This document shows, piece by piece, positions 1 through 64,000 of a stretch of DNA of 64,000 nucleotides. Positions within the stretch are counted from its first letter, which is position 1; each line of letters begins with the position of its first letter. The stretch is from a virus. Location: positions 1 to 64,000 of IMG/VR virus record IMGVR_UViG_3300024308_000302. One strand, given 5' to 3'. A program made the position numbers and the translations under genes. The notes under the pieces were generated by a model. The model made no database searches. It saw only the letters and a list, made by a program, of their open reading frames with translations, and was not told the DNA's origin.

Positions 1-282
1 TTATGATTTTTTAAGCCGATTGATAAACTCATTTTGGTTATCCATGACATAGGCATAAACCATAGAATAAATAATGACAGGTGAATGAACAGATTCGAAT
101 TTGTCTTTGTTAAATTTAACACGGGAGTCAAACATACTGTGAATATCTGAAGCTCCAAGGACACTACTCTCAGGAATGGAAATCCCCCTTTCAACTACTT
201 CAACCATTTGAAGATCTACTTTACGACGAATAGGACGGGGAATCATCTGGATAAAAGCTATACAAAAATCAACAGTCAGCAT
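1..282 (-). CDS. hypothetical protein, 93 aa
   Basis: No family is recognised. The ORF is complete: ATG at 280-282 has GAGGC five bases upstream, and TAA is formed by the first three bases of the window. A hydrophobic N-terminus (LTVDFCIAFIQMI) is followed by basic PRPIRRK. Its own promoter lies at 332-360; its terminator is outside the window. Confidence 0.75.
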   Translation of the reverse strand: MLTVDFCIAFIQMIPRPIRRKVDLQMVEVVERGISIPESSVLGASDIHSMFDSRVKFNKDKFESVHSPVIIYSMVYAYVMDNQNEFINRLKKS

Positions 283-331
283 ATTGAGCCTCTATGATTT
301 GGTGTAAAAAGGTTTTTGAAACTTATGACGT

Positions 332-360
332 ATTATAATACTAAATTAATAAAAAATCAA
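332..360 (-). promoter_or_regulatory. sigma70-type promoter
   Basis: -35 TTGATT, 17-bp spacer, -10 TATAAT. It drives the 93-aa gene at the window start. Confidence 0.8.
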
Positions 361-365
361 GAAAC

Positions 366-384
366 AAAAAAGGGCCGAAGCCCT
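366..384 (-). terminator. intrinsic terminator
   Basis: GGGC-UUCG-GCCC-type hairpin followed by a U-tract, just after the gene at 399-704. Confidence 0.85.
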
Positions 385-398
385 TAATCTGAATGTAG

Positions 399-704
399 TT
401 AGAAACTCAGGATGTGCCCGAAAATTTCAATTTTGTAAATGTTAGGGTCATTCTTATCATAAATTGCATTGTCATTACGAACATACTTTTTCAAAGAAGC
501 ATCATATTCGTAATAGACAGAAGTTTTTTCCTCGGCGTCTATAATCAATTTAGGGCTACGTTTATATGTGATAAGATACAAGTATCTAAAACCTTTATAA
601 ACATTATAGAACGTACCCAAAACAGTCAGCAGTGTTATGAAGCCAAAGAAAACAGTAAGGAAAATGGTCGGATAAGCAAAAAGATCCATAATGTTATAAT
701 CCAT
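399..704 (-). CDS. small membrane protein, 101 aa
   Basis: Unknown protein with one strong membrane segment (about residues 10-35, IFLTVFFGFITLLTVLGTFY) and a charged C-terminal half. The ATG at 702-704 is chosen because GAGGC lies seven bases upstream; an in-frame TTG six codons earlier includes the SD itself. It is a single-gene unit between the promoter at 743-771 and the terminator at 366-384. Confidence 0.75.
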   Translation of the reverse strand: MDYNIMDLFAYPTIFLTVFFGFITLLTVLGTFYNVYKGFRYLYLITYKRSPKLIIDAEEKTSVYYEYDASLKKYVRNDNAIYDKNDPNIYKIEIFGHILSF

Positions 705-742
705 TTTAAATGCCTCTATCAAGTTAGCAATTCAATACGTGG

Positions 743-771
743 ATTATAATACTATCAAAGAATAAAATCAA
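743..771 (-). promoter_or_regulatory. sigma70-type promoter
   Basis: TTGATT-17-TATAAT, upstream of the 101-aa membrane protein. Confidence 0.85.
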
Positions 772-826
772 GTTTTTTTAGGTTACAAGAGAGCATGATG
801 AAAAAATATTAATTTATTATGGGCAT

Positions 827-846
827 AAAAAAGGGGCCGAAGCCCC
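827..846 (-). terminator. intrinsic terminator
   Basis: GGGGC-UUCG-GCCCC hairpin plus U-tract, following the gene at 867-1181. Confidence 0.88.
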
Positions 847-866
847 ATGGTAAAAGTAAGTTTATG

Positions 867-1181
867 TTACAGGGATGAAATGTCAGGGCAACGGTCTTTG
901 AAAAGCTGCCAGAGTTCATTGTCAACTTTGTATGCCAAAGTAAGCTGGGATGCCAAAGTTTTTTCGTCAACAATGGAATTGATAGCGTGAATGATGAAAA
1001 CCTTACGTTCCCCTTTGTAAACAATCATAGCTTCTTCGTCACTGGTGAAGTGAGCACCAGCAAGGAAGTCATCAAAAAGATTGGTTTGCATTTGCTCATA
1101 GAGAGCAAGTCCACGAACATGGTCAACAGCAAGGCAGTTTTCTACGGACACAAAAGTAGGGACAGAAATCTTAACAGTCAT
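867..1181 (-). CDS. KVDxxLW-family hypothetical protein, 104 aa
   Basis: Unknown function. The start at 1179-1181 has AAGGTGA five bases upstream; longer in-frame readings run into the promoter. The C-terminus reads YKVDNELWQLFKDRCP, a motif also found near the ends of the products at 1851-2135 (KVDKELWAEFVKKYP) and 7696-7986 (KVDCDLWDEFERIDP). These are probably paralogues. Confidence 0.75.
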   Translation of the reverse strand: MTVKISVPTFVSVENCLAVDHVRGLALYEQMQTNLFDDFLAGAHFTSDEEAMIVYKGERKVFIIHAINSIVDEKTLASQLTLAYKVDNELWQLFKDRCPDISSL

Positions 1182-1212
1182 TAGAATCACCTTGTTGTGT
1201 GAGAAGAACAGT

Positions 1213-1241
1213 AGTATATCAAAAAAAAGTGAAAGGGTAAA
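1213..1241 (-). promoter_or_regulatory. sigma70-type promoter
   Basis: TTTACC-17-TATACT, upstream of the gene at 867-1181. Confidence 0.75.
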
Positions 1242-1404
1242 GAGAATAATTTGATAAACCCACGACAGCCATCCAGATGGATTTTTAATACCTAAAATAA
1301 AATCAAAATACAAACATTATAATAAAAATAGATTATGGCTTGTAAATAACAAAAAAGAACTATATGTATTATAGTGCTGTCAAAAAATACGGGGTTTTAT
1401 AAAA
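1242..1404. other. gene-free interval
   Basis: No ORF with a ribosome binding site is seen. On the minus strand there are two -10-like TATAAT boxes (near 1320 and 1370) without good -35 boxes, and a short CCATC/GATGG hairpin near 1275. It may be a remnant of a lost gene. Confidence 0.4.
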
Positions 1405-1426
1405 CAAAAAAGCCTCCGAAGAGGCT
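1405..1426 (-). terminator. intrinsic terminator
   Basis: AGCCUC-UUCG-GAGGCU hairpin plus U-tract after the gene at 1447-1713. Confidence 0.88.
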
Positions 1427-1446
1427 TGTAGAAGATAGTAAAAGTG

Positions 1447-1713
1447 TTAAGCGGCCAGAGTTTGTTGACGCATCAGTTTGGTAGTCTGGATTTTACCAGA
1501 GCGAGTCAGAGATACGCGGGTATCAAAAAGGTCTTTGCTACGAGCAATCAGACCTTTGCCAATCATGTTATTGATGACAGCACTAACCTGATTCGACTTG
1601 ATGGTAGCTGGGCCAACAGAAAGAACGTTTTGTGGAATGCTTTGACCAACACCGTAGTTCTGGATGTTTTGCAGAACAGCTTGTTCAAGAGCGGTGATGA
1701 TGAGCTTAGCCAT
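1447..1713 (-). CDS. winged-helix-like small regulator, copy A (88 aa)
   Basis: Probable DNA-binding protein, inferred from a helix-rich N-terminus, the segment IKSNQVSAVINNMIGKGLI resembling a winged-helix recognition region, and a following VSLTRSGK wing-like strand. It is closely paralogous to the 91-aa product at 2598-2873 and more distantly to the one at 17966-18430. The start at 1711-1713 has AAGGAT upstream. The leader carries the conserved CATCAAAACGA box. The DNA target and role are unknown. Confidence 0.7.
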   Translation of the reverse strand: MAKLIITALEQAVLQNIQNYGVGQSIPQNVLSVGPATIKSNQVSAVINNMIGKGLIARSKDLFDTRVSLTRSGKIQTTKLMRQQTLAA

Positions 1714-1750
1714 TTCGATAATCCTTGTGTTGTCTCGTTTTGATGGGATA

Positions 1751-1779
1751 AGTATAGCAAAAATGAGTTTTTTGGTCAA
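1751..1779 (-). promoter_or_regulatory. strong sigma70 promoter with CATCAAAACGA box
   Basis: TTGACC-17-TATACT, followed by the conserved initially transcribed sequence CCCATCAAAACGAGA. Confidence 0.9.
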
Positions 1780-1796
1780 GACTTTATTTTAACTAT

Positions 1797-1820
1797 AAAA
1801 AAAGGGAGCCTAAGCCCCCT
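1797..1820 (-). terminator. intrinsic terminator
   Basis: GGGGGC/GCUCCC hairpin plus a seven-U tract after the gene at 1851-2135. Confidence 0.8.
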
Positions 1821-1850
1821 ATCTAATTGCAAGTGATGATTTAACCAGGT

Positions 1851-2135
1851 TTAAAGGTCATGTGGGTATTTTTTCACAAACTCAGCCCAAAGCTCTTTAT
1901 CGACCTTGTAGGTGCTGGAAAGGCCACCTTCCGGTTTAATGCCATCATAGTGGTTGACCAAGAGGTAACGAGTTTCATCTTTCAGATAATTGCCTTTGCG
2001 GTCACCAGAGAAGCGAGCATTTCGAGTAATCTCAAGAAAAGCGTTGCTTCGAATACGGTCTTCAATACGGAAGTATTCACGCCGAGTGATAACTTGAAGG
2101 TTATCTTGATTAAATTCAGTAATGAGTTCAGACAT
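1851..2135 (-). CDS. KVDxxLW-family hypothetical protein, 94 aa
   Basis: Unknown protein whose C-terminal STYKVDKELWAEFVKKYP matches the motif of the products at 867-1181 and 7696-7986. The ATG at 2133-2135 follows AAGGAT. No clear -35/-10 pair is seen directly upstream; a weak TAGAAT -10 lies near 2180. Confidence 0.75.
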   Translation of the reverse strand: MSELITEFNQDNLQVITRREYFRIEDRIRSNAFLEITRNARFSGDRKGNYLKDETRYLLVNHYDGIKPEGGLSSTYKVDKELWAEFVKKYPHDL

Positions 2136-2233
2136 AATAGAATCCTTGAAATAGTTGAATATCTGGAAGCAATTCTAACAAAAATCAATTCAAAAATAAA
2201 GTTATAAAAGAAGATTAATGGTAAAAATAGTTA

Positions 2234-2500
2234 TTAACCGCAGCCGCAAGGGCAAGTCCAGATAGTCAATCCATGAGGACAAAAACCATTACTTTCGTTT
2301 TCATCGTCCATGTCAGAAATTTCATCAGGAGAAAGATATCCATATTTTTCACGGGCATATTCAAAAGCTTCTGGAACAACTTTTGGATCAAAGTGTTCAT
2401 CCATAAGAGAAGAGAAGCCTTTGATCAACATGAATTCGTAAGTAGTGTATTGTTTACAGGCTTGGTTGAATAGGTCATCAACAACAAAATGGAATGACAT
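2234..2500 (-). CDS. hypothetical protein with Cys-rich tail, 88 aa
   Basis: Unknown, acidic. It ends in CPHGLTIWTCPCGCG, which clusters four Cys and one His and could bind a metal (inference). AAGGATC precedes the ATG at 2498-2500. A TATAAT -10 lies near 2535 with a poor -35. Confidence 0.75.
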   Translation of the reverse strand: MSFHFVVDDLFNQACKQYTTYEFMLIKGFSSLMDEHFDPKVVPEAFEYAREKYGYLSPDEISDMDDENESNGFCPHGLTIWTCPCGCG

Positions 2501-2560
2501 AAAAGAGATCCTTAAAGAAGAATAGAGAAATTATAGCAATAAAGTATATAAAAAACAACA

Positions 2561-2580
2561 AAAAAGGGGCCGAAGCCCCT
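2561..2580 (-). terminator. intrinsic terminator
   Basis: GGGGC-UUCG-GCCCC hairpin with U-tract after the gene at 2598-2873. Confidence 0.88.
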
Positions 2581-2597
2581 GAGACAAGATTTAAGTA

Positions 2598-2873
2598 TTA
2601 AGCAGCAATTTGCTCGATAGTCGAAGAACGCATCAGTTTGGTGGTCTGGATTTTACCAGAGCGGGTAAGAGAGACAGTGTTACCGAAAAGGTCTTTGGTA
2701 CGCTCAAGCAGACCTTTACCAATCATGTTGTTGACAACAGCACCAACTTGGTTGGATTTGATTTTGGAAGGGCCAGTGGAAAGGAAGTTCTGAGGAATGA
2801 CTTGACCTACACCGTAGTTCTGAATATTTTTCAAAACAGCTTGTTCGAGAGCGGTGATGATGAGTTTAGCCAT
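2598..2873 (-). CDS. winged-helix-like small regulator, copy B (91 aa)
   Basis: Close paralogue of the product at 1447-1713: both begin MAKLIITALEQAVL, share IKSNQV.AV.NNMIGKGL and end in TRSGKIQTTKLMR. Promoter and leader are also near-identical (TTGACC...TATACT, CATCAAAACGA), so the whole cassette was probably duplicated. A DNA-binding role is inferred. Confidence 0.72.
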   Translation of the reverse strand: MAKLIITALEQAVLKNIQNYGVGQVIPQNFLSTGPSKIKSNQVGAVVNNMIGKGLLERTKDLFGNTVSLTRSGKIQTTKLMRSSTIEQIAA

Positions 2874-2910
2874 TTCGAGAGTCCTTATGTTATCTCGTTT
2901 TGATGGGATA

Positions 2911-2939
2911 AGTATAACAAAAATGAGTTTTTTGGTCAA
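2911..2939 (-). promoter_or_regulatory. strong sigma70 promoter with CATCAAAACGA box
   Basis: TTGACC-17-TATACT; almost a copy of the promoter at 1751-1779. Confidence 0.9.
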
Positions 2940-2959
2940 CAACTTTATCAAGAAAAACA

Positions 2960-2981
2960 AAAAAGCCTCGGGAAAGAGGCT
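2960..2981 (-). terminator. intrinsic terminator
   Basis: GCCUC/GAGGC hairpin plus U-tract after the gene at 2999-3439. Confidence 0.82.
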
Positions 2982-2998
2982 TTAAAATGGATAGTTCT

Positions 2999-3439
2999 TT
3001 AATCTTTTAATGTGATAACAGGGCCTAAAGATACATCAACACGGCCAGCACCCTGAGTCACTTCCTGATAGCGAGAGTTGCCCAGTTCACGAAGTTCTTT
3101 CCAGTAGGGTTCCCAAGGTCCAGTAATCAGGATAGTTCTACATCCACCACTTTTGGTAATACGGTGATATTCGTTTTTAGGGATATAGATGATTCTGCTA
3201 CGATTGCGATCAAGAGCAACAACTTTGCCATCTTGGATAACTTCTTCGATATAATTACCAGAAATCAAAAAACTGAGGGCACCAAAGGAATGTGTATGGA
3301 ATCGATCTTGCTTTCCATCTGTTTTGTGAAAGTTGAATATTTTAATACTAAAGAGTTTTTTCCATTCAAGTACAGTTATTTCTGAAACATTTTGATCGCC
3401 TAACTGAATAGATTTCTTTTTCCAAAATATAATAGACAT
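2999..3439 (-). CDS. cupin-like protein, 146 aa
   Basis: Probable small cupin (double-stranded beta-helix). FHTHSFGALSFLISGNYIEE provides the first metal-ligand motif (HxH...G...E), and IIYIPKNEYHRI resembles the second motif with a late His. The last third (GPWEPYWKEL) is not recognised. Substrate unknown. GGAG lies seven bases before the ATG. No terminator separates it from the upstream gene at 3472-3888, so the two may be co-transcribed. Confidence 0.65.
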   Translation of the reverse strand: MSIIFWKKKSIQLGDQNVSEITVLEWKKLFSIKIFNFHKTDGKQDRFHTHSFGALSFLISGNYIEEVIQDGKVVALDRNRSRIIYIPKNEYHRITKSGGCRTILITGPWEPYWKELRELGNSRYQEVTQGAGRVDVSLGPVITLKD

Positions 3440-3471
3440 AAAGAAACTCCAAGTATAATGTAATGATTTAC

Positions 3472-3888
3472 TTACTTTAAAGAACCATAAAGAGAAGCAA
3501 TACGAGAATGATGTTGCTCAGAAACATTTAAAGTAAGTTGAATATAACCAGATAAGAAAGAAGTATCATCGTCATCATCTGGTTCAGAAACCTGTTTACT
3601 GCAAACAGAAACATTAGGGTCTAGAGTAAAACCATATGACTCGAACATTCGAATTACACCAGTTTCTGAAATACCCATAACATCTCTAAAAGCATTACCA
3701 CTTGGCCACCACCAAATAATATCAGTAACAATGGAGCCAGAAATAACATCTAATGCTTTTTGAGACGCCTTAGAATCAGTTGGATCTCTTGTTTGGTCAA
3801 TAACAGCAATAGAGCCATCATTTAATAAAAGACCAATTTTTGGAAGAAGATTTTTCTTAGTAGAGTATAAAAATGTCAAAGTAGTCAT
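3472..3888 (-). CDS. hypothetical protein, 138 aa
   Basis: Unknown. Notable are a Trp triplet (DIIWWWPSGNAF) and an acidic run (PDDDDDT). AAAGGAT precedes the ATG. It is probably the first gene of a two-gene unit with the cupin gene downstream (32-bp gap). Confidence 0.72.
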   Translation of the reverse strand: MTTLTFLYSTKKNLLPKIGLLLNDGSIAVIDQTRDPTDSKASQKALDVISGSIVTDIIWWWPSGNAFRDVMGISETGVIRMFESYGFTLDPNVSVCSKQVSEPDDDDDTSFLSGYIQLTLNVSEQHHSRIASLYGSLK

Positions 3889-3952
3889 AGATATTTATCC
3901 TTTAGAGTAATATATGAAAATTATTATAACAAAAAAAACAATATAAAAACAA

Positions 3953-3978
3953 TAAAAAAAAGACCTATGAATAGGTCT
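3953..3978 (-). terminator. intrinsic terminator
   Basis: AGACCUAUUCAUAGGUCU hairpin plus eight U, after the gene at 3994-4440. Confidence 0.88.
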
Positions 3979-3993
3979 TAAATACTCTAAATA

Positions 3994-4440
3994 TCAGCAA
4001 GAATCGCCCTGTGGGCCATCAGGGTGACTGGAGTAGACATAACCTTTAGCCAAACCTTGATTAGTAATTTCAGCAAAATAAGCATCAGCTTCATCAAAAT
4101 CCATATCGTCCATTTCATCTTGCGAAGGAACTGGTTTACCTAACAGAGACATAAAGAACTGATTAAAAATCTGTTTTTGAATAAAGGAAATGAGACATGC
4201 AGAGTAAATTACATCAGGAGCTTTTCCCAAGGAGTAAAGTTCAGGATTATTGAAATCAACCAACAAAATATTATTATTGTTTGGAACAAACAAACCAGAA
4301 AGAGCACCATCATTGACGGCATCAAGAAGTGCAGGATTTTCAGAAAGAACATCAATCATTTGAGATTGAGTAAGAAAGAAATTAGTATCACCACTGATCA
4401 ATTTGCAAACTTTGGTGATTTCATTCTGATTAATGTTCAT
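3994..4440 (-). CDS. hypothetical protein, 148 aa; paralogue of 19392-19706
   Basis: Unknown. It shares the pattern L..NPALLDAV..G, then IFNQFF..L.GKPVPS..E..DMD, with the shorter product at 19392-19706 (QPSLLKQV, LFNFICHHLIGRPYPS..EFEDMD). The start at 4438-4440 has AAAAGGAT upstream; the eight preceding in-frame codons are leader. Confidence 0.75.
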   Translation of the reverse strand: MNINQNEITKVCKLISGDTNFFLTQSQMIDVLSENPALLDAVNDGALSGLFVPNNNNILLVDFNNPELYSLGKAPDVIYSACLISFIQKQIFNQFFMSLLGKPVPSQDEMDDMDFDEADAYFAEITNQGLAKGYVYSSHPDGPQGDSC

Positions 4441-4496
4441 AAAATATCCTTTTGGTTGATGAGGCAATTATACACTAAACGATTAGAAAAGAAAAG

Positions 4497-4518
4497 AAAA
4501 AGGGGCCAACAAGGCCCC
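4497..4518 (-). terminator. intrinsic terminator
   Basis: GGGGCC-UUG-UUGGCCCC hairpin plus U-rich tail after the gene at 4531-4908. Confidence 0.85.
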
Positions 4519-4530
4519 TAATGGTAAAAA

Positions 4531-4908
4531 TTACTGCCAAAGCTGATGGAAAGCTACCAGCCATGTTTTTAAATTTTCAATTTCAACATCGACTTTATCA
4601 AGAGCATATTGTGGTGCATTTAGCTGACGAAGATGTTCTTTATCACTCAACAGGTTTGCTTTTGCTGCATGATAAGCATAAGACAAAGTGTTAAGTTGCT
4701 CAGAAGTAGGTTTGTGACCAGCATTAGGATGCTCAACAGAAAGACAATAATTAGAGAGCAAACCTTTAAAAGATTCTTCAAGCTGAATATTCTTCTGAAT
4801 CCACTGGGGGTCTTTTACTCCAATAAAATGAACAATACTGGAGTGGTTAGCATTTACTTGGTGATGAAGGGTAGATTGAAGTTCTAACAGTTTTTTATAA
4901 TGATTCAT
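4531..4908 (-). CDS. hypothetical helical protein, 125 aa
   Basis: Unknown, predicted mostly alpha-helical (HYKKLLELQSTLHHQ; AKANLLSDKEHLRQL). ATG at 4906-4908 is preferred over an in-frame GTG four codons upstream because AGGTGG lies nine bases before the ATG and overlaps the GTG. Confidence 0.72.
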   Translation of the reverse strand: MNHYKKLLELQSTLHHQVNANHSSIVHFIGVKDPQWIQKNIQLEESFKGLLSNYCLSVEHPNAGHKPTSEQLNTLSYAYHAAKANLLSDKEHLRQLNAPQYALDKVDVEIENLKTWLVAFHQLWQ

Positions 4909-5022
4909 GGCTATATCCACCTAATTAAGAAGAGATTTGAATACTGGCAAGTGTAGTCGCCAAGTTTTGATGGGATTATAATACCAAAAATTAGATTTAT
5001 AAGCAAGCAAAATCATTGAAAA

Positions 5023-5045
5023 TAAAAAAGCCTCCGAAGAGGCTT
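5023..5045 (-). terminator. intrinsic terminator
   Basis: AAGCCUC-UUCG-GAGGCUU hairpin plus U-tract after the gene at 5062-5544. Confidence 0.88.
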
Positions 5046-5061
5046 TAACAAATCAGTGATT

Positions 5062-5544
5062 TTAGTTAAAAATTTTGTTGATTACTTCGTCATAGCGATT
5101 TTTTACTGCAGTAGCCGCTGCTGCATAATAGTGTACATTTCCCCGGCTTTTTTCGAGTTCAACCATTAAATCAGACATGGAAATGTTTTGAGTTGGAACT
5201 TTGGATAAATATCGATTTTCAAGTGCTTGCATAGAGTTGTTGAGAGCTTTATCAAGACTGGCCAAAATAACATCACGGTCACGAACGGGGTGAAGAATGA
5301 AGTTAGGATTAAGACCAATGCAAACACCACTCTCCTGTTCGTAAATATCATCTTTCTCAACTTGACTGGCTGAGTGAACATCAGAAATATTGATATTAGG
5401 ACGAATACTGAAATGTTGAGAATCAGCTTGCAAGACAACACCAGTCACCGAATTCAAGAATATTGCATGATGATTGGGGTGATCCCAAAGTTCGATATTA
5501 CGAAGGTTTACGATTTTATCACCGATATTGAACTGATGAGACAT
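5062..5544 (-). CDS. hypothetical protein, 160 aa; paralogue of 15825-16328
   Basis: Unknown. The N-terminus (HQFNIGDKIVNLRNIELWD) matches the product at 15825-16328 (FKYNVGDKVIDLSNLSLWD), and both go on to a helical C-terminal half. The NVGDKV-type opening is reminiscent of small SH3-like folds (weak inference). GGAG precedes the ATG. Confidence 0.75.
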   Translation of the reverse strand: MSHQFNIGDKIVNLRNIELWDHPNHHAIFLNSVTGVVLQADSQHFSIRPNINISDVHSASQVEKDDIYEQESGVCIGLNPNFILHPVRDRDVILASLDKALNNSMQALENRYLSKVPTQNISMSDLMVELEKSRGNVHYYAAAATAVKNRYDEVINKIFN

Positions 5545-5570
5545 TATGAAGCTCCGTTAAAAGATGACTT

Positions 5571-5599
5571 ATTATAATACTAAATCAAAAAATATACAA
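5571..5599 (-). promoter_or_regulatory. sigma70-type promoter
   Basis: TTGTAT-17-TATAAT for the 160-aa gene. Confidence 0.85.
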
Positions 5600-5600
5600 C

Positions 5601-5622
5601 AAAAAAAGAGGCCGAAGCCTCT
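5601..5622 (-). terminator. intrinsic terminator
   Basis: GAGGC-UUCG-GCCUC hairpin plus seven U after the gene at 5639-5914. The U-tract runs directly into the next -35 region. Confidence 0.88.
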
Positions 5623-5638
5623 CTTTTATAAAAAATAT

Positions 5639-5914
5639 TTAAGCCAAAACAACTTTTTTGAATTCATGATTTACATGCATAAGCCCCTCAAGGCACTCTT
5701 GAGAAATTTTATGAGTGATACAAAGAGCTTCAATTTCAGAATCAATTTCATTTTGAACCTTAATGAAATCTTCTGCTGGAACATGTTCTGTGGATTCAAA
5801 AAGGGTATCGAATGCCTGAATAGATTCTACCAGTGGAGCACTTGAGATGTTATAAAAGAATTGAAGTGCTTTAGCTTCGTTAACAAGGCTTTCTTGGCGG
5901 TCTTGAATATTCAT
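5639..5914 (-). CDS. hypothetical helical protein, 91 aa
   Basis: Unknown, acidic and helical. AAAGGAG lies nine bases before the ATG. Single-gene unit. Confidence 0.72.
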   Translation of the reverse strand: MNIQDRQESLVNEAKALQFFYNISSAPLVESIQAFDTLFESTEHVPAEDFIKVQNEIDSEIEALCITHKISQECLEGLMHVNHEFKKVVLA

Positions 5915-5941
5915 CGAAACACTCCTTTATTAAGTGATGGC

Positions 5942-5970
5942 ATTATAACACTGAATAAAGAGAGATACAA
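5942..5970 (-). promoter_or_regulatory. sigma70-type promoter
   Basis: TTGTAT-17-TATAAT for the 91-aa gene. Confidence 0.85.
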
Positions 5971-5971
5971 G

Positions 5972-5990
5972 AAAAAGGGGCCGAAGCCCC
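5972..5990 (-). terminator. intrinsic terminator
   Basis: GGGGC-UUCG-GCCCC hairpin plus U-tract after the gene at 5998-6384. Confidence 0.88.
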
Positions 5991-5997
5991 AAAATAT

Positions 5998-6384
5998 TTA
6001 TTTTCGAAGATGTTCCCAATCACTTTTTTTCATTGATGCAGGATATTTCAGGAATGTGATGCCAAACAGTTTATGTGAGACACGTTTTTTAACTGTAGAA
6101 TCAAGAATAACGCCATCACGTTCACGAAATCTACCAACCCAAGTAGTTTTCCTACTGTAGATTTGACCAAAAGGTTTAATGAACAAGAACCAAGGAGTTT
6201 TAATAATCATAACAACAAAAGTCCAAGGAATCATATAGATAGATTTCCATGGAGAAAACATTTTAATAAGTCCCAAAATATTAAGAACAGTTCGCCAAAG
6301 AGTAAAAGTTACTTTCCAATAAGCAATAAAGCCAGCATTCGTATTTAAAAGTTTATGGTTAATATCATAAGTAACTTGTTTCAT
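5998..6384 (-). CDS. membrane protein, 128 aa
   Basis: Unknown, with two hydrophobic segments (about 18-45 and 50-72; PWTFVVMIIKTPWFLFI) and a basic C-terminus. GAGGAT precedes the ATG. No separate promoter is seen between it and the terminator at 6410-6430, so it may depend on read-through. Confidence 0.72.
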   Translation of the reverse strand: MKQVTYDINHKLLNTNAGFIAYWKVTFTLWRTVLNILGLIKMFSPWKSIYMIPWTFVVMIIKTPWFLFIKPFGQIYSRKTTWVGRFRERDGVILDSTVKKRVSHKLFGITFLKYPASMKKSDWEHLRK

Positions 6385-6409
6385 GAATAATCCTCAAAAG
6401 TAAAAAAGC

Positions 6410-6430
6410 AAAGAGGGACCGAAGTCCCTT
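6410..6430 (-). terminator. intrinsic terminator
   Basis: AGGGAC-UUCG-GUCCCU hairpin; the U-tract is interrupted (UCUUUGC), so it is probably leaky. It follows the gene at 6437-6820. Confidence 0.7.
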
Positions 6431-6436
6431 TACTAA

Positions 6437-6820
6437 TTAAGCTGAAATTACAAAACACCGATTAAGAATTGGTGTTGGAACTTTACTACCAGTAACACCA
6501 TGTAAGTCATCAACAGAAAAGAGCAACTTACATTTGTTATCAAACATGAGTCGCATCAAAATATTAATATCATTTGGTTCAAAATGCTGAATATTATTTG
6601 CCAAGACTACTGTATTCTCAGAAGTGGCAGTTTTATCAAGGAGAAGATTGAACATAGGAAGTCCAACTTGATTCTCTTTAAGTGGGTCTTGTTCAAAAGT
6701 ATGAACAGTCATACCTTTTCGGGTATAGTGTTCACGAATTTGATTTTGTTTGTCAACTGCAAGTGGGAAGCTGAAAAACAGAGGCATGGATACAGAATCA
6801 AGAATATTAAGGCTTTCCAT
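6437..6820 (-). CDS. hypothetical protein, 127 aa
   Basis: Unknown. The C-terminal KLLFSVDDLHG...TPILNRCFVIS resembles the sensor-1/arginine-finger stretch of AAA+ proteins, but no Walker A is present, so a relation is speculative. AAGGAG precedes the ATG at 6818-6820. Confidence 0.7.
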   Translation of the reverse strand: MESLNILDSVSMPLFFSFPLAVDKQNQIREHYTRKGMTVHTFEQDPLKENQVGLPMFNLLLDKTATSENTVVLANNIQHFEPNDINILMRLMFDNKCKLLFSVDDLHGVTGSKVPTPILNRCFVISA

Positions 6821-6848
6821 TGTTGAATCTCCTTGGGTTGATGGGGTA

Positions 6849-6877
6849 ATTATACACAAAAATGAGGTTCATCACAA
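6849..6877 (-). promoter_or_regulatory. sigma70-type promoter
   Basis: TTGTGA-17-TATAAT for the 127-aa gene. Confidence 0.82.
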
Positions 6878-6887
6878 GCATAAAATG

Positions 6888-6907
6888 AAAAAAGGGGCCG
6901 AAGCCCC
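6888..6907 (-). terminator. intrinsic terminator
   Basis: GGGGC-UUCG-GCCCC hairpin plus U-tract; ends the candidate small RNA at 6888-6990. Confidence 0.85.
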
Positions 6908-6990
6908 TGTATCAATGCAATTTATTTTTGTATTTGTAATGCCGCTTAAAAGCAAAAAAAATAAGATAACGAGGTATATAAAACGATAAA
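6888..6990 (-). ncRNA. candidate small RNA, ~100 nt
   Basis: A complete promoter (6997-7025) and terminator (6888-6907) enclose about 100 nt that contain no ATG or GTG on the transcribed strand and no SD-preceded TTG. Every other such cassette nearby encodes a protein, so this is either a genuine sRNA or the remnant of a deleted gene. Function unknown. Confidence 0.45.
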
Positions 6991-6996
6991 GTAGCA

Positions 6997-7025
6997 ATTA
7001 TAGTAAAAATAAGATTTGTAGGCAA
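6997..7025 (-). promoter_or_regulatory. sigma70-type promoter
   Basis: TTGCCT-17-TATAAT with no ORF downstream; drives the candidate sRNA. Confidence 0.75.
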
Positions 7026-7050
7026 CAAAAAAGCCCGCAAAAGCGAGCTT
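7026..7050 (-). terminator. intrinsic terminator
   Basis: AAGCUCGC-UUUU-GCGGGCUU hairpin plus U-tract after the gene at 7068-7622. Confidence 0.85.
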
Positions 7051-7067
7051 TATTGAAGATTTATGTA

Positions 7068-7622
7068 TTAGGCAGCATTGTCACTGTCTACCAGATAACG
7101 ATTTGGGATAACATCATCAATAGAAAGTTTCTTGTATTTATGTGTGAACTCACTTTTGGATACTTTGCCACAATCCCAATAAGGGTTACGAGTAATCCAA
7201 TCCATGAAGCTTTTCTTGACTGGTTTTTCAAATGTTTCAACGACCAACTTAAGATAAAAAGTATCTTTATCTTCACCAACAATAACAAGTGGAATATCAA
7301 AAAGTTTGACAGAATCAGCACAGACATCAATAGATACAATGTCACCAACTACGAAATTAGAAGCCTCAATGATTTCATAGAAGCCAGCATATGGATTGCT
7401 GGATGAATTAATCAATTGACGAAGATCGGACTGGTAAAAAGTAATATCAGGCACACCAAGATCTTGAATGCCAACGAAACCAACTTTGTTGTCGGTTTTA
7501 ATCTGGTAATCAGCTTCTGTAACGGAATAGCAAGCTGAATAACCATCTTTAGAGACAATACGAGACATATGGCCATAAGCATCAAGCACCATACGAACGT
7601 TAGCAAGGATCGGTTGAGACAT
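7068..7622 (-). CDS. hypothetical protein, 184 aa
   Basis: Unknown, apparently beta-rich. AGGAC precedes the ATG at 7620-7622. Single-gene unit. Confidence 0.75.
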   Translation of the reverse strand: MSQPILANVRMVLDAYGHMSRIVSKDGYSACYSVTEADYQIKTDNKVGFVGIQDLGVPDITFYQSDLRQLINSSSNPYAGFYEIIEASNFVVGDIVSIDVCADSVKLFDIPLVIVGEDKDTFYLKLVVETFEKPVKKSFMDWITRNPYWDCGKVSKSEFTHKYKKLSIDDVIPNRYLVDSDNAA

Positions 7623-7654
7623 TATAAAAGTCCTATTCAATAAATGATGGGTTT

Positions 7655-7683
7655 ATTATACATAAAGCCCAATATAAAGGCAA
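7655..7683 (-). promoter_or_regulatory. sigma70-type promoter
   Basis: TTGCCT-17-TATAAT for the 184-aa gene. Confidence 0.85.
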
Positions 7684-7695
7684 CAAAAATGAGAT

Positions 7696-7986
7696 TTATG
7701 GACGAAGTTTAGGTTTTGCACCTTCTGGATCAATACGTTCAAATTCATCCCACAAATCACAATCTACTTTTGGAGCAACGCAACGGCGGTCATTGTATGG
7801 AGGTTGAATCATCATAACTTTCCCATTGGTTTCAAGGCTCAAGAAAGGAGTATCAGTCTGAATTGAATCTTTATTAACAAAAGATGGTAATTTTTGACGG
7901 GCAAGAGCGAGCAAGACAGCATTGAACTGATAAGGATCTACTGTAACCAAGTTTTCAAGCTCATAAACGTCATCAAGATTTTTCAT
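7696..7986 (-). CDS. KVDxxLW-family hypothetical protein, 96 aa
   Basis: Unknown. The C-terminal VAPKVDCDLWDEFERIDP matches the products at 867-1181 and 1851-2135. GGGGTGA lies four bases before the ATG. No terminator is seen before the promoter of the next gene downstream. Confidence 0.75.
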   Translation of the reverse strand: MKNLDDVYELENLVTVDPYQFNAVLLALARQKLPSFVNKDSIQTDTPFLSLETNGKVMMIQPPYNDRRCVAPKVDCDLWDEFERIDPEGAKPKLRP

Positions 7987-8011
7987 ATATCACCCCTATC
8001 AAATAAATCTG

Positions 8012-8040
8012 ATTATAACAAAGTAGAGAACGATAAACAA
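8012..8040 (-). promoter_or_regulatory. sigma70-type promoter
   Basis: TTGTTT-17-TATAAT for the 96-aa gene. Confidence 0.82.
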
Positions 8041-8041
8041 T

Positions 8042-8061
8042 AAAAAAGGGGCCGAAGCCCC
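8042..8061 (-). terminator. intrinsic terminator
   Basis: GGGGC-UUCG-GCCCC hairpin plus U-tract after the protease gene; it abuts the next -35 box. Confidence 0.88.
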
Positions 8062-8065
8062 AATT

Positions 8066-8746
8066 TCATTGTTTTTGGAAAATTTCCCATTCTTTTTGAA
8101 TGACTGACAATGGAATGTAAGTGGTGTAGAACTTATTTACATCAAAGCCAATCAAGTTATCACCAGAAACAATGCCTGTAGCAATACCGACAATAGAACC
8201 ATCATCAGCGTATACAGGGCCACCAGACATACCACCTACAATATCAGTCTCAGCAAGGTAAACCATGTCATTCTTGACTGTTTTTGCAAACTTACCAGTA
8301 TCTTTACCAGCCAAAACCATAGGCTTGGAAGATTGGGAAATACCAACGAAAGTCACATTTTCAAGTGGTTTAGCATTCCGCCAAACATTCACAGCAACAT
8401 CAGAGTGACGTTTAACAAAACGAATATCTACGTTATTGCTGGAAGCATAAACTGAGTCTTTAACGAAGTCTACATGTTTAGCAGTCACAACATAATCAGA
8501 GTTCCATTGGGCACCAGAACCAAATTCGGAAACGGAATCTTTAAACTTCTTGCCATCTTCTTCAACAATGACAGTAGTTTTCTTTTCAAACACTACAAAA
8601 TGAAGTGGCTTACCAGCCGAACTAATCGCCGCATCTTTTGCAATATTGAAATTGTCACGGTTTGGCGTTGCAACATTGGCTGGCGGGGTGATTGCACAAC
8701 CAACGATGGAGAGAGACAGGGCAAGAACAGCAATCGATTTGAACAT
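8066..8746 (-). CDS. chymotrypsin-like serine protease with lipoprotein signal, 226 aa
   Basis: Predicted membrane-anchored serine protease. A type II signal peptide ends at LSIVGC (lipid Cys17). The S1-fold triad is visible: His91 in VTAKHV, Asp116 in RHSDVAV and Ser174 in GGMSGGPVY. The length suits a single trypsin-like domain with no PDZ. The mature protein should face the periplasm, so it could cleave host envelope proteins or superinfecting phage proteins (inference). AAGG precedes the ATG; own promoter and terminator. Confidence 0.85.
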   Translation of the reverse strand: MFKSIAVLALSLSIVGCAITPPANVATPNRDNFNIAKDAAISSAGKPLHFVVFEKKTTVIVEEDGKKFKDSVSEFGSGAQWNSDYVVTAKHVDFVKDSVYASSNNVDIRFVKRHSDVAVNVWRNAKPLENVTFVGISQSSKPMVLAGKDTGKFAKTVKNDMVYLAETDIVGGMSGGPVYADDGSIVGIATGIVSGDNLIGFDVNKFYTTYIPLSVIQKEWEIFQKQ

Positions 8747-8775
8747 TTTAGAACCTTGTGTGATTTGATGAGGTG

Positions 8776-8804
8776 ATTATAACAAACTATATAGCGATAA
8801 GCAA
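8776..8804 (-). promoter_or_regulatory. sigma70-type promoter
   Basis: TTGCTT-17-TATAAT for the protease gene. Confidence 0.85.
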
Positions 8805-8824
8805 GAAAAGCCTCCGGGGAGGCT
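8804..8824 (-). terminator. intrinsic terminator
   Basis: AGCCUCCCCGGAGGCU hairpin followed by UUUUCUU; its tail overlaps the -35 box at 8799-8804. Confidence 0.78.
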
Positions 8825-8852
8825 TATGTTTTTTTGTTTTAGTGATGAAGTG

Positions 8853-9284
8853 TTATACTGGAATTGCAATAGACAATAGGTTAATTGATTCACCATAATA
8901 TAAATTGATATAGTGTGATTTTTTACGAGCCGCAGATAACATCGTTGAAGCTTTTTCAGCAGTGTAACCCATGTCAACAAGAGCCTGAATCAACTCATCA
9001 TTTGGAATAGGATAAACAGTTGTCTCAGAGTCAGAACGAATATAATCACCATCATCATCATTGTAATGCTGGGTAGGGTATTGGTAAGATTCTACACAAT
9101 AAAGAATGATGTATTTTTCTGCAAGTAAATTTTCAATTTTCTTTTGCTTACCAGCAGAAAGATATTTGGTATCAATGTTAGAATCAGGCATCAATTGATG
9201 AAAGCATTTCACCATAACAGTGTCAGAATATGACAAGCCATGGAGTTTTTTGGTGTCATCAGTAGAAACAAATTTGATAGTCAT
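8853..9284 (-). CDS. hypothetical protein, 143 aa
   Basis: Unknown. The Shine-Dalgarno is weak (AGAGTA). An acidic central NDDDGDY stretch is followed by a helical C-terminus. A probable promoter (TTGCGT-17-TACTAT) lies at about 9310-9340. Confidence 0.68.
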   Translation of the reverse strand: MTIKFVSTDDTKKLHGLSYSDTVMVKCFHQLMPDSNIDTKYLSAGKQKKIENLLAEKYIILYCVESYQYPTQHYNDDDGDYIRSDSETTVYPIPNDELIQALVDMGYTAEKASTMLSAARKKSHYINLYYGESINLLSIAIPV

Positions 9285-9364
9285 ATTTTGTACTCTGTAT
9301 TTGTATGAGCTAATAGTATCAAAAACTGATTAATAACGCAATCAAAAAACAGTTTATAGAAAAA

Positions 9365-9736
9365 TTACTTGTATCGGCCAACAAAGGACTCAAATCCAGA
9401 AATATGATGTGTATTTTTAATATGACTGTAAGAAGAAGATAGGGAAGCTTCAAAAATATCAGAATAGGTTCTTTTGTTGGCATACATTTTAATCAACTTA
9501 GCAACAACTTCAGCATCAGCCTTATCTTCTTCATCAAGTGCGAAGAATACAGCAGCACCAAAATGGCCATTGAATTCCAACGAGTGGGCATACGTCAAAC
9601 CAGAAAGGATCGAATCAAGATCACAACTTCTGCCAGCAAGATTTTCACGATCATCACGATCCGTCAAATAAATGAACTGTTTGATAGTGAGTTCAACACA
9701 GTAGGTAATACGGGCAACTTGAGCAAGAGTGGTCAT
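9365..9736 (-). CDS. hypothetical protein, 123 aa
   Basis: Unknown. ATG at 9734-9736 with AGGGAAT upstream; ends in TAA at 9365. The promoter at 9763-9791 overlaps the end of the neighbouring operon. No terminator hairpin is obvious. Confidence 0.72.
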   Translation of the reverse strand: MTTLAQVARITYCVELTIKQFIYLTDRDDRENLAGRSCDLDSILSGLTYAHSLEFNGHFGAAVFFALDEEDKADAEVVAKLIKMYANKRTYSDIFEASLSSSYSHIKNTHHISGFESFVGRYK

Positions 9737-9762
9737 GAGAGATTCCCTATATAAGATGAGCC

Positions 9763-9791
9763 ATTATAGCAAAAAAAGAAAAAACAGGCAA
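9763..9791 (-). promoter_or_regulatory. sigma70-type promoter
   Basis: TTGCCT-17-TATAAT for the 123-aa gene. Confidence 0.85.
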
Positions 9792-9792
9792 G

Positions 9793-10404
9793 TTATTCAA
9801 ATATGGAATCAAGATTTTCTCGACCAACAAGAGCATTCTGGAATAACTTTGTTTTTATATTTGACTCATCATTGACCACAACATTAAGTGCCCGAGATAA
9901 ATCACGATTAAGTTTAAAAATTAAAATAACGTCATCAGCAACTTCTATACTAAAACGCTCATGGTCATAAAGAGACATCCGAGAAGTAATCATCATTTTT
10001 TGATGAATATCAGTAAAATGAGTGTTCGTATAATCAAAGTTTGGGAATATAGCTAATACATCTTCTTTAAGTTTAGCAGAACCTTGTGAATTGATAAGTT
10101 TAATTAAACTAAGTATTTGCATATTAACCAAATGAAGTTCTTTTTTATGTTTCATGCAAAAACTAACAATTCGCTCTTTTTTGGTTCCATATTCATAAAA
10201 AGAATCAAACTTTTTAAGATCCCACATTAAATCATATATCTGTGTTTTTACTGTTTGATGAATAAGACTGTCTGATAAAGCAATCGAAGCTTTATCAGAA
10301 ACAGATAATGTATTAGGATCAATATTTTCTAATTGTTCAGGTGATGGTAATTTCTTAGAACGAAATAACCGATAGAGGAATAAAGTAAGTAATCTTTTTA
10401 TCAT
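9793..10404 (-). CDS. hypothetical protein, 203 aa
   Basis: Unknown. The N-terminus IKRLLTLFLYRLFRSKK is amphipathic and basic and could touch the membrane. The SD is poor (GTGAGT), but the gene lies 15 bp downstream of the metallophosphoesterase gene and is probably co-transcribed with it. Confidence 0.72.
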   Translation of the reverse strand: MIKRLLTLFLYRLFRSKKLPSPEQLENIDPNTLSVSDKASIALSDSLIHQTVKTQIYDLMWDLKKFDSFYEYGTKKERIVSFCMKHKKELHLVNMQILSLIKLINSQGSAKLKEDVLAIFPNFDYTNTHFTDIHQKMMITSRMSLYDHERFSIEVADDVILIFKLNRDLSRALNVVVNDESNIKTKLFQNALVGRENLDSIFE

Positions 10405-10419
10405 ATTATAATACTCACT

Positions 10420-11178
10420 TTAAATTTCAATAATTTTAGATTCATCAAACAATTGATTAAGAGAATCAGGATAACCCATTGGATTGCAAACAACGCGGCA
10501 ATCACCAATCATGTAATCTACAGAATCATGCATATGACCATGAACAGCCAATTTAAGATCAGAATAACCAATGAAAGAATCAAGGTTATTAGTGAAATAA
10601 TGATTCAAATGCAAAGTGCGTTCATCTTGAAGATAGCGTGGATGAACACTTTGATGAGAAATACCATAATGAGTTATCAGAACTTTCTTACAGTCATTGG
10701 GAGCGTAAACAGCTTTTTCCAAGAACTTGAAAGATTCATTGTATTCCTCAAGTATTTCTGCTGGAGTAATACAATCATCACCAGCAGCATTGGTAATCTT
10801 TTGAAAATCCTTAATTTCATTGGGAGCATTGAACATGGTATGGAAATTACCATTATTAAAGTTCAGCCAGAGAGTTGAACCAATGAATTCAATGCCATCC
10901 AAGATAACACTTGAGTTATCAAGGAAATAGAAGTTTTCAATTTGAACAGACTTCCAAAAGTCACGGACTACTTGAAGCGAGTATCCATAGAATTCATGAT
11001 TACCCAAAATATAGATAACGATGTAAACTTTAGCACAAGCCTGAATGAATGGAAGGTGATTTTTAAAGCTGCCAATATCCCCAGCAAGAATAAGGTATTC
11101 AACACCATCGATTTTTTTAATTTCGATAGTATTGCCCCATTCCATATGAAGGTCGCTCAAAACAAGGATTTTGGCCAT
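10420..11178 (-). CDS. calcineurin-like metallophosphoesterase, 252 aa
   Basis: All family motifs are visible: SDLHME (Asp9, His11), LAGDIG (Asp34), GNHEFY (Asn60, His61), THYG and HGHMH. Such enzymes hydrolyse phosphomono- or diesters with two metal ions; the substrate cannot be told. AGGAG precedes the ATG. It is the first gene of a two-gene unit with 9793-10404. Confidence 0.9.
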   Translation of the reverse strand: MAKILVLSDLHMEWGNTIEIKKIDGVEYLILAGDIGSFKNHLPFIQACAKVYIVIYILGNHEFYGYSLQVVRDFWKSVQIENFYFLDNSSVILDGIEFIGSTLWLNFNNGNFHTMFNAPNEIKDFQKITNAAGDDCITPAEILEEYNESFKFLEKAVYAPNDCKKVLITHYGISHQSVHPRYLQDERTLHLNHYFTNNLDSFIGYSDLKLAVHGHMHDSVDYMIGDCRVVCNPMGYPDSLNQLFDESKIIEI

Positions 11179-11204
11179 ATAAAAAACTCCTAAATGATGA
11201 TAGG

Positions 11205-11233
11205 ATTATACATGAAAATAAGATTATAAGCAA
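11205..11233 (-). promoter_or_regulatory. sigma70-type promoter
   Basis: TTGCTT-17-TATAAT for the metallophosphoesterase operon. Confidence 0.85.
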
Positions 11234-11234
11234 G

Positions 11235-11255
11235 AAAAAAGCCTCCGAAGAGGCT
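11235..11255 (-). terminator. intrinsic terminator
   Basis: AGCCUC-UUCG-GAGGCU hairpin plus six U after the gene at 11255-11692. Confidence 0.88.
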
Positions 11256-11692
11256 TAGCTGTGACCATCAAGTATTTTATAAATTTGATCTATTGGAATA
11301 GAATAAGACTTATAACGGCGATAGTTTCCATAATAGTCATATTCTGTATATTCTTTAACATGCAAGTTTCTGAAAATAAGAGCAACAAGTTGGTTGATAT
11401 CAAATTTAGAAGTTTGTTCTAACATGGTATCAAGAACAATACGGATAGATTTAGTTACATGGCGAACTTTGACAGAGAAAGTTTCAGGGGCTGGTAATGG
11501 GGCATCAGAATAGCAAGAGCCGCATGCTTGCTCTTCAGTTTTGAAACAAACATAGAAATTTGCACTTTGACCAATACCAAAAGAATAGTTCCATTTCTGA
11601 AAATGATTTTTACTAGCAGTGCTGCTCAAAAATGAAATTTGTTTAGCGATGATTTTTTTAGTACGGTCCAAATCTTTAATAATTTTCATCAT
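11255..11692 (-). CDS. hypothetical protein, 145 aa
   Basis: Unknown. Contains ACGSCYSD, a possible metal site, and a Tyr-rich YTEYDYYGNYRRYKSY stretch. ATG at 11690-11692 follows AAGGG. The stop is directly adjacent to the terminator stem. Confidence 0.72.
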   Translation of the reverse strand: MMKIIKDLDRTKKIIAKQISFLSSTASKNHFQKWNYSFGIGQSANFYVCFKTEEQACGSCYSDAPLPAPETFSVKVRHVTKSIRIVLDTMLEQTSKFDINQLVALIFRNLHVKEYTEYDYYGNYRRYKSYSIPIDQIYKILDGHS

Positions 11693-11716
11693 TAACAACC
11701 CTTAGAAGTTGCTCAT

Positions 11717-11745
11717 ATTATAATACTATTCAAAATTAAAGTAAA
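11717..11745 (-). promoter_or_regulatory. sigma70-type promoter
   Basis: TTTACT-17-TATAAT for the 145-aa gene. Confidence 0.8.
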
Positions 11746-11746
11746 G

Positions 11747-11767
11747 AAAAAAGCCTCCGAAGAGGCT
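11747..11767 (-). terminator. intrinsic terminator
   Basis: AGCCUC-UUCG-GAGGCU hairpin plus U-tract after the gene at 11787-12263. Confidence 0.88.
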
Positions 11768-11786
11768 TTGTTAGCAAAAGTATTTA

Positions 11787-12263
11787 TTACTTCTCTTGTT
11801 CCTTTTGAGCGTTCTCAGTGATTTCAAACGCTTTGCGAACGATGTATTTCCGCATGAAAGGGTTGAAAGCACCATTGTAGATAAGGGCATCAAAGAACAC
11901 ACACAGAGCCAGACAGCCAAAGTAGAAAATGTTTTGATTAATGCTGAACAGGTAGAAGTGTAGGCCATAGATAATGACATCACGAACCAAGTCAGTCCAC
12001 ATATCAAGTTTCATGTTGGCGGCTCGGAAAATCATGGTGAAATTGTAGAGTGACTTTTGTTGAATGCAGTCTTTTACTTGACGAACAATCATCACTACCA
12101 TTGCAAGGCAACCGATACCCAGCAGAATACCACTGATGATGGCATGTTCTTTGAAGTAGATGGATAGAACTACAAACCCTAACAACAGAAAATCAAGAAC
12201 ATTGGGAATGAGTTTACTGATCTTGAACTCATTCATTACATCTTGAGGTGTCATCTCACTCAT
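11787..12263 (-). CDS. polytopic membrane protein, 158 aa
   Basis: Unknown inner-membrane protein with about four hydrophobic segments (residues ~22-42, 45-62, 95-112, 115-130) and charged ends. AGGAC precedes the ATG. Its transcript has an unusually long leader of ~100 nt (see 12264-12360). Confidence 0.8.
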   Translation of the reverse strand: MSEMTPQDVMNEFKISKLIPNVLDFLLLGFVVLSIYFKEHAIISGILLGIGCLAMVVMIVRQVKDCIQQKSLYNFTMIFRAANMKLDMWTDLVRDVIIYGLHFYLFSINQNIFYFGCLALCVFFDALIYNGAFNPFMRKYIVRKAFEITENAQKEQEK

Positions 12264-12360
12264 GAAAATAGTCCTATTAATGAAAAGAAATTTTTAAATG
12301 CTCGATTTTGCAAAACAATGAGAAAGGCTTATTTGCGTGCTCGCTCATTGCCGCTTCGAT
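12264..12360 (-). other. long structured 5' leader
   Basis: About 100 nt separate the promoter from the ATG, against ~25-40 nt for neighbours. A CAATGAG...CTCATTG hairpin lies inside (about 12320-12354). A 23-codon upstream reading frame (MSEHANK...) has no good SD. Possible attenuation or translational control. Confidence 0.4.
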
Positions 12361-12366
12361 GATGGA

Positions 12367-12395
12367 ATTATAATACAATAAGAAAATAAAAACAA
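12367..12395 (-). promoter_or_regulatory. sigma70-type promoter
   Basis: TTGTTT-17-TATAAT for the 158-aa membrane protein. Confidence 0.85.
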
Positions 12396-12408
12396 GTTTA
12401 TTTAAAGG

Positions 12409-12431
12409 AAAAAGGCCCTTCAATGGGCCTT
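12409..12431 (-). terminator. intrinsic terminator
   Basis: AAGGCCCAUUGAAGGGCCUU hairpin plus U-tract after the first thymidine kinase gene. Confidence 0.85.
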
Positions 12432-12434
12432 ATT

Positions 12435-13052
12435 TTAGTGAGAGCAAGATGGGTTATGGAGCAAGCCTTGTTTCCAGTGTTTACGGCATACCGAAACATA
12501 GCTGGTTTCAGCACCTACAACCACCTCGGCACCATCACGAAGGATTTCACCAGTTTCAGCATTGAAGCGGGCATTCATTGTAGCTTTAACACCACACCAG
12601 CAAATGTGTGGGAGGGCTTCAATTTTGTCTGCAATTTCAATGAGACGTTTCGAGCCGGGGAACAGTTCACCTTTAAAGTTAGTGCGAAGGCCGTAGCAAT
12701 CAACACCAATATTCAAGAAATCGACAACATCCGAGAGTTGTTCAATTTGCTCTGGAGTGTAGAACTGTACTTCGTCGCAGTAGATATGGGCGATAACTTC
12801 GCCAGCTTCTACTTTGGCCTTGATGATTTCAAAAATGTTAACACTATCGTTTACGGAGATACTTGGAGCTTTAACCCCAAGGCGAGATGCGATTACACCT
12901 TCACCAAAACGAGTGTCTACAGAGTGGGAGAACAGAACAGTGTGCTGACCACGTTTAACGTAGTTATCGTTAGCAATGAGCAGACTCAAGCTCTTACCCG
13001 AGTTCATCACTGCATGGTTAAAAGTGAGTTTGATTTCTACCGACATTGCCAT
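12435..13052 (-). CDS. tk: thymidine kinase, copy 1 (205 aa)
   Basis: Type II thymidine kinase phosphorylating thymidine to dTMP for phage DNA synthesis. The P-loop MNSGKS (about 16-21) has the T4-like MNxGKS form; DEVQF (93-97) is Walker B; CYGLRTNFKGELF is the lasso/substrate region; C151, C153, C189 and H192 form the likely zinc site. Length is typical. AAGGG precedes the ATG; a second ATG two codons later is also possible. A paralogue lies at 21778-22371. Confidence 0.93.
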   Translation of the reverse strand: MAMSVEIKLTFNHAVMNSGKSLSLLIANDNYVKRGQHTVLFSHSVDTRFGEGVIASRLGVKAPSISVNDSVNIFEIIKAKVEAGEVIAHIYCDEVQFYTPEQIEQLSDVVDFLNIGVDCYGLRTNFKGELFPGSKRLIEIADKIEALPHICWCGVKATMNARFNAETGEILRDGAEVVVGAETSYVSVCRKHWKQGLLHNPSCSH

Positions 13053-13078
13053 ATACCCTTGTTCGTTTCGATGGGATG

Positions 13079-13107
13079 ATTATACCAAAACCAACAAGGG
13101 GGATCAA
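13079..13107 (-). promoter_or_regulatory. sigma70 promoter with CATCGAAACGA box
   Basis: TTGATC-17-TATAAT for thymidine kinase copy 1. Confidence 0.87.
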
Positions 13108-13119
13108 GAAAAATAAGGA

Positions 13120-13638
13120 TTATTCGACCAATTCTTTTTGTTTAGCCGCAAGAACATCAGTGTAAAAGCCTGACTCAACAAGTCGTTGCCTGATAGCATC
13201 ATAGCCTGAAAACACACCAGACTTGTTTTTTTCAAAATCATGCTCACCACAGGAATTGTGATAAACGATAGAGCAAATTTCGAAAGGATCAAGTTTAGCC
13301 AGGGCGTTAAACCGTTGTTCTGAGTAGTAATAAACTGATCCCATCAGCATCACTTCCTTGCCAGTAAGATAGTTTTTAACAATCAAAACCGGATTTTTGG
13401 ATTCTGTAACATAATCAACACAGACAGCAAATCCAATAATTGGGTCTGCCCATTCGTTTGAAATACCAATGATTGGTTTACCAACCATCATTTCATACTC
13501 AATAGAAGTGATTTGATTACGTCTTTCAATTTGATTCGATCTGAATTGGTCTTCTGCTTTAGAAATATCTTTTGCACGAATAGCTGCCAGTTCAGCAGCA
13601 AAGATATTGGAGAAAAATTTGAAAATAAGCTTTTTCAT
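13120..13638 (-). CDS. hypothetical protein, 172 aa
   Basis: Unknown. Helical N-terminus (AAELAAIRAKDISKAEDQF) followed by a possibly beta-rich domain. AAGGCG precedes the ATG. No terminator is obvious at its 3' end before the next promoter. Confidence 0.73.
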   Translation of the reverse strand: MKKLIFKFFSNIFAAELAAIRAKDISKAEDQFRSNQIERRNQITSIEYEMMVGKPIIGISNEWADPIIGFAVCVDYVTESKNPVLIVKNYLTGKEVMLMGSVYYYSEQRFNALAKLDPFEICSIVYHNSCGEHDFEKNKSGVFSGYDAIRQRLVESGFYTDVLAAKQKELVE

Positions 13639-13665
13639 GAAGACGCCTTTTAACTTAGATACGCA

Positions 13666-13694
13666 ATTATACTATAGAGACTTAGAGAAAACAA
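13666..13694 (-). promoter_or_regulatory. sigma70-type promoter
   Basis: TTGTTT-17-TATAAT for the 172-aa gene. Confidence 0.85.
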
Positions 13695-13705
13695 GAATTT
13701 AAGAC

Positions 13706-13726
13706 AAAAAAAGGGGCCGAAGCCCA
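13706..13726 (-). terminator. intrinsic terminator
   Basis: GGGC-UUCG-GCCCC hairpin plus eight-base U-tract after the gene at 13744-14067. Confidence 0.86.
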
Positions 13727-13743
13727 TGTCTAAAAACTTGATA

Positions 13744-14067
13744 TTAGGTGAAAGTGAAGTAAGAATCACCAGATTCGTTGAAGTCTGGTTTATAATATGA
13801 AACTTTCCATCCAGCCTTGCGGTAGAAAGCTTCAACATCAAGCCAGTTATTAGCCATAATTACAGAGTTCGTAGTATCGCCCAATTTAATAATACGTGCT
13901 ACAACATCTTTTCGATATACATTATTCGAATGTTTTTGTTTAGACTCTTGAATACATTCATTGAATGCTTGAATCACAAAATCAGGAAAGACACGATCTG
14001 CAAGATTTTGTGCTACTTGTTCTTTAGTGATTGCTTGAACTGGTGCTGATTGGTTGTTTGAGTTCAT
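13744..14067 (-). CDS. conserved phage-type hypothetical protein, 107 aa
   Basis: The pattern FPDFVIQAFNECI...LDVEAFYRKAGWKVSYYKP.FNE resembles a small protein common in large phages; no function is known to me. GAGGC precedes the ATG. Confidence 0.78.
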   Translation of the reverse strand: MNSNNQSAPVQAITKEQVAQNLADRVFPDFVIQAFNECIQESKQKHSNNVYRKDVVARIIKLGDTTNSVIMANNWLDVEAFYRKAGWKVSYYKPDFNESGDSYFTFT

Positions 14068-14092
14068 TTAAAGCCTCGCTAGTTGGGATAAT

Positions 14093-14121
14093 ATTATAAC
14101 AAATACAAATTATAAAGTAAA
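14093..14121 (-). promoter_or_regulatory. sigma70-type promoter
   Basis: TTTACT-17-TATAAT for the 107-aa gene. Confidence 0.82.
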
Positions 14122-14132
14122 GTTAGAAAAAC

Positions 14133-14156
14133 AAAAAAAGAGGCCGAAGCCTCTTT
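14133..14156 (-). terminator. intrinsic terminator
   Basis: GAGGC-UUCG-GCCUC hairpin plus seven U after the gene at 14174-14485. Confidence 0.88.
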
Positions 14157-14173
14157 AGAAAGTTTTATTTAGG

Positions 14174-14485
14174 TCAATCAACCATAACCAAATCGAGTGG
14201 GTGAATTTCGAGTTCGTCAGCAATGCCATCTTGATAATACAAGCGAGCCTCAGATTCTCCTTCAATTTGAAGGCTAATCATTTTAGTACCAGTTGCCGGA
14301 GATACATAGTTCATATCAAGAACAGTGAAGGGCTTGCCACAACGTAACTGGAACTGTTTGCCCATGCTTGCTTCATGGAAAGAGAAGTCACGCATTGTTT
14401 TTTCTTTTTTCGAAACTACTGGTGTAACAGGAACAACATCGTTGCTGTTTTTGAAAAACGAAAGAAGTGCGAGTGCAAAATTCAT
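14174..14485 (-). CDS. hypothetical protein, 103 aa
   Basis: Unknown. A hydrophobic N-terminus (FALALLSFF) precedes a soluble beta-rich domain. AGGATG precedes the ATG. Confidence 0.73.
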   Translation of the reverse strand: MNFALALLSFFKNSNDVVPVTPVVSKKEKTMRDFSFHEASMGKQFQLRCGKPFTVLDMNYVSPATGTKMISLQIEGESEARLYYQDGIADELEIHPLDLVMVD

Positions 14486-14513
14486 GATTTGTCATCCTAA
14501 TTAAGATGATGCC

Positions 14514-14542
14514 ATTATAGCAAAAATAAGGATATTGGACAA
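14514..14542 (-). promoter_or_regulatory. sigma70-type promoter
   Basis: TTGTCC-17-TATAAT for the 103-aa gene. Confidence 0.85.
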
Positions 14543-14561
14543 TAAATTTTTACTATCAAAA

Positions 14562-14584
14562 GAACAAGCAGCCATCAGGCTGCT
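14562..14584 (-). terminator. weak intrinsic terminator
   Basis: AGCAGCC/GGCUGCU hairpin with a poor U-tract (UUGUUC) after the gene at 14617-14895. Confidence 0.6.
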
Positions 14585-14616
14585 TATTGATTGCTTATTA
14601 AAAAATACCTTACTAA

Positions 14617-14895
14617 TTATTTGATGACAATATGCTGTACTGGGCGAGAGTATTGGCGAATATGGCCGGAATCGCAAGCACGTTTACGAGACGCTTCAGC
14701 CATATCAGAAAAGTTACCACATTTAACTTCTTCACGAAGTATTTCTGATACTGCTACACCAATATCCTGTTGACTTTTAACACGAATTTCTTGATTGAGA
14801 ATACCTTTAGTGAAGCAACGCACACCCCACAAGTTAGCTTTCAGACGGGTTACTTTGATTTTGTGGAAAGTATCACCAACCATGACAAGTTTCAT
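14617..14895 (-). CDS. hypothetical protein, 92 aa
   Basis: Unknown, basic. GAGGAT precedes the ATG. Contains CGNFSDMAEASRKRACDSG. Confidence 0.72.
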   Translation of the reverse strand: MKLVMVGDTFHKIKVTRLKANLWGVRCFTKGILNQEIRVKSQQDIGVAVSEILREEVKCGNFSDMAEASRKRACDSGHIRQYSRPVQHIVIK

Positions 14896-14948
14896 AACGA
14901 ATCCTCTTTTTGTGTTGAGTGTCTGTCACTGTCTTGCTACATGAACAT

Positions 14949-14977
14949 ATTATAGTAAAAAAGAAGCATGAAATCAA
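14949..14977 (-). promoter_or_regulatory. sigma70-type promoter
   Basis: TTGATT-17-TATAAT for the 92-aa gene. Confidence 0.85.
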
Positions 14978-15004
14978 GTTTTTTTAAGCCTGCGGGATAC
15001 ATTT

Positions 15005-15424
15005 TTAGACTAAATAAGGGTTTTTATTTGCAAATTCCAAGTATTCTTTGCGATTCTTGAACTCTACTTGTTTATCTTCTGGAATTTGAATATAAGCTTT
15101 TCGAGATTTGCCTTCAATGCCATGAATAGAGTGCATATGAAACATTGCTGCTGAGTGCTGAGCATCTTTATGCAATGGTTTGTTTTTAGCACCATGCGAA
15201 AAAACTTCGCCACAAATAGAGCATGTGTAATAAGATTTGATAGTAGCAGTGAAAGGAGAAACCAACATTTTCTTTTCACGCATTTCGGCCAGCAAAGCGT
15301 AACCACTTTTGCCAGCACCACTTTGAGAGTAGTAAGGCTCCATCATGTCGAGAGCATTTTCGAGTTCAGCCAAGACTCGTTCAAAGTCATTGTTGTCCCA
15401 ATAATTCTCGGTTTTAGCATTCAT
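15005..15424 (-). CDS. putative zinc-finger protein, 139 aa
   Basis: YTCSICGEVFSHG, followed about 20 residues later by HMHSIHG, gives a CxxC...H-x(3,4)-H spacing like a C2H2 finger (residues ~67-101). Role unknown; nucleic-acid binding is inferred. AAGGGC precedes the ATG. The upstream promoter is unclear (a TACAAT and a TATAAT near 15455-15470). Confidence 0.7.
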   Translation of the reverse strand: MNAKTENYWDNNDFERVLAELENALDMMEPYYSQSGAGKSGYALLAEMREKKMLVSPFTATIKSYYTCSICGEVFSHGAKNKPLHKDAQHSAAMFHMHSIHGIEGKSRKAYIQIPEDKQVEFKNRKEYLEFANKNPYLV

Positions 15425-15517
15425 GATAAAGCCCTTCTGTTAAGATAGGGCTATTGTACCATTATAAGGATTACATAGCCACCAATTTAATCTTTAAATC
15501 TAAGAAAACAAAAGAAA

Positions 15518-15539
15518 TAAAAAAGGGGCCGAAGCCCCT
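15518..15539 (-). terminator. intrinsic terminator
   Basis: GGGGC-UUCG-GCCCC hairpin plus U-tract after the gene at 15560-15757. Confidence 0.88.
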
Positions 15540-15559
15540 ATGCGGATATAACATGAAGA

Positions 15560-15757
15560 TTATGCTGCTTTCAGAATTTCTTTTTTGCTTGCTTTATGTT
15601 GAGCAACCAGCACCTGAGCAGGGTATTCACGGATACCGTTATCAACCATAACTTCAATAAGAACAGAAGCTGGGGTGATGCCGCGATCAAGAGCCAGAAC
15701 GTCTTGAACCAGTTTGAATTGAGCGTCGGTCAGGTGCAGAGTGTGTTGAGTGTGCAT
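15560..15757 (-). CDS. hypothetical protein, 65 aa
   Basis: Unknown. Begins MHTQHTLHLTDAQFKLVQDVLAL, with helical character throughout; a ribbon-helix-helix-like fold is possible but unproven. AAGGAAT precedes the ATG at 15755-15757; longer in-frame readings run through the promoter. Confidence 0.7.
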   Translation of the reverse strand: MHTQHTLHLTDAQFKLVQDVLALDRGITPASVLIEVMVDNGIREYPAQVLVAQHKASKKEILKAA

Positions 15758-15790
15758 TCTGGAATTCCTTGCTGTCGTTTTGATGGGGTA

Positions 15791-15819
15791 ATTATAGCAA
15801 ATACTCCAACCATAATCAA
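15791..15819 (-). promoter_or_regulatory. strong sigma70 promoter with CATCAAAACGA box
   Basis: TTGATT-17-TATAAT, overlapping the 3' end of the next gene (15825-16328). Confidence 0.88.
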
Positions 15820-15824
15820 GTTTT

Positions 15825-16328
15825 TTAAAGGCCAAGTTTCTTCAAAATGGTTTCTTGTCGATTTTCCAAAAATTGACGTTGTGGAACTTTACCAGTAATT
15901 GCTGGTCGGCCACCAGCTTTAATGTTTTCAATTTTTGCTTGAAGCCTACGAATTTCATGCTCCAAGGAATCAATTTCTTTTGCATCATCAGCAGCCGCTT
16001 TTTCAAAAGCAGTGGCGATTTTCTTTTTGATAAAATCAACAACACGTTGATGATCGTGAACAAAATGATAAAGCGAATTGTCACGACTTGGAATATAATC
16101 GCGGCATTTACCATCTTTTTGATAGAACATGTATTGGTTATTGCATGGCATATAACTCATAGGTTGAGTTACATCAAAAGAAGTAACAGAGAAATACTCT
16201 TCACTAGCAAATGTGACAACCTTGATCAAGCTATTTTCAAACTGACCAAAGTGCATTGTATTGTCCCAAAGGGAGAGATTGGACAAATCGATGACTTTAT
16301 CACCAACATTGTATTTAAACTGAGTCAT
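15825..16328 (-). CDS. hypothetical protein with coiled coil, 167 aa; paralogue of 5062-5544
   Basis: The N-terminal FKYNVGDKVIDLSNLSLWD domain is shared with the product at 5062-5544. Residues ~110-145 (EIDSLEHEIRRLQAKIENI) look like a coiled coil. Unknown role. GGGAG precedes the ATG. Confidence 0.75.
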   Translation of the reverse strand: MTQFKYNVGDKVIDLSNLSLWDNTMHFGQFENSLIKVVTFASEEYFSVTSFDVTQPMSYMPCNNQYMFYQKDGKCRDYIPSRDNSLYHFVHDHQRVVDFIKKKIATAFEKAAADDAKEIDSLEHEIRRLQAKIENIKAGGRPAITGKVPQRQFLENRQETILKKLGL

Positions 16329-16355
16329 GTGGCATCTCCCTTAAAATATGGAACG

Positions 16356-16384
16356 AGTATACAAGAATCAAGTGATAAAATCAA
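16356..16384 (-). promoter_or_regulatory. sigma70-type promoter
   Basis: TTGATT-17-TATACT for the 167-aa gene. Confidence 0.83.
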
Positions 16385-16464
16385 GTTTTATGCCTTACTG
16401 ATTCATTTTTGATTAGATCTTTTAGAAATATCAAGAACCCAGTTTTTCACAAAATAGCAGAAAT

Positions 16465-16487
16465 AAAAAAAGGGGCCGAAGCCCCTT
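16465..16487 (-). terminator. intrinsic terminator
   Basis: GGGGC-UUCG-GCCCC hairpin plus seven U after the gene at 16501-16740. Confidence 0.88.
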
Positions 16488-16500
16488 TGATGCAAACAAT

Positions 16501-16740
16501 TTAGTTGATTTCAAGAACAGCTTTGATACCATCTTGAATTTCTTTTCGACCTTGTTCACGGCCATACTGAAACATGAGCCTCAGAGCGGTCTGCATGATA
16601 GATGCTTCATCACAAGCAATAGCCGAAAAATCAAAAGTTTGACCATCGAAGCTAACCCGAGAATCTGCATGTTCAATTTCAAATCCCAAACGTTCCAACA
16701 GTTCACATTTTTTGTTGATAGCTTCATAGTTTCTACGCAT
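16501..16740 (-). CDS. hypothetical protein, 79 aa
   Basis: Unknown. AAGGAAA precedes the ATG. A TATAAT -10 lies near 16770 with a weak -35. Confidence 0.72.
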   Translation of the reverse strand: MRRNYEAINKKCELLERLGFEIEHADSRVSFDGQTFDFSAIACDEASIMQTALRLMFQYGREQGRKEIQDGIKAVLEIN

Positions 16741-16802
16741 GAGAGGTTTCCTTATTTATAGATGGCCTATTATACAACATTTAGATGCCAAATGAAACAA
16801 AT

Positions 16803-17513
16803 TCAGTAACGAATTTGAACTTGTTCGGTTTCTTTATTGAATGAGTGCCTAACAACGTGTGGCATATCTTTAGTTTCTTCCTTGAAAATATGACGAAGTT
16901 CTCGCTGCAAGTTTTCAAGTTCTTTGACAAGTCCATGAACTTGATTGTTCAACTTAGAATCATCAACTCGTTTTTTAAGAAGAGTATAATATGCGTCCCG
17001 TTTCTGGCGAAGAGTATCTTTAGTAACATCAATTTGAGACTTCAATTTGTTTACTCGATCAAGATAAGGAGCCTTGAAAGAGCGGACAGCAGAATCATTC
17101 AGTTTCGAGCTTTGAATGATATTGAAGATGCGAACAATGTTTTCGGTGGTAGGGTTACTCAAAAACTCAGTGATAAGGTGCTTAGCAGTAGGAATATCAA
17201 ATTCCAAGGAATAATCGACTTTACCACGAAGCCCAACACCAGCACGTACAGTTGGTGTAGCACGGTCAGTATAGCTGAAAGCCAAAGAAATAGTGTTCAC
17301 GAAACGTTTATGACTGCCAAGCTCATGATAGATACCACCAAACCCCAAAATAGCAACATAATCAAAAGTCACTGGTTTGGAAGTGTAGACATTTCTGCCA
17401 ACGAAAGTGTTACCACCTTGTTTACGATTGAGTTCTACAAAAGTAAACCCTGGCAAGGTTTTGAACTGAGTCATCAAGGGTTTCAGGACTTGCATTGGGG
17501 TTGTGTTTTTCAT
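16803..17513 (-). CDS. hypothetical protein with C-terminal coiled coil, 236 aa
   Basis: Unknown. An N-terminal ~120-residue globular part (VGRNVYTSKPVTFDYVAILGFGG) is followed by long helices with coiled-coil character (residues ~150-215). The SD is weak (AGAGC). No terminator hairpin is obvious at its 3' end. Confidence 0.75.
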   Translation of the reverse strand: MKNTTPMQVLKPLMTQFKTLPGFTFVELNRKQGGNTFVGRNVYTSKPVTFDYVAILGFGGIYHELGSHKRFVNTISLAFSYTDRATPTVRAGVGLRGKVDYSLEFDIPTAKHLITEFLSNPTTENIVRIFNIIQSSKLNDSAVRSFKAPYLDRVNKLKSQIDVTKDTLRQKRDAYYTLLKKRVDDSKLNNQVHGLVKELENLQRELRHIFKEETKDMPHVVRHSFNKETEQVQIRY

Positions 17514-17542
17514 AGGAAATGCTCTGTAGGATTAATGAGTGC

Positions 17543-17571
17543 AGTATAACAAAAAAAGAAAAGGAAATAAA
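17543..17571 (-). promoter_or_regulatory. sigma70-type promoter
   Basis: TTTATT-17-TATACT for the 236-aa gene. Confidence 0.72.
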
Positions 17572-17585
17572 CTAATTTTTAAAAT

Positions 17586-17604
17586 AAAAAAGGGCCGAAG
17601 CCCT
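17586..17604 (-). terminator. intrinsic terminator
   Basis: GGGC-UUCG-GCCC hairpin plus U-tract after the lipoprotein gene at 17608-17868. Confidence 0.86.
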
Positions 17605-17607
17605 TGG

Positions 17608-17868
17608 TCAATTATCTTTAAAATAACATTGTGAAATAGGGACTCGCATAGTAATGCCAGTATCAACTTCTTTGATTCGAGCAGAAATGTCTGTATCAAC
17701 AACAGCAGCAACCAAAATCACATTAGCATTCTGGTAAGTTTTGATATTACCTGAATAACAAATAACAGATTTTGTCGGCTTACCTTGAGTCTTATTTTGT
17801 TGCTCTGCATGACAACCAGAAGAAATAAACAGAGCGAGCATAAATGGAATAATAAATAGTTTTTTCAT
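17608..17868 (-). CDS. small lipoprotein, 86 aa
   Basis: Type II signal peptide MKKLFIIPFMLALFISSGC with lipobox ISSGC (Cys19); mature part ~68 residues with two more Cys (ICYSG, QCYF) that could form a disulfide. Periplasmic lipoproteins of this size in phages sometimes block superinfection (inference). AGGAAA precedes the ATG. Confidence 0.8.
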   Translation of the reverse strand: MKKLFIIPFMLALFISSGCHAEQQNKTQGKPTKSVICYSGNIKTYQNANVILVAAVVDTDISARIKEVDTGITMRVPISQCYFKDN

Positions 17869-17897
17869 AAAGGTTTCCTAATCAAAATAAGTGATTC

Positions 17898-17926
17898 ATT
17901 CTATCAAAAAAATATAAATTACACAA
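17898..17926 (-). promoter_or_regulatory. sigma70-type promoter
   Basis: TTGTGT-17-TAGAAT for the lipoprotein gene. Confidence 0.75.
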
Positions 17927-17929
17927 ACA

Positions 17930-17950
17930 AAAAAAGGGCCGAAGCCCTTT
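17930..17950 (-). terminator. intrinsic terminator
   Basis: GGGC-UUCG-GCCC hairpin plus U-tract after the gene at 17966-18430. Confidence 0.86.
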
Positions 17951-17965
17951 TATTTGTTCTGGTAA

Positions 17966-18430
17966 TTAAGCCAGAACTTGAACTGGCAGGCCAGTCGATT
18001 CGATGTGCTCCACAGGAAGGTCAACTTCGGAGTCAGCTTTAACAGCTTCTTCCATAGCTACTACTGCTTTCCCAATGCGTTTGGCAGCTTTGCGGATAGC
18101 GACCAGTTGAGCAACCAGTGCTTGTTCTTCTTCCGAAACTGGAGCCTGACGGCTGAGTTCTACGTTGCTTGCCATGCGAAGGTTTTCAAGATATTGTTCT
18201 TCGGTTGGAAACAGTTCATTGTGAACAGCAATGCCAGCAGCAGTCAGCGAGACATTATCACCATCACGGGTGACCAGACCTTTACCTTTCAGATTCAGAA
18301 TAACAGCACTCACTTGAGTAGCTTTGATTTCTTGTGGACCTTCGTGAACGCTTTTAACCGAAACGTTTTCTACACCAGCGACTGCAACGTTGGCGATAAC
18401 AGCGATTTCGAGAGCGGTTACTTTAGTCAT
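17966..18430 (-). CDS. winged-helix-like regulator, extended form (154 aa)
   Basis: The N-terminal ~70 residues (TALEIAVIANVAV...IKATQVSAVILNLKGKGLVTRDGDNVSLTAAG) match the small regulators at 1447-1713 and 2598-2873. An extra helical C-terminal part (LVAIRKAAKRIGKAVVAMEE) suggests an added oligomerisation region. The start at 18428-18430 has GGAG upstream. DNA binding is inferred. Confidence 0.72.
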   Translation of the reverse strand: MTKVTALEIAVIANVAVAGVENVSVKSVHEGPQEIKATQVSAVILNLKGKGLVTRDGDNVSLTAAGIAVHNELFPTEEQYLENLRMASNVELSRQAPVSEEEQALVAQLVAIRKAAKRIGKAVVAMEEAVKADSEVDLPVEHIESTGLPVQVLA

Positions 18431-18479
18431 TTTGAATCTCCAATTTGTTTGATTTGGTGTATCTCGTCTTGATGTGGCT

Positions 18480-18508
18480 ATTCTAGCAAAAACAATATTA
18501 GTGGTCAA
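18480..18508 (-). promoter_or_regulatory. strong sigma70 promoter with CATCAAGACGA box
   Basis: TTGACC-17-TAGAAT followed by CACATCAAGACGAGA. Confidence 0.87.
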
Positions 18509-18546
18509 CCACTTTTTTCGCCAAAAACAAGTTTTTTTGAAAATAA

Positions 18547-18564
18547 GAAAGGGGCCGAAGCCCC
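18547..18564 (-). terminator. intrinsic terminator
   Basis: GGGGC-UUCG-GCCCC hairpin with a short U-tract after the gene at 18569-18982. Confidence 0.82.
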
Positions 18565-18568
18565 AAAA

Positions 18569-18982
18569 TTAAGATTTTTGCTGTTTACGCTCAGCCAGTT
18601 TTTTCTTGAAATCTTTAAAACGTTTTTTTACTCTTGCAGCATTAACATCGAATTTATTACCATGAAGTACATGAAAATAGTGCAATTCTCGCTGCAAAGG
18701 AGTTGCCAATTTTGTTTTTACAATCAAGGCCAAAGCCTCAGTTTCTTGCTTTGTAAGCTCACAAGCAACCAGACATTTGAAGTGGTAGTCAAAGCTATCA
18801 ACTGGACAAGAGTATGCTTGACCTTCGGCTTCAAACCAGCATTCTTTACCTCTTTTAAACCAACCATCACGGTTTAGAATTGGCTCAATTTTTTTATAAT
18901 GGTCGCCACTTGCAACAGTAGATGCAAACCATTGCTTAGAAGGGTACATCCAGAGATCAAGATTCAAACGTTTAATTGTCAT
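18569..18982 (-). CDS. hypothetical protein, 137 aa
   Basis: Unknown; a strongly basic C-terminus (RVKKRFKDFKKKLAERKQQKS) suggests nucleic-acid contact (inference). AGGTG lies five bases before the ATG at 18980-18982. Confidence 0.74.
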   Translation of the reverse strand: MTIKRLNLDLWMYPSKQWFASTVASGDHYKKIEPILNRDGWFKRGKECWFEAEGQAYSCPVDSFDYHFKCLVACELTKQETEALALIVKTKLATPLQRELHYFHVLHGNKFDVNAARVKKRFKDFKKKLAERKQQKS

Positions 18983-19014
18983 GATGCACCTATAATAAAA
19001 TGGATAATGAGCAT

Positions 19015-19043
19015 AGGATATCAAAAATGAGTTTTTAATACAA
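19015..19043 (-). promoter_or_regulatory. sigma70-type promoter
   Basis: TTGTAT-17-TATCCT for the 137-aa gene. Confidence 0.7.
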
Positions 19044-19057
19044 GCTTTTTTAAGATC

Positions 19058-19078
19058 AAAAAAGGGGCCGAGGCCCCT
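19058..19078 (-). terminator. intrinsic terminator
   Basis: GGGGCCUCGGCCCC hairpin plus U-tract after the gene at 19097-19312. Confidence 0.85.
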
Positions 19079-19096
19079 AATAAACAATGATTTTTT

Positions 19097-19312
19097 TTAA
19101 ACACGAAATGGTTGGTTACGATATTTCTTACCATAAGGTTTTTCATTAAAGTTATTTTTGCCCACAGATGCTTTGAGTTGAGACACTTCATTAAGCAGAG
19201 ATTCACTGAGACTGGAAATACTAGGAATCATGTGACCACCAGTAATAAGGATGACACGCGAAGTACCAACAGCAGAACGTCCATAATGAGTAATTTCAAT
19301 ATTTTTGCTCAT
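19097..19312 (-). CDS. hypothetical protein, 71 aa
   Basis: Unknown, basic C-terminus (YGKKYRNQPFRV). AAAGG precedes the ATG. Confidence 0.7.
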   Translation of the reverse strand: MSKNIEITHYGRSAVGTSRVILITGGHMIPSISSLSESLLNEVSQLKASVGKNNFNEKPYGKKYRNQPFRV

Positions 19313-19339
19313 AAAATAACCTTTATTAGAATTGTGTTA

Positions 19340-19368
19340 ATTATACAACAAAAGATTGTTTTAAACAA
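19340..19368 (-). promoter_or_regulatory. sigma70-type promoter
   Basis: TTGTTT-17-TATAAT for the 71-aa gene. Confidence 0.85.
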
Positions 19369-19370
19369 GA

Positions 19371-19390
19371 AAAAAGGGGCTGAAAGCCCC
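19371..19390 (-). terminator. intrinsic terminator
   Basis: GGGGCUUUCAGCCCC hairpin plus U-tract after the gene at 19392-19706. Confidence 0.85.
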
Positions 19391-19391
19391 A

Positions 19392-19706
19392 TTATTTAAT
19401 AGTGAAGCCAAGTTCTTGTGCAGATGTTACTAATGAATTTTTGAAATCGTGTAACATTTCCAAATCCATATCTTCGAATTCTGCACTTGATGGATATGGG
19501 CGACCAATCAGGTGATGACAGATGAAATTAAATAATGCAACCTTTTGAACATCACCAGAGTTGACTTGCTTCAACAAAGATGGCTGTTTAAAAAGTAAAG
19601 AAATCATTTGTCCTTGATTAATCAGAACATTGAATTCTTCATGAATAAAAAGGCAAGCATTATGAATATTTTCAAGGTTTACTTGCCAATTATATTCGTA
19701 AGACAT
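19392..19706 (-). CDS. hypothetical protein, 104 aa; paralogue of 3994-4440
   Basis: Unknown. Shares the LL.QPSLL..V..G and GRPYPSS.EFEDMD signatures with the product at 3994-4440. AAGGAG precedes the ATG. It is the second gene of a two-gene unit with 19734-19979 (27-bp gap, no terminator between). Confidence 0.75.
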   Translation of the reverse strand: MSYEYNWQVNLENIHNACLFIHEEFNVLINQGQMISLLFKQPSLLKQVNSGDVQKVALFNFICHHLIGRPYPSSAEFEDMDLEMLHDFKNSLVTSAQELGFTIK

Positions 19707-19733
19707 AGTGGCTCCTTAAATAATGGTTAGCGA

Positions 19734-19979
19734 TTAATGAGAATCTTCTGGGTCATCAAAGCCAAGTTCATACAAACGATCTCGTACACCTCTGTCATAT
19801 TCTCGATGATCAGCGGTTTCATTGAATCCACCATCAGAAAGCCCATACAAATGGTCTGCATCTTTTTTAGAAAGTTCACCATTTTTAATGTAACAGTCTA
19901 CGGTGTCACGTCCTTTCTGATAAGGTGGGACATATGGTTTTGGTGTGAAAATAGAAAGCAATGATTTCATGAAGTTCAT
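19734..19979 (-). CDS. hypothetical protein, 81 aa
   Basis: Unknown, acidic. The Shine-Dalgarno is poor; the second Met, four codons in, is an alternative start. First gene of the unit that includes 19392-19706. Confidence 0.65.
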   Translation of the reverse strand: MNFMKSLLSIFTPKPYVPPYQKGRDTVDCYIKNGELSKKDADHLYGLSDGGFNETADHREYDRGVRDRLYELGFDDPEDSH

Positions 19980-20008
19980 AATAAAAACTACGTTTAATTA
20001 AGTAAGTA

Positions 20009-20037
20009 AGTATATATTAAAGTTCTAATCAAAGCAA
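20009..20037 (-). promoter_or_regulatory. sigma70-type promoter
   Basis: TTGCTT-17-TATACT for the two-gene unit 19392-19979. Confidence 0.8.
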
Positions 20038-20038
20038 C

Positions 20039-20062
20039 AAAAAAGACATCCGAAGATGTCTT
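20039..20062 (-). terminator. intrinsic terminator
   Basis: AAGACAUC-UUCG-GAUGUCUU hairpin plus U-tract after the MQGS peptide gene. Confidence 0.88.
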
Positions 20063-20073
20063 TTTTTTGTGAT

Positions 20074-20208
20074 TTATTCCGAATCTTGGTGACGATTGCG
20101 GCGTTTATCTCGCCATTTACGGTCGTTTTTACGAGCTTTGATTTGCTCGGAATCTTTCACTTTACGACCACTGAAACGTTCTACCATATCACCATGAGAG
20201 CCTTGCAT
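20074..20208 (-). CDS. MQGS/RDKRRNRH basic peptide, copy 1 (44 aa)
   Basis: Tiny, strongly basic protein that begins MQGSHGDMVERFSG and ends KWRDKRRNRHQDSE. Two further copies (35485-35610, 36707-36835) keep both ends and differ in the middle. AGGAG precedes the ATG; longer readings run through the promoter. Likely RNA- or ribosome-binding, because the other two copies head tRNA operons (inference). Confidence 0.8.
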   Translation of the reverse strand: MQGSHGDMVERFSGRKVKDSEQIKARKNDRKWRDKRRNRHQDSE

Positions 20209-20262
20209 TTTGTATCTCCTAACCTTTTTGATTTGATTGTGTTGTTTCGTCTTGATGGAATA

Positions 20263-20291
20263 ATTATATAGAAAACACACCATCATGTAAA
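20263..20291 (-). promoter_or_regulatory. strong sigma70 promoter with CATCAAGACGA box
   Basis: TTTACA-17-TATAAT followed by TCCATCAAGACGAAA. Confidence 0.88.
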
Positions 20292-20322
20292 GCATTTTTT
20301 TGTAGTATTTTTGATATTTTTC

Positions 20323-20346
20323 AAAAAAAGAGAGGCCGAAGCCTCT
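20323..20346 (-). terminator. intrinsic terminator
   Basis: GAGGC-UUCG-GCCUC hairpin plus U-tract after the gene at 20366-20728. Confidence 0.87.
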
Positions 20347-20365
20347 TTTTGTAAGAACGAATTGA

Positions 20366-20728
20366 TTATGATTCAACAATCTCCATCATGACACGATTGC
20401 CATTTTCATCATAAAAATTAACATCAATACCAACAATTTTACTACCTCTGTCTTGGCTTGCAAACCAACGAGAAAGGCCATGACAATCATGATTAGCCCA
20501 TTTGTCAAAACCAGCCAACTCAGAAAGTGGCGTTTTAAAAGAATGACAATCAGCAGCAACGATAAAATTCAAGAAATCAATTACTTCATCTTTAACAATA
20601 GAAGATGGCATTCGAATCAATGTGTGATCTTCAAGACCGTCCTCAAAAGAGCAAAAAGTCAGGTGAATCACAAACTGATTTTTGTGTTCACAGTGAAGTT
20701 TTCGTGGGCGAATATCAGTGATTTTCAT
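20366..20728 (-). CDS. hypothetical protein, 120 aa
   Basis: Unknown. Several His/Cys residues (LHCEHKN, ADCHSF, NHDCHG) could bind metal. GAGGC precedes the ATG. A TATAAT near 20757 overlaps the preceding terminator. Confidence 0.73.
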   Translation of the reverse strand: MKITDIRPRKLHCEHKNQFVIHLTFCSFEDGLEDHTLIRMPSSIVKDEVIDFLNFIVAADCHSFKTPLSELAGFDKWANHDCHGLSRWFASQDRGSKIVGIDVNFYDENGNRVMMEIVES

Positions 20729-20765
20729 TTAAAAGCCTCATGATTTTGGTAGAGATATTATAAAT

Positions 20766-20792
20766 AAAAAAAGGGTTTTTAGCAAACCCTTT
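20766..20792 (-). terminator. intrinsic terminator
   Basis: AAGGGUUUGCUAAAAACCCUU hairpin plus U-tract after the gene at 20811-21188. Confidence 0.85.
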
Positions 20793-20810
20793 TGAATATT
20801 TTAATGAGAA

Positions 20811-21188
20811 TTAAACGTCTTCATCGTCGTCTTCATGAACTACAGGAATTTCTTTATAGGCATGAAGTTCTGAGTCATAAAACAAATCGTTCACAAAAGA
20901 CATAAAATATGAATCACAATGATCTAATGAGCTATAACCATAAGTAATGTTTACTTGAGAATGAAGCCCCATGGAGTAGCGACCACCTTTATAACCATCA
21001 AAAACTTTACCAACAGCATTCCGAGCATTATCAAGCATTGCCTGAACACTAATATTTGAATCAATGGCCACACCAAGCTCTGCTGGCTCTCCACGAAATG
21101 AAAAGAATTGACCAAGCCCAGAGGAAACAACTTTTTGAGGATCTGCTTTCTCAAGCAGAACGATAAGAGCACCAAGAGAAATCGTCAT
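20811..21188 (-). CDS. conserved phage-type hypothetical protein, 125 aa
   Basis: SFRGEPAELGVAID...VQAMLDNARNAVGKVFDGYKGGRYSM resembles a family common in phages (FRG...LA, GYKGG.F.M); no function known to me. The acidic tail is DDDEDV. AGGAC precedes the ATG. Confidence 0.77.
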   Translation of the reverse strand: MTISLGALIVLLEKADPQKVVSSGLGQFFSFRGEPAELGVAIDSNISVQAMLDNARNAVGKVFDGYKGGRYSMGLHSQVNITYGYSSLDHCDSYFMSFVNDLFYDSELHAYKEIPVVHEDDDEDV

Positions 21189-21218
21189 ATATAACAGTCC
21201 TATATAAATTATCTGAAA

Positions 21219-21247
21219 AGTATATTACATTTCACATATAATAGCAA
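21219..21247 (-). promoter_or_regulatory. sigma70-type promoter
   Basis: TTGCTA-17-TATACT for the 125-aa gene. Confidence 0.75.
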
Positions 21248-21253
21248 CTGTTA

Positions 21254-21481
21254 TTAAGCGAAATGGTCTTGAAGATCAGTTGTTTTAACCCAATATTGAT
21301 TACCACTTTTAGTAGTGACCAATTGCATACTAAAACGAACAGTTACACTTAACTCACAAGTTTTTGCTTCATGGGAAATGAATTCAACAGAATTCACAGC
21401 AATCTTGCCAATAGTTTTAAGTTGTTTAATGTCATTACTGCCAGATATATCGTAGGCAGGAATAGTTTTAATTCGTTCCAT
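21254..21481 (-). CDS. hypothetical protein, 75 aa
   Basis: Unknown. GAGG precedes the ATG. Third gene of a unit starting with thymidine kinase copy 2; no terminator separates the three. Confidence 0.72.
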   Translation of the reverse strand: MERIKTIPAYDISGSNDIKQLKTIGKIAVNSVEFISHEAKTCELSVTVRFSMQLVTTKSGNQYWVKTTDLQDHFA

Positions 21482-21506
21482 AACAAAACCTCAATGAAAA
21501 ATATTT

Positions 21507-21749
21507 TTAATAGTTTTGGTCACTGTGACCAATAGAATAAACAGTATAATCAGCATCACTTGCTTCTTCAACCAGAAGCACAGGGCCGGGCATGGAAATA
21601 TCAGCAAAATGACCTTGAGCATAGTGCCCTTCCTGAGTAATGCACAGCTTAGAACCTGCTGGAAGTGCTTGCAGTGCTTTAATCATGTCCTCAACATCGA
21701 TCATGTGATGAACAGTTTGTTGAATATCATCAACTTTAATATCTTGCAT
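21507..21749 (-). CDS. hypothetical protein, 80 aa
   Basis: Unknown, acidic. AGAGGAT precedes the ATG at 21747-21749. It sits between thymidine kinase copy 2 (28-bp gap) and the 75-aa gene (25-bp gap) in one unit. Confidence 0.72.
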   Translation of the reverse strand: MQDIKVDDIQQTVHHMIDVEDMIKALQALPAGSKLCITQEGHYAQGHFADISMPGPVLLVEEASDADYTVYSIGHSDQNY

Positions 21750-21777
21750 GATAAATCCTCTAATTTGTATTTTGGTA

Positions 21778-22371
21778 TTAAACTGGTTTTTGAATTTGGC
21801 CAAGTTTCCAATGCTTGCGGCAAACAGAAATGTATTTACCTTCTGCACCAACTTCAACATCACCACCATCACGGATAACTTCGCCAGTGGCAGAATTGTA
21901 TTTCAAGTTCATGGTTGCATCACAGCCACACCAGCAAACTTGTGGAAGTTGTTCGATTTTGTCAGCGAGTTCCATCAAACGTTTGGATGCCTCGAAAAGT
22001 TCACCTTTGAAGGTGCTGCGAAGGCCATAAGCAATTACAGGGATATTGAAAGAGTCTACGATTTCAGAGAGTTGTTCGATTTGCTCAACCGAATAAAACT
22101 GTACTTCATCGCAGAAAACACAAGCAATATCGTCGCCATTTGCTACTTTAGCGGCAATGATTTCAAGCAGGTTAACAGATTCATTAACCGAAATGCTTGG
22201 AGCTTGAAGGCCAAGACGGGAAGCAATCACGCCCTCACCAAAACGGGTATCAAGCGAGTGAGAGAACAGCACAGTGCCACGGCCTTTTTTTACATAGTTG
22301 TCATTTGCAACGAGAAGGCTAAGGCTCTTGCCTGCGTTCATTACTGCGTGACGGAAGTAAAGTTTGCTCAT
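21778..22371 (-). CDS. tk: thymidine kinase, copy 2 (197 aa)
   Basis: Same family as 12435-13052: P-loop MNAGKS, DEVQF, AYGLRSTFKGELF, and zinc ligands CWCG and CRKHW. All catalytic motifs are intact. The SD is weak. Unlike copy 1 it leads a three-gene unit. Possible explanations are dosage, oligomer mixing or divergent specificity (inference). Confidence 0.93.
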   Translation of the reverse strand: MSKLYFRHAVMNAGKSLSLLVANDNYVKKGRGTVLFSHSLDTRFGEGVIASRLGLQAPSISVNESVNLLEIIAAKVANGDDIACVFCDEVQFYSVEQIEQLSEIVDSFNIPVIAYGLRSTFKGELFEASKRLMELADKIEQLPQVCWCGCDATMNLKYNSATGEVIRDGGDVEVGAEGKYISVCRKHWKLGQIQKPV

Positions 22372-22402
22372 TGGTCTGTACCATTAACGTTTCGATGGAG
22401 TG

Positions 22403-22431
22403 ATTATACTGTATTTATGGTGTGATGTAAA
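22403..22431 (-). promoter_or_regulatory. strong sigma70 promoter with CATCGAAACG box
   Basis: TTTACA-17-TATAAT for the second thymidine kinase unit. Confidence 0.87.
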
Positions 22432-22432
22432 C

Positions 22433-22452
22433 AAAAAAGCCTCAAAAGAGGC
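22433..22452 (-). terminator. intrinsic terminator
   Basis: GCCUC-UUUU-GAGGC hairpin plus six U after the tiny lipoprotein gene. Confidence 0.85.
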
Positions 22453-22470
22453 TAAAAATAATATTTATTT

Positions 22471-22557
22471 TCAAGCTTTCCAATGGTTGGAATCTTCCCA
22501 ATTTTCATTGTTACAACCAAGAAAAGCCATTGAAAACATCAGAATACAATAAACCAT
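22471..22557 (-). CDS. tiny lipoprotein, 28 aa
   Basis: MVYCILMFSMAFLGC is a compact type II signal with lipobox AFLGC (Cys15), leaving a 14-residue lipopeptide, CNNENWEDSNHWKA. GAGG lies five bases before the ATG. It follows the gene at 22565-22819 by 7 bp and is followed by its own terminator, so the frame is probably real. Membrane lipopeptides of this kind can act as superinfection or stress factors (inference). Confidence 0.6.
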   Translation of the reverse strand: MVYCILMFSMAFLGCNNENWEDSNHWKA

Positions 22558-22564
22558 AGAAACC

Positions 22565-22819
22565 TCATTTTAGGATATTGTCGATATGTGCAATTTTTCG
22601 CTGATCAATTTTGAAAGCATGATCGCCCTCATCATTATCAAAATAACGGTTATTACTGAGATGGTTTCGGAAATCAAGAGCTACTTTTTTCAACTCTTTC
22701 ATCGCAGAAAGAAGATGTTGAACATCAGTTTCTGTATAAACCACAGTCGAACCAGCAGGCATAGTTTGCTGATTAGTGATTACAGTCAGCGAGTCTGGAG
22801 CAGCGATAAAACGTTTCAT
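22565..22819 (-). CDS. hypothetical protein, 84 aa
   Basis: Unknown. GGTG lies four bases before the ATG. Co-transcribed with the 28-aa lipoprotein gene downstream. Confidence 0.72.
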   Translation of the reverse strand: MKRFIAAPDSLTVITNQQTMPAGSTVVYTETDVQHLLSAMKELKKVALDFRNHLSNNRYFDNDEGDHAFKIDQRKIAHIDNILK

Positions 22820-22846
22820 AAAGCACCATGTCTTTTGGATTAGGTG

Positions 22847-22875
22847 AATTATAGCAAGGACGAAGGTTCAAGGCA
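22847..22875 (-). promoter_or_regulatory. sigma70-type promoter
   Basis: TTGCCT-17-TATAAT for the two-gene unit 22471-22819. Confidence 0.86.
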
Positions 22876-23008
22876 AGAAAAATCTTTTATATGAAAAAAC
22901 ATATTATATAATATTTTTTAATTATAAAAGAAAAATTAATATATCAAAGATGATTTGCAATTATATATAGATATATTAATGTAGAATTAAGAAACATTAT
23001 ATTAAAAT

Positions 23009-23392
23009 ATGAGAATAATAAAAAAAATAAGTACGATATGTATGGTAAGTCTATTTAGTACCTTCACAATGGCAAGTTATCAAGTAATAATTGGAAGTCC
23101 ATCAATACAAGGTGACAATATAAACTTTGTAAGCAATACAAAACCAGTTGAACCAGAAGTTCCACCAGCACCAGTTGAAGAATGTCCAACAGACTTCCAG
23201 ACAAGTAGATGGGTTGCAGGTACACCGGAATTAGCAATGTTTTATGTAATTTGGGATGGTGTTAAATTGATAGAAACAGGTGAATATTCTATTACAGAAA
23301 AAGTAATAGGTGATTATAAATATACCAAAAAGAATCAAGTTTCAAACTATGGTTATTACACATTTAGTTTAGTATGCAGAATTAAAATATAA
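23009..23392 (+). CDS. secreted YQVIIG-motif protein, 127 aa
   Basis: Sec signal peptide (MRIIKKISTICMVSLFSTFTMA), then SYQVIIGSPSIQ, a Pro/Glu/Val linker (PVEPEVPPAPVEE) and a ~70-residue domain with two Cys. The YQVIIGxPxI plus PE-linker layout recurs in the fibrinogen-like protein at 56005-56766. It is one of few plus-strand genes, has no clear SD, and uses AGA/ATA codons heavily. Possibly expressed late or in specific conditions. Confidence 0.72.
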   Translation: MRIIKKISTICMVSLFSTFTMASYQVIIGSPSIQGDNINFVSNTKPVEPEVPPAPVEECPTDFQTSRWVAGTPELAMFYVIWDGVKLIETGEYSITEKVIGDYKYTKKNQVSNYGYYTFSLVCRIKI

Positions 23393-23416
23393 AAAAAGCC
23401 TTCCAAAGGGCTTTTA
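23391..23416. terminator. bidirectional terminator between convergent genes
   Basis: AAGCC/GGGCUU hairpin flanked by A-tract and U-tract, serving 23009-23392 (plus) and 23414-23677 (minus). Confidence 0.75.
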
Positions 23417-23677
23417 AAATACTCTTTTGATAGAGTAAAAAGATATGTAGTAAATCAATGTAATGACAAGTAAAACAGGCCAGAGTGGAATACAAACTAT
23501 GATACAAGAGATATAATAGTTGATTCCGATTTTACGACACAAGCCGCGAAGGGCATAGTAGTAAAAAGGTGGTTTTTCGTCATCATCATCACCATCATAG
23601 GCGTAAGCTGCTGCCGCAATAAAACCAATCGACATATAAAGAACTACTGCAATGAACAATCCGAAAACGGTAAGCAT
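23414..23677 (-). CDS. small membrane protein, 87 aa
   Basis: Two hydrophobic segments (LFIAVVLYMSIGFIAAAAYAY; YYISCIIVCIPLWPVLLVIT) flank an acidic/proline loop (DGDDDDEKPP). The start at 23675-23677 has GAGAT upstream; longer readings run through a TATAAT box at 23708-23713. Confidence 0.74.
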   Translation of the reverse strand: MLTVFGLFIAVVLYMSIGFIAAAAYAYDGDDDDEKPPFYYYALRGLCRKIGINYYISCIIVCIPLWPVLLVITLIYYISFYSIKRVF

Positions 23678-23737
23678 TGGAGTGATCTCGTTTGTATTTG
23701 ATGATTCATTATAACACAAACCTAATATTAATAAAAC

Positions 23738-23763
23738 AAAAAAGGTGGCATAAGCCACCCTTT
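23738..23763 (-). terminator. intrinsic terminator
   Basis: GGGUGGC-UUAU-GCCACC hairpin plus U-tract after the gene at 23780-24649. Confidence 0.87.
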
Positions 23764-23779
23764 ATCTATAGCTATTGCT

Positions 23780-24649
23780 TCATTTTACATCAAAAACAAC
23801 TTCGCGGCCTTTAATGATTTCTTTATACTGTTTGTCACTATCAGGAATGAAGTAAGCAGTGCGTTTATCACCTTTAACAATGCTTTTCAGGGTTTCTACC
23901 ACAATCACCCCATTAACAACACCTTGGATGCTATACAGGCCGTCAGCGAAGGAATTAACGTCCTTGGTCAGAACAACAGTCGAATCAAGGCCATTCACTT
24001 TGGATTTGAAGACTTTTTTAGACTTATCTTCTTTGCCAACATGGAATGCAACAATTCGATTTGCAGTCATATCAACTGATTTAATCTGAATTGTACCCGA
24101 TACTTCAAAATAAGTACCATCCACAACAACAGCTTTAACTTCTTTGATGTTCTTTTTGTCTACATTTACAAACTGAGCTTCGGTCTTGCTCTTGTAGTAG
24201 CTGGTCACGCCATCAACTACAACTTTGAAGACAGGAACAATAGGACTACGATTCAGTCGAGTATCAACAACAGTAGCAGACGGATTCAAAACAGCCCGGA
24301 AAGTCTCATATTCCTGTTTAGGCTTTTCTGCCAGAAGATTATTAGGCAGAACATAAACGTTTACAGTAATCCAACCTTTTTCTTTCTGAGTGGTGTACAG
24401 AACTTCAAAATCATTAACGTTATATTCAGCAATGGTGGATTTCCACTCTACCTGCTTAATATCGAAGCCAACTTTTACGTTTGAAAATGACTTTTTGGAA
24501 AAGATTTGCTCCGCCGCAGTCAGGCGGTTCGATCTTTGGAAGCCCCGGAAAAATTGATTAATGTTGTAGAACGGAGCACCATTACGGCCACTGATAATAC
24601 GCAGAGTTGCAACAACGTGTGGGCGACGATTACCATTGAGAGTGAACAT
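23780..24649 (-). CDS. hypothetical beta-rich protein, 289 aa
   Basis: Unknown, one of the largest genes here. Long alternating hydrophobic strands suggest a beta-rich fold; no signal peptide. GAGGAT precedes the ATG. Confidence 0.78.
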   Translation of the reverse strand: MFTLNGNRRPHVVATLRIISGRNGAPFYNINQFFRGFQRSNRLTAAEQIFSKKSFSNVKVGFDIKQVEWKSTIAEYNVNDFEVLYTTQKEKGWITVNVYVLPNNLLAEKPKQEYETFRAVLNPSATVVDTRLNRSPIVPVFKVVVDGVTSYYKSKTEAQFVNVDKKNIKEVKAVVVDGTYFEVSGTIQIKSVDMTANRIVAFHVGKEDKSKKVFKSKVNGLDSTVVLTKDVNSFADGLYSIQGVVNGVIVVETLKSIVKGDKRTAYFIPDSDKQYKEIIKGREVVFDVK

Positions 24650-24679
24650 GTAAAATCCTCATTGATTTAAGATGAGGCC

Positions 24680-24708
24680 ATTATATCAACAAATGGCCTA
24701 CATGGCAA
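24680..24708 (-). promoter_or_regulatory. sigma70-type promoter
   Basis: TTGCCA-17-TATAAT for the 289-aa gene. Confidence 0.86.
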
Positions 24709-24718
24709 CAAATAAAAC

Positions 24719-25135
24719 TTAGTTTTCTTGATGAACGTAATTGCTCCAATCGGCTGGGGTTAGTGGGCGAAGGCCATGCTTTGCACGGGCTTTGTCACAA
24801 CGCTCATTTTTTTCACCAAACTGGTAGGAACCGGGGAAGTTATCTCGGCAAGTAGAAGAACGAGTGCTGTATGCCCCACAGAAAGCCGATTCACCAATTT
24901 TCCCTTGCAGGTTGATGCAATAAGGAGAAGTTGCACTATCAGTACCTTTCATTGCTACACGATGGGGGGTCACTTGGACAACGCTATCATCAGGTACAGT
25001 ACCACCAGCGGAAGCACATTCCATCCAGTGGAAAGTCGCTCGGAAATAGGCACAGCAAGCACCACAACCAACACAAGGGTTATGCTCTTGGCCAACTGGT
25101 ACAACAACTTTATCACTGGCAATAATTTCGGTCAT
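24719..25135 (-). CDS. YkgJ-family cysteine-cluster protein, 138 aa
   Basis: Close in layout to enterobacterial YkgJ. It has the N-terminal cluster NPCVGCGACCAYFR, then ECASAGGTVP, MKGT, a Cys after SPY, and the C-terminal YSTRSSTCRDNF...CDKARAKHGLRPL. The conserved Cys residues are thought to bind metal or an Fe-S centre; the cellular role is not known. It probably derives from a host gene. The SD is AGAGATC. Confidence 0.85.
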   Translation of the reverse strand: MTEIIASDKVVVPVGQEHNPCVGCGACCAYFRATFHWMECASAGGTVPDDSVVQVTPHRVAMKGTDSATSPYCINLQGKIGESAFCGAYSTRSSTCRDNFPGSYQFGEKNERCDKARAKHGLRPLTPADWSNYVHQEN

Positions 25136-25161
25136 GATCGATCTCTTATGTTTGAGTCGCT

Positions 25162-25190
25162 ATTTTAACAAATCTTAAAAATGATGTAAA
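25162..25190 (-). promoter_or_regulatory. sigma70-type promoter
   Basis: TTTACA-17-TAAAAT for the YkgJ-like gene. Confidence 0.8.
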
Positions 25191-25191
25191 C

Positions 25192-25220
25192 AAAAAAAGG
25201 CCCTTTCGGGCCTTTTTTTT
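25192..25220 (-). terminator. intrinsic terminator
   Basis: AAGGCCC-GAAA-GGGCCUU hairpin with A/U tracts on both sides, after the gene at 25219-25620. Confidence 0.87.
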
Positions 25221-25620
25221 AGATGATCCTGCTACTGTTAACGAAGAAGCCAGTAAAGTGAAGTTCTCGGATTTTATCCTGAAAATCCTGAACAAGAGCA
25301 GCATTGTCACTGCCCATTTGAGTGAACCAAACCAGAGATTTTTCGTGCTCAACAATCATTTCATTGAGAGCTTTATTAACCCAAGAAAGCTCAAATACAC
25401 TCAAAGAGATTTCCATGGTAGGGTCCATTTCAACCTGACTGAAGTAGGATACCAGATTGTCCATGCGGTCAACCACCATACCATGCTCTTGAATCAGATG
25501 CTCAACATTAGAAGTCTTTGCAACAGACTTCAAGCGGACAAGGTAAGTGTTCAGGTTGTGAACAGCAGAAACCAAAGCATTAACAACGTTGGTGGCATGC
25601 TGAGCTACGGTGTATTCCAT
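25219..25620 (-). CDS. hypothetical helical protein, 133 aa
   Basis: Unknown, predicted helical throughout. AAGGAAT precedes the ATG at 25618-25620; the leader carries the conserved CATCAAAACGA box. Confidence 0.74.
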   Translation of the reverse strand: MEYTVAQHATNVVNALVSAVHNLNTYLVRLKSVAKTSNVEHLIQEHGMVVDRMDNLVSYFSQVEMDPTMEISLSVFELSWVNKALNEMIVEHEKSLVWFTQMGSDNAALVQDFQDKIRELHFTGFFVNSSRII

Positions 25621-25657
25621 GATGAGATTCCTTGTATTGTCTCGTTTTGATGAGCAA

Positions 25658-25686
25658 AGTATAGCAAAATCAATATTTATGGTCAA
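25658..25686 (-). promoter_or_regulatory. strong sigma70 promoter with CATCAAAACGA box
   Basis: TTGACC-17-TATACT followed by CTCATCAAAACGAGA. Confidence 0.9.
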
Positions 25687-25776
25687 CTTATTTTTTTTCC
25701 ATATTTTGAAAAAATGAGTAGTAAAAATAAGCTTTTTAAGTTATAATGCTTTCACATCATAAAGAGGTGTTTTACA

Positions 25777-26214
25777 ATGAGCAAGCTGATTTCCATTACT
25801 CAAGAAATGCTGGCCACTTTTGAGAAAGGCAAGGTGATCGATCAATATGGCATGTACAACAATGTCATTTTTAACTGTGTCGATGGTGATAATGTAATCA
25901 TCAATGATCAAGATGGCAATAAAAAGACGGTTTCTGTACGTCTCTTTTGCAAATATGGAAAAATGGTTTCAAACGAACCAAAAAAAACGGCTGCAAGAAA
26001 GAAAAAGTCGGCCAAAGAAAAACTGGTAGCAGTAACTGCTGAAATGTTGAATGCCTTTGAAAAAGGTCAAATCATCAACAGGTATTCGTTCTTCACTGAT
26101 GTTGTATTTGACAGAATTGAAGATGGTAAAGTGGTATTGATTGATTCCAAAGGCACTGAGAAAAAAGATCCTGTATGGCTTTTCCTTAAATATGCACAAT
26201 TAAAAGCTGATTGA
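25777..26214 (+). CDS. two-repeat protein, 145 aa
   Basis: Two ~60-residue repeats (about 3-64 and 85-144) share the pattern L...T.EMLATFEKGK.I..Y......F....DG..V.I.D..G......V.LF.KY. They are joined by a basic linker, PKKTAARKKKSAKEK. The fold is unknown; the linker suggests nucleic-acid binding (inference). Plus strand, SD AGAGGTG, TATAAT near 25742. Confidence 0.78.
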   Translation: MSKLISITQEMLATFEKGKVIDQYGMYNNVIFNCVDGDNVIINDQDGNKKTVSVRLFCKYGKMVSNEPKKTAARKKKSAKEKLVAVTAEMLNAFEKGQIINRYSFFTDVVFDRIEDGKVVLIDSKGTEKKDPVWLFLKYAQLKAD

Positions 26215-26229
26215 ATTTAGTTTAATACA

Positions 26230-26259
26230 AAATAAAGCCCACTGATGTGGGCTTTTTTA
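26230..26259. terminator. bidirectional terminator
   Basis: AAAGCCCAC-UGAU-GUGGGCUUUUUU hairpin ending the plus-strand repeat gene; it also suits the minus-strand operon 26270-27346. Confidence 0.82.
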
Positions 26260-26269
26260 ATGTCTGGAA

Positions 26270-26536
26270 TTATTTAAATCCAATAGATTTTAGATAATCT
26301 GATTTATTTTCATTGGATAAGTAATTCAAGTTATCAACAGATAATGGAAGCATATAATAATCAACTTTGCGATTTCGTGCAATGATACTAAGCATGCCAG
26401 ATGATCTATTTGTGGGAATAACTCCACACTTACGTTTTTTTATTTTGCGATTAATAAAGAAACGCTCAATAAAGTTAGCCCTAACAATAGCTATAGAAAA
26501 GCCTTTATTTTTGTAAGGGATTCTAATTATTTGCAC
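26270..26536 (-). CDS. hypothetical protein, 88 aa (GTG start)
   Basis: Unknown, basic. GTG at 26534-26536 follows AAAGGTC. It resembles the 81-aa product at 28915-29160 in pattern (NFIERFFINRKIKKRKCGVIP against NIFESIFLYLKMYRRNSGLIP). Last gene of a three-gene unit. Confidence 0.68.
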   Translation of the reverse strand: MQIIRIPYKNKGFSIAIVRANFIERFFINRKIKKRKCGVIPTNRSSGMLSIIARNRKVDYYMLPLSVDNLNYLSNENKSDYLKSIGFK

Positions 26537-26547
26537 AAATATGACCT

Positions 26548-26928
26548 TTATTTGATAAGAACAAGTGGAAGTGTTACAAGTCCACGATGTTTGAAACTAA
26601 CAGATTGATTGCGTTGGTAAACATCTTTAAGCATCAGTCTTTTTTTCTTAGTGTCAGTTTGTTTTTCAATCAAAGTAAAATCCCAGCGAGCAACTGGAAC
26701 AATAACTTCATGAATTTCATATAACTTAGGAGCGTGTTTTAGAACTGGAATTGGTTTTGCGATAAACATTTTATCACCAACTTTCAAATCATCTGAATGA
26801 TAATCACGAACTTCAAAACGTTGGCCATTATCACCAGTGAAAATAGTGCCAAAGACACGAGTAGGAGTGTCAATAGTTGCAATGCAAACTTTGCGAACAT
26901 ATTTAGCCAAAGTGTCATTATAATTCAT
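26548..26928 (-). CDS. hypothetical protein, 126 aa
   Basis: Unknown, beta-rich. GAGG lies five bases before the ATG. Middle gene of the unit 26270-27346 (gaps 11 and 7 bp). Confidence 0.74.
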   Translation of the reverse strand: MNYNDTLAKYVRKVCIATIDTPTRVFGTIFTGDNGQRFEVRDYHSDDLKVGDKMFIAKPIPVLKHAPKLYEIHEVIVPVARWDFTLIEKQTDTKKKRLMLKDVYQRNQSVSFKHRGLVTLPLVLIK

Positions 26929-26935
26929 AAATACC

Positions 26936-27346
26936 TCACAAGTAATTAGTTAAAGATTCTTCTTTGACTTTAACAGCAACACGACTATTAAAGACAAGTT
27001 GTCTCTTACCCATGCGAATTTCGCATTTAGGAACTCTGTAAGTGACCATTTTAACACCTTTGTCAGCAAATTGTCGTCGCCAGTAAGGGTTAAACACCCA
27101 ATGCTGATACTGTTCAACATCTTTAAAACCACAAATGAATTCATCCCAGTAGCTAAGATCTACACCAGTGTCCTTTGTAGGGTCAGGATGAACTGACGTA
27201 TCATTAAATTGCTTGGTAACTGTAAACCAAAGTGAGTCTTCTCGCAAAGCATATTTTTTACTGTGATAGATGCCAAAACCATCACTGGTTTCAAGCCTTA
27301 AGACTTCCATCATTGGTAGTGAATTTTCTACTATGCTTGACTTCAT
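26936..27346 (-). CDS. conserved phage-type hypothetical protein, 136 aa
   Basis: The pattern GIYHSKK...VHPDP..D......WDEFICGFKDVEQYQHWVF resembles a family seen in many phages (HP.P..D...E.CGF.s.eQ...WF); role unknown. First gene of a three-gene unit. Confidence 0.78.
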   Translation of the reverse strand: MKSSIVENSLPMMEVLRLETSDGFGIYHSKKYALREDSLWFTVTKQFNDTSVHPDPTKDTGVDLSYWDEFICGFKDVEQYQHWVFNPYWRRQFADKGVKMVTYRVPKCEIRMGKRQLVFNSRVAVKVKEESLTNYL

Positions 27347-27374
27347 AATGGAGTTTCCAATTTAGGTTAGACGT

Positions 27375-27403
27375 ATTATAGCAAAAAATAGAATTATGAT
27401 CAA
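27375..27403 (-). promoter_or_regulatory. sigma70-type promoter
   Basis: TTGATC-17-TATAAT for the unit 26270-27346. Confidence 0.86.
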
Positions 27404-27425
27404 CAAAAAAGGAGCCGAAGCTCCG
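27404..27425 (-). terminator. intrinsic terminator
   Basis: GGAGC-UUCG-GCUCC hairpin plus U-tract after the Ig-like gene. Confidence 0.87.
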
Positions 27426-27428
27426 TTT

Positions 27429-28667
27429 TTATTTTAGTTGTAATGTAAAATTTTTAATAACAACATTATCACCATAATCTTTAGCAACAAGCTGTAAATT
27501 ATAGGTGCCAGCATAAGGATGGAAAGTGCTTGCAGATCTAGAAGAATTATTATTAATGACTATAGGATATGATTCAAGACCTCTAATTTCAAAACCTTTA
27601 ATTGGATCAGTACCAGTCCAAGCAAAATTCAAAGTGCCTTTATTAATACTTGCTGAATCTGAATAACCATTAACAGTGAATGTATTAACTTGTGTAGGTT
27701 CATAAACTACCACTCTAGTAGGCAAAGTAATTGGATTAGATGGAACATTACCGAACGAATATGCAACAGCTTGCCAATTAGTATAATCACCAACATTGTT
27801 AACAGGAAGATTATAATAGCCAGAATCAGCGTTTGGAACAGTTAATGTAATTACTGCTGGTCCATTAGGATCACTAAATGCTTTTGCAGTAATAACAAAT
27901 CTGTTAATATTTGTGCCTGACCAACTAAGGTTTAAAGTACCGCCCGCTGGTACTGCTGAACCACCAAATAGATCGCTTGTAGGAGGGTTATTAATAGCAA
28001 AGCCAGTATAAGTCATTTCACCTTTAACTGGAATATTTATGTCCGCTGTATCAAAAGCAGCACCATCAAGAGAATAAGCAGTAAGGCGATAAGAGATAAC
28101 ATCACCAACAACGAAACCGCCAGTGTTAGATAAATATGTACCACTTGGAGAAAGCTGACCTGATGGGCTGGATGCAGCACCAGAAGAGCCACCAGTATTA
28201 ACAGCAGATATCGTCACATAGGCAGCATTAGCAACATTCCAAGATAGGTTTACTTTACCACCCAAAAGGATACCACGCATATCAGATTCAAATGCTACAA
28301 TATCAACTGGTGGAACATCAACATTAATACTGAGAGTATCTGTTTGTTGCTTGCTTCTATTATTAGCAGTAACTAAGTAAGTTCTGGATTGAGTTGGACT
28401 TACATTAACTGAACCTGTATTAGATGTGAATGTACCAACATCTTGAATAGTGATAGATGTTATTTGTTCAAAGTTCCAAGAGATTACTGCAGATTCACCA
28501 TATTGAATAGAGTCTTTATTAATGGTTACAGTACCAACAACAGTTAAATCATCATCGTTCACATATGAAAAAACACTATCATCTAAAAAAAATTTAGCAC
28601 TGTAAGTTGCAGCCATTGGGCAACCAACGGAAAGAACTGCTATTGGAATTATAATTTTTTTTAACAT
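27429..28667 (-). CDS. secreted protein with four Ig-like repeats, 412 aa
   Basis: The N-terminus MLKKIIIPIAVLSVGCPMAA is a signal peptide; VGC might be a lipobox. Four ~85-95-residue segments each carry a G..(V/L)..(S/A)W core: VISWNFEQITSITI, NLSWNVANAAYVTI, NLSWSGTNINRFVI, NFAWTGTDPIKGFEI. These are typical of bacterial Ig-like surface modules, so a surface or adhesion role is likely (inference). SD GAGAT; no convincing sigma70 promoter upstream. Confidence 0.8.
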   Translation of the reverse strand: MLKKIIIPIAVLSVGCPMAATYSAKFFLDDSVFSYVNDDDLTVVGTVTINKDSIQYGESAVISWNFEQITSITIQDVGTFTSNTGSVNVSPTQSRTYLVTANNRSKQQTDTLSINVDVPPVDIVAFESDMRGILLGGKVNLSWNVANAAYVTISAVNTGGSSGAASSPSGQLSPSGTYLSNTGGFVVGDVISYRLTAYSLDGAAFDTADINIPVKGEMTYTGFAINNPPTSDLFGGSAVPAGGTLNLSWSGTNINRFVITAKAFSDPNGPAVITLTVPNADSGYYNLPVNNVGDYTNWQAVAYSFGNVPSNPITLPTRVVVYEPTQVNTFTVNGYSDSASINKGTLNFAWTGTDPIKGFEIRGLESYPIVINNNSSRSASTFHPYAGTYNLQLVAKDYGDNVVIKNFTLQLK

Positions 28668-28828
28668 AAATATCTCATAGTCTTTATAATATATATACCA
28701 TAATAACTATAAGATGGAATAGATAACTGGTTAATTTTTAATCTAAAATGATGAAGTGTCAATATTGAAAAATATATGAAAATTATGCTAATTAAAGTTA
28801 ACATAGAAAATAATGATAAAATTAATAA
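28668..28828. other. AT-rich intergenic leader
   Basis: No gene is supported. On the minus strand a TTGACA box (about 28755-28760) lacks a matching -10 at normal spacing. It is the only regulatory candidate upstream of the Ig-like gene. Confidence 0.35.
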
Positions 28829-28855
28829 TAAAAAACTCCAATTCAATGGAGTTTT
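28829..28855 (-). terminator. intrinsic terminator
   Basis: AAAACUCCAUUGAAUUGGAGUUUUUU hairpin and U-tract, about 60 bp after the gene at 28915-29160. Confidence 0.83.
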
Positions 28856-28914
28856 AAGTGGATATATAAATTAAAATGAGCCAAATAATCAATATATTCG
28901 GCTCAAATGATAAA

Positions 28915-29160
28915 TTATTTGTAATAAAGTGATTTAAGTTCGTCTGAAATCAATGTATGGTTCTTGATATGTCGTGGAATAAGCACATAATTAAAACCTT
29001 CAAGAAAACCAATTTTTTGAACTAAACGAGGCATAAGATCAAGTGGAATCAGGCCAGAATTGCGGCGATACATCTTCAGATAAAGAAAAATAGATTCAAA
29101 AATATTGCCATTAACATAAGCATATCGACCTTGTTTAATTCGAACTCGACTGATTTTCAT
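28915..29160 (-). CDS. hypothetical protein, 81 aa
   Basis: Unknown, basic; possibly a distant paralogue of 26270-26536. AAAAGGCC precedes the ATG. A TATAAT at 29196-29201 has a poor -35. Confidence 0.7.
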   Translation of the reverse strand: MKISRVRIKQGRYAYVNGNIFESIFLYLKMYRRNSGLIPLDLMPRLVQKIGFLEGFNYVLIPRHIKNHTLISDELKSLYYK

Positions 29161-29241
29161 CTTATGGCCTTTTTAGTATACGCTTAATGTTGAGAATTAT
29201 ACCATAACAAGATCTAAAACAAAACATATATTATCAAAAAC

Positions 29242-29264
29242 AAAAAGGCAGATTTTATCTGCCT
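29242..29264 (-). terminator. intrinsic terminator
   Basis: AAGGCAGAUAAAAUCUGCCUU hairpin plus U-tract after the gene at 29283-29471. Confidence 0.87.
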
Positions 29265-29282
29265 TATGTATTTACACAATCC

Positions 29283-29471
29283 TTATTTCTGAACGATATA
29301 ACCTTGTTTTATGCCAATTACATGTGCCCAAGGAAACTCATCCAGTGCAGCCCTTTCAGCAGTAACCATGCCAATGGCATTCACATAAATAGCAAATTTC
29401 ATTGGTGAGTTATCATCTTGCATGAGGACTCGATAACTTTGAACTGGCAGATTCTTTTTTTCAGGAGACAT
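29283..29471 (-). CDS. hypothetical protein, 62 aa
   Basis: Unknown. The segment YRVLMQDDNSPMKFAIYVNAIGMVTAERAAL looks like a compact alpha/beta unit. AGGAT precedes the ATG. Second gene of a unit with 29496-29675. Confidence 0.72.
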   Translation of the reverse strand: MSPEKKNLPVQSYRVLMQDDNSPMKFAIYVNAIGMVTAERAALDEFPWAHVIGIKQGYIVQK

Positions 29472-29495
29472 AATTAATCCTATGTAAGTTAGGTG

Positions 29496-29675
29496 TTAGT
29501 CAGCCAATTCGGTTTTGAGACTAACACGGATGGAAACAATGCCTTCTTGGCGAGCAGTTTTGCGATTGGTGCGGTCAACCTGTTTGCGGCAATTCAGCAT
29601 TTTGCCGGATTTGTAGGTGCAGCAACCATATTTGCATTGCAGTTTGTCAGTACGGGAGTGGCCATAAGCTTTCAT
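29496..29675 (-). CDS. basic Cys-containing protein, 59 aa
   Basis: Unknown small protein MKAYGHSRTDKLQCKYGCCTYKSG..., with four Cys (14, 18, 19, 29) and many Arg/Lys. Zinc binding and nucleic-acid contact are plausible (inference). AAAGGAT precedes the ATG; 24 bp separate it from the 62-aa gene downstream. Confidence 0.75.
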   Translation of the reverse strand: MKAYGHSRTDKLQCKYGCCTYKSGKMLNCRKQVDRTNRKTARQEGIVSIRVSLKTELAD

Positions 29676-29704
29676 AAAAACATCCTTTATGTTTGACTGT
29701 GAGC

Positions 29705-29733
29705 ATTATACAACACATTATCATGCTACACAA
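29705..29733 (-). promoter_or_regulatory. sigma70-type promoter
   Basis: TTGTGT-17-TATAAT for the unit 29283-29675. Confidence 0.83.
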
Positions 29734-29751
29734 TAGAAATTAAAAAAATAA

Positions 29752-30030
29752 TTAATGAAATTTCATTTTGTTGTAAGCTTTAAAATTCTTAATAGTAGAC
29801 AACAGTTTTTCTCGTCGCTCAGGCCCAGGTGCCATAGTTTCGACGACACGAAACGCTTGTTTCATGGACTCTTTAATTTCACGAGATTCAATAAAACCTT
29901 GAACGGTGTGGTTGAGTCTTACATACATTGAATATTTATGATAGAGAGCCGCAGCTTTTTTAAGCAGCTTTTCATCTGATGGTTTGAAAATAGATTGAAC
30001 AAATGTTTTAAAAGCAATGAAAATAGGCAT
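29752..30030 (-). CDS. hypothetical helical protein, 92 aa
   Basis: Unknown, basic and helical. AAGGGAT precedes the ATG. A promoter-like TTGTGT-16-TATAGT lies at about 30059-30087. No terminator hairpin is visible. Confidence 0.7.
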   Translation of the reverse strand: MPIFIAFKTFVQSIFKPSDEKLLKKAAALYHKYSMYVRLNHTVQGFIESREIKESMKQAFRVVETMAPGPERREKLLSTIKNFKAYNKMKFH

Positions 30031-30094
30031 TGTGTTTATCCCTTAATTTGATGACCACTATATCACAAAAAGCTCTTAACACAAAGAAGAATTT

Positions 30095-30415
30095 TCAAAA
30101 CTTCGATTTTTCGATGGCTTTTTTAGATTTATATGTAGAATTCATAACAAATGGAAGCGAAAGTGCCAGAAAAGACATAAACAGATAGCACATATTAGCT
30201 TCATGTTTATAAAGCTGAGAACAACCACCCAGAACAAAAAGCATCACAACACAAACAATCAAAGTAATCACATTGATATCGTGGGATTCTTGAAGAGAAC
30301 TATCAAGTTGATTTGCTTTAATAGGAATGATAACACGGCTGTCAGTAACAGTCACAACAGGTGTGGAGATATCTTTCTCCAAATCAATCTTTTTAGTGGT
30401 GGTTGAAATTTGCAT
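30095..30415 (-). CDS. membrane protein, 106 aa
   Basis: A cytoplasmic or periplasmic N-terminus of ~45 residues is followed by two membrane segments (INVITLIVCVVMLFVLGG; MCYLFMSFLALSLPFV) and a basic tail. AGGTG lies five bases before the ATG at 30413-30415. A TTGATT-16-TACAAT promoter lies just upstream. Confidence 0.75.
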   Translation of the reverse strand: MQISTTTKKIDLEKDISTPVVTVTDSRVIIPIKANQLDSSLQESHDINVITLIVCVVMLFVLGGCSQLYKHEANMCYLFMSFLALSLPFVMNSTYKSKKAIEKSKF

Positions 30416-30472
30416 AGAAACACCTATTGTTGATAATGTGAAATTGTAGCACAAAAGGCAGAATAATCAAAT

Positions 30473-30493
30473 AAAAAACCGCTTTCAAGCGGT
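30473..30493 (-). terminator. intrinsic terminator
   Basis: ACCGCUUGAAAGCGGU hairpin plus U-tract after the gene at 30516-30992. Confidence 0.86.
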
Positions 30494-30515
30494 ATTTTTT
30501 GAAGAGTGTAGAAGG

Positions 30516-30992
30516 TTATTGTTCTACTTTATATACATTGTAAGGCTCACGAATCATGAAGCCACCATGTTTTTTGAAAAATGGAAGGTGTTTAGCTGCA
30601 ACCTTATTACTGGCAATATTGCTTTCATGAGCCAAGTAAATCATATTTTTGTGAAGTTTCAAAAAATGTTCAATGACCAGTCCAGCATAACCCTGACCAC
30701 GTTCTTTTTTTGCAATATAAATCATACCAAGATTTTGATAATCAATATCTTTATCAAGACCCAATTGATTTTTGGTTCTGAAATCAACAGTTGAAGTTCT
30801 AACAATACCAACAATTCGATCATTGTCCTTGATAACTGAGACAGATTCTTTTTCAAGAATACCACGGACTTCCTGAAAAGTTAACCCGGCTGGATTAGAT
30901 ACAGAAGTGTATTTGTTACGCATGGAAAAATAAACCAGTTTTACGACTTCTGGATTTTCCGATGGCTTCTGACAATTTTCAATGGAAATCAT
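30516..30992 (-). CDS. GNAT acetyltransferase, copy 1 (158 aa)
   Basis: GNAT-fold N-acetyltransferase by its motif A, IYIAKKERGQGYAGLVIEHFL (R/Q-x-x-G-x-G/A acetyl-CoA loop), and a preceding beta-strand pair. The substrate is unknown. Two more GNATs occur at 31840-32235 and 47329-47691. AAGG precedes the ATG. Confidence 0.82.
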   Translation of the reverse strand: MISIENCQKPSENPEVVKLVYFSMRNKYTSVSNPAGLTFQEVRGILEKESVSVIKDNDRIVGIVRTSTVDFRTKNQLGLDKDIDYQNLGMIYIAKKERGQGYAGLVIEHFLKLHKNMIYLAHESNIASNKVAAKHLPFFKKHGGFMIREPYNVYKVEQ

Positions 30993-31025
30993 GATAAACC
31001 TTATAATCGCTTGGTTAATGCGGCC

Positions 31026-31054
31026 ATTATACCAAACATTTAAAGGATCTACAA
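31026..31054 (-). promoter_or_regulatory. sigma70-type promoter
   Basis: TTGTAG-17-TATAAT for the first GNAT gene. Confidence 0.82.
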
Positions 31055-31056
31055 TA

Positions 31057-31078
31057 AGAAAACCGCCCGAAGGCGGTT
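31057..31078 (-). terminator. intrinsic terminator
   Basis: AACCGCC-UUCG-GGCGGUU hairpin plus U-tract after the gene at 31082-31306. Confidence 0.86.
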
Positions 31079-31081
31079 CTG

Positions 31082-31306
31082 TTAAGCACCAAGGGTGTTA
31101 ACATTCATACAGATATTATGAGCATCATTGGGGCCATTACTTTGCAGAACAGATTCAGCACAAGCATGGCGAGTATCACGATCTTGCTCTTTGTAGATAC
31201 GGCGAAGCATATTTTTCAAAACAGCTTCTGGAGACTCACCAGCAGCAACACGTTTTTCAAATTCTTGAACATCATTGGTGATTTTAATATTCAGTTTAGT
31301 AGTCAT
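31082..31306 (-). CDS. hypothetical protein, 74 aa
   Basis: Unknown. AAGGTTG precedes the ATG and lies immediately after the stop of the upstream frameshifted gene. Last gene of the unit 31082-31673. Confidence 0.72.
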   Translation of the reverse strand: MTTKLNIKITNDVQEFEKRVAAGESPEAVLKNMLRRIYKEQDRDTRHACAESVLQSNGPNDAHNICMNVNTLGA

Positions 31307-31315
31307 GAGTCAACC

Positions 31316-31472
31316 TTATTTGTCAAAAGTGAAAATTTGTACTGGAGTGGTGTTTTTAAGTTCTTTGATAAAATCTGCCATACTTTCAACAAGTTTTTTT
31401 TGGAACAAGAGACATTACAGCACCACCACCAACATAAACCATTTCTTGCTCAGATTCAATTTTTTTATACAT
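31316..31472 (-). pseudogene. small gene interrupted at an A8 run
   Basis: ATG at 31470-31472 (SD GGAGT) opens MYKKIESEQEMVYVGGGAVM and continues to a run of eight A. In frame zero it stops soon after (TGA 31386-31388, 28 aa). Reading one base further on continues KKLVESMADFIKELKNTTPV...FDK to TAA 31316-31318, giving ~51 aa. This is a one-base disruption, a sequencing error, or polymerase slippage on A8. Confidence 0.6.
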
Positions 31473-31499
31473 GTATGAACTCCAATGAGATTAAATTAA

Positions 31500-31673
31500 T
31501 TAGTCAGCATCAAGGGCAGCTTGTCGGCTATCGTAATAACCATCAGCCTCCCACATATAACAGGCTTCAAGAAATGCATCTTGGTCACGGAAATTATAAC
31601 TACTGATTTCAACAAAAGAAAGGCTACCATCAGCCCGTTTACGATAATACTTCTTGATGACTTCTTCGTGCAT
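31500..31673 (-). CDS. hypothetical protein, 57 aa
   Basis: Unknown; MHEEVIKKYYRKRADGSLSF...MWEADGYYDSRQAALDAD. AGGAC precedes the ATG. First gene of a three-gene unit with 31316-31472 and 31082-31306. The leader is ~80 nt. Confidence 0.74.
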   Translation of the reverse strand: MHEEVIKKYYRKRADGSLSFVEISSYNFRDQDAFLEACYMWEADGYYDSRQAALDAD

Positions 31674-31759
31674 GATAATGTCCTAAGTTTAAGTTATTGA
31701 GGGATTTTGAACATTGGTCGAGGAAACTTCTCTTGCTCATCCATTCATTGTATGGGCAT

Positions 31760-31788
31760 ATTTTACCAAAAAACAAAATTTTAGACAA
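31760..31788 (-). promoter_or_regulatory. sigma70-type promoter
   Basis: TTGTCT-17-TAAAAT for the unit 31082-31673. Confidence 0.78.
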
Positions 31789-31839
31789 GCAAATAGACAA
31801 GCAAAATATCAAAAATAAAAGATATAAAAATAAGGTTTT

Positions 31840-32235
31840 TTATGATTTTTCAAAAACAACAAGTTCTCGTTTTTTTCCTTTCTCATTTCGGACATGTAAC
31901 ATATCGTTCTTAGTATAGAATTCAATTGCCTTAGAGTTGTCTACAGTCGTTTTAAGGCGTATAGGAAGTGGTACAGTATCGAACAATGCTTTGCCAATAC
32001 CTTTACCTTGATGTTCACGCATAACAGCTAATTCATGCACTGTATGCCATCCATCTTGACGTGGATGATAATGAATAAAGCCTAAAACACCATCAACACT
32101 ATCAAAGACCAAAAGAGACTTTTTAGATATAGCTTCAATAAGAGCCACTTTCATTACAAAACCAATAAAATCTCGGTTTTGATTTGCGATTTTTTTGATA
32201 ATGTCTAAATCATCAACAACAGCCAAACGAATCAT
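31840..32235 (-). CDS. GNAT acetyltransferase, copy 2 (131 aa)
   Basis: Full-length small GNAT: starts MIRLAVVDDLDIIKKI, motif A VHELAVMREHQGKGIGKALF and a late EFYTKNDM. The acyl acceptor is unknown. GGAG precedes the ATG. It lies 18 bp downstream of 32254-32664 and is probably co-transcribed. Confidence 0.85.
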   Translation of the reverse strand: MIRLAVVDDLDIIKKIANQNRDFIGFVMKVALIEAISKKSLLVFDSVDGVLGFIHYHPRQDGWHTVHELAVMREHQGKGIGKALFDTVPLPIRLKTTVDNSKAIEFYTKNDMLHVRNEKGKKRELVVFEKS

Positions 32236-32253
32236 GACAGATACTCCGAGTCG

Positions 32254-32664
32254 TTAACGAATTCCAAAATCGTAAGCCTTCAATCGATTTTTTTTGTCAT
32301 AACCAACTTGACCACCATCAATCGAACCAACCCAGTCAGGCAAGGATTCATAAGAAAACTCATCAGCAGGGATTTCAGTCAAACGTTCTTGAATAACACA
32401 GACGAATCCGTCAATTTGAATCCAACGACCTTTTGCAAGGTGAGGTGCTGAGCAGCTACCTTCCCAATCATTATCACAAATGCCATTGTCATTTAAAGGA
32501 AATTTAATAACGCAATGCTTACTCATGAATGCAGCACGATTACGACCACATATAGGCTCACCATATTTAGCTGTCAGTCGTTCTAAGGCAGCTTCTGCAC
32601 GAATGTTAATAGATTTATCATCCCAATCACAAAAACCGCCGAACAAAAGACTTGAAAGCTTCAT
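32254..32664 (-). CDS. phage protein with kinase-like signatures, 136 aa
   Basis: CVIKFPLNDNG...ERLTEIP...DWVGSIDGGQVGYDKKNRLKAYDFG resembles a short family in large phages. VIKFP and YDFG recall the ATP-binding Lys and DFG motifs of protein kinases, but the protein is about half a kinase domain, so activity is doubtful. First gene of the unit with GNAT copy 2. Confidence 0.68.
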   Translation of the reverse strand: MKLSSLLFGGFCDWDDKSINIRAEAALERLTAKYGEPICGRNRAAFMSKHCVIKFPLNDNGICDNDWEGSCSAPHLAKGRWIQIDGFVCVIQERLTEIPADEFSYESLPDWVGSIDGGQVGYDKKNRLKAYDFGIR

Positions 32665-32692
32665 AAGTAAGAACTCATTTGAATAGAGCTGA

Positions 32693-32721
32693 ATTATAGC
32701 ATTATTTAAAAATCAAGGCAA
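32693..32721 (-). promoter_or_regulatory. sigma70-type promoter
   Basis: TTGCCT-17-TATAAT for the unit 31840-32664. Confidence 0.86.
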
Positions 32722-32750
32722 CAAAAAACCCCGTACATACGGGGCTTTTT
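32722..32750 (-). terminator. intrinsic terminator
   Basis: GCCCCGUAUGUACGGGGU hairpin with U-tract, downstream of the minigene at 32781-32792. Confidence 0.88.
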
Positions 32751-32780
32751 TCTTTATTAAATTCTATGATTGGAGTTTAA

Positions 32781-32806
32781 TTAAGACTGCATCTTTAGTT
32801 CACCTC
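32781..32806 (-). other. minigene unit: SD-N7-AUG CAG UCU UAA
   Basis: GAGGTGA (32800-32806), seven bases, then ATG CAG TCT TAA (32781-32792): a predicted fMet-Gln-Ser peptide. It lies between the gene at 32849-33160 and the terminator at 32722-32750, so it is presumably read from the promoter at 33192-33221. The flanking GTGCCC before the SD matches the other units. Confidence 0.7.
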
Positions 32807-32848
32807 GGGCACTGAATTATATAATAAACCGTTAATATAAGTAGTCAG

Positions 32849-33160
32849 TTATTCAGAAACTGTAACGTATACCTTGAAGCCCCAGCAACTATCAGGGAGA
32901 AGGAAACCCGGAGAACAACCGCAAGAGCAACCTGCTTTTTGTGACCACGATACTTTTGTATCTGCTGGAAGTCCTGCCTTTTCAAGAATTTGAGGGATTA
33001 CCTCTTTTTTGTAAGCAGTGCTTGGACGATGACGACGATTTGCAAGATTCTGAAGAACAGTTTCACCTTCTGGGAAAATGAAGATCTTGCTGCGTTCAGA
33101 GCGAGCACGACGACCTCTGGTAGAACTGTTTGGGAGTATTTGAAATTTGGTAATTTGCAT
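32849..33160 (-). CDS. conserved phage-type protein with CSCGCSPGF motif, 103 aa
   Basis: Contains GCSCGCSPGF near the C-terminus, a Cys cluster found in small proteins of large phages; metal binding is likely (inference). The basic middle is RGRRARSERSK. GAGGTG precedes the ATG at 33158-33160. The promoter is overlapped by a perfect inverted repeat. Confidence 0.78.
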   Translation of the reverse strand: MQITKFQILPNSSTRGRRARSERSKIFIFPEGETVLQNLANRRHRPSTAYKKEVIPQILEKAGLPADTKVSWSQKAGCSCGCSPGFLLPDSCWGFKVYVTVSE

Positions 33161-33181
33161 TTTACACCTCACATTTCGTTT

Positions 33182-33217
33182 CAATGTCGCTATTTTACTA
33201 CAAATTAAACGACATTG
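33182..33217. promoter_or_regulatory. operator-like inverted repeat over a promoter
   Basis: CAATGTCG (33182-33189) and CGACATTG (33210-33217) form a perfect 8-bp inverted repeat with 20 bases between. It brackets the -10 box and touches the -35 box, the layout of a repressor operator. Confidence 0.55.
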
Positions 33218-33221
33218 TAAA
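33192..33221 (-). promoter_or_regulatory. sigma70-type promoter
   Basis: TTTACA-18-TAAAAT for the gene at 32849-33160 and the minigene downstream. Confidence 0.75.
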
Positions 33222-33228
33222 CATATTT

Positions 33229-33651
33229 TTAAATGTCTTCTTTGTACGCATCCAATGTTTCAAAAGTAAAGATGCATGACAGTTTTTGAGACAAGATAGA
33301 ATCTTTTTTCCAGAAGCCCTTATCATTAAATTTTGGTACATACCTTGCTCGAATGAAAGCATGGCGTTTTTCAAAATTGAAAGAGTAGGGTTTACCCAAC
33401 TCAGGTTCTACACAAAATTGTTCACCATCAAGCTCATAGATGAAAAAATAGTTTTTGCGAGCAGCAATGAACGTAATAGTCCAAACAGTTTCGTCAGTAG
33501 TAGGCATATCAATATGCGGATCTACTTCTGCCATATACGAATATTCAACATCTTTGAATTTGTGAAAACTGGTGTGTTCTGCTGCCGGATTTTTTTTGCA
33601 GACTCGTTTGATTTCTTCAAGAACTTCTTTATCAATTGTCTGGATAGTCAT
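33229..33651 (-). CDS. hypothetical protein, 140 aa; paralogue of 38094-38486
   Basis: Unknown. Shares YSYMAEVDPHIDMP...WTITFIA...NYFFIYELDG.QFCVEPELGK.YSFNF with the 130-aa product at 38094-38486. AGGAC precedes the ATG at 33649-33651. Confidence 0.76.
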   Translation of the reverse strand: MTIQTIDKEVLEEIKRVCKKNPAAEHTSFHKFKDVEYSYMAEVDPHIDMPTTDETVWTITFIAARKNYFFIYELDGEQFCVEPELGKPYSFNFEKRHAFIRARYVPKFNDKGFWKKDSILSQKLSCIFTFETLDAYKEDI

Positions 33652-33679
33652 CACTATAGTCCTTATTTGGGATAGGGAA

Positions 33680-33708
33680 ATTATATCAAAAATAGGATTT
33701 TTAGTCAA
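33680..33708 (-). promoter_or_regulatory. sigma70-type promoter
   Basis: TTGACT-17-TATAAT for the 140-aa gene. Confidence 0.87.
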
Positions 33709-33725
33709 GGAAAAATACGAAAATA

Positions 33726-33747
33726 GAAAACCCGCCGAAGCGGGTTT
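33726..33747 (-). terminator. intrinsic terminator
   Basis: AAACCCGC-UUCG-GCGGGUUU hairpin plus U-rich tail, ending the tRNA unit 33774-34251. Confidence 0.87.
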
Positions 33748-33773
33748 TATGTATATTAACAACAATTTAAATC

Positions 33774-33850
33774 TGGTGGGACTTGCAGGACTTGAACCTG
33801 CGACCTGCCGATTATGAGTCGGATGCTCTAACCAACTGAGCTAAAGTCCC
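33774..33850 (-). tRNA. tRNA-Met(CAU), copy 1
   Basis: 77 nt with encoded CCA. Acceptor GGGACTT/AAGTCCC, normal D, anticodon and T arms; anticodon CAT. It looks like an elongator tRNA-Met, but a tRNA-Ile2 with lysidine-modified CAU cannot be excluded. Confidence 0.93.
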
Positions 33851-34166
33851 TTAGTGTGGTGATTTAGGACGCACTAAACCACCCAGTATCATCTAAATAG
33901 TATAATCTACATTATAAATTAAGTACCTGACAATCTATTTCAAGCGATTTCCAATCTTTTTATTGAAATCCCTACTTTGGATTTACTTGTCTACCAAAGG
34001 TCTTAGGTTTTGCTTGAATCAACAGGATGTCAACCTGCTGAAAAACTGTTTATCCTTTTGTTCGTTTATGTTTAAGAAGGTTCTATTTTAAGCCTTTTCA
34101 TTCATTTACACAAGTCTTTTTTTAATCTTTTTTTAAATCATCTTTTTTTTATCTTTGTTTTAAAAC
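33851..34166 (-). other. non-coding spacer inside tRNA unit
   Basis: About 315 nt with no supported ORF. Notable are a 10-bp hairpin (33858-33883) just 5' of tRNA-Met and a CAGCAGG/CCTGTTG hairpin near 34025-34045. A TATAAT/TATACT pair near 33905 has no good -35. It may hold a processed RNA. Confidence 0.4.
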
Positions 34167-34251
34167 TGGTGCCCGGAGCCGGACTCGAACCGGCACGGCT
34201 TTCGCCGGAAGATTTTAAGTCTTCTGTGTCTACCAATTTCACCATCCGGGC
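34167..34251 (-). tRNA. tRNA-Leu(UAA), copy 1
   Basis: 85 nt with encoded CCA, long variable arm, acceptor GCCCGGA/TCCGGGC, anticodon TAA. Nearly identical copies lie at 35020-35103 and 36530-36614. Confidence 0.95.
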
Positions 34252-34281
34252 TTTTTAGTCTACTCTCGTCTTGATGTGGTA

Positions 34282-34310
34282 ATTATATAGAAATCCACAT
34301 GGTAGGTCAA
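34282..34310 (-). promoter_or_regulatory. strong sigma70 promoter with CATCAAGACGA box
   Basis: TTGACC-17-TATAAT followed by CACATCAAGACGAGA; drives the tRNA-Leu/tRNA-Met unit. Confidence 0.9.
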
Positions 34311-34357
34311 GCATATTTTTTAGAAAAAACCATTAATTTTCAATAATTTAAAAACAA

Positions 34358-34379
34358 CAAAACCGCCAGATGGCGGTTC
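34358..34379 (-). terminator. intrinsic terminator
   Basis: GAACCGCCAUCUGGCGGUUUUGUU hairpin after the 2H-like gene. Confidence 0.82.
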
Positions 34380-34394
34380 ATGGATTAGAAAATT

Positions 34395-34817
34395 TTATTT
34401 TTTGTTATGCAAATCGTAAAGGAAAACCCCAGTAAATTCAATATCCATGCCAATCAAGTCTTTGAATTTATCAGAATCACCAGCAACTGCAGATTTCAGA
34501 AGAGTGATATGAGGAACATGCGGCAAATCTTCAACAATTCCGAAAGATTTGACTGCTTTGTTATAAAAATGACTCCAATCAGTACCTTCAAGTTCAGCAA
34601 CAATCATAACCTGACCGTTTGGATTCCATTCAGAAATCTTAGAAATGCGGCCAGACAAATTGCCATTTTCATTTTTTGGATAATAAGGAAGCTGAATATG
34701 TTTGATAGATCTCGAATGATCAAAAAAAACAGTCAAATGAAGGTTTGATTTAATGTCAAAATTGGAAAGAACAGCACCAGATTCTTTGGTTACTGGAGCA
34801 GCAAAATACATAGCCAT
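34395..34817 (-). CDS. 2H phosphoesterase-like protein, 140 aa
   Basis: Two HxT motifs spaced as in the 2H superfamily: NLHLTVFF (His27-x-Thr29) and VPHITLLK (His103-x-Thr105). Family members open cyclic phosphates or cut 2'-5' and cyclic oligonucleotide bonds. In phages they include anti-CBASS Acb1 enzymes and RNA-repair ligase partners. Which applies here is unknown. It lies between two tRNA units, so RNA repair is also plausible. The SD is weak. Confidence 0.65.
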   Translation of the reverse strand: MAMYFAAPVTKESGAVLSNFDIKSNLHLTVFFDHSRSIKHIQLPYYPKNENGNLSGRISKISEWNPNGQVMIVAELEGTDWSHFYNKAVKSFGIVEDLPHVPHITLLKSAVAGDSDKFKDLIGMDIEFTGVFLYDLHNKK

Positions 34818-34851
34818 AAACTTTTAACTCAAACGATATTTGATAACGCTA

Positions 34852-34880
34852 ATTATACGTTAAATAAAGAAAAAGGACAA
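34852..34880 (-). promoter_or_regulatory. sigma70-type promoter
   Basis: TTGTCC-17-TATAAT for the 2H-like gene. Confidence 0.84.
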
Positions 34881-34898
34881 TTAAAAAATGCTAGAATA

Positions 34899-34922
34899 GA
34901 AAAAGGCACTCTGAGTGCCTTT
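34899..34922 (-). terminator. intrinsic terminator
   Basis: AAAGGCACUCAGAGUGCCUUU hairpin plus U-tract, ending the tRNA operon that begins at 35610. Confidence 0.87.
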
Positions 34923-34928
34923 GATGGA

Positions 34929-35005
34929 TGGTGGGACTTGTAGGGTTTGAACCTACGACCTAACGATTATGAGTCGTCCGCTCTAACCAACTGAGCTAAA
35001 GTCCC
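34929..35005 (-). tRNA. tRNA with CAU anticodon, copy 2 (Met or Ile2)
   Basis: 77 nt with encoded CCA, the same acceptor stem as copy 1, but a different anticodon stem (GGACGA...) and T stem. One of the two CAU tRNAs might be the isoleucine AUA reader after lysidine modification, which would suit the AT-rich genes with many ATA codons (inference). Confidence 0.92.
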
Positions 35006-35019
35006 ATTAAACAAGAATT

Positions 35020-35103
35020 TGGTGCCCGGTGCCAGACTCGAACTGGCACGGCTTTCGCCGGAAGATTTTAAGTCTTCTGTGTCTACCATTTCACCAACCG
35101 GGC
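35020..35103 (-). tRNA. tRNA-Leu(UAA), copy 2
   Basis: 84 nt with encoded CCA, one base shorter in the D-loop than the other two copies; anticodon TAA. Confidence 0.95.
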
Positions 35104-35108
35104 GTAAA

Positions 35109-35295
35109 TTGAACAGTCCAGAACAGGCTCACATCGAGCAATCTCCGCCCTCCACGGACGGTGTTTTAAGCTTCATCCTTCGACTTTCCCAGTTTATGGC
35201 CACTCAACTGGTTCCATCTAAGACTATGCAACTCTCTAGTCAGCCTGCAGAGCCTTCCTTCAAGTTCCTTTAAACTACCGTTCTGGACTATTCAA
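35109..35295 (-). ncRNA. 187-nt structured RNA with 16-bp closing stem
   Basis: The two ends (35280-35295 and 35109-35124) are complementary over 16 bp with one G.U pair. Inside are a CCAGTT/AACTGG hairpin and a CCGTCC/GGGCGG hairpin with a GGAG-containing loop. An SD-like CGGAG lies eight bases before ATG TGA (35129-35134). It sits between tRNA-Arg and tRNA-Leu in one transcript. No known RNA family is recognised. Confidence 0.6.
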
Positions 35296-35312
35296 TCAAC
35301 AACAAATAAAGC

Positions 35313-35389
35313 TGGCGTCTGTGGCAGGACTCGAACCTGCGACCATCCGCTTAGAAGGCGGATGCTCTATCCAACTGAGCTACACACGG
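35313..35389 (-). tRNA. tRNA-Arg(UCU), copy 1, acceptor end mispaired
   Basis: 77 nt with encoded CCA; D, anticodon (TCT) and T arms match copy 2 at 36621-36697. The first three acceptor pairs are mismatched (5' CCG against 3' GAC), while positions 4-7 pair. It may be non-functional, or it may need repair or editing. Confidence 0.75.
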
Positions 35390-35400
35390 ATAAAGAAAAG

Positions 35401-35477
35401 GGTGCTCTTGGTAAGGATTTGAACCTACGACTTGTGGGTTTCCGCCCACAAACTCTACCAGACTGAGTTACAAGAGC
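35401..35477 (-). tRNA. aberrant tRNA-like gene with 8-nt anticodon loop
   Basis: Acceptor GCTCTTG/CAAGAGC and the D stem are perfect, but the anticodon loop has eight bases (GCGGAAAC, no U33) and the T stem has one bulged T. CCA is not encoded (ACCC). The identity cannot be assigned. It could be a decaying tRNA or an unusual one. Confidence 0.55.
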
Positions 35478-35484
35478 GTGAAGC

Positions 35485-35610
35485 TTATTCTGCGTGACGG
35501 TTGCGGCGTTTATCACGCATTTGACGACTGATTTTGTTATCACTACGTTTGGCGTTATCTTTCGATTTGCCCGAGAATTTTTCCATAGTGTCGCGGTAAG
35601 AACCTTGCAT
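35485..35610 (-). CDS. MQGS/RDKRRNRH basic peptide, copy 2 (41 aa)
   Basis: MQGSYRDTMEKFSGKSK...RQMRDKRRNRHAE. Same ends as the peptides at 20074-20208 and 36707-36835. AAGGAAA precedes the ATG. It is the first gene of the operon that goes on to the aberrant tRNA, tRNA-Arg, the 187-nt RNA, tRNA-Leu and tRNA-CAU. Confidence 0.8.
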   Translation of the reverse strand: MQGSYRDTMEKFSGKSKDNAKRSDNKISRQMRDKRRNRHAE

Positions 35611-35646
35611 TTGGTGTTTCCTTGTATGCTTCGTTTTGATGGGATA

Positions 35647-35675
35647 AGTATATCAACCATTGAACCCGTTAGCAA
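35647..35675 (-). promoter_or_regulatory. strong sigma70 promoter with CATCAAAACGA box
   Basis: TTGCTA-17-TATACT followed by CCCATCAAAACGAAG; drives the tRNA operon 34929-35610. Confidence 0.88.
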
Positions 35676-35718
35676 CCATTTTTTTGAATATTTTTCGCTA
35701 TTTTTTCAAAAATTTAGG

Positions 35719-36054
35719 TCAATAGACAACATTTTTAATCACACCATCCAAACTGACAGATGATTCAGCATATCCACATGATTGAAGCAACCTGTTAACA
35801 TTAGCACGACTAAAGTTTTTTGGGAAACAATAATCTTTCCCTGTAATTAATGATCTTGCAACCCAAGGAAAATACTCACAAACAGAAGCATAAGTTTCAA
35901 CATTGTTAGCAAGTTCAGTGTATGAAGATGGTTTACGAGTTTGAAAAAGAATAACAGGTTCTGGTGGGCCTACAAGCAAGGGGAGATGATATAGAAAAAT
36001 AGGTGTTTCTACTTTTTTAGTAAAAATTTTTTTCATCAAATTAAAAATATTCAT
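35719..36054 (-). CDS. hypothetical protein, 111 aa
   Basis: Unknown. ATG at 36052-36054 with GAGGG upstream; the SD overlaps the stop of the coiled-coil gene at 36057-36239, implying translational coupling. An in-frame GTG two codons earlier is an alternative start. Confidence 0.73.
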   Translation of the reverse strand: MNIFNLMKKIFTKKVETPIFLYHLPLLVGPPEPVILFQTRKPSSYTELANNVETYASVCEYFPWVARSLITGKDYCFPKNFSRANVNRLLQSCGYAESSVSLDGVIKNVVY

Positions 36055-36056
36055 AT

Positions 36057-36239
36057 TCACCCTCTGAAATCAGTATGCTGATAGCAATAAAGTTGAAAAC
36101 CAGAAAGTTCACGGATAGTTTTGTTTTTTTCTTCAATAGTTTCACGAAGTCTTTTAATTTCGGCTTTCCAGCGAGCATTGTCATCTTCAAGAGATTTAAT
36201 GTATTCTGGGCTTTGATGATAAGGAATATCATTTTTCAT
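36057..36239 (-). CDS. coiled-coil protein, 60 aa
   Basis: Residues ~12-45 (YIKSLEDDNARWKAEIKRLRETIEEKNKTI) form a heptad-like coiled coil. GGATTC precedes the ATG. First gene of a two-gene unit with 35719-36054. Confidence 0.74.
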   Translation of the reverse strand: MKNDIPYHQSPEYIKSLEDDNARWKAEIKRLRETIEEKNKTIRELSGFQLYCYQHTDFRG

Positions 36240-36269
36240 ATTCGTGAATCCAATTAATGTTAGACACTG

Positions 36270-36298
36270 ATTATATCAAAAATAAAAATAAAAAACAA
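36270..36298 (-). promoter_or_regulatory. sigma70-type promoter
   Basis: TTGTTT-17-TATAAT for the unit 35719-36239. Confidence 0.84.
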
Positions 36299-36327
36299 CA
36301 AAAACCCCCTGCTGCGAGGGGGTTTTA
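36299..36327 (-). terminator. intrinsic terminator
   Basis: AAACCCCCUCGCAGCAGGGGGUUUU hairpin ending the operon that begins at 36835. Confidence 0.88.
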
Positions 36328-36357
36328 TTCTCATATAATTAAATTCTCTGATTTAGT

Positions 36358-36383
36358 TTAAAACTGCATCGGTAGTTCACCTC
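36358..36383 (-). other. minigene unit: SD-N7-AUG CAG UUU UAA
   Basis: GAGGTGA at 36377-36383, ATG CAG TTT TAA at 36358-36369, spacer seven bases. It is the last element before the terminator of the tRNA-Arg/tRNA-Leu operon. Confidence 0.72.
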
Positions 36384-36454
36384 TGGCACTTTAATTAAAT
36401 TTTAAAAGTTTATGGGCAATCATCAATTATACTAAATTCAATAATAGGATTAAA

Positions 36455-36486
36455 TTAAAGTTTATGCTGCATTATTGGCTCACCTC
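36455..36486 (-). other. minigene unit: SD-N7-AUG CAG CAU AAA CUU UAA
   Basis: GAGGTGA at 36480-36486, then ATG CAG CAT AAA CTT TAA at 36455-36472; spacer seven bases. It lies 44 bp downstream of tRNA-Leu copy 3. Confidence 0.72.
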
Positions 36487-36529
36487 TGGCACACTCATTA
36501 ATTATCAGTAGGTTTATCGTGGTTTAATT

Positions 36530-36614
36530 TGGTGCCCGGTGCCAGACTCGAACTGGCACGACTTTCGCCGGAAGATTTTAAGTCTTCTGTGTCTACCGAT
36601 TTCACCAACCGGGC
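36530..36614 (-). tRNA. tRNA-Leu(UAA), copy 3
   Basis: 85 nt with encoded CCA, anticodon TAA, long variable arm (one base change against copies 1 and 2). Confidence 0.95.
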
Positions 36615-36620
36615 ATAATT

Positions 36621-36697
36621 TGGCCCATGCGGCAGGATTCGAACCTGCGACCATCCGCTTAGAAGGCGGATGCTCTATCCAACTGAGCTACGCACGG
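36621..36697 (-). tRNA. tRNA-Arg(UCU), copy 2
   Basis: 77 nt with encoded CCA. Acceptor CCGTGCG/CGCATGG fully paired (one G.U), anticodon TCT. It reads AGA/AGG, which are frequent in the AT-rich genes of this window. Confidence 0.95.
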
Positions 36698-36706
36698 ATG
36701 TTTGAG

Positions 36707-36835
36707 TTAAGCGTCTTGATGACGATTGCGGCGTTTATCACGGAATTGACGGTCTTTTTTTGCAAAATTGCGGGTTTCTTTGTCACGACCTTTAGAAGTG
36801 AATTTTTCGGTCATATCGTTGTGAGAACCTTGCAT
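36707..36835 (-). CDS. MQGS/RDKRRNRH basic peptide, copy 3 (42 aa)
   Basis: MQGSHNDMTEKFTSKG...RQFRDKRRNRHQDA. It heads the operon with tRNA-Arg, tRNA-Leu and two minigenes. AAGGAAA precedes the ATG at 36833-36835. Confidence 0.82.
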   Translation of the reverse strand: MQGSHNDMTEKFTSKGRDKETRNFAKKDRQFRDKRRNRHQDA

Positions 36836-36871
36836 TTCGTATTTCCTTGTATGTTTCGTTTTGATGGGTTC

Positions 36872-36900
36872 ATTATAGAGAAATTGGTACTGCATGTAAA
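36872..36900 (-). promoter_or_regulatory. strong sigma70 promoter with CATCAAAACGA box
   Basis: TTTACA-17-TATAAT followed by CCCATCAAAACGAAA; drives peptide, tRNAs and minigenes. Confidence 0.9.
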
Positions 36901-36972
36901 GCATTATTTTCAAATTTTCTTAAAAAAACACATGATATTTTTCTTGTATTTCACTGATTTTTAAAGAAAAAG

Positions 36973-36992
36973 AAAAGGGCCTTTCGGCCCTT
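36973..36992 (-). terminator. intrinsic terminator
   Basis: AAGGGCCGAAAGGCCCUU hairpin with U-rich tail after the gene at 36995-37573. Confidence 0.84.
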
Positions 36993-36994
36993 AG

Positions 36995-37573
36995 TCAATC
37001 ATCGCTCACTTCATCATCATAGCATTCATAGTTTCGGATATAGTAGGTGAAAAGTTCTTCCAGAGAATCAAAATCTTTGTCTGGGTAGTTGCTACGCAGT
37101 GAGAACTTACCATCAGGAAGTGCATAAATGTAATGTTCCTGAGTAAAAATGTTAATAATTTTATTACCATCTTTGTCCATAGGTTTGAACAGTGGAATAA
37201 GATGCTTGAGGCCAGCAATGGATTTAGCATTGCGTTCAAGATCAAGTTTGTAGATAAAAACATCAACCGAACGTTGTTGGCTAAACGCACGATACCCCAT
37301 GCCATAAAGACCAAAAGATTCAATGAATTTTTGCGAAGCCGCATAACGAATCTTATCAGTCCCCGAACCAGATTCATGCATCAGAAAATCAAACCGTTCT
37401 TGTTCAGTCATATCCATCTTCAATGTTTCAATGGTGATGGATTCATTGAGAGAAGCAATCTCTTGACCAATAGAAGAAGCCTGATCTTGAAGTGGTTTGA
37501 TCTGCTCAAAAATATCATTACGCTGTGCTTTAAGTTCTTCACGGCGAGCAGTCAAAAGTGCAAGAGTAGTCAT
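36995..37573 (-). CDS. hypothetical protein with N-terminal coiled coil, 192 aa
   Basis: Residues ~5-50 (REELKAQRNDIFEQIKPLQDQ) look coiled-coil; a C-terminal globular part of ~120 residues is unknown. GAGGC precedes the ATG. Confidence 0.77.
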   Translation of the reverse strand: MTTLALLTARREELKAQRNDIFEQIKPLQDQASSIGQEIASLNESITIETLKMDMTEQERFDFLMHESGSGTDKIRYAASQKFIESFGLYGMGYRAFSQQRSVDVFIYKLDLERNAKSIAGLKHLIPLFKPMDKDGNKIINIFTQEHYIYALPDGKFSLRSNYPDKDFDSLEELFTYYIRNYECYDDEVSDD

Positions 37574-37600
37574 TAATATAGCCTCATTGAATTTGAATCA

Positions 37601-37629
37601 ATTATACATAAAAGACAGTGCCAAAGCAA
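37601..37629 (-). promoter_or_regulatory. sigma70-type promoter
   Basis: TTGCTT-17-TATAAT for the 192-aa gene. Confidence 0.86.
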
Positions 37630-37644
37630 CCTAAAAATAAGATT

Positions 37645-37839
37645 TTAAGGGATGCCATTCAAAAAATCTTTAATACGAGATTCTGCATCAGCACGATAAA
37701 TGTACCCAGATCGACAAGAACCACGAGGCCAATGAGTGATGAAGGTATTGCAAGGACGCCACCAGAACAGCCATTTATATTCGCAAATATAAACTTTTTT
37801 ACCATCATCACGAACCGCTTCACGAATACGAGTTTGCAT
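37645..37839 (-). CDS. hypothetical protein, 64 aa
   Basis: Unknown, Trp-rich centre (KWLFWWRPC). AAGGGAA precedes the ATG. Second gene after 37849-38031 (9-bp gap). Confidence 0.72.
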   Translation of the reverse strand: MQTRIREAVRDDGKKVYICEYKWLFWWRPCNTFITHWPRGSCRSGYIYRADAESRIKDFLNGIP

Positions 37840-37848
37840 ACAATTCCC

Positions 37849-38031
37849 TTATTCGTAAACTACCAGATCCCAAGTAACATATTCATGATCTGAACAAGAA
37901 CTGTTACGTTCAAGTACACCATTTTTAACATTTTTGGTACGTTCAACAAAATTACGAAGCTCATCAAGTGATAGAGAATCACGATCATGCATAATACCAA
38001 TTGAATCAACTACAGTACGTTTTTTATCCAT
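37849..38031 (-). CDS. hypothetical protein, 60 aa
   Basis: Unknown. GAGGTGA lies four bases before the ATG. First gene of a two-gene unit. Confidence 0.73.
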   Translation of the reverse strand: MDKKRTVVDSIGIMHDRDSLSLDELRNFVERTKNVKNGVLERNSSCSDHEYVTWDLVVYE

Positions 38032-38064
38032 AAATCACCTCAAAAATAGTTCAAATGGAAAGCC

Positions 38065-38093
38065 ATTATAAACAAAATACAACGAAAAGACAA
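38065..38093 (-). promoter_or_regulatory. sigma70-type promoter
   Basis: TTGTCT-17-TATAAT for the unit 37645-38031. Confidence 0.86.
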
Positions 38094-38486
38094 CTATTCT
38101 TCTAGCACAAAAATACAAGCAAGTTTATCATCAGGATGCAAAGTATCGCCCCAAGCATCTTCATTATCAAAATGTTTGACATTTTTCTTTTTCAAGAGGG
38201 CATGAAGTTCAGTAAAATTGAATGAATATTTTTTATCCAATTCAGGCTCAATACAAAATTGCTGACCATCAAAATTGTAGATGAAAAAATAATTTGGCTT
38301 AACTGCAACAAAACGAATAGTCCAAAAATTTTCTTCTTTCACTGGCTCATCACGATGAGGATCAACCTCTGTCATATAGCAATATTCAACACCGTCAATT
38401 GTGAACTTTTCTGTGTAAGCAGACGCTTTAACACGCTTGCAACGTTCTTTGATGGCTTTGACAATTTCTGGATGATTAGTAAGCAT
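38094..38486 (-). CDS. hypothetical protein, 130 aa; paralogue of 33229-33651
   Basis: Unknown. YCYMTEVDPHRDEP...WTIRFVA...NYFFIYNFDG.QFCIEPELDK.YSFNF aligns with the product at 33229-33651. The SD is weak. Confidence 0.76.
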   Translation of the reverse strand: MLTNHPEIVKAIKERCKRVKASAYTEKFTIDGVEYCYMTEVDPHRDEPVKEENFWTIRFVAVKPNYFFIYNFDGQQFCIEPELDKKYSFNFTELHALLKKKNVKHFDNEDAWGDTLHPDDKLACIFVLEE

Positions 38487-38515
38487 GGTGAATACCAGTA
38501 ATTTGCAAGAAGATG

Positions 38516-38544
38516 ATTATATCAAAAATAAGAAAATATGAAAA
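38516..38544 (-). promoter_or_regulatory. sigma70-type promoter (weak -35)
   Basis: TTTTCA-17-TATAAT for the 130-aa gene. Confidence 0.65.
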
Positions 38545-38568
38545 GCATCTTAATGAACAAGATGCTTA
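38541..38568 (-). terminator. intrinsic terminator
   Basis: AAGCAUCUUGUUCAUUAAGAUGCUUUU hairpin after the gene at 38575-38856; overlaps the next -35. Confidence 0.8.
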
Positions 38569-38574
38569 GAATAA

Positions 38575-38856
38575 TTAACTCTCGTTAATGAAAAAAGAAA
38601 CTCCAGTTTTGGGATAAAAAGTAGACTTCCAAAGATCACCATGTATATTGCCACCATCAAAAATGATGATTTCATAAATATGATGTTCATCAATAAGTTT
38701 TAGCAAAGAATCATAACTAACAGATTCCATATGTAGTTTAGAATCAACATTTTTAATAACGTAAGCATGGCCAACTGCATCATCAGATAGCATAGAATTG
38801 ATAGCAATGCCAAGATTACTCATGTAATCATCTGAATAAGTGATAGATTTTTGCAT
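38575..38856 (-). CDS. hypothetical protein, 93 aa
   Basis: Unknown. GGAG precedes the ATG at 38854-38856; longer readings run through the promoter. Confidence 0.73.
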   Translation of the reverse strand: MQKSITYSDDYMSNLGIAINSMLSDDAVGHAYVIKNVDSKLHMESVSYDSLLKLIDEHHIYEIIIFDGGNIHGDLWKSTFYPKTGVSFFINES

Positions 38857-38890
38857 ACAATCTCCAAGATTATGATAAGAATAGAAGTTT

Positions 38891-38919
38891 ATTATAGCAA
38901 ATATAAAAACAAAACTCAA
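38891..38919 (-). promoter_or_regulatory. sigma70-type promoter
   Basis: TTGAGT-17-TATAAT for the 93-aa gene. Confidence 0.82.
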
Positions 38920-38933
38920 CTTATTTAAAGCAA

Positions 38934-38957
38934 TAAAAAAACCACCCGAAGGTGGTT
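38934..38957 (-). terminator. intrinsic terminator
   Basis: AACCACC-UUCG-GGUGGUU hairpin plus U-tract after the gene at 38963-39559. Confidence 0.87.
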
Positions 38958-38962
38958 AATTA

Positions 38963-39559
38963 TTAAGCAGCAAGTAATTCTTTTCTTCGTATTCCACAAG
39001 CAATTGCATTATCGATTGCTTGAGACTTGTAAGTCTCTAAATCATATATTTTATACATTTCATGAAAGTTTAAATAACACATTTGATAACAAGGATAAAA
39101 TGTAACTCGAAGATCATTTCCACAAATAAAGTTAATATAAGTTAGTAAATCGTCAAGTACAGAAGTAAAGCAATATTCAAAGGAAATTTCAGTAGATTGA
39201 ATAGTATTTAAATAATCCTTATTATGAAGATGATAAGAATGACTTTTACAAAGAGAAAGAATGTGATTTTCAAGAGACATAGCACGAAGCTTTGAAATAT
39301 CAGGATCTTTTGTGATAATTTTGAATAGATGAACAAAATTAATATTACTATCTTTAAATTTTTGTTTTAGAGCAGAAACTCTGCTACCGAAAGTAGAAGA
39401 ATGACCTATTTTAATAACACCATTTTTGAGACGCAATACATAAACAAAGTGAATATAATCTTTAGTGTTTCCATCCATTTCTTTAGAATGCATACGTCTT
39501 GGATCAACACAAGAATAGTTAGAAATAAAGAGTTTAGATCTGCGATGAAAAGCATACAT
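38963..39559 (-). CDS. GIY-YIG/T5orf172-like protein, 198 aa
   Basis: HFVYVLRLKNGVIKIGHSSTFGSRVSALKQ (about 37-66) matches the Y-V-L...IKIG.S..F..R pattern of the T5orf172/MUG113 branch of the GIY-YIG nuclease superfamily; the rest is unknown. Possibly a mobile or DNA-processing nuclease (inference). The SD is GAGAT. Confidence 0.65.
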   Translation of the reverse strand: MYAFHRRSKLFISNYSCVDPRRMHSKEMDGNTKDYIHFVYVLRLKNGVIKIGHSSTFGSRVSALKQKFKDSNINFVHLFKIITKDPDISKLRAMSLENHILSLCKSHSYHLHNKDYLNTIQSTEISFEYCFTSVLDDLLTYINFICGNDLRVTFYPCYQMCYLNFHEMYKIYDLETYKSQAIDNAIACGIRRKELLAA

Positions 39560-39590
39560 AAATATAAAATCTCATTTTTCAAGTTTAATA

Positions 39591-39619
39591 ATTATATCAA
39601 AAATAAGCTCAATGGTAAA
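39591..39619 (-). promoter_or_regulatory. sigma70-type promoter
   Basis: TTTACC-17-TATAAT for the 198-aa gene. Confidence 0.82.
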
Positions 39620-39630
39620 GCAAAAACAAT

Positions 39631-39653
39631 AAAAAAACCACCCGAAGGTGGTT
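39631..39653 (-). terminator. intrinsic terminator
   Basis: AACCACC-UUCG-GGUGGUU hairpin plus U-tract just after the CCA end of the tRNA/tmRNA-like RNA. Confidence 0.88.
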
Positions 39654-39659
39654 TGTGTT

Positions 39660-39826
39660 TGGTAGCTGTTGATGGGGTCGAACCACCAAGTTAGGACTAT
39701 TTCACAAGCTTCAGAGTACGTGCAATCTCGTCCGACAAGTTATTTCATCTTCACTCCGCTTCCACATCCACGGCTCTTGGTGTCTGCACGTATGACACCT
39801 CCTTCCGATCCAGTTTAGCAACAGCC
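39660..39826 (-). ncRNA. tRNA/tmRNA-like RNA with internal ORF, 167 nt
   Basis: The ends form a 7-bp acceptor stem (GGCUGUU/AACAGCU, one G.U), discriminator A, encoded CCA and a T-arm (GGUGG-UUCGACC-CCAUC). The 5' part (ACUGGAUCGGAAGG) resembles the tmRNA D-loop. Inside, hairpin GGUGUC/GACACC (39779-39784, 39794-39799) has a loop pairing over 8 bp with 39717-39724, a pseudoknot. An SD AAGGAGGUG (39796-39804) precedes GUG CAG ACA..., a 12-codon ORF at 39751-39789. There is no anticodon arm. It is shorter than known tmRNAs. Confidence 0.6.
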
Positions 39827-39840
39827 ATAAATCTTAAATA

Positions 39841-39924
39841 TGGTGCGGAAAGCGGGACTCGAACCCGCACGCCTTGCGACACTGGCTTCTAAGACCAGCA
39901 CGTCTACCATTTCGTCACTTCCGC
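39841..39924 (-). tRNA. tRNA-Leu(UAG)
   Basis: 84 nt with encoded CCA, acceptor GCGGAAG/TTTCCGC (one G.U pair), anticodon TAG, long variable arm. Confidence 0.95.
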
Positions 39925-40086
39925 ATAAAATCAAAGTGGTCTACTCTATTTATTTTAGCACCGAGTAGTATTCCATACTTTCAAGCTATATTGGCAACCG
40001 AAGCTGTTATTCCAAAACAAACCACTTGAAAGAAGTGCTAAGTTATTGCTGCAAGATTTTGTATCTCCGTTTCGTCTTGTGGGCCT
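39925..40086 (-). other. leader between promoter and tRNA-Leu(UAG)
   Basis: 160 nt without a normal gene. GGAG (40064-40068) lies nine bases before TTG CAG CAA TAA (40043-40054), a possible divergent minigene with a TTG start. Confidence 0.35.
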
Positions 40087-40115
40087 ATTATAGTGTAATG
40101 CAAGGTAACCGTCAA
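40087..40115 (-). promoter_or_regulatory. strong sigma70 promoter, CACAAGACGA variant box
   Basis: TTGACG-17-TATAAT followed by CCCACAAGACGAAAC; drives tRNA-Leu(UAG) and the tmRNA-like RNA. Confidence 0.9.
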
Positions 40116-40142
40116 GCTTTTTTACTTCTTTTAGAACAAATT

Positions 40143-40227
40143 TGGTGCCCAAAGTCGGACTCGAACCGACACTCCTTTCGGAAGCGGATTTTGAATCCGC
40201 CGCGTCTACCAATTTCACCATATGGGC
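40143..40227 (-). tRNA. tRNA-Leu(CAA)
   Basis: 85 nt with encoded CCA, acceptor GCCCATA/TTTGGGC (lower pairs imperfect), anticodon CAA, long variable arm. Confidence 0.93.
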
Positions 40228-40295
40228 TTGTTTAGTGGCTGGCCCGCGTCACCGCCTCCACCCGTAGACTTTAGCGTCTACCCTTTATGCGTTGC
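40228..40295 (-). other. hairpin leader of tRNA-Leu(CAA)
   Basis: Contains GTAGAC-GCTAAA-GTCTAC, a 6-bp hairpin, then G-rich GGGTGGAGGCGGTGACGCGG before the tRNA. Possibly a processing signal. Confidence 0.4.
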
Positions 40296-40324
40296 AGTAT
40301 ATCAAAGTTAGAGGTTCTGTACAA
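40296..40324 (-). promoter_or_regulatory. sigma70-type promoter
   Basis: TTGTAC-17-TATACT for tRNA-Leu(CAA). Confidence 0.82.
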
Positions 40325-40363
40325 GCCTTTTTACCAACTTTTCAAAACTTTTTTGTCACTCAA

Positions 40364-40410
40364 CTACATAACTACTTGCTGCATTATTGAAGTCACATTC
40401 TACTGCCAAC
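40364..40410 (-). other. degenerate minigene unit
   Basis: ATG CAG CAA GTA GTT ATG TAG (40364-40384) with AATGTGA in place of the strong SD, and a preceding GAGTTGGCAGTAGA resembling the usual GAGTGTGCCAGA. It lies between the gene at 40441-40623 and the tRNA-Leu(CAA) promoter. Confidence 0.45.
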
Positions 40411-40440
40411 TCATGTGATAATCAACCTTTTTTTGAAATA

Positions 40441-40623
40441 TTATTCTGCATCACGATCTTGGCAAGCTGATTTATAACCACGATTCCAGCTATACTGAAG
40501 CATGATATTGACAGCTTCCAACTGTTCAGGTGTAAAGCCTACAGTAGATGGGGCATTCGTGTTATTGGGATCTGCTGCATCTTCCATAATTTCACGAACA
40601 TCATCATGAATGTAGCCAGCCAT
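40441..40623 (-). CDS. hypothetical acidic protein, 60 aa
   Basis: Unknown; EIMEDAADPNNTNAPSTVGFTPEQLEAV...QYSWNRGY. ATG at 40621-40623 has GAGG upstream; an earlier in-frame ATG overlaps that SD. Confidence 0.73.
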   Translation of the reverse strand: MAGYIHDDVREIMEDAADPNNTNAPSTVGFTPEQLEAVNIMLQYSWNRGYKSACQDRDAE

Positions 40624-40653
40624 GGTAAACCTCATCGTTTGTGTATAGCGTTT

Positions 40654-40682
40654 ATATTAACAAATATCTAATTTGAAAACAA
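40654..40682 (-). promoter_or_regulatory. sigma70-type promoter
   Basis: TTGTTT-17-TAATAT for the 60-aa gene. Confidence 0.72.
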
Positions 40683-40689
40683 GAAAAAA

Positions 40690-41292
40690 TTAGAGTTTTT
40701 GATTGGTGTCCACATAACCTAAGTAGGCACTAATTTTTTTCTCAACATATTCTTTACTTTGTGTAAAATCATTATGGTGCTCATCACGCTGCATATAGCC
40801 TTTAGGGAATGTCATAGTCACATTCATGCCAAGTGCTTCACCAGCAATACCACCAGCCCAATCAGCACCTGTTTGACCACCTGAGATGAGGTTGGTTATA
40901 GGCCAAAATTCATGGACTTTGGAAATAACAAGATAAACCCACTGGTTCAAAGATGCTTGAGATTCGTTCACAAGTTGCTCTGCATCCAAAGTATTAAATT
41001 TGTTGGGTTGATTATCCTTAGACCATTCACCTGACAAGGAATAGATTCCATTACCAGCCACATTCAAAGTGGAAACATTGTGTTTTTTGCAAGCAGCATA
41101 AAGCATACGAGCAGCCACAAGTGGGTCAGTGCTCAAATGGATAGAAACATAACGTTCACCAGCTTCACGTTTGGTCAAGCGTTCACCGGCTGAAGAAAAG
41201 TCTTCTGCGATAGCGACAGTAAGATCTGCTGTACGAGCATTGTGTACAGTTCGTGGCTTGTACTGTGCAGATTCATGTTCGATAATATGCAT
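40690..41292 (-). CDS. SLOG-domain (putative Mo-carrier-like) protein, 200 aa
   Basis: The C-terminal half has LISGGQTGADWAGGIAGEALG (about 135-155) and TFPKGYMQRDE, the nucleotide-binding signatures of SLOG/DprA-like Rossmann proteins often labelled 'putative molybdenum carrier'. The N-terminal ~125 residues are unrecognised. SLOG proteins bind nucleotide-derived ligands, so a sensing or nucleotide-processing role is inferred. The SD is GAGGGGG. Confidence 0.75.
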   Translation of the reverse strand: MHIIEHESAQYKPRTVHNARTADLTVAIAEDFSSAGERLTKREAGERYVSIHLSTDPLVAARMLYAACKKHNVSTLNVAGNGIYSLSGEWSKDNQPNKFNTLDAEQLVNESQASLNQWVYLVISKVHEFWPITNLISGGQTGADWAGGIAGEALGMNVTMTFPKGYMQRDEHHNDFTQSKEYVEKKISAYLGYVDTNQKL

Positions 41293-41333
41293 AAAACCCC
41301 CTCATTCTGTGAATATACATTATACCATAAGGA

Positions 41334-41738
41334 TCAACGTTTCACACGAATATTTTTAAAATTTTTAGGAACGACATTTGATATATCATTTCTAATAATT
41401 GTTTTTGGATCATTAATAAAAACAACTTGACCATCATCAGAAATAAATAAAGGATTAACATTTGAATATTCTATCAAAGCAAAACCATATTTTTGCAAAA
41501 CAGAAAAGTCACGAATAAAACGCATACATTTATCTTTAGATTCAAAAGCAAAAATTGCATAAGGATGATCATTTAATATTTTTTGAACTTCTGGAATGGC
41601 ATCAATATCTTTCATCACAGATTTTATGCCATTAATACCTTTATTGACAACTTCTATTATCTGACCACCATGTTCAAAAGGGCCAAGACTAGAGATAGAA
41701 TGTTCAATACGATACACAGAACAAATGGCATCGGTCAT
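41334..41738 (-). CDS. hypothetical protein, 134 aa
   Basis: Unknown. Weak SD (GAGC). No clear promoter or terminator is seen around it. Confidence 0.68.
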   Translation of the reverse strand: MTDAICSVYRIEHSISSLGPFEHGGQIIEVVNKGINGIKSVMKDIDAIPEVQKILNDHPYAIFAFESKDKCMRFIRDFSVLQKYGFALIEYSNVNPLFISDDGQVVFINDPKTIIRNDISNVVPKNFKNIRVKR

Positions 41739-41777
41739 ATTAAAGCTCGAAAAATGGTTATAAAATTATGTATAATG

Positions 41778-41960
41778 TTAATCAGATTTTTTCAATGGAA
41801 ATATCATATCCCAAACAAAATGTCCCTTTTGAGTCGTCCAACAGTAAGCTGTAGACTCTACAGACAAACAATCTTTCATTCGATAATAGGAAGCACACAA
41901 CGACAACAAAAACGCAACACCGATGACGAAAGCAAAAATTGGAATCATACTTTTGTTCAT
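41778..41960 (-). CDS. single-pass membrane protein, 60 aa
   Basis: N-terminal membrane segment (SMIPIFAFVIGVAFLLSLCASYY) and a short soluble tail with two Cys. AGGGC precedes the ATG. Some phage proteins of this form modify host envelope functions (inference). Confidence 0.72.
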   Translation of the reverse strand: MNKSMIPIFAFVIGVAFLLSLCASYYRMKDCLSVESTAYCWTTQKGHFVWDMIFPLKKSD

Positions 41961-41997
41961 GATTTGATGCCCTGAATGGTCATTTTAAGATGAGGAC

Positions 41998-42027
41998 ATT
42001 ATACCAATAAAACACATATGATGGCAA
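41998..42027 (-). promoter_or_regulatory. sigma70-type promoter
   Basis: TTGCCA-18-TATAAT for the 60-aa membrane protein. Confidence 0.78.
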
Positions 42028-42199
42028 GAAAATTTTCAAAAATATTAGAAATGAATCAAATCAAAATAAAGAAAACGTATAATACAAAGTAAGCAATATA
42101 AATATATAGAAAAGCATAATAAATTAAAGTAAAAATAAATAAGTCAGACTATTGACCGTATAGTTTCTTATGTTAAATTTTTTAAAACAACACACATAA
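42028..42199. other. AT-rich spacer before the outer-membrane protein gene
   Basis: No gene. On the plus strand TTGACC (about 42153-42158) is followed by TTAAAT after ~15 bases; this is not a normal sigma70 promoter. Confidence 0.35.
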
Positions 42200-42211
42200 A
42201 GAGGGATGACT

Positions 42212-42790
42212 ATGTTAAAAAAAATATTAGGGACAATGGCTGTATTGGCATTGTGTGCTAACGCTCAAGCTGGTGTTATTATAGGCGGTTCACTTGGGTC
42301 AAGTTCAAGTGATATAAAAAATGCTAAATATGATGATAAAGTAAAGAATGAAGATTACAGTGACTCTTTGAAGAGTGCTGAAACTTGGGGTATTAAACTT
42401 GGTTATGATTTTGAAGTAGCAAGAACATATATCAGTTATGATTATGCTTCAAAAAATGATCATGGCAAGAATAGCCAAGAAAACATAGTGTTATCTGCTG
42501 ATTATATGTATAGAGTTAGTAATGAAGTAAGGTTGTTTGCAGGGCTTTCTGGTGGTTATAACAGAATGAAAAATGAATCAACAAGTTATCGTGGATATAC
42601 TTACGATCCATATAGTTATGTATGGGGTGGTCAATTAGGTATGTTATATGAATTCTCTAACTGGCAATTAGAAACAGGCTACAGATATTTAAAACATGAC
42701 ACTGATGAACATGAAGAAGGTGCAAGTAAAGTATTCCCACAAATAAGAGCCACTGACCAAGTGTATATTGGTCTAAACTATCATTTTTAA
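42212..42790 (+). CDS. outer-membrane beta-barrel protein, 192 aa
   Basis: Sec signal peptide (MLKKILGTMAVLALCANAQA), then a Gly-rich first strand (GVIIGGSLGSSSS), about eight amphipathic strands and a C-terminal aromatic VYIGLNYHF typical of the BAM signal. Size fits an OmpX/Ail-like or OmpA-N-like 8-strand barrel. A phage-made barrel could alter the surface against rival phages or serum (inference). GAGGG precedes the ATG at 42212-42214; an earlier ATG overlaps it. Confidence 0.85.
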   Translation: MLKKILGTMAVLALCANAQAGVIIGGSLGSSSSDIKNAKYDDKVKNEDYSDSLKSAETWGIKLGYDFEVARTYISYDYASKNDHGKNSQENIVLSADYMYRVSNEVRLFAGLSGGYNRMKNESTSYRGYTYDPYSYVWGGQLGMLYEFSNWQLETGYRYLKHDTDEHEEGASKVFPQIRATDQVYIGLNYHF

Positions 42791-42796
42791 ACAAAC

Positions 42797-42823
42797 AAAA
42801 AAGCCGTCCTAAGACGGCTTTCT
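42797..42823. terminator. bidirectional terminator
   Basis: AAAGCCGUC-CUAA-GACGGCUUU hairpin with A and U tracts, between the barrel gene (plus) and 42837-43031 (minus). Confidence 0.85.
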
Positions 42824-42836
42824 TATTGCTTTGAAA

Positions 42837-43031
42837 TCAGCCCATTACAACAGAACGAAGGGCCTTTTCGGAGAAGCGGCGTGGTTCAGGAGCCTGACCA
42901 GACCGAACATCTGGAACACCTTGAACAAGATATTCACGACCATTTTCAGTTGGGTACGAAGCCACAACACGACCAGTATAGCCAGAAGCACGAGCCGAAA
43001 CCAGATCACGAGCACCGAATTTATGAGTCAT
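42837..43031 (-). CDS. hypothetical basic protein, 64 aa
   Basis: Unknown. FGARDLVSARASGYTGRVVASYPTENG could be a KOW/SH3-like strand set (weak inference). GAAGGAAA precedes the ATG. Confidence 0.72.
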   Translation of the reverse strand: MTHKFGARDLVSARASGYTGRVVASYPTENGREYLVQGVPDVRSGQAPEPRRFSEKALRSVVMG

Positions 43032-43067
43032 TGTGTATTTCCTTCTATTGTTTGGTTGATGGTGGCT

Positions 43068-43096
43068 ATTATAGCAAGGTTGGTATCAATAGACAA
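43068..43096 (-). promoter_or_regulatory. sigma70-type promoter
   Basis: TTGTCT-17-TATAAT for the 64-aa gene. Confidence 0.86.
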
Positions 43097-43153
43097 GCAT
43101 TTTTTCTATTTTTAAAAAGAGATTTTCTGAAAATCCCTATTTTTTAAGTGCGT

Positions 43154-43432
43154 TCAAAAAGGCCCGAAAGGGCTTTTTTGAGTACCTGCAAGACTTCTTG
43201 CTGGCGTTGGTGCTTCATACTCCAAAGCAGCCTGCAGACACTCGCGTGGAGTTCCACAATGAATGTTTCGAATGCAACGACCACCAGAACCAGTATTGTT
43301 TTTGTCTTCGTATTCATCAAGACCTGTATAGCCATTACGAGACTTAGCAGCAAGATAAACACCAGTACCAGCTAACCCAACATTGATATCTTTAAGGTCA
43401 GCAGTAAGACTTTTGATAGTATAACGAGTCAT
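43154..43432 (-). CDS. hypothetical protein, 92 aa, stop codon beyond terminator hairpin
   Basis: Unknown. GAGG precedes the ATG. The last seven codons (KSPFGPF, stop TGA 43154-43156) are formed by a terminator hairpin and its U-tract, so most transcripts should end at or before the stop codon. Confidence 0.65.
   Translation of the reverse strand: MTRYTIKSLTADLKDINVGLAGTGVYLAAKSRNGYTGLDEYEDKNNTGSGGRCIRNIHCGTPRECLQAALEYEAPTPARSLAGTQKSPFGPF
43156..43179 (-). terminator. terminator inside the 3' end of a reading frame
   Basis: AAAAAAGCCCUUUCGGGCCUUUUU hairpin and U-tract lie within the frame 43154-43432. Confidence 0.8.
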
Positions 43433-43460
43433 AGGAACCTCAACATGGATAATTGTGTTA

Positions 43461-43489
43461 ATTGTACTCTAAAATGTATAAATTGGCAA
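43461..43489 (-). promoter_or_regulatory. sigma70-type promoter
   Basis: TTGCCA-17-TACAAT for the 92-aa gene. Confidence 0.8.
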
Positions 43490-43499
43490 CGACATTAAA

Positions 43500-43523
43500 C
43501 AAAAAACCCGCCGAAGCGGGCTT
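43500..43523 (-). terminator. intrinsic terminator
   Basis: GCCCGC-UUCG-GCGGGU hairpin plus U-tract after the gene at 43538-44260. Confidence 0.87.
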
Positions 43524-43537
43524 TCAAATCAAATGAT

Positions 43538-44260
43538 TTAGAGATAACGCAACGTGTTTTGAGTTGGAGTTGCTTTATAACCAAAAGTTTCCAGAAGTTT
43601 AACATCAAAATCAATGATTTTTGCCTTTGAAGATTCACGGTCAGTAACAGGAATATCAGCAAGCGGTGCCATTTCTGCAAAAGGCAAAGCAGTTACGTTG
43701 AAAACGTTATGGCGAAGTTCAACCAAAGCAGTTTGATCGGCTGCCAATGTGGCAATTTTCACAATACGAGTGCCATCAATACTATCTTCATAAGTTCCAC
43801 GACGATGAATGTCACCATTTTCAATGGTTGGAACTTCCGTAATTGCATCAAACATTTGTTGGAAGCTGTTATCAGCCATTTCACTGGTATAGTCGGTCAG
43901 GTAGCCAAAAATAGAAACCCGAGCACCTTTGTTAGCTTCACGAACTTTATTTTTTGCAATTTTGCGAACGCTATAACTACGATTATTACGATATTCAGAC
44001 AGCAGGCGTTCAAAAGGGGTTTTCTTTTCGGTATCATCGAAAAGTCGCATAAAAGCAGGCATAGAAGTCATGCCTTTATTGTTAACCATCAAACAGATAG
44101 CATCACTTGCATGATGATAATGAGAAACAATGATACCATTGGTTTCTTCAAAACCTTTAGTAACTCGTTCAATATTTCGAAGGCCAAGAGCGTAAACTTT
44201 ATCAAAACTTGGCACTTCCGAAACATCGTGACGAATTGCAATGATGACTTGATTACCCAT
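43538..44260 (-). CDS. hypothetical protein, 240 aa
   Basis: Unknown soluble protein. GGAGC precedes the ATG at 44258-44260. No motif recognised. Confidence 0.77.
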   Translation of the reverse strand: MGNQVIIAIRHDVSEVPSFDKVYALGLRNIERVTKGFEETNGIIVSHYHHASDAICLMVNNKGMTSMPAFMRLFDDTEKKTPFERLLSEYRNNRSYSVRKIAKNKVREANKGARVSIFGYLTDYTSEMADNSFQQMFDAITEVPTIENGDIHRRGTYEDSIDGTRIVKIATLAADQTALVELRHNVFNVTALPFAEMAPLADIPVTDRESSKAKIIDFDVKLLETFGYKATPTQNTLRYL

Positions 44261-44291
44261 GATGTAGCTCCGATTTCGTTTAAGTGAGCCA

Positions 44292-44320
44292 ATTATACAT
44301 GAATCCACCATTGGGGTAAA
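44292..44320 (-). promoter_or_regulatory. sigma70-type promoter
   Basis: TTTACC-17-TATAAT for the 240-aa gene. Confidence 0.84.
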
Positions 44321-44329
44321 GAAAAAAAT

Positions 44330-44977
44330 TTAGATTTTATACATATCGATCAAATCACAAACGGAATCAGGATTAAATCCAATATCCAAGTCAAAATTAA
44401 CATCAATTTTTTTATCTTTTAATAATTTTTCAATTGATGAATCAAGATAAGCCAAAATAGGTTCAGTTAAATACCATTTTGATTTAATGTGTTTAAAATA
44501 AGTATAAATAGTATAATTTTTGCATTCAAAACTAACAGAGTTTAAATAAAATGAAACATCGACGCCATAAGAGTGAACATCAAAATTTATTGTCTCAAAT
44601 ATTTTATTATCTTTTTCATTATTTAAGTGATTAAATACTTTAAGTAATTTTAATTGATGAGCAATATGACTATTTATAATTGAGTCATTTTTTAAAAATT
44701 CAACAAGTTCTAAATCATCAAATTTAAACTTAACACCAACTAAAGTTTCAAGAGATGGATGTAAAGAAATATCAAATAAAACCTGATCAGTAGATGTTTC
44801 AATAATATTAAAAAGAAAAGGATATTCATTGGTAACAGGAACAACTGAATAAAGAGCAGGATCAAAATTGAACTCAAGAATAGAAAACGCTTTTTGTAGA
44901 AGATTTCTCCTGCCTTCTTCTAGCCTTTTTTCTACTTCTTCCAAAAGTGAATTTGATATATAACTACTATTTTCCAT
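44330..44977 (-). CDS. hypothetical protein, 215 aa
   Basis: Unknown, more AT-rich than its neighbours. AGGTGG precedes the ATG at 44975-44977. No sigma70 promoter is evident upstream, where the terminator at 44999-45023 lies. Confidence 0.73.
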   Translation of the reverse strand: MENSSYISNSLLEEVEKRLEEGRRNLLQKAFSILEFNFDPALYSVVPVTNEYPFLFNIIETSTDQVLFDISLHPSLETLVGVKFKFDDLELVEFLKNDSIINSHIAHQLKLLKVFNHLNNEKDNKIFETINFDVHSYGVDVSFYLNSVSFECKNYTIYTYFKHIKSKWYLTEPILAYLDSSIEKLLKDKKIDVNFDLDIGFNPDSVCDLIDMYKI

Positions 44978-44998
44978 ATGTCCACCTAAATATAAATA

Positions 44999-45023
44999 AG
45001 AAAAGGCCACCTAAGTGACCTTT
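44999..45023 (-). terminator. intrinsic terminator
   Basis: AAAGGUCACUUAGGUGGCCUUUU hairpin after the gene at 45041-45430. Confidence 0.82.
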
Positions 45024-45040
45024 AATATCATAACAACCAG

Positions 45041-45430
45041 TTAGCTCATTTGCTCACTGAAACGGTTCATCGCTTCAACAAAGTCTTTGCGAACCTTCAA
45101 TGCGTCTTCATCAGAGATAACTGAACATGCCTTGATATAGCGAACAGCAGATGCGTCAATATCTTCTGGAATCTCAACATTATGACCAGACAGATAAGAG
45201 CTATTCCACGAACTCAGGGTTAGCGATTCCTGTTCTGGATAGCCGAAAAGTTCCATACCTTGAGCATTACGAGAGGCTTCCAGAGCGAAGTAGTTCACTT
45301 GCCCATCATGCGAAAAACTGAATTTCACAGTGGATTTACGAATAGCACCACCATTGAGATCAACGGTATTGATTTTTTTGAAGGAAATCGCTTTGAGCAA
45401 GGCACGGTTAAATTTTTGAGAATAGTTCAT
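45041..45430 (-). CDS. hypothetical protein, 129 aa
   Basis: Unknown. AGAGGA lies about ten bases before the ATG. Confidence 0.74.
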   Translation of the reverse strand: MNYSQKFNRALLKAISFKKINTVDLNGGAIRKSTVKFSFSHDGQVNYFALEASRNAQGMELFGYPEQESLTLSSWNSSYLSGHNVEIPEDIDASAVRYIKACSVISDEDALKVRKDFVEAMNRFSEQMS

Positions 45431-45461
45431 GTTCTTGAGTCCTCTCTGTTGTTAGGCGTTC

Positions 45462-45490
45462 ATTGTACAACGAAAGTCGTAATGAGGCAA
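45462..45490 (-). promoter_or_regulatory. sigma70-type promoter
   Basis: TTGCCT-17-TACAAT for the 129-aa gene. Confidence 0.83.
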
Positions 45491-45520
45491 GAAAAAAATG
45501 TGTATATTATCTGAAAAATC

Positions 45521-45907
45521 TTAATTTTGGACACATGACATTTTTCCACCTTTTGATTTATAGCAAGAAACATTGAAAGATTTGTCATGATATTTGTAAA
45601 GATATTCTGATTCAAAAACTTCAATATCAATATAACTTACATTCAGTAAAGATGACTTGTTAATAACACAAGATAGACTACCACCACCTGTTTTATAACA
45701 AATATTTTTACCATCAATGAAACGAGTCAAAGAATGGCTATCATTTTTAAAAACTTGAATATTGGGAGAAAAAGTTTTATTGACTGTTTTAACTTCAACA
45801 TCAATTTTAATTGGAGTTGAAGGTGCATTGAAAAGATGATCTTTAAAACCATAGCTCAAACCAGCAATAAGCAAAACTAACAAAATAAGAATATTTCGCA
45901 TACGCAT
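45521..45907 (-). CDS. periplasmic protein with N-terminal membrane anchor, 128 aa
   Basis: N-terminal MRMRNILILLVLLIAGLSYGF is an uncleaved anchor or signal peptide. The rest holds four Cys (ICYKTG, LSCVIN, VSCYKS, MSCVQN) in two repeated C-x(8)-C pairs, likely disulfides. Two ATGs, two codons apart, are both possible starts. Confidence 0.72.
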   Translation of the reverse strand: MRMRNILILLVLLIAGLSYGFKDHLFNAPSTPIKIDVEVKTVNKTFSPNIQVFKNDSHSLTRFIDGKNICYKTGGGSLSCVINKSSLLNVSYIDIEVFESEYLYKYHDKSFNVSCYKSKGGKMSCVQN

Positions 45908-45925
45908 TATCTAATTCTCTCTAAA

Positions 45926-45951
45926 ATGAAAAAGGCTACCTAAGTAGCCTA
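45926..45951 (-). terminator. intrinsic terminator
   Basis: AUAGGCUACUUAGGUAGCCUUUUUC hairpin after the cell-wall hydrolase gene. Confidence 0.82.
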
Positions 45952-45954
45952 TAA

Positions 45955-46500
45955 TTATAACTGTTTTGAAGCGAGTTGTCTATATTTTGCTGATTTAGTC
46001 GAGTCATAAAAAACATGACCACCAATGTCAGCAACAGCCGCCATACGTTTTGCCCAAGCAGGCGTTTTGATAGTAGCTGCAACAAAATGATCTGCCCCAT
46101 TTGAATAATCTGGATATGTCCCGTCAAGTACACCACGAGCAATAATCTTCATTTTATTAGATTGTGCTGTGTTCATTTTTGGAGCCTTACCACTATTCAT
46201 CCATTTGCATACATAAGAAAATTGGCAATACCATTTATCTTTGTCTTCATCATAGCGTTTGTCTTCAACAACACCAGCTACTGTATCTTGGAAACCATCG
46301 CGTTCAGTACGGTTAACAATAACCTGACCTACAGCGATAATGCCTTTTTGAGATTCGCCACGAGCCTCGAAATAGAGAGCTTCTGCAAGTTTTACACAAT
46401 CTACATCAGCATTACAGCGATTAATGGTTTCCTTTGCTGCAAATACATTAGATGAAAATAACGCGGCGATAGAGATAAAGGCAATTTTAAAATAAGACAT
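45955..46500 (-). CDS. secreted SleB-like cell-wall hydrolase, 181 aa
   Basis: Sec signal peptide MSYFKIAFISIAALFSSNVFA, then the SleB/CwlJ (Hydrolase_2) signature LAEALYFEARGES (Glu45 the likely catalytic acid), GIIAVGQVIVNR and a CQFSYVC motif. Acts on peptidoglycan, probably as a lytic transglycosylase. Its own signal sequence would allow holin-independent export, as a lysin or a remodelling enzyme. AAAGGG precedes the ATG; a TTGACT -35 has no good -10. Confidence 0.87.
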   Translation of the reverse strand: MSYFKIAFISIAALFSSNVFAAKETINRCNADVDCVKLAEALYFEARGESQKGIIAVGQVIVNRTERDGFQDTVAGVVEDKRYDEDKDKWYCQFSYVCKWMNSGKAPKMNTAQSNKMKIIARGVLDGTYPDYSNGADHFVAATIKTPAWAKRMAAVADIGGHVFYDSTKSAKYRQLASKQL

Positions 46501-46608
46501 TAAAGATCCCTTTTAAAGTTACATAAATTTAAGTTTAACCTGATAAAAGGTAGTAAGTCAAGGTTAAGCTCGCGGAAAAACACATTATAATAGATAAGCG
46601 GATAAAGA
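46501..46608. other. spacer upstream of the hydrolase gene
   Basis: No gene. A TATAAT box on each strand near 46583-46590 has only weak -35 partners. Confidence 0.35.
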
Positions 46609-46632
46609 TAAAGCCCAATTAAGGGCTTTTTT
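46609..46632. terminator. bidirectional terminator
   Basis: AAAGCCC-AAUUA-GGGCUUUUUU hairpin; on the minus strand it would end the transcript of 46686-46943. Confidence 0.72.
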
Positions 46633-46685
46633 AGGTGTTATAATTATTAAAAAAATGCTTATCCAATCATTTCTGAATAAGTATA

Positions 46686-46943
46686 TTAACGGAACATCTT
46701 TTTCAGACTATTGTTAATATTGCGGTCAAGATTACGAAATGCTTTGCGAACTTCTTGTTTAGGCATACGTTCATAACGATTGATTTCAGAACGAACTTGT
46801 CGAGTCTGATATTTATAAGCTGGCGAAGAAAATTGCAAACCGCTGCTAGTCCAACGAAGTTTTACAGGATTTTGAGAAGATGACGAAGCAAATGCAGGGG
46901 TGGTCATCACGATTACGATGAGAGCAAAGATGATTTTTTTCAT
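46686..46943 (-). CDS. small basic periplasmic protein, 85 aa
   Basis: Sec signal peptide MKKIIFALIVIVMTTPAFA followed by ~66 residues rich in Arg, Lys and Tyr (YQTRQVRSEINRYERMPKQEVRKAF). Function unknown; a basic periplasmic protein could bind the cell wall or DNA in transit (inference). GGAG precedes the ATG. Confidence 0.77.
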   Translation of the reverse strand: MKKIIFALIVIVMTTPAFASSSSQNPVKLRWTSSGLQFSSPAYKYQTRQVRSEINRYERMPKQEVRKAFRNLDRNINNSLKKMFR

Positions 46944-46969
46944 AGTGGTTCTCCGTTTTCAATGACATG

Positions 46970-46998
46970 ATTATATCAAAAAACACAAAATAATACAA
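46970..46998 (-). promoter_or_regulatory. sigma70-type promoter
   Basis: TTGTAT-17-TATAAT for the 85-aa gene. Confidence 0.85.
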
Positions 46999-47018
46999 CC
47001 AACTTTTACATAAAACAG

Positions 47019-47264
47019 TTAAAGTGATTTAGGAGTATACTCACGGAATTCAAACTTTAGTACCTGATGATAAACATTATCAGCATCTGGGCACGTATAA
47101 ATAATTGATTTTCCATCACAATGAGTACGCCACCAGTGGCGACCATGAGGTCCAGCATTAACACCCACAAAACCAGAGGATTGAAGTTTGTAATTATAAA
47201 TGATGATATCACGAGTTACTTTTTTTTCATCACCTTCCACCAAAACAATTTCAATGCTCGTCAT
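47019..47264 (-). CDS. hypothetical protein, 81 aa
   Basis: Unknown. GAGG lies about six bases before the ATG. GPHGRHWWRTHCDG is rich in potential metal ligands. Confidence 0.7.
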   Translation of the reverse strand: MTSIEIVLVEGDEKKVTRDIIIYNYKLQSSGFVGVNAGPHGRHWWRTHCDGKSIIYTCPDADNVYHQVLKFEFREYTPKSL

Positions 47265-47328
47265 AATAAACCTCTGAATCTGTTAAAGATGCCTAATTAT
47301 AGACGATAATGAATTTAATGACAAGTAA

Positions 47329-47691
47329 TTATAGACAAAGAATCTTATTTTTAGCCCAAAAATCTTTTGAAAAGTCCAAACCCAGATAGGCATAGCTATA
47401 AGGACAAGAAAGAAGTTGAACGAGTTCGGAACCAATACCTTGTTTTCTATATTTGGGAGACACATAACATTGAATGACTTTCAAGTTTTTGAATGAAATG
47501 CCTACAGGTTGTCCACCATCAAAAGCAAGAGCAATTTCAACATTGATATCCGATGGATCAGTGTCTTTACTGACAACAGCTAAAAGTAAATTTCGCAATG
47601 TCCATCCAGCAACATAAAGGCGATTAGAAAGAGCCAACTGACAGAATTGAATACGTTCTTCAAATGTGTTTGCAATCTTATAAGTAATCAT
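47329..47691 (-). CDS. GNAT acetyltransferase, copy 3 (120 aa)
   Basis: IQCYVSPKYRKQGIGSELVQLL is a clear GNAT motif A; the N-terminal strand-helix part is present and the C-terminal end is short (~30 residues after motif A). AGGAC precedes the ATG. Acceptor substrate unknown. Confidence 0.82.
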   Translation of the reverse strand: MITYKIANTFEERIQFCQLALSNRLYVAGWTLRNLLLAVVSKDTDPSDINVEIALAFDGGQPVGISFKNLKVIQCYVSPKYRKQGIGSELVQLLSCPYSYAYLGLDFSKDFWAKNKILCL

Positions 47692-47714
47692 TTGGGAGTC
47701 CTAAATTTTTATAA

Positions 47715-47743
47715 ATTATATATAAAATAAATGAAATTGTAAA
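47715..47743 (-). promoter_or_regulatory. sigma70-type promoter
   Basis: TTTACA-17-TATAAT for GNAT copy 3. Confidence 0.82.
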
Positions 47744-47803
47744 CATAAAAATAGATGTTATATTGGTATATGAATGTAATAAAATAACATAAAAGAGGAT
47801 TGT

Positions 47804-48589
47804 ATGGAAATAACTGAAACACATACATTTGATCATGATTGGGGAGGGAAAGACCCTATTAAAATGTGGTCAAAAACTTGTTATATATTAATAGCAAGTT
47901 CAATATTGGCATTTATCAATATAGGATTTATAGCTGGACTTATAACAGGTGTTGTTGATTTAATAATGATATATCAACTAAAATACTTTTTAGATAAGAA
48001 TAATATAAGAGCAAGATTCAATACAGTAGAATCAAGAGGTAAACATATATTATTTTTAGGCATATATACTTTATTGCTAGGGTATATAATAAGTTCAATT
48101 GTAGTTGAAAGACCAGAAAATGAGATAATGAGTTTATTAATTAAAGTAGTAGGAGTAGCATCAATATTACATATTATTGCAAGAATATTAATAAATGAAG
48201 ACATAATGATACTTAAATATGATTATGATGGTCGTTATATGAAACATTTTAAAGATAAAGATACACCAATAAAATATATATTTGATCAATATGATGGAGT
48301 TGGTCCTATATATGGAGTAATAGCAAATAACTGTGGTGTAGAGATATTTAGTGAGTATAAGTATAAAAATAAATTATATGATAAACATACTGTTTTTGAA
48401 TATCTTAAAAAGTATGATAAACATATAGAAGATCTAACAGATGATGATTATGCAATAATAGCTAACATATACATATATGAAAATGAAGTATATGATTTAA
48501 ATGATGTTAAAGAGTATGCTAAAAAGATAAATCAAGATTATCTGTGGAATTTAAGAGAAGATGACTTTAAATTAATAAAAAAGATGTAA
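47804..48589 (+). CDS. polytopic membrane protein, 261 aa
   Basis: Four hydrophobic segments in the N-terminal half (about 24-45, 48-60, 80-103, 112-127) and a hydrophilic, Lys/Asp-rich C-terminal half ending ...DLTDDDYAII...YDLNDV. Plus strand and very AT-rich, with many ATA/AGA codons. The C-terminal pattern DLTDxDI recurs in 50313-50990. GAGGAT precedes the ATG; no sigma70 promoter recognised. Confidence 0.75.
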   Translation: MEITETHTFDHDWGGKDPIKMWSKTCYILIASSILAFINIGFIAGLITGVVDLIMIYQLKYFLDKNNIRARFNTVESRGKHILFLGIYTLLLGYIISSIVVERPENEIMSLLIKVVGVASILHIIARILINEDIMILKYDYDGRYMKHFKDKDTPIKYIFDQYDGVGPIYGVIANNCGVEIFSEYKYKNKLYDKHTVFEYLKKYDKHIEDLTDDDYAIIANIYIYENEVYDLNDVKEYAKKINQDYLWNLREDDFKLIKKM

Positions 48590-48612
48590 AAAAAGGGCCG
48601 AAGCCCTTTTTT
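48589..48612. terminator. bidirectional terminator
   Basis: AAAGGGC-CGAA-GCCCUUUUUU hairpin between convergent genes. Confidence 0.87.
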
Positions 48613-49101
48613 CTATGCTGCCTCGGAAACAGTACCGAGGATATAATGTGGTTCGTTTTCAATGTTGAAAATGAAACTGTCGTAGATTGGATGACCTTGA
48701 ATGGATTGAGTAGAAACATGGTTGCCATCAATCTTAACAACCATCAGTTCACGACACCAGACAATAACAGTGTTATGTGGAACTGGCTCATGAGAAATTG
48801 CAATCACTTCTTCTGCCGAAAAATCTTCGTTACGGGCTGTTGCAATGTGCGAAAGAGCAATTGCCAGATGAGTATCAACAAATTTTTTCCGAGTCTCCAA
48901 ATCAACATTTTCAAGGCGTGGAGAATTATTCAGGACATAAAGCAGATGACCACGATGTTTAATATCAGTAGTCAAAGAAGCAAGAGCCTCATCAAAACGT
49001 TCATTTTTATCAATGGATGCAGTGCTGATTTTGGCATTCGCATAGAAATCTTTGACAGCGTTAACAACGTCTTCATAAGATTTGATAGCAATAGTTTTCA
49101 T
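48613..49101 (-). CDS. hypothetical protein, 162 aa
   Basis: Unknown. AAAGGAG precedes the ATG. Confidence 0.76.
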   Translation of the reverse strand: MKTIAIKSYEDVVNAVKDFYANAKISTASIDKNERFDEALASLTTDIKHRGHLLYVLNNSPRLENVDLETRKKFVDTHLAIALSHIATARNEDFSAEEVIAISHEPVPHNTVIVWCRELMVVKIDGNHVSTQSIQGHPIYDSFIFNIENEPHYILGTVSEAA

Positions 49102-49129
49102 GGCAAAGCTCCTTTGATTTGATGATGTA

Positions 49130-49158
49130 ATTATAGCAATTTATGGAAGAAAAAACAA
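49130..49158 (-). promoter_or_regulatory. sigma70-type promoter
   Basis: TTGTTT-17-TATAAT for the 162-aa gene. Confidence 0.86.
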
Positions 49159-49162
49159 GGTT

Positions 49163-49384
49163 TTAAATGATAGGTTTGCGTTCAAGATAAGGCTTCAAGC
49201 GATCAATGTGACCATCATGCCACTGCATAGCACAAAGCGTAGGAAGATTTTTATTTTCTGGTGTGAATACCAAAAAACGACACCCCCTCAGCAGACCAAC
49301 ACCATAGGTTAATTCTTGACCAATTTTGTAAATGTTACCACGAACAGAGAATTCTTTACCAATATGCAGATCTTTATATTTCAT
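49163..49384 (-). CDS. hypothetical protein, 73 aa
   Basis: Unknown. ATG at 49382-49384 is taken (TGGGT upstream); an earlier in-frame ATG has no SD. Confidence 0.68.
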   Translation of the reverse strand: MKYKDLHIGKEFSVRGNIYKIGQELTYGVGLLRGCRFLVFTPENKNLPTLCAMQWHDGHIDRLKPYLERKPII

Positions 49385-49413
49385 GATCAACCCATTCAAA
49401 AAAATGAATTTGA

Positions 49414-49442
49414 ATTATACCATAAAAAGTTTCTGCTGAAAA
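49414..49442 (-). promoter_or_regulatory. sigma70-type promoter (weak -35)
   Basis: TTTTCA-17-TATAAT for the 73-aa gene. Confidence 0.62.
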
Positions 49443-49470
49443 GAAAAAGCAGCCTTAGTGGCTGCCTTTT
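49443..49470 (-). terminator. intrinsic terminator containing a stop codon in its loop
   Basis: GGCAGCC-ACUAA-GGCUGC hairpin plus U-rich tail; the UAA in the loop ends the 40-aa membrane peptide. Confidence 0.8.
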
Positions 49471-49577
49471 TTGTCATGTTTAGCAAAGAACATATAATAG
49501 CCAATGTAGACTGGTACAATAAGTGGCATGGTGCAAGCAACAACTGTAATGGTAGTCAGTTCGTTCTTAATGCTCAT
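49455..49577 (-). CDS. small membrane peptide, 40 aa
   Basis: MSIKNELTTITVVACTMPLIVPVYIGYYMFFAKHDKKGSH: one membrane span (about 9-32) with a basic tail. AGGTAAC precedes the ATG, and TATAAT lies 35 bp upstream. Function unknown; holin-like or host-membrane modulators can be this small (inference). Confidence 0.68.
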   Translation of the reverse strand: MSIKNELTTITVVACTMPLIVPVYIGYYMFFAKHDKKGSH

Positions 49578-49655
49578 TTTAAGTTACCTGTTTTGTTTGT
49601 TGATGTGTTCATTATACCACAAAAACTTGAAAACAAAGAGCCGTTGATCGGATAA

Positions 49656-49931
49656 TCAAATAATTTGCATAGAAGCATATTTGATTTCCATATTGTCAAC
49701 ACTAACAGAAATAGGCATATCATTAATACACGCCTGAAAATCAAAATTAACAAGTGAATCATCATTACAGAACAGTTCAACAACACAATGTTTAGTGTTT
49801 TTATCGAAAGAAATCACCTGAGCACTGTCAATCATGGCATGGAAGAATTCTGCATCAAGATGAAAGAAATCACTTTCATAGTCAGAAAGCTGGGAAGTGA
49901 CAGTAAACGAAGCGGTTACGAAAGAGGTCAT
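49656..49931 (-). CDS. hypothetical protein, 91 aa
   Basis: Unknown, acidic. GGAG precedes the ATG. A TAAAAT -10 near 49953 has a poor -35. Confidence 0.71.
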   Translation of the reverse strand: MTSFVTASFTVTSQLSDYESDFFHLDAEFFHAMIDSAQVISFDKNTKHCVVELFCNDDSLVNFDFQACINDMPISVSVDNMEIKYASMQII

Positions 49932-49974
49932 GGGTTATCTCCAAAAAAACTTATTTTAACACAAATTCAAAAAA

Positions 49975-50208
49975 TTAGGAAGAAACAATCACTGTATATT
50001 TGAGATAATCTGGGTAAATTCGCCATTTGTGACACCCACTATCAGTAAAAATTGTTTTACCAACTTTACATTTGCTCAGACAACGATTATCCAGAACATG
50101 GTTGGCACAAGCAACACAGGATTTTGAAAATACGGCTCTTGTAATAGCATTAATATTAACAGATTTTGGTACACTATTTTTAATTGTATCACTATTAGAA
50201 TTAAGCAT
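49975..50208 (-). CDS. Cys-rich small protein, 77 aa
   Basis: CVACANHVLDNRCLSKC...GCHKW provides five or more Cys/His ligands; resembles small zinc-binding proteins of phages. AGGAGC precedes the ATG. A TATAAT at 50235-50240 lacks a clear -35. Confidence 0.74.
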   Translation of the reverse strand: MLNSNSDTIKNSVPKSVNINAITRAVFSKSCVACANHVLDNRCLSKCKVGKTIFTDSGCHKWRIYPDYLKYTVIVSS

Positions 50209-50312
50209 ATTGAATAGCTCCTGATAATGGTCATATTATACCACATAATGGAAAAAGAAAAAAGTTGATTTTTCAGTGAATAATGATATTTTAAATGAAA
50301 AAGGATTGTCAC

Positions 50313-50990
50313 ATGCTTAATAACAAATATACATATTTACTACTAATAAAAATGATAGGCTTAATGTTCGGGTTTATATTGTTTACTTATATGCCAGCAT
50401 ACACAATGCTTTCAAAAGTGATTATGGCAGTTAGTATTACAGAATTGATTATAGACTCATACAGTATGTATAAATTAAATAAGAATAAAAGACAAATAAA
50501 AATAGATAAAGAAATATTAAAAGATATAGTTAAATTCATAGCAATAATAGCTGCCCTATATATCGGCCTACATTACATATATGATTACATATTGCATACT
50601 GAAAGTGTATTGTTAATAGGTTTTTGGGTGATAGTAATGATAATAGGTTATTTATTAAAAAAGTTAGAAAATTTTGCAATTATTAATTATATATCAAAAG
50701 GTAATGGGTTTGATGAAAAAATGCAAAAAAAGAAAAAGAAAATAATGGAAGATGAAGGATATATAGTATATCAAAGAAAAGTAGCAACATTAGATGTATT
50801 TGATGATTATAAAATAAAAGAATTAAGAATAAATAATGTTGAATATGACATATTGAAAGGTATATATAGAATAAAAGGAAAAGAATACAGTGAAAAAGTA
50901 GTTGAACTATATATAGATGAAAATAATATAAAAGTTCAAGACTTAACTGATAATGACATTGAAATGTTAGACATGCTGGACATTCGCTAA
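50313..50990 (+). CDS. polytopic membrane protein, 225 aa
   Basis: Four hydrophobic segments in residues ~8-28, 32-50, 75-95 and 100-116, then a Lys-rich C-terminal half ending VQDLTDNDIEML. Architecture, strand and codon use match 47804-48589, so the two may be related. ATG at 50313 has AAGGAT upstream; an earlier ATG overlaps it. The stop overlaps that of the convergent gene at 50987. Confidence 0.72.
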   Translation: MLNNKYTYLLLIKMIGLMFGFILFTYMPAYTMLSKVIMAVSITELIIDSYSMYKLNKNKRQIKIDKEILKDIVKFIAIIAALYIGLHYIYDYILHTESVLLIGFWVIVMIIGYLLKKLENFAIINYISKGNGFDEKMQKKKKKIMEDEGYIVYQRKVATLDVFDDYKIKELRINNVEYDILKGIYRIKGKEYSEKVVELYIDENNIKVQDLTDNDIEMLDMLDIR

Positions 50991-51520
50991 ATAGCAATCA
51001 TGGTCAACACTTCCAGTATGTGAGGCAAATCGTTTGCATTATTATATTTAAGACCATAATTATCAAGGATAATATCTACGTTCTCAATTAAGTTACCATT
51101 AACAAGTTTTTTAGAGATACTTTGATCAACTTTTCTTAATGGTGGAGCAGAAATGGAAGTTGTGACAACTGAAACTTTAAAGGGGTCAAGGGAAATAATG
51201 TTCATATATGCAGATGTAGATATTTCATTCAAAGTTGACATATCTAAAACATGTAAAATATCTTTATAGGCTTGAATCTTTTCTAAATCAAAAAAAGAAT
51301 TATCAGAAGTACAATGATTCTCTAAAATGAGCATATGTGATGTAGCAGTATTCTTTTCAAAATTAATAGATAGCCTAAAAATGTTTCTCATAGAACTTGT
51401 ATAAAAAGCAACTTCTTGTCGCTGAACAGACCCATCATCATTTTTTATATTATTAACATTAATTTGATGTGGTTTAAACTTTAGACCAAGTGCTTTTAAA
51501 ACAATATCATATTTTTCCAT
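50987..51520 (-). CDS. hypothetical protein, 177 aa
   Basis: Unknown. AAGG precedes the ATG. Second gene after 51532-52602 (11-bp gap); overlaps the convergent plus-strand gene by four bases, with no terminator visible. Confidence 0.75.
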   Translation of the reverse strand: MEKYDIVLKALGLKFKPHQINVNNIKNDDGSVQRQEVAFYTSSMRNIFRLSINFEKNTATSHMLILENHCTSDNSFFDLEKIQAYKDILHVLDMSTLNEISTSAYMNIISLDPFKVSVVTTSISAPPLRKVDQSISKKLVNGNLIENVDIILDNYGLKYNNANDLPHILEVLTMIAI

Positions 51521-51531
51521 GACAATAAACC

Positions 51532-52602
51532 TTATTTTTTAACTTTCAATTTAGAATGAATGCCCCAGTAATGACCTTTAGAATGGGCCTTTAAACTATG
51601 ATTAATATCAACAGTAGTACCGTCAATAGCAATAACAACATGTTCAATATCATCTGGATTTACTTTATTGGCTTCACAAAGAGTATTATAAAGATCATAA
51701 TCTAACAGTGTGTACCACCACAAATCCATACAAACTGAACCTACATTCTCATAGGACATTAACTTTTTAAAATGTGATGATTCTTCATCTTCTTCATCAT
51801 AATTCGAAATCAAAATTTCTTTATCTTTTTTAAATGCATCAAGCATTGTGTTACCAACAAAGAAAAATCCAATATTATGAGCAGCATAAAATTCAGTTTC
51901 TTTAATACAACCAGCAGTAGAGTTGATTGAATATTCATAACGATCTTCTCTTTGTTTATTAAAGAACTTTCGTGGATTATTCAAGAAGACTAATTTTTTA
52001 GAAGGTGCAGTAATAGTAACTTTTACATTAGTTGGTTTTTTATCTTTATAAGTGCAAGCTTCAGAGTCATCATCGATCATTTGAATTTTATTTTCCTTAA
52101 AGTTCAAATAGAAACTTACATATTTAGAACATTTAGGGCATTTCTGAGTTGACATAAGTTCAATTAAATTAGACCCAAATGCAAAAAGAAAAAGACTTCG
52201 CTTATCTAAAATTGTATTATTTTTAATAGAAAGATATACTTTATAAGAGTCTATTGCAACTTTTGTAGAAAGGTAACGAGAAAGACCAGCCCTGTTAAAA
52301 ATATAGTCATCTTTATATTCAACAGAATTAAGAGTTTTTCCATCATAGTTGTCATAATGCCCTTTTAAGTCGAAAACAGGTTCTGATGCATAAAAGAGAT
52401 TATCAATAATTAAATCAATAAAATCTTTATAATAAGTTTTATTTCCAAGATAAGCAGGATCTTTTTTAGCTTCCCCAACAGGAATATATGTCAGTTCAGG
52501 TACTGCTTTATCTGAATCATATTGTTTAGACTGATTAAAATCATCTAAATGAAAGTTAACAAAATTATGCAATGCTTCATAATAAAAATTCAACGATGAC
52601 AT
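51532..52602 (-). CDS. large hypothetical protein with zinc-ribbon-like motif, 356 aa
   Basis: Unknown. STQKCPKCSKYVSFY (about 152-166) followed by a later Cys (EACTYKD) could be half a zinc ribbon. No catalytic motif seen. AGGAG precedes the ATG. First gene of a two-gene unit. Confidence 0.78.
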   Translation of the reverse strand: MSSLNFYYEALHNFVNFHLDDFNQSKQYDSDKAVPELTYIPVGEAKKDPAYLGNKTYYKDFIDLIIDNLFYASEPVFDLKGHYDNYDGKTLNSVEYKDDYIFNRAGLSRYLSTKVAIDSYKVYLSIKNNTILDKRSLFLFAFGSNLIELMSTQKCPKCSKYVSFYLNFKENKIQMIDDDSEACTYKDKKPTNVKVTITAPSKKLVFLNNPRKFFNKQREDRYEYSINSTAGCIKETEFYAAHNIGFFFVGNTMLDAFKKDKEILISNYDEEDEESSHFKKLMSYENVGSVCMDLWWYTLLDYDLYNTLCEANKVNPDDIEHVVIAIDGTTVDINHSLKAHSKGHYWGIHSKLKVKK

Positions 52603-52628
52603 ATAATATAAACTCCTATAATCGCAAA

Positions 52629-52657
52629 AGTATATCAGATATATTTAAAAATAACAA
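52629..52657 (-). promoter_or_regulatory. sigma70-type promoter
   Basis: TTGTTA-17-TATACT for the unit 50987-52602. Confidence 0.8.
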
Positions 52658-52658
52658 C

Positions 52659-52681
52659 AAAAAAGAGGCCGAAGCCTCTTT
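52659..52681 (-). terminator. intrinsic terminator
   Basis: AGAGGC-UUCG-GCCUCU hairpin plus U-tract after the gene at 52698-53201. Confidence 0.88.
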
Positions 52682-52697
52682 TATTATAAATGAACAA

Positions 52698-53201
52698 TTA
52701 AACTAGAAGACTAATTGCATCTTGTGTGTCTTGAATAACTTTTTGATAAGAAGAAACATATTCCTCCAGTTTCTCCTTAGTGGCGAAGTATGGAGAGCCA
52801 TGATCTGTCAAAACCAATTTATTACCTTCTGGAGTATCTACCACCCATGCTTTATAGTCACTTTCCCAACCAAGATGAAGAATATTAAATAGCTTAATTT
52901 TTTTGTAAGAGACACCATCAACTGTAACAGGTTTAGCTAAATCTGCAGAGATCTCTTCTTTTTTCGACATAACATCATAAATAATTTGGCGTTTTTCATC
53001 AAAACCTTGACCAAAAATATCATTCATACATTCAATATGAGAAGTTTCAGAGGTCGAATAAGTAGCATCCAGAACAGTCCAGAAATCATCAACCCACTGA
53101 TTAATAGCATCACTTGTGGAAAATGTCGAAAAATCAACATCACCAACACGAATGCCACCAACAACTAAATCTTTAATTTTGTCATTAGTTACAATTTGCA
53201 T
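52698..53201 (-). CDS. hypothetical protein, 167 aa
   Basis: Unknown. GGAG precedes the ATG. No motif recognised. Confidence 0.76.
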   Translation of the reverse strand: MQIVTNDKIKDLVVGGIRVGDVDFSTFSTSDAINQWVDDFWTVLDATYSTSETSHIECMNDIFGQGFDEKRQIIYDVMSKKEEISADLAKPVTVDGVSYKKIKLFNILHLGWESDYKAWVVDTPEGNKLVLTDHGSPYFATKEKLEEYVSSYQKVIQDTQDAISLLV

Positions 53202-53228
53202 AATACTTTCTCCAAAAATATTTAATGA

Positions 53229-53257
53229 ATTATAGCAAAATAAAGGTTCTTAAGCAA
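53229..53257 (-). promoter_or_regulatory. sigma70-type promoter
   Basis: TTGCTT-17-TATAAT for the 167-aa gene. Confidence 0.86.
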
Positions 53258-53281
53258 CAAAGACTTCCGAAGAAGTCTTTA
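53257..53281 (-). terminator. intrinsic terminator
   Basis: AAGACUUC-UUCG-GAAGUCUU hairpin after the gene at 53295-53531; overlaps the next -35 box. Confidence 0.82.
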
Positions 53282-53294
53282 TTTACAATTAACG

Positions 53295-53531
53295 TCAGTC
53301 CTCACCATACATCAAATCAAGGCCATCATTTGCCCATTGCAGATCTCGAATCAATTCTGCTTCACTTTCTTCATAAGCAGAAACATCCATCCATTTTTCG
53401 CAACCATATTCATCAAGTGTTACAACGTTTTTGCTACCATCATGCTCAATGATAAGGTAAGAACCTTGAGGCAGTTCTTTCTTGGTCTTGTAGAATTCGA
53501 AAGCTGTCATTTCTGCAAGTGCATTACTCAT
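53295..53531 (-). CDS. hypothetical acidic protein, 78 aa
   Basis: Unknown. AAGGAAT precedes the ATG at 53529-53531. Confidence 0.73.
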   Translation of the reverse strand: MSNALAEMTAFEFYKTKKELPQGSYLIIEHDGSKNVVTLDEYGCEKWMDVSAYEESEAELIRDLQWANDGLDLMYGED

Positions 53532-53563
53532 TTCTATATTCCTTGATTTCATTTTATGCGATG

Positions 53564-53592
53564 ATTATACACAAATTTTAAGACATAATCAA
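53564..53592 (-). promoter_or_regulatory. sigma70-type promoter
   Basis: TTGATT-17-TATAAT for the 78-aa gene; overlaps the end of 53589-54227. Confidence 0.87.
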
Positions 53593-54227
53593 GATTTTTT
53601 AGATTCGATAATTTTTACCAGATTATCCAAGAATCCATGGACTGGTTCAGTTTGAACAAAACGTTCAAAATTGAACAGTTTTGTAATGTTTTTTTCGTCA
53701 ACAACTTTGTTGAACTCAGCTACAACTTCTTTGTAAACATTAGGGCGTGTACTTTCATTGTAATAAACAACATCTTTACCATCTTCACGGCAATAATGGT
53801 TAAGGCCAAGATTTTTGTATACTTCTGGAAGAATATCAATATAATCTGCACAAATTTTTGTATGTCGAATCACAACAGCCCTATTCATGTTTGCTTCTGG
53901 CATAGAATAAAGCTCGTCCGTCAAGGCAGCGTATTTTTCTGTACATTGCTTTTCGATGGCATGGTTTTCAATATTGATTTGAGCGTTAAGCACATCAATT
54001 TCATTCTGGAGACGATGCAGTTGAACTGCAATGTTTGCAGCCAATGCTTGTTGTTCAAGTGGAAGGCTTTGTTGCATTTTAGTCAATTCAGCCACAACAG
54101 AAGATGTATCAAAAACAGCATGACCATCATCACTCATAGACAATACAGGCAAAACATCTTTGATACTGCTACGCAGAGCTTTGGTTTCAGCAGTGTAAGT
54201 AGCAATTTTTGCAGACACAGAAGTCAT
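53589..54227 (-). CDS. hypothetical protein with coiled coil, 212 aa
   Basis: Residues ~45-100 are helical with coiled-coil character (LQNEIDVLNAQINIENHAIEKQ); the C-terminal ~110 residues are unknown. Layout resembles 36995-37573. AGAGGC precedes the ATG. Confidence 0.76.
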   Translation of the reverse strand: MTSVSAKIATYTAETKALRSSIKDVLPVLSMSDDGHAVFDTSSVVAELTKMQQSLPLEQQALAANIAVQLHRLQNEIDVLNAQINIENHAIEKQCTEKYAALTDELYSMPEANMNRAVVIRHTKICADYIDILPEVYKNLGLNHYCREDGKDVVYYNESTRPNVYKEVVAEFNKVVDEKNITKLFNFERFVQTEPVHGFLDNLVKIIESKKS

Positions 54228-54257
54228 GATAGATGCCTCTTAATTTAGGATGTGAGC

Positions 54258-54286
54258 ATTATACGTATTTTTAGTTTCAACATCAA
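54258..54286 (-). promoter_or_regulatory. sigma70-type promoter
   Basis: TTGATG-17-TATAAT for the 212-aa gene. Confidence 0.83.
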
Positions 54287-54355
54287 CACTTTTGAGTCAA
54301 TAATTGACGATTTTTTTGATCCCAGTTGCAATAATAACAGATATCTAAAACAAAA

Positions 54356-54380
54356 TCAAAAAAGGAGCCGAAGCTCCCTT
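54356..54380 (-). terminator. intrinsic terminator
   Basis: GGGAGC-UUCG-GCUCC hairpin plus U-tract after the gene at 54396-54740. Confidence 0.88.
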
Positions 54381-54395
54381 TTTATAAAATTTGAA

Positions 54396-54740
54396 TTATT
54401 CGATGCCAGTCCAAGGCAATGTTTTACCTTCAAGTTCAAACACACTACCACGCGATTTGTTACGTGCAGGTGCTTTCCAACCTGCAGCTTTCAGTAGTGT
54501 GCCATAAGGAAATTCTTTGTCATTATGGCAGTTAACAACAAAGCCATTTACACTACGGCTACCACGATTTTCTACCACAACTTTGATGTATTTTTTACCA
54601 AAATCAAATTCAATTTCATAATCACCATTGAAACCATTTTTGGTATAGTCAGCCTTCATGAGTTCAGCAACTTTATTCAAGCCAAGATGCATATCTTCTT
54701 CACTGTGTACAATGATGTTTTGGATAGCTGCAGTAGTCAT
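54396..54740 (-). CDS. hypothetical protein, 114 aa; tandem paralogue A
   Basis: Unknown. Adjacent duplicate of 54881-55225: both have DYEIEF.FG.KYIK(V/I)V, VNGF(V/I)VN.HNDK.FPYGTLLKAA.W.APARN and end in W.GI. Likely a compact single-domain protein. AGGATG precedes the ATG. Confidence 0.78.
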   Translation of the reverse strand: MTTAAIQNIIVHSEEDMHLGLNKVAELMKADYTKNGFNGDYEIEFDFGKKYIKVVVENRGSRSVNGFVVNCHNDKEFPYGTLLKAAGWKAPARNKSRGSVFELEGKTLPWTGIE

Positions 54741-54776
54741 TTGCGTATCATCCTATGTTTTCGTCTTGATGAGTAT

Positions 54777-54805
54777 ATTATATAGAAGAACCAATAGATC
54801 ATCAA
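54777..54805 (-). promoter_or_regulatory. strong sigma70 promoter with CATCAAGACGA box
   Basis: TTGATG-17-TATAAT followed by CTCATCAAGACGAAA. Confidence 0.88.
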
Positions 54806-54839
54806 CAACTATTTTTAAGTTTTTTCAAACAGAATAAAC

Positions 54840-54862
54840 AAAAAAGGAGCCGAAGCCCCTTT
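54840..54862 (-). terminator. intrinsic terminator
   Basis: AGGGGC-UUCG-GCUCCU hairpin plus U-tract after the gene at 54881-55225. Confidence 0.85.
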
Positions 54863-54880
54863 CATGTTGTTCCAAATCCC

Positions 54881-55225
54881 TTACAGGATGCCAGTCCAAG
54901 CTACTTTCTTGTCTGCGATTTCGAAGATGTTGCCACGGACATTGTTTCGTGCTGGTGCAGCCCAAGAAGCAGCTTTCAGCAGAGTCCCATAAGGGAATTT
55001 CTTATCGTTATGAACGTTGACGATGAACCCACCAACACTGCTACTACCACACCAACGTTTAACGATTTTGATATATTTGCTGCCAAATTCGAATTCAATG
55101 GCATAATCCGAAGTGCTGCCACCTTTGTAGAAGTCTTTCGTCATCATGTCGGCCAAAGCTTGAAGGCAAGGCTGCATGGTTTCTGCATTGCGTTCAACTT
55201 GGGTAGCAACGGTGGTGTTAGTCAT
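54881..55225 (-). CDS. hypothetical protein, 114 aa; tandem paralogue B
   Basis: Paralogue of 54396-54740 with the same length and conserved core. It keeps its own promoter and terminator, so the duplication copied the cassette. AGGATG precedes the ATG. Confidence 0.78.
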   Translation of the reverse strand: MTNTTVATQVERNAETMQPCLQALADMMTKDFYKGGSTSDYAIEFEFGSKYIKIVKRWCGSSSVGGFIVNVHNDKKFPYGTLLKAASWAAPARNNVRGNIFEIADKKVAWTGIL

Positions 55226-55260
55226 TTCGATTCATCCTGTGTCGTTGTCTTGATGTGGTT

Positions 55261-55289
55261 ATTATAGGGAATTTCGCCTAGCCATGCAA
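55261..55289 (-). promoter_or_regulatory. strong sigma70 promoter with CATCAAGAC box
   Basis: TTGCAT-17-TATAAT followed by CACATCAAGACAACG. Confidence 0.86.
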
Positions 55290-55324
55290 GCTTTATTTTT
55301 AAGTTTTTTCAAAGAAAAACAGTT

Positions 55325-55555
55325 TTAATTTTTGTCATTTTCCTGTTTAATTAGATGGATCTTGCTAGTGATGAGATCCATGTCTTTATTTACATCTTTT
55401 ATCATTTCAATAGATTTTGACATATCACTATTTGCTTCTCGAAGCAACCTAATCATACGGTCAAAAGAAGATTCTTCCACCAGAGTAGATTTTTTAGGAG
55501 CAATGCCAAAAACTTTTTTAAGGCCGACAACAAATAGTTTAAATGAAAAAGTCAT
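55325..55555 (-). CDS. hypothetical protein with C-terminal coiled coil, 76 aa
   Basis: Hydrophobic/basic N-terminus (FSFKLFVVGLKKVFGI) and a heptad-rich C-terminus (MSKSIEMIKDVNKDMDLITSKI). AGAGG precedes the ATG at 55553-55555. Confidence 0.73.
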   Translation of the reverse strand: MTFSFKLFVVGLKKVFGIAPKKSTLVEESSFDRMIRLLREANSDMSKSIEMIKDVNKDMDLITSKIHLIKQENDKN

Positions 55556-55580
55556 AATGACCTCTGCAAAAAGATGATTT

Positions 55581-55609
55581 ATTATAACATATGTAAAAAA
55601 AGAGAGCAA
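55581..55609 (-). promoter_or_regulatory. sigma70-type promoter
   Basis: TTGCTC-17-TATAAT for the 76-aa gene. Confidence 0.83.
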
Positions 55610-55631
55610 TAAAAAACCACCCGAAGGTGGT
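55609..55631 (-). terminator. intrinsic terminator
   Basis: ACCACC-UUCG-GGUGGU hairpin plus U-tract after the gene at 55633-55887. Confidence 0.87.
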
Positions 55632-55632
55632 C

Positions 55633-55887
55633 TTATTTGTTGCTAACAGAAAAAGTTGTGGACGCGACTTCTTGGTTATCAACATCTAGAGAAATTCGAT
55701 ATCCAACATAGTCATAGTCATAATAGTCTTCTGAACCTAAAGAAAATGAAACATCTTCTTTCAGAATACTCACAACAGAATTACGAACATCAACATCTTC
55801 TCGCATTAATTCAACAAGAATTTCTGCAAGTAAAGCTTTTGCATCAGAACTGCTTTGAATTGCTTGTAAAAGTTCAATAGGGGTCAT
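55633..55887 (-). CDS. hypothetical acidic protein, 84 aa
   Basis: Unknown. GAGGAT precedes the ATG at 55885-55887. A DYYDYDYVGY stretch is notable. Confidence 0.73.
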   Translation of the reverse strand: MTPIELLQAIQSSSDAKALLAEILVELMREDVDVRNSVVSILKEDVSFSLGSEDYYDYDYVGYRISLDVDNQEVASTTFSVSNK

Positions 55888-55951
55888 AATTTTATCCTCA
55901 TAGGGCTGTCTAAACGATAGCTTGTGGATATATGTCCTCTGAACAGGTTGT

Positions 55952-55980
55952 AGTATAACAAAACAGAAGAAACAATGCAA
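55952..55980 (-). promoter_or_regulatory. sigma70-type promoter
   Basis: TTGCAT-17-TATACT for the 84-aa gene. Confidence 0.8.
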
Positions 55981-55981
55981 T

Positions 55982-56008
55982 AAAAAAACCGCCGAAGCGA
56001 TTTTTTAT
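55982..56008 (-). terminator. intrinsic terminator
   Basis: AUCGC-UUCG-GCGGU hairpin plus seven U; its 5' arm overlaps the end of the fibrinogen-like gene. Confidence 0.82.
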
Positions 56009-56766
56009 TTTACCCAAATTTCGATATTGTGTTTATCACCAGCAATACCTGTACCAGAATAGCCAGGATTTGTATTACCTGCACCCCAACCATGAGTGAC
56101 AGAAGCTCCAATATATTGAGTTGCAATATATAAGCTGGATGGTAGAGTAAAATCAGAAAGTCCAGCAACATCTGAATGTGGTTGTCCTTGTCTATAACCT
56201 GCAGATAAAGTTTCATTTGAATAACTTGTCAAACAAATACCAGTCGCTTGTACATTACTGCTATATGAGCATTCTCCTGAAAAATAACGAGTCCCTGCAT
56301 AACGACCATAAGCTATTGTCTTATAGGTATTTTTAGGAATGGAGTTAATGACAGCATCTGGCAATTTGTAAGTTACAGAACTTGCTGGATTAGAGGCTAT
56401 ACCTGCTGGATTACTCCAATTTGCAGTAGACATTTGAATACCACGACCAACCAGAGTCCATCCACCATTAGACATATCACAGTAAACTGAGATATCAGAA
56501 CCATTATATTTTATAGTTTGAATACCATTAGTAAGTGATGGGTCTTTTGACAAAAGTCCTTTACAAGATGAAGACGTTAAATCTTCTTCTGGTTCCTCTG
56601 GGATTACAGGTTCCTCTGGTTCTTTAACTGGTGGAGTTTCACCATTATAAAAATGAATATCAGGGACACCAATAATGACTTGATAAGTTTTTGTATCTGC
56701 GGCTAAAGATATAAAAGGTGTCAATACAATTACTGGGATTATAAGTTTGAATTTATTAAGGCTCAT
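56005..56766 (-). CDS. secreted fibrinogen-like-domain protein, 253 aa
   Basis: Sec signal peptide (MSLNKFKLIIPVIVLTPFISLA), TYQVIIGVPDIHF, a Pro/Glu linker (PVKEPEEPVIPEEPEED), then a fibrinogen-like fold: SSSCKGLLSKDPSLTNGIQTI...ISVYCDMSNGGWTLVGRG. Such domains bind carbohydrates or surface ligands, so a surface-binding or decoy role is inferred. The N-terminal motif and linker recur in 23009-23392. No SD is visible. Confidence 0.8.
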   Translation of the reverse strand: MSLNKFKLIIPVIVLTPFISLAADTKTYQVIIGVPDIHFYNGETPPVKEPEEPVIPEEPEEDLTSSSCKGLLSKDPSLTNGIQTIKYNGSDISVYCDMSNGGWTLVGRGIQMSTANWSNPAGIASNPASSVTYKLPDAVINSIPKNTYKTIAYGRYAGTRYFSGECSYSSNVQATGICLTSYSNETLSAGYRQGQPHSDVAGLSDFTLPSSLYIATQYIGASVTHGWGAGNTNPGYSGTGIAGDKHNIEIWVK

Positions 56767-56793
56767 ATAAAATTTATTATTATTATTTCACAC

Positions 56794-56821
56794 ATTATAA
56801 TATAGGCCACAATTAAGTCAA
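56794..56821 (-). promoter_or_regulatory. sigma70-type promoter
   Basis: TTGACT-16-TATAAT for the fibrinogen-like gene. Confidence 0.78.
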
Positions 56822-56824
56822 TAA

Positions 56825-56850
56825 CAAAAAAGCCACTCGAAAGTGGCTTT
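56825..56850 (-). terminator. intrinsic terminator
   Basis: AAGCCACUUUCGAGUGGCUU hairpin plus six U after the gene at 56878-57066. Confidence 0.87.
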
Positions 56851-56877
56851 AATTGCATTATTGAAAATATTTAGATT

Positions 56878-57066
56878 TTAAACATCTTCATAAACAGGTT
56901 TAATTCCATGGCTTTTGAATTCTGCTTCAAGTTCTTCTTGAGTCATATTGGCAAAACCTTTAAATCCATGGTAAGCAACTGAATACTGCTCACTACTGTC
57001 ACTTGCAAGCAGACTCATTTCGCTGTCAAGGAGTGCTTTGATGGATGCTTGAGTAATCTTTTTCAT
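56878..57066 (-). CDS. hypothetical protein, 62 aa
   Basis: Unknown, acidic. GAGAT lies about nine bases before the ATG. The start MKKITQASIKALL resembles MKLSKASIAALKAL of 61506-61760. Confidence 0.72.
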   Translation of the reverse strand: MKKITQASIKALLDSEMSLLASDSSEQYSVAYHGFKGFANMTQEELEAEFKSHGIKPVYEDV

Positions 57067-57098
57067 GGAGTTTATCTCGCTCTATTTAAGATGTGCTA

Positions 57099-57127
57099 AT
57101 TATAACAAAAATCATCAACAAAAACAA
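57099..57127 (-). promoter_or_regulatory. sigma70-type promoter
   Basis: TTGTTT-17-TATAAT for the 62-aa gene. Confidence 0.85.
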
Positions 57128-57143
57128 TAATTATTGTTGTATA

Positions 57144-57431
57144 TCAGTCTTCAAGAACATGAAAAGTGTATTTTTTAGTCAAGGCATCGAATTTATCTTT
57201 GAGATATTGTTTCATTTCATCCAAAGTATCAGTTTCGTGAGTCAAAAAAATCCATGTCCAGTCAGATTCTGTCTTTACAGTGAAAGCTGATTTCCACTTG
57301 TGCTGGCGATAGTTTGGTGCGGAAATCAAGCCTACAACTTCTTTTTTATATTTAATATCAACATCTGGCCAAGGATTACCAACCGAAGCCAACCCAGTTT
57401 CTTTTTTATGATTTTTAAATGTAAAAGACAT
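57144..57431 (-). CDS. hypothetical protein, 95 aa
   Basis: Unknown; several Trp residues (NPWPD, KWKS, DWTWIF). AAGGTGA precedes the ATG. Confidence 0.74.
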   Translation of the reverse strand: MSFTFKNHKKETGLASVGNPWPDVDIKYKKEVVGLISAPNYRQHKWKSAFTVKTESDWTWIFLTHETDTLDEMKQYLKDKFDALTKKYTFHVLED

Positions 57432-57462
57432 ATTCCATCACCTTTAATTTGATAATGTTTTG

Positions 57463-57491
57463 ATTATAACAAAGAACAGAAATTAAAGCAA
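57463..57491 (-). promoter_or_regulatory. sigma70-type promoter
   Basis: TTGCTT-17-TATAAT for the 95-aa gene. Confidence 0.86.
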
Positions 57492-57492
57492 T

Positions 57493-57515
57493 AAAAAACC
57501 ACCCGAAGGTGGTTT
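57493..57515 (-). terminator. intrinsic terminator
   Basis: AACCACC-UUCG-GGUGGUU hairpin plus U-tract after the Nudix gene. Confidence 0.87.
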
Positions 57516-57528
57516 AAAAAACTGCTTT

Positions 57529-58119
57529 TTAAAGGGCTGGGACAAGCCCTTTTGCAATGGCCATAGAAACCCCAAGAATCGTGTTACAAGCTCGAATTTC
57601 ACCAGAAGCAATCATTTCCATGGTTTTCTTACGAGAAATTTTGACAACCTGAATATCTTCGTCATCAATACCATGTGATTCTTCATAGTTGAAACGAGAC
57701 GAATCAACTTTTGCAAAATAGTGAATGTGCATTTCAGTCAGACAACCGGGAGTGGTATAACCTTTGCAAATAAACTGAATACTTGCAGGGTCAATTTTCA
57801 CGTTGGTTTCTTCTTCACCTTCACGATGTGCAGTGAATGCAGGATCTTCGTTAGGGTCAATATGACCAGCAACAGGTTCGATCAGCCAAGGATTTGTTTC
57901 AGTTTTGTGCATTGCTGGGCCGGTGCGGAATTGACGAACAAAAATGAATTCATCAGTCTTTTCATCAAAAAGAGTAAGGCAAATAGCATCTTGCTTGCTA
58001 ACAATGTAGTGCTCAAGCTTTTTTTCACCACCATTAATAGTGTCATGAGTAGCATGCACCAAAGCAAGCGACATGAAAGAGCGTTTAAATTCATATTCAA
58101 TTTCATCAATTTTGTACAT
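57529..58119 (-). CDS. Nudix hydrolase, ADP-ribose pyrophosphatase-like (196 aa)
   Basis: The Nudix box is AGHIDPNEDPAFTAHREGEEET (about 84-105: G85, E91, R99-E100, E103-E104). Before it FIFVRQFRTGP and EPVAG are typical of ADP-sugar/ADP-ribose pyrophosphatases (NudF-like), and the length fits. It would split ADP-ribose or a related nucleotide sugar, perhaps recycling NAD breakdown products or removing signalling nucleotides (inference). AAAGGAA precedes the ATG at 58117-58119. Confidence 0.88.
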   Translation of the reverse strand: MYKIDEIEYEFKRSFMSLALVHATHDTINGGEKKLEHYIVSKQDAICLTLFDEKTDEFIFVRQFRTGPAMHKTETNPWLIEPVAGHIDPNEDPAFTAHREGEEETNVKIDPASIQFICKGYTTPGCLTEMHIHYFAKVDSSRFNYEESHGIDDEDIQVVKISRKKTMEMIASGEIRACNTILGVSMAIAKGLVPAL

Positions 58120-58154
58120 AACATTTCCTTTTGATTTAACGTTTACTTGCAATC

Positions 58155-58183
58155 ATGATAGCAAATAAGCCATCAAATCGCAA
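58155..58183 (-). promoter_or_regulatory. sigma70-type promoter
   Basis: TTGCGA-17-TATCAT for the Nudix gene. Confidence 0.75.
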
Positions 58184-58213
58184 GTTTTAATAGTGTATAA
58201 GCCCCAAAATCTA

Positions 58214-58672
58214 TCAGGTAGCAATCTTAGGCTCAGCATTTTTGTTTACAGCATGCCATTTTTGCTTTTTTTGTTGTCTTTTTGAAATATAGATTTCTGG
58301 ATTTTTAATCATTTCACCCAGTTTTTCAAGTGTGATAATCCTGTTTCCTTTGAGATTGTTGCAAACCTGACACATAGGTTGATAGTTTGCCAATTCATTA
58401 CGACCACCACGACTTTTAGGGTGAATATGGTCAACAGTCATAAGAATCATATCAGCAGTAAATACATCCCAATGGATTCCACCTTGTGAATCAATGGAGC
58501 GAACTACCTTTTCACCAATATTTGTACAGCCGGGAGTGACGCAAGCACAACCCTTGTGGAAAAACACTTGCAGGCGGCAATGATCTTTAAAACCTTCCAA
58601 ACGAGTAACAGGATATTCTTGATCGAAAAAAGCACCAAAACGTGGGATTTTTTGACCTTTAACAAGTTTCAT
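58214..58672 (-). CDS. HNH endonuclease, 152 aa
   Basis: HNH motif VDHIHPKSRGGRNELANYQP (Asp81-His82...His84, Asn93), followed by CQVCNNLKGNR (Cys101, Cys104); an upstream CxC...C (CACVTPGC) completes the likely zinc site. Could be a free-standing homing-type nuclease or a host-DNA nicking enzyme. AAGGAT precedes the ATG. No terminator is seen at its 3' end. Confidence 0.88.
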   Translation of the reverse strand: MKLVKGQKIPRFGAFFDQEYPVTRLEGFKDHCRLQVFFHKGCACVTPGCTNIGEKVVRSIDSQGGIHWDVFTADMILMTVDHIHPKSRGGRNELANYQPMCQVCNNLKGNRIITLEKLGEMIKNPEIYISKRQQKKQKWHAVNKNAEPKIAT

Positions 58673-58706
58673 TGTTCGAATCCTTCTTTTTTTGATTTCT
58701 GTTTTT

Positions 58707-58735
58707 AGTGTAACATAAGTATATTTTTAGATCAA
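58707..58735 (-). promoter_or_regulatory. sigma70-type promoter
   Basis: TTGATC-17-TACACT for the HNH gene. Confidence 0.75.
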
Positions 58736-58760
58736 CAAAAAAGCCACCCGAAGGTGGCTC
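58736..58760 (-). terminator. intrinsic terminator
   Basis: GAGCCACC-UUCG-GGUGGCUU hairpin plus six U, ending the minigene-array transcript. Confidence 0.88.
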
Positions 58761-58762
58761 TT

Positions 58763-58970
58763 TATCTGAATTCTTCACAAGGCGGCATGATAAATGTGCC
58801 ATTTAATGAAAACCTTGCTCCAATCGCACCACTCTTTATATATATGAGATCTGCAAGATGCGATTCACTTCACTCATATCCACAACAGCTAAGTTCAGTT
58901 AAGGGGGCCTGTCGTGGTCAGCCATCACCTTAAATACATCATCATAATTAATCAAATATAAAATAATTAG
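58763..58970 (-). ncRNA. structured non-coding 3' segment of the minigene transcript
   Basis: No supported gene. A 9-bp stem (58857-58865 with 58822-58830) encloses a CTC/GAG hairpin, and TAAATG/CATTTA (near 58802) forms another. A short frame ATG GCT GAC... (near 58928) overlaps its own GGTGATG, so translation is unlikely. Read from the promoter at 59454-59482. Confidence 0.45.
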
Positions 58971-58973
58971 AAG

Positions 58974-59000
58974 TTAGTTCTGCATCGGCGGTTCACCTCC
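58974..59000 (-). other. minigene unit 5: SD-N7-AUG CAG AAC UAA
   Basis: GGAGGTGA (58993-59000), a perfect eight-base match to the anti-SD, then seven bases and ATG CAG AAC TAA (58974-58985). Last unit of the array. Confidence 0.75.
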
Positions 59001-59079
59001 CGGCACCCAATTAATTAGTAGGGGTTAATCGGCAATCTTAATCAAATTAATAGTTTCAAAATTATATAAGTTAGTCAAC

Positions 59080-59102
59080 TTACTGCATCGGTAGCTCACC
59101 TC
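59080..59102 (-). other. minigene unit 4: SD-N7-AUG CAG UAA
   Basis: GAGGTGA (59096-59102), seven bases, ATG CAG TAA (59080-59088): a two-codon message. Confidence 0.75.
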
Positions 59103-59174
59103 TGGCACTCAATTAAGTAGTGTGGAAGTCAAATTTGTTTCTAAGATTAATCAATAATAGGTTATCAAATTAAC

Positions 59175-59201
59175 TTAGTACGGCATTGCTAGCTCACCTC
59201 C
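59175..59201 (-). other. minigene unit 3: SD-N7-AUG CCG UAC UAA
   Basis: GGAGGTGA (59194-59201), seven bases, ATG CCG TAC TAA (59175-59186). The only array unit with a second codon other than CAG, apart from the AUG-stop unit. Confidence 0.75.
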
Positions 59202-59286
59202 GGGCACTTCATTAAGAGTATCAATCGGTTTATAAAAAAGGTATTGCAATCAAATATTCTAAATTAATCAAGTCTATAATTTAAGT

Positions 59287-59312
59287 TCAATGCTGCATGG
59301 GTAGCTCACCTC
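59287..59312 (-). other. minigene unit 2: SD-N7-AUG CAG CAU UGA
   Basis: GAGGTGA (59306-59312), seven bases, ATG CAG CAT TGA (59287-59298). Confidence 0.75.
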
Positions 59313-59391
59313 GGGCACTTGCATTAATGTGTTCGGTTTAGGCTATTCTAACAAATTAATCAATAAAATAAAAGTTTTAATTTACTGAGTT

Positions 59392-59411
59392 TTACATTTT
59401 TAGCTCACCTC
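59392..59411 (-). other. minigene unit 1: SD-N7-AUG UAA
   Basis: GAGGTGA (59405-59411), seven bases, ATG TAA (59392-59397): start codon immediately followed by stop. First unit behind the promoter. Confidence 0.75.
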
Positions 59412-59453
59412 TGCACTTTCTTTATTCTTTCTGTTTCTCGTCTTGATGTGGCT

Positions 59454-59482
59454 ATAATATCAAAGAGTCACAAACCTGTAAA
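59454..59482 (-). promoter_or_regulatory. strong sigma70 promoter with CATCAAGACGA box
   Basis: TTTACA-17-TATTAT followed by CACATCAAGACGAGA; drives the minigene array. Confidence 0.85.
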
Positions 59483-59561
59483 GTGTTTTTTATAATTATT
59501 TTTCTATAAAAATCAAAGCCTTGAAGATAGCAATTAACGTGCCATAATGAAGTATAAACAT

Positions 59562-59587
59562 AAAAAAAGCCATCGAAATGGCTTTTG
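59562..59587 (-). terminator. intrinsic terminator
   Basis: AAAGCCAUUUCGAUGGCUUU hairpin plus seven U after the gene at 59601-60068. Confidence 0.87.
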
Positions 59588-59600
59588 TACAAATGCGATT

Positions 59601-60068
59601 TTAAGTATTGTATTTTTTTGATTGAGCTTGTGCTTTAGCTAAATCGTTAGGAGAAATTGAGCTAATAACTAACATGTCATTATCAATAAATCCATGAAGG
59701 GCGGTGTCACAACCATTAAAACGCCAAGTTTTAAAATATCCTTTTTCAATATTTATGACACTATTAATACATTCAATAACATTGCTACTGGAGAACAACA
59801 TATTAAAAGCTGGTAAATCTTTCTCATAAAGATTAGTAATGAGGATTTTAACATTACCAGTAGAATGAGAAGCTGGTTGGACGTGAATGGAATTGTTTTT
59901 AAACAAATAAGTTAAGTTAAAATCACTTGCCGCTTGAATTTCGTAGCAATGAGTCTCAGGCATTGATTGCAATTTTTTAATTTTAACAGGATCATTAAAC
60001 AATTTTGAAAGTTCAAAAAAATGTCCTTTTGTAACAACACCATGTAAAACCATGAAATTGGTAATCAT
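59601..60068 (-). CDS. hypothetical protein, 155 aa; paralogue of 60407-60829
   Basis: Unknown. Shares a two-part pattern with 60407-60829: ..ELSKLFNDPVKIKKLQ.. near the N-terminus, and VKILITNLYEKDLPAFNMLFSSSNV..INSVINIEKG against FKIVIEYILDHAQLAVVADFFTSSLNIQRIEKIIDLKG. AAGGAG precedes the ATG. Confidence 0.75.
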   Translation of the reverse strand: MITNFMVLHGVVTKGHFFELSKLFNDPVKIKKLQSMPETHCYEIQAASDFNLTYLFKNNSIHVQPASHSTGNVKILITNLYEKDLPAFNMLFSSSNVIECINSVINIEKGYFKTWRFNGCDTALHGFIDNDMLVISSISPNDLAKAQAQSKKYNT

Positions 60069-60095
60069 TTGACAAACTCCTTGAAAATATAAACA

Positions 60096-60124
60096 AGTAT
60101 AACAAATATTAAAAGTAAAATAAA
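60096..60124 (-). promoter_or_regulatory. sigma70-type promoter
   Basis: TTTATT-17-TATACT for the 155-aa gene. Confidence 0.7.
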
Positions 60125-60151
60125 GAAAAAGCTGACTTTTGTCAGCTTTTT
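60124..60151 (-). terminator. intrinsic terminator
   Basis: AAAAGCUGACAAAAGUCAGCUUUUU hairpin; contains the TGA stop of 60142-60393. Confidence 0.87.
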
Positions 60152-60393
60152 AATGGTCTGTGATATTCATCCCGGCCATATTTTCTAAGTTTCGAATAAT
60201 CATTGTCACACATGGCCCATGCAAAACCCAAAATGTATACGAAAACCAGAGTATCTTTCATATATTCAGAAGGTAAGCCAACCCACACAAGGAAAGGAAT
60301 CAGCAAGATAAAATAACTTGGAACCATAATAAACAGCAAACGAGTAACATCACGATACCAGAAGAAGCACCAATATTTTTTTAGCGTATACAT
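60142..60393 (-). CDS. membrane protein, 83 aa
   Basis: Two membrane segments (LLFIMVPSYFILLIPFLVWVG; DTLVFVYILGFAWAM) with a basic N-terminus and C-terminus. GAGG precedes the ATG. The stop codon lies in the terminator stem. Third gene of the unit starting at 60944. Confidence 0.75.
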   Translation of the reverse strand: MYTLKKYWCFFWYRDVTRLLFIMVPSYFILLIPFLVWVGLPSEYMKDTLVFVYILGFAWAMCDNDYSKLRKYGRDEYHRPLKS

Positions 60394-60406
60394 AAGACCT
60401 CCAAAA

Positions 60407-60829
60407 TTAAGGTTTTACACCACTGATATAAAGTGTGTTTTCAATTCGATAGGCATACACCGAAATGCCTCTGGTTGAAAAGTCGATGTAATCATTACCT
60501 TTCAAATCAATGATTTTTTCAATCCTCTGAATGTTTAGAGAAGAAGTAAAGAAATCAGCAACAACAGCTAATTGAGCATGATCGAGGATATATTCAATAA
60601 CAATTTTAAAATCACCACCAATGCCACGACAAGGTGTCAGATGAAGGATAGAAGCTCGCTGGGTAGCATTAAAGCTGAATCCAAAACCACCTTTAATTTT
60701 GGTGACAGCACTTTCTTGCAAGTGTCTAAGTTTTTCAATCCTTTTGTAATTTCGAAATAATAGGCCAACAGCGGCTAAATCACCACTGTATTCAAAATGA
60801 TGTAAGACTGCCAGATCACGAAATAGCAT
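60407..60829 (-). CDS. hypothetical protein, 140 aa; paralogue of 59601-60068
   Basis: See 59601-60068 for the shared pattern. No SD is visible, but the gene starts ten bases after the stop of the 34-aa membrane peptide and may be translationally coupled. Confidence 0.7.
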   Translation of the reverse strand: MLFRDLAVLHHFEYSGDLAAVGLLFRNYKRIEKLRHLQESAVTKIKGGFGFSFNATQRASILHLTPCRGIGGDFKIVIEYILDHAQLAVVADFFTSSLNIQRIEKIIDLKGNDYIDFSTRGISVYAYRIENTLYISGVKP

Positions 60830-60839
60830 AAAATAACTA

Positions 60840-60944
60840 TTATGCTACAAAGATGTAAAGGCAGAGAGCTGCAAAACCAGCACAAGAAATGTAGCAGCCA
60901 AGAACAGCAGGGTCACTAGCCAAAAGGTTTTGAATGAATTTCAT
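60840..60944 (-). CDS. small membrane peptide, 34 aa
   Basis: MKFIQNLLASDPAVLGCYISCAGFAALCLYIFVA: an almost wholly hydrophobic single-span peptide with three Cys. AGGAGG lies five bases before the ATG, one of the best SDs in the window. It leads a unit with 60407-60829 and 60142-60393. Function unknown. Confidence 0.72.
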   Translation of the reverse strand: MKFIQNLLASDPAVLGCYISCAGFAALCLYIFVA

Positions 60945-60990
60945 AAAGACCTCCTAATAAATGTTATAAATATTATAACACAAAAAACCA

Positions 60991-61017
60991 AAAAAGCCAA
61001 GTTTCAAGCTTGGCTTC
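60991..61017 (-). terminator. intrinsic terminator
   Basis: AAGCCAAGCUUGAAACUUGGCUU hairpin plus U-tract after the gene at 61033-61407. Confidence 0.86.
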
Positions 61018-61032
61018 TTCATTAAAATTGCA

Positions 61033-61407
61033 TCAAATTGTGATAGTGCCAATAATAGGATAGTTGCCAACTGGAGCACTTTCATATTCTTCACCATCCA
61101 TGGAAATCAAAAAAAGTCCTTTTTGATGGTCAAAAGTGTCAACAATAAATGGTTTTTTATCGTAAACAATAACATCACGGGGTAGAAATTTACCTGAAAA
61201 ACGAATCAAAGCAGGGTTGAAGTCACCACCTTCTGTTTCGATCAAACTAAGGCGAATTGTATTTACTTGTGCCTCAAAAAGAAGATTTTCATTAACCTTT
61301 GAAGTGGTTGCCTGTACTACAAGATCAATATCTTCAACTGGATTTTCACTCTTTACACCACAAACTACAAGATTTTTCTGAATTTCTTGAAGATTAAGAG
61401 TTTCCAT
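61033..61407 (-). CDS. hypothetical protein, 124 aa
   Basis: Unknown, beta-rich C-terminal half. AGGAT precedes the ATG at 61405-61407; an in-frame TTG two codons earlier is less likely. Confidence 0.74.
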   Translation of the reverse strand: METLNLQEIQKNLVVCGVKSENPVEDIDLVVQATTSKVNENLLFEAQVNTIRLSLIETEGGDFNPALIRFSGKFLPRDVIVYDKKPFIVDTFDHQKGLFLISMDGEEYESAPVGNYPIIGTITI

Positions 61408-61437
61408 AATCAAATCCTAATTGGTTGGTATAGGCAT

Positions 61438-61466
61438 ATTATAGCAAAAAGGGTACAGGCAGTAAA
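61438..61466 (-). promoter_or_regulatory. sigma70-type promoter
   Basis: TTTACT-17-TATAAT for the 124-aa gene. Confidence 0.84.
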
Positions 61467-61467
61467 C

Positions 61468-61490
61468 AAAAAAAAGCCCCGAAGGGCTTA
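61468..61490 (-). terminator. intrinsic terminator
   Basis: AAGCCC-UUCG-GGGCUU hairpin plus U-tract after the gene at 61506-61760. Confidence 0.86.
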
Positions 61491-61505
61491 TTTATCGATT
61501 AATAT

Positions 61506-61760
61506 TTAAAGATGATGCATTTGTTTCAAAGCAGCTACCTGAGCCAAACGTTCAGCACAGTATTCAAGCGTTGCAGATACCATAGCTCCATGAACAGGAG
61601 AAATGATTTCAGCATAAGCATTGAAATTAGTTGGATTACTTTTTGGTGCGGTATACTTTACGTTACTAATTACAGCATCTTTATAGTTTTCTACATAATC
61701 TTTTGCCTGTTCAAAAGTCAGAGCTTTGAGAGCAGCGATACTTGCTTTAGAAAGTTTCAT
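61506..61760 (-). CDS. hypothetical protein, 84 aa
   Basis: Unknown. AGGTG precedes the ATG. Confidence 0.73.
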   Translation of the reverse strand: MKLSKASIAALKALTFEQAKDYVENYKDAVISNVKYTAPKSNPTNFNAYAEIISPVHGAMVSATLEYCAERLAQVAALKQMHHL

Positions 61761-61790
61761 TTTGGCACCTGTATAATATTTGATAGAAAG

Positions 61791-61819
61791 ATTTTAACAA
61801 AAATTAGATTAATATACAA
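61791..61819 (-). promoter_or_regulatory. sigma70-type promoter
   Basis: TTGTAT-17-TAAAAT for the 84-aa gene. Confidence 0.78.
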
Positions 61820-61838
61820 CAACTCTTTTCAAATTATG

Positions 61839-61863
61839 AAAAAAGCCCATCACGGGGCTTTTT
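61839..61863 (-). terminator. intrinsic terminator
   Basis: AAAGCCCCGUGAUGGGCUUU hairpin plus six U; the TGA stop of 61850-62032 lies in its loop. Confidence 0.85.
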
Positions 61864-62032
61864 CATTTTGTTTAAAAAGAGATGCAATATCACCATCAGC
61901 ATGTTTTGCAGCAAGTGTAAAAAGTTCGTCTGCTGGCATATTGTTAAACGTTTCAACAGTGGTATCAAGAGCTTTTTCAAGGTCTTTGGAAAGCTGAACA
62001 CCAAAGACCCTATCAAGAGCACTCAGAGACAT
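61850..62032 (-). CDS. hypothetical protein, 60 aa
   Basis: Unknown, helical. Its ATG overlaps the stop of the upstream gene (TAATG), so translation is coupled. Confidence 0.74.
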   Translation of the reverse strand: MSLSALDRVFGVQLSKDLEKALDTTVETFNNMPADELFTLAAKHADGDIASLFKQNEKAP

Positions 62033-62634
62033 TAGCAAATACCCATCGCAACATCAAGGTCTTCTGCCAGTTTTTGCTGGTTTTCTGGCGAGAACGTTTC
62101 CATCAGGTTTTCGATTTCAGCATTGACGAATGCACGCATAGCTTTGATGTTGTCAGTGACAGACATTTTGCCATTCAAGGTTGCAACATACAATTGAGTA
62201 TGGGAAATGTAGTTACGAACAGTAACCAGTTTCAGACCACCACCCAGCATGAAGTTAACAGGCACATTATTGTCGTTGTCAAGATGGAAACCATCGAAGT
62301 CATCACCATTTTCAATGGTGCGATTATCAAGGTCTACAACAACAACTTTACGAGCACTGAGCGAAGTCATAGGGGTGGACTTGTTCAGGAAAATAGTGGT
62401 ATTTTTTGCACCTTTTGGCTTGGCATAACCAATTACAACAAAGCGATTTTCGATAACTCGCACAACTTGCGTTTCACCACTGTCCATAACCAGAGACAGA
62501 ACACCATCAACATCGGTTTTTTCCAGAACAAAGTTCTGAGTAAGCATTTTGGAAACAGCTTTCATTTCACTGTTTTTAGCAAAGATGCTGACCAGTTTTG
62601 CTTTCAGTGCCGAATGATTCAGTGCTTTAGTCAT
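62032..62634 (-). CDS. hypothetical protein, 200 aa
   Basis: Unknown. AAAGGAA precedes the ATG at 62632-62634. First gene of a coupled pair with 61850-62032. Confidence 0.77.
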   Translation of the reverse strand: MTKALNHSALKAKLVSIFAKNSEMKAVSKMLTQNFVLEKTDVDGVLSLVMDSGETQVVRVIENRFVVIGYAKPKGAKNTTIFLNKSTPMTSLSARKVVVVDLDNRTIENGDDFDGFHLDNDNNVPVNFMLGGGLKLVTVRNYISHTQLYVATLNGKMSVTDNIKAMRAFVNAEIENLMETFSPENQQKLAEDLDVAMGIC

Positions 62635-62669
62635 TGTGTAATTCCTTTCTTCGTTGATTTGATGTGTAT

Positions 62670-62698
62670 AGTATAGCAAAAACCTGTTGTTTGAACAA
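62670..62698 (-). promoter_or_regulatory. sigma70-type promoter
   Basis: TTGTTC-17-TATACT for the unit 61850-62634. Confidence 0.83.
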
Positions 62699-62704
62699 GT
62701 TTTT

Positions 62705-63373
62705 TTAAAGTTTTACGCAAACATTTCCGACTTCATCAAGGAATAAAATTTCACTAGATTCAACAACATCCCGTAGATGTTTCAAACGAGTTTCTTCAAC
62801 ATCTTTATTGATACGAGTCACGATAACCGTAACAGTGTCTGGCAATGCAGTGAAATTCAAGATAGATTCTTTACCGGGCTGTGCTGGCTTAATCGCATAC
62901 TTGTCTCGAACTTGAATTTTTTTACCTTCAAAAATCACAATGTCAGTAGGTTGATTTTTCAAAGAAACTTCAAAATAAGAATTATCAATAGAAACCAGAA
63001 TGTCAGTTGGACGCCGACCTTCCAACATAGGAATTTTAAGATTCAATACGGATTCAGTAAAAATACTATTAACAGAATTGAATTGCTCATTGGTTACAGA
63101 AACAGAGTGCATAACAGTTTCATTTTTAAGTTTATTTCGGAAGTTAACAATAAACTCTTGTTCAATATCAGCATCCAGATTTTTAACCAAGTCATTGGCG
63201 TTATTCAAAACATCCAGCACATGATCAAAATGAAATTCAAGACCACTGGATGGAAGCATACCTTCAACATTTGAAGCCGCCATAGAAACCACATCAGACA
63301 TTGAAGTCAATTGTTTAGAAAGACCTTGAACGGAAGCCAAAGAAGAAATGTTGCCAACGATAATAATAGACAT
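62705..63373 (-). CDS. hypothetical protein, 222 aa
   Basis: Unknown. AGGTGAA precedes the ATG at 63371-63373. No motif recognised; no terminator hairpin is clear at the 3' end. Confidence 0.76.
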   Translation of the reverse strand: MSIIIVGNISSLASVQGLSKQLTSMSDVVSMAASNVEGMLPSSGLEFHFDHVLDVLNNANDLVKNLDADIEQEFIVNFRNKLKNETVMHSVSVTNEQFNSVNSIFTESVLNLKIPMLEGRRPTDILVSIDNSYFEVSLKNQPTDIVIFEGKKIQVRDKYAIKPAQPGKESILNFTALPDTVTVIVTRINKDVEETRLKHLRDVVESSEILFLDEVGNVCVKL

Positions 63374-63402
63374 GTTATTCACCTGAATGTTTGTAGGTTC
63401 CT

Positions 63403-63431
63403 ATTATACCTAAAAAAGAAAAAAATGACAA
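63403..63431 (-). promoter_or_regulatory. sigma70-type promoter
   Basis: TTGTCA-17-TATAAT for the 222-aa gene. Confidence 0.86.
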
Positions 63432-63457
63432 CAAAAAAGCCGCTCGAAAGCGGCTTA
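63432..63457 (-). terminator. intrinsic terminator
   Basis: AAGCCGCUUUCGAGCGGCUU hairpin plus six U after the partial gene at 63473. Confidence 0.87.
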
Positions 63458-63472
63458 AAAATTAAATTTATA

Positions 63473-64000
63473 TTATTCGTTCATCATAGCTTGCAGAATG
63501 GCAATAGATTTTACTCTTGGTTGTAAAAGCTCTTTAACCGCCCACATTTTTTCAAACAAATTAAACCAAAAAACAGAATCCCAAGATTTCAAAGAGTGAA
63601 GTTCGGTACTATTAAGGCTATGTTCAGTGCAAAGAGCTTTAATAATAGCTTCAATCAATTCACCACAAGCTTTTTTCCAACTGTTATCAATGTTTTCTGG
63701 CATATTGAATAAAAGTGGGTGACTTGCAAGTACAGTAAGTTCTTGAGAAGTAATACTTCGTTGTGAATCAAAATTGCAAGAAGCAAAAACATCAATATTT
63801 GCTTCAATATACTTATATTGCATAAGTTTCATTTCTCGTTCCACAACACGAGATTTATAAAAATCAGGAATAAGTTTTTTAATATCTTTGTCAATAATTA
63901 AAGGTTCTTGAAGATCTTTTGGAATATTCATGACTGCTTTACGAGGATTGGTTTCTTTCAAACCATCAACATGCAATTTACCATCACTGCCCCAATAGGC
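63473..64000 (-). CDS. hypothetical protein, partial (N-terminus beyond window)
   Basis: The frame stays open to the window edge (YWGSDGKLHVDGLKETNPRK), so the start is outside; a TTG at 63974-63976 is not convincing. At least 175 residues, mostly helical. No family recognised. Confidence 0.73.
   Translation of the reverse strand, partial: AYWGSDGKLHVDGLKETNPRKAVMNIPKDLQEPLIIDKDIKKLIPDFYKSRVVEREMKLMQYKYIEANIDVFASCNFDSQRSITSQELTVLASHPLLFNMPENIDNSWKKACGELIEAIIKALCTEHSLNSTELHSLKSWDSVFWFNLFEKMWAVKELLQPRVKSIAILQAMMNE

What the first reader, a model, noticed from the sequence alone, without database searches (positions are those of the whole stretch)
58974..59411. Tandem array of five two- to three-codon minigenes
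Five ~100-nt units each carry GAGGTGA (two of them GGAGGTGA, a full anti-SD complement), exactly 7 nt, AUG, then a stop after 0-2 codons (AUG-UAA, AUG-CAG-CAU-UGA, AUG-CCG-UAC-UAA, AUG-CAG-UAA, AUG-CAG-AAC-UAA). One strong sigma70 promoter and one terminator enclose them, with no normal gene. SD, spacing and AUG are conserved while the codons before the stop vary, so selection appears to act on initiation followed by rapid termination. Lambda bar minigenes (AUG-AUA) poison translation through peptidyl-tRNA drop-off; this array could work similarly, or act as an anti-SD sponge. I know of no described system like it.
Basis: partly seen in the sequence, partly recalled or inferred. Interest (0 to 1): 0.92.

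Follow-up and report, generated by a model that had tools for sequence, protein, structure and literature searches.

The report
Phage array of start-stop minigenes
A large bacterial virus and its distant relatives carry short RNAs studded with very strong ribosome start signals that stop again after zero to a few codons, which looks like a deliberate way of catching ribosomes rather than making protein.

Summary
The array lies on the minus strand (58974-59411) of a 290-kb phage record. Five more units sit elsewhere in the same genome, and 16 sit in six other records (five large IMG/VR phage contigs and a phage-like contig in a MAG). All 26 units have the strong SD and an AUG: GAGGUGA-N7-AUG in 25, one with a 1-nt deletion. 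An in-frame stop follows within three codons in 25 of 26, against 5 and 2 of 26 in the other two frames. A scan that required neither AUG nor stop found the core outside long reading frames only in this family, always as a minigene. Three features were missed: a conserved GUGCC...CYA context, a weak AU-rich hairpin just after the stop, and a pseudoknot RNA at the end of each array. Four relatives encode ribosome recycling factor (RRF); in two it lies about 0.6 kb from the array. Translation of these start-stops is well supported. What the array does is inferred: most likely it acts in trans, trapping initiating ribosomes and shedding short peptidyl-tRNAs, like a multiplied lambda bar. Transcript protection in cis is the main rival. 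I found no described system like it.

The parts
59454..59482 (-). sigma70-type promoter TTTACA-17-TATTAT of the array
   Evidence: Followed by CATCAAGACGA (59448-59438), an initial transcribed sequence shared by 14 strong promoters of this genome, including tRNA operons.
59392..59411 (-). unit 1: GAGGTGA-N7-ATG-TAA (start-stop)
59287..59312 (-). unit 2: GAGGTGA-N7-ATG-CAG-CAT-TGA
59175..59201 (-). unit 3: GGAGGTGA-N7-ATG-CCG-TAC-TAA
59080..59102 (-). unit 4: GAGGTGA-N7-ATG-CAG-TAA
58974..59000 (-). unit 5: GGAGGTGA-N7-ATG-CAG-AAC-TAA
59360..59388 (-). imperfect AU-rich hairpin just 3' of the unit 1 stop (comparable hairpins at 59293-59246, 59178-59141, 58974-58927; none found for unit 4)
   Evidence: pairing statistic above 0/150 shuffles over 21 units, 0/300 for 16 divergent representatives; for this genome's 10 units alone 12/300.
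58880..58917 (-). hairpin CCACGACAG...CTGTTGTGG between the array and the tail RNA
   Evidence: read from sequence
58778..58817 (-). tail RNA: outer stem (CAAGG/CCUUG) enclosing a likely H-type pseudoknot (UAAAU/AUUUA and GGCA/UGCC); also ends the arrays of G001-G005 and lies downstream of one G006 unit
   Evidence: The pseudoknot pairing and its GGC/GCC-GAC/GUC covariation were read by eye from six sequences.
58736..58759 (-). intrinsic terminator AGCCACC-TTCG-GGTGGCT-TTTTTT ending the roughly 710-nt transcript
   Evidence: Sequence. One search lists the same stem for the + strand only.
36455..36486 (-). unit 6: GAGGTGA-N7-ATG-CAG-CAT-AAA-CTT-TAA, after tRNA-Arg(UCU) and tRNA-Leu(UAA)
36358..36383 (-). 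unit 7: GAGGTGA-N7-ATG-CAG-TTT-TAA, directly before a terminator
32781..32806 (-). unit 8: GAGGTGA-N7-ATG-CAG-TCT-TAA, after a 111-aa ORF and directly before a terminator

Best explanation
This is a tandem array of translated start-stop minigenes carried on a non-coding phage RNA that acts in trans on the translation machinery. Steps: (1) a strong promoter makes a ~710-nt RNA that carries no gene. (2) Each unit binds a ribosome through a 7-8 nt SD and starts at AUG. (3) The ribosome meets a stop at codon 2 to 4 (in one unit codon 6). (4) Because the ORF is so short, the SD/anti-SD duplex is never broken, so the ribosome is held, re-initiates in place or sheds a very short peptidyl-tRNA instead of being released normally. 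(5) The AU-rich hairpins and the terminal pseudoknot keep the otherwise ribosome-free RNA intact. (6) Several such RNAs at high level lower the free ribosome and initiator-tRNA supply and bias translation away from weak-SD (host) messages; a phage RRF in some relatives tunes release. Shown by sequence: parts of 1-3 (signals, no gene, in-frame stop conservation) and presence of hairpin and tail. From published work on minigenes: 4. Inferred: expression, 5 and 6.
For: In-frame stop conservation: 25/26 versus 5 and 2 of 26 in the other frames. AUG is invariant, and a control scan without AUG or stop shows that every non-coding copy of the core is a minigene. Extended SDs of this kind are nearly reserved for minigenes in this genome. 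No ORF overlaps any of the 10 units, several units sit directly before terminators with nothing to regulate downstream, and arrays occur as separate transcription units in 6 phages. The promoter is of the class that drives the tRNA operons. RRF genes occur in four relatives, about 0.6 kb from the array in two. Published: RRF, EF-G and RF3 promote peptidyl-tRNA drop-off (PMC8012679); strong SD, short length and UAA increase minigene toxicity (PMC8708949); with ORFs under 6 codons the SD duplex stays intact after termination and the SD pulls ribosomes back (PMC9955659).
Against: No expression, ribosome occupancy or toxicity data exist. The aligned SD-AUG spacing is 9, longer than the phage's own mode of 5-6, which is not the optimum for fast initiation. 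GUGCC and CYA are conserved and a bare minigene does not need them. The SD is only moderately unpaired in predicted folds. Ten units are few against a cell's ribosomes unless the RNA is very abundant. RRF was not found in the 290-kb or 437-kb records, so RRF is not obligatory.
Confidence: 0.45

Rival explanations
1. Cis-acting protection: ribosomes parked on the start-stops shield AU-rich non-coding and tRNA transcripts from RNase E, so the units are stabiliser modules for the tail RNA or tRNAs.
For: Natural minigenes in the LEE4 and axe-txe leaders act in cis, by or possibly by blocking nuclease attack (PMC8708949). Units are found in tRNA and ncRNA transcripts, and all array transcripts end in the same pseudoknot RNA. 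Hairpins after each stop suit a stability role.
Against: Three units (36486, 36383, 32806) lie at the 3' end, directly before a terminator, with no RNA of note downstream. Simple protection needs an SD, not an early in-frame stop, and does not call for three to five copies.
Confidence: 0.27
2. Sensor or attenuator: ribosome behaviour on the start-stops (initiation rate, recycling, RRF level) controls maturation or read-through of the downstream RNA, tRNA or RRF gene.
For: Array next to RRF in G002 and G005. A second minigene, MS[SG]DAS*, followed by a terminator-like hairpin, precedes RRF in four relatives. Units precede an ncRNA and tRNA-Arg(UCU) in G000 and G006.
Against: A terminator separates array and RRF, in G001/G003 they are about 4 kb apart, and units at 3' ends control nothing downstream.
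Confidence: 0.13
3. The repeat is a binding site for a phage or host protein or small RNA (GUGCCnGAGGUGARCYA plus hairpin), and the AUG-stop is incidental.
For: GUGC and CYA are conserved as well as the SD and AUG, and a hairpin follows.
Against: Frame-specific stop conservation with varying position and stop type is unexplained. No Rfam family matches.
Confidence: 0.12
4. Chance or decayed repeats without function.
For: The region is AT-rich, where stops are frequent (12% of triplets).
Against: The same units occur in seven records whose shared proteins are mostly 23-45% identical; stop excess in one frame only.
Confidence: 0.02

Closest known systems
Phage lambda bar minigenes (barI, AUG-AUA-UAA)
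   Same: Natural phage-encoded ORF of two codons with an SD, ending in UAA; a two-codon ORF of this kind is expected to shed peptidyl-tRNA.
   Different: As recalled, bar is not a tandem array and uses the rare AUA codon. Here the codons are none, CAG, CCG or GAG (plus NNY), with tandem units, a conserved GUGCC...CYA context, downstream hairpins and a pseudoknot tail, as a separate transcription unit.
Leader minigenes of axe-txe and EHEC LEE4 (espADB)
   Same: Short ORF with a strong SD whose ribosome occupancy can protect RNA.
   Different: Those precede and regulate a protein gene in cis; these arrays precede none.
STAB-SD 5' stabilisers of Gram-positive mRNAs (from memory)
   Same: An SD without a gene recruits ribosomes.
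   Different: STAB-SD has no conserved AUG or in-frame stop and sits once near a 5' end.
Translation-redirecting genes of huge phages (tRNAs, RRF, synthetases; PMC7162821)
   Same: Same genomic setting: tRNA operons, TrpRS and RRF.
   Different: That paper lists tRNA, tmRNA and protein translation genes; the passages read mention no minigene RNA.

Membership tests
Toxic minigene (lambda bar type) | ORF of about 1-6 codons with a functional SD | tested here: met
   0-4 sense codons after AUG, 7-8 nt SD (presence of SD tested, function not).
Toxic minigene (lambda bar type) | Early in-frame stop under selection | tested here: met
Toxic minigene (lambda bar type) | Last sense codon AUA as in barI | tested here: not met
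   none, CAG, CCG, GAG or NNY codons.
Toxic minigene (lambda bar type) | Peptidyl-tRNA accumulation and toxicity in Pth-deficient cells | not testable with these tools
   needs experiment
Anti-SD sponge | Only SD conserved; AUG and stop dispensable | tested here: not met
   AUG in all 26 units, frame-specific stop
Leader minigene regulating a downstream gene in cis | Protein gene directly downstream in the same transcript | tested here: not met
   no ORF overlaps; terminators close the array and the 36.4-kb and 32.8-kb units.
Leader minigene regulating a downstream gene in cis | Ribosome occupancy protects RNA from RNase E | not testable with these tools
   needs RNA half-life measurement
Known structured RNA family (Rfam) | Match above gathering score | tested here: not met

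The most novel reading that the evidence does not exclude
A new class of phage non-coding RNA: a ribosome trap built of tandem start-stop minigenes, each with an extended SD, a conserved GUGCC...CYA context and a stop-proximal hairpin, ended by a pseudoknot RNA and, in some phages, paired with a phage-encoded ribosome recycling factor that sets how trapped ribosomes are released.
Probability: 0.35. Interest if true: 0.92.

Novelty: new variant of a known kind. Interest (0 to 1): 0.82.

Why it matters
A 2023 paper on RRF says the only natural SD-led minigene its authors could find is the lambda-related dipeptide one (PMC9955659). Here are 26 units, most of them in tandem, conserved across large phages whose proteins have diverged to about 25-45% identity. 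If they work as inferred, phages use translation initiation itself as a weapon or a valve, with RNA alone, and the array becomes a compact natural tool for studying ribosome recycling, peptidyl-tRNA drop-off and re-initiation. The finding also makes the long-open question of what lambda bar is for testable in a system where selection is visible.

Tried and rejected
Near-identical phages in GenBank: none found. Rfam: no match. Fixed hairpin sequestering the SD (GGU...ACC, GCUC...GAGC): present in some units only, not consistent. Upstream hairpin ending in AAGUG: pairs in several units by eye, but the mean z of the upstream region is about 0, so not claimed. Phage Pth or release factor in this record: none. 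Terminase and Gp23 searches to classify the phage: no match in G000 or the five IMG/VR records (for Gp23 not even the controls rang). Global TAG recoding: no; TAG ends 24 of 364 long ORFs. Extra pattern scans of IMG/VR gave hits in GC-rich phage genes with no unit and other unrelated contigs. L137 holds a possible remote start-stop near tRNAs (E 0.055), left open.

Full report
OBSERVATION. On the minus strand of the window, between a TTTACA-17-TATTAT promoter (59482-59454) and a T-tailed hairpin (58759-58736), lie five units with start-to-start spacing 98-112 nt. Each carries GAGGTGA (GGAGGTGA in two), 7 nt, ATG and a stop after 0-2 codons. No ORF overlaps them.

MORE UNITS IN THE SAME PHAGE. 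The window is bases 1-64000 of a 290,157-base virus record, G000. Five more units lie in it, all on the minus strand: two after tRNA-Arg(UCU) and tRNA-Leu(UAA) just before a terminator (36486, 36383), one before another terminator (32806), and two at about 183.94 and 183.76 kb upstream of a structured RNA and a tRNA-Arg gene. In a near-identical tRNA-Arg/tRNA-Leu operon at about 169 kb the two units are absent and an ordinary ORF follows. So the units are modules that come and go.

RELATIVES. A pattern requiring GTGCC-n-GAGGTGA-n-CTA-n3-ATG but no stop found five IMG/VR contigs of 152-437 kb, each with one array of two or three units. A scan of bacterial genomes gave a phage-like contig binned into a Flavobacteriaceae MAG (L067, G006) with two single units, AUG-UAA and AUG-UGA, both upstream of an ncRNA and tRNA-Arg(UCU). 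Proteins shared with G000 are mostly 23-45% identical (G006: 34-77%), while the RNA core is nearly invariant. G005 has one unit fewer than G002, and its second unit joins the left half of one G002 unit to the right half of the next, so copy number changes by recombination (sequences). BLASTN against GenBank phages gave no relative.

IS THE READING FRAME REAL? Over 26 units the stop falls within three codons of AUG in 25 in the AUG frame, against 5 and 2 in the other frames. Sixteen representatives under 55% alike give 15 against 3 and 2, binomial p 4e-7. The stop sits at codon 2, 3, 4 or 6 and is TAA (18 of 21), TGA (2) or TAG (1). Because units are homologous, the p-values are optimistic, but the frame contrast is not easily explained otherwise. 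A control scan with neither AUG nor stop in the pattern (GTGCCnGAGGTGARCTA) returned 21 contigs. The 7 sites in the five AT-rich family contigs are all minigenes; the 16 other sites lie inside open frames of 185-1568 codons in contigs of 49-70% GC, none with ATG at that place.

THE SD. In G000, GAGGTGA occurs 15 times on the minus strand and 10 of these are minigenes; all three GGAGGTGA are minigenes. Most long ORFs have only a 4-5 nt SD match. Where ordinary genes use GAGGTGA, the AUG follows after 3 nt; in minigenes after 7. In aligned terms the spacing is 9 against a mode of 5-6. This longer spacing is a conserved property and suggests that holding, not speed, is selected (inference).

(a) GUGCC before the SD and CYA in the spacer are conserved. 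(b) An imperfect AU-rich hairpin starts a few nt after the AUG: pairing statistic above 0 of 150 shuffles for 21 units, 0 of 300 for 16 divergent ones; for G000 alone it is weaker, 12 of 300. Energies are only -1 to -6 kcal/mol. (c) Each array in G000-G005 ends in a small RNA with an outer stem around a likely pseudoknot, also found downstream of one G006 unit. The inner helix changes GGC/GCC to GAC/GUC and the outer stem changes in concert (GGUG/CACC, CAAGG/CCUUG, GGUUAAGG/CCUUAACC); this was read by eye. Single-sequence folds recover the outer stem but are significant only for G006. (d) The array promoter belongs to a class with CATCAARACGA just downstream of the -10 element, 14 copies on the minus strand, which also drives tRNA operons. 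(e) G001, G002, G003 and G005 encode ribosome recycling factor (Pfam E about 1e-50), about 0.6 kb from the array in G002/G005 and 4 kb in G001/G003; TrpRS directly precedes the array in G001/G003. RRF was not found in G000 or G004, both possibly fragments.

MECHANISM. Published work gives the pieces. Minigenes shed peptidyl-tRNA, helped by RRF, EF-G and RF3 (PMC8012679). A strong SD allows re-initiation without dissociation and raises toxicity, as does UAA (PMC8708949). With ORFs under six codons the SD duplex stays intact after termination and pulls the ribosome back (PMC9955659). The units fit these rules: extended SD, at most four sense codons after AUG, mostly UAA. I therefore commit to a trans-acting trap (0.45). 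Protection in cis (0.27) is the main rival, weakened by units at transcript 3' ends and by the conserved stop. A sensor or attenuator (0.13) is raised by the RRF neighbourhood. A protein or sRNA site (0.12) is kept open by GUGCC and the hairpin.

MEMBERSHIP AND NOVELTY. It works like lambda bar, but it is not a bar minigene: the AUA codon test fails and toxicity is untested. It is not a plain anti-SD sponge (AUG and stop conserved) and not a gene leader (no gene follows). I rate it a new variant of a known kind, with a 0.35 chance that it is a new class of phage RNA.

LIMITS. All data are sequence only. The host is unknown; the nearest TrpRS found is Acinetobacter-like (69%), which only suggests a gammaproteobacterial host for the relatives. 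Phage identity rests on the IMG/VR record and matches to a T4-type RNA ligase and a virion protein; no terminase was found.

Noticed in passing
L126:7894-7911 +, L127:7895 +, L128:7892 +, L129:7892 +; L014:9891 - (G000 about 153.5 kb): A second minigene, MS[SG]DAS*, with SD TAAGGAG(GT), conserved at peptide level through synonymous changes. In four relatives it precedes RRF with a terminator-like hairpin between; in G000 it precedes a different small ORF.
   Followed up: partly
L016:410-475 - (G000 about 183.8 kb): Two more short ORFs with SDs between two units, encoding MKEEFDDI* and MKDEHDDL*.
   Followed up: no
window 40290-40225 -; L016 about 210-300 -; L107 upstream of its tRNA-Arg: A recurring structured RNA with core GCGGUGWCGYGGGS in tRNA operon leaders; no Rfam match for it.
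   Followed up: no
window 35300-35105 - and 39835-39675 -: Two structured-looking RNAs between tRNA genes with complementary ends (CCAGAAC/GTTCTGG; GCTGTTG/CAACAGC) and no Rfam match.
   Followed up: no
L015:16340-16414 and 17349-17423 (G000 about 180 kb): Two tRNAs with anticodon CUA (amber suppressors), though TAG still ends 24 of 364 long ORFs.
   Followed up: partly
L014:19441-19517: ARAGORN reports a tRNA with a four-base anticodon (TTTG).
   Followed up: no
window 36835-36707 -, 35610-35484 -; L067 about 7090-6964 -; L015 about 6114-5986 -: Small basic protein family starting MQGS (about 42 aa) at the head of tRNA operons; function unknown.
   Followed up: no
L137:2989-3008 +: In a 102-kb IMG/VR contig, a promoter-driven GAGGTGA-N7-ATG-TAA about 1 kb upstream of three tRNAs; possible remote relative, model E 0.055.
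   Followed up: partly
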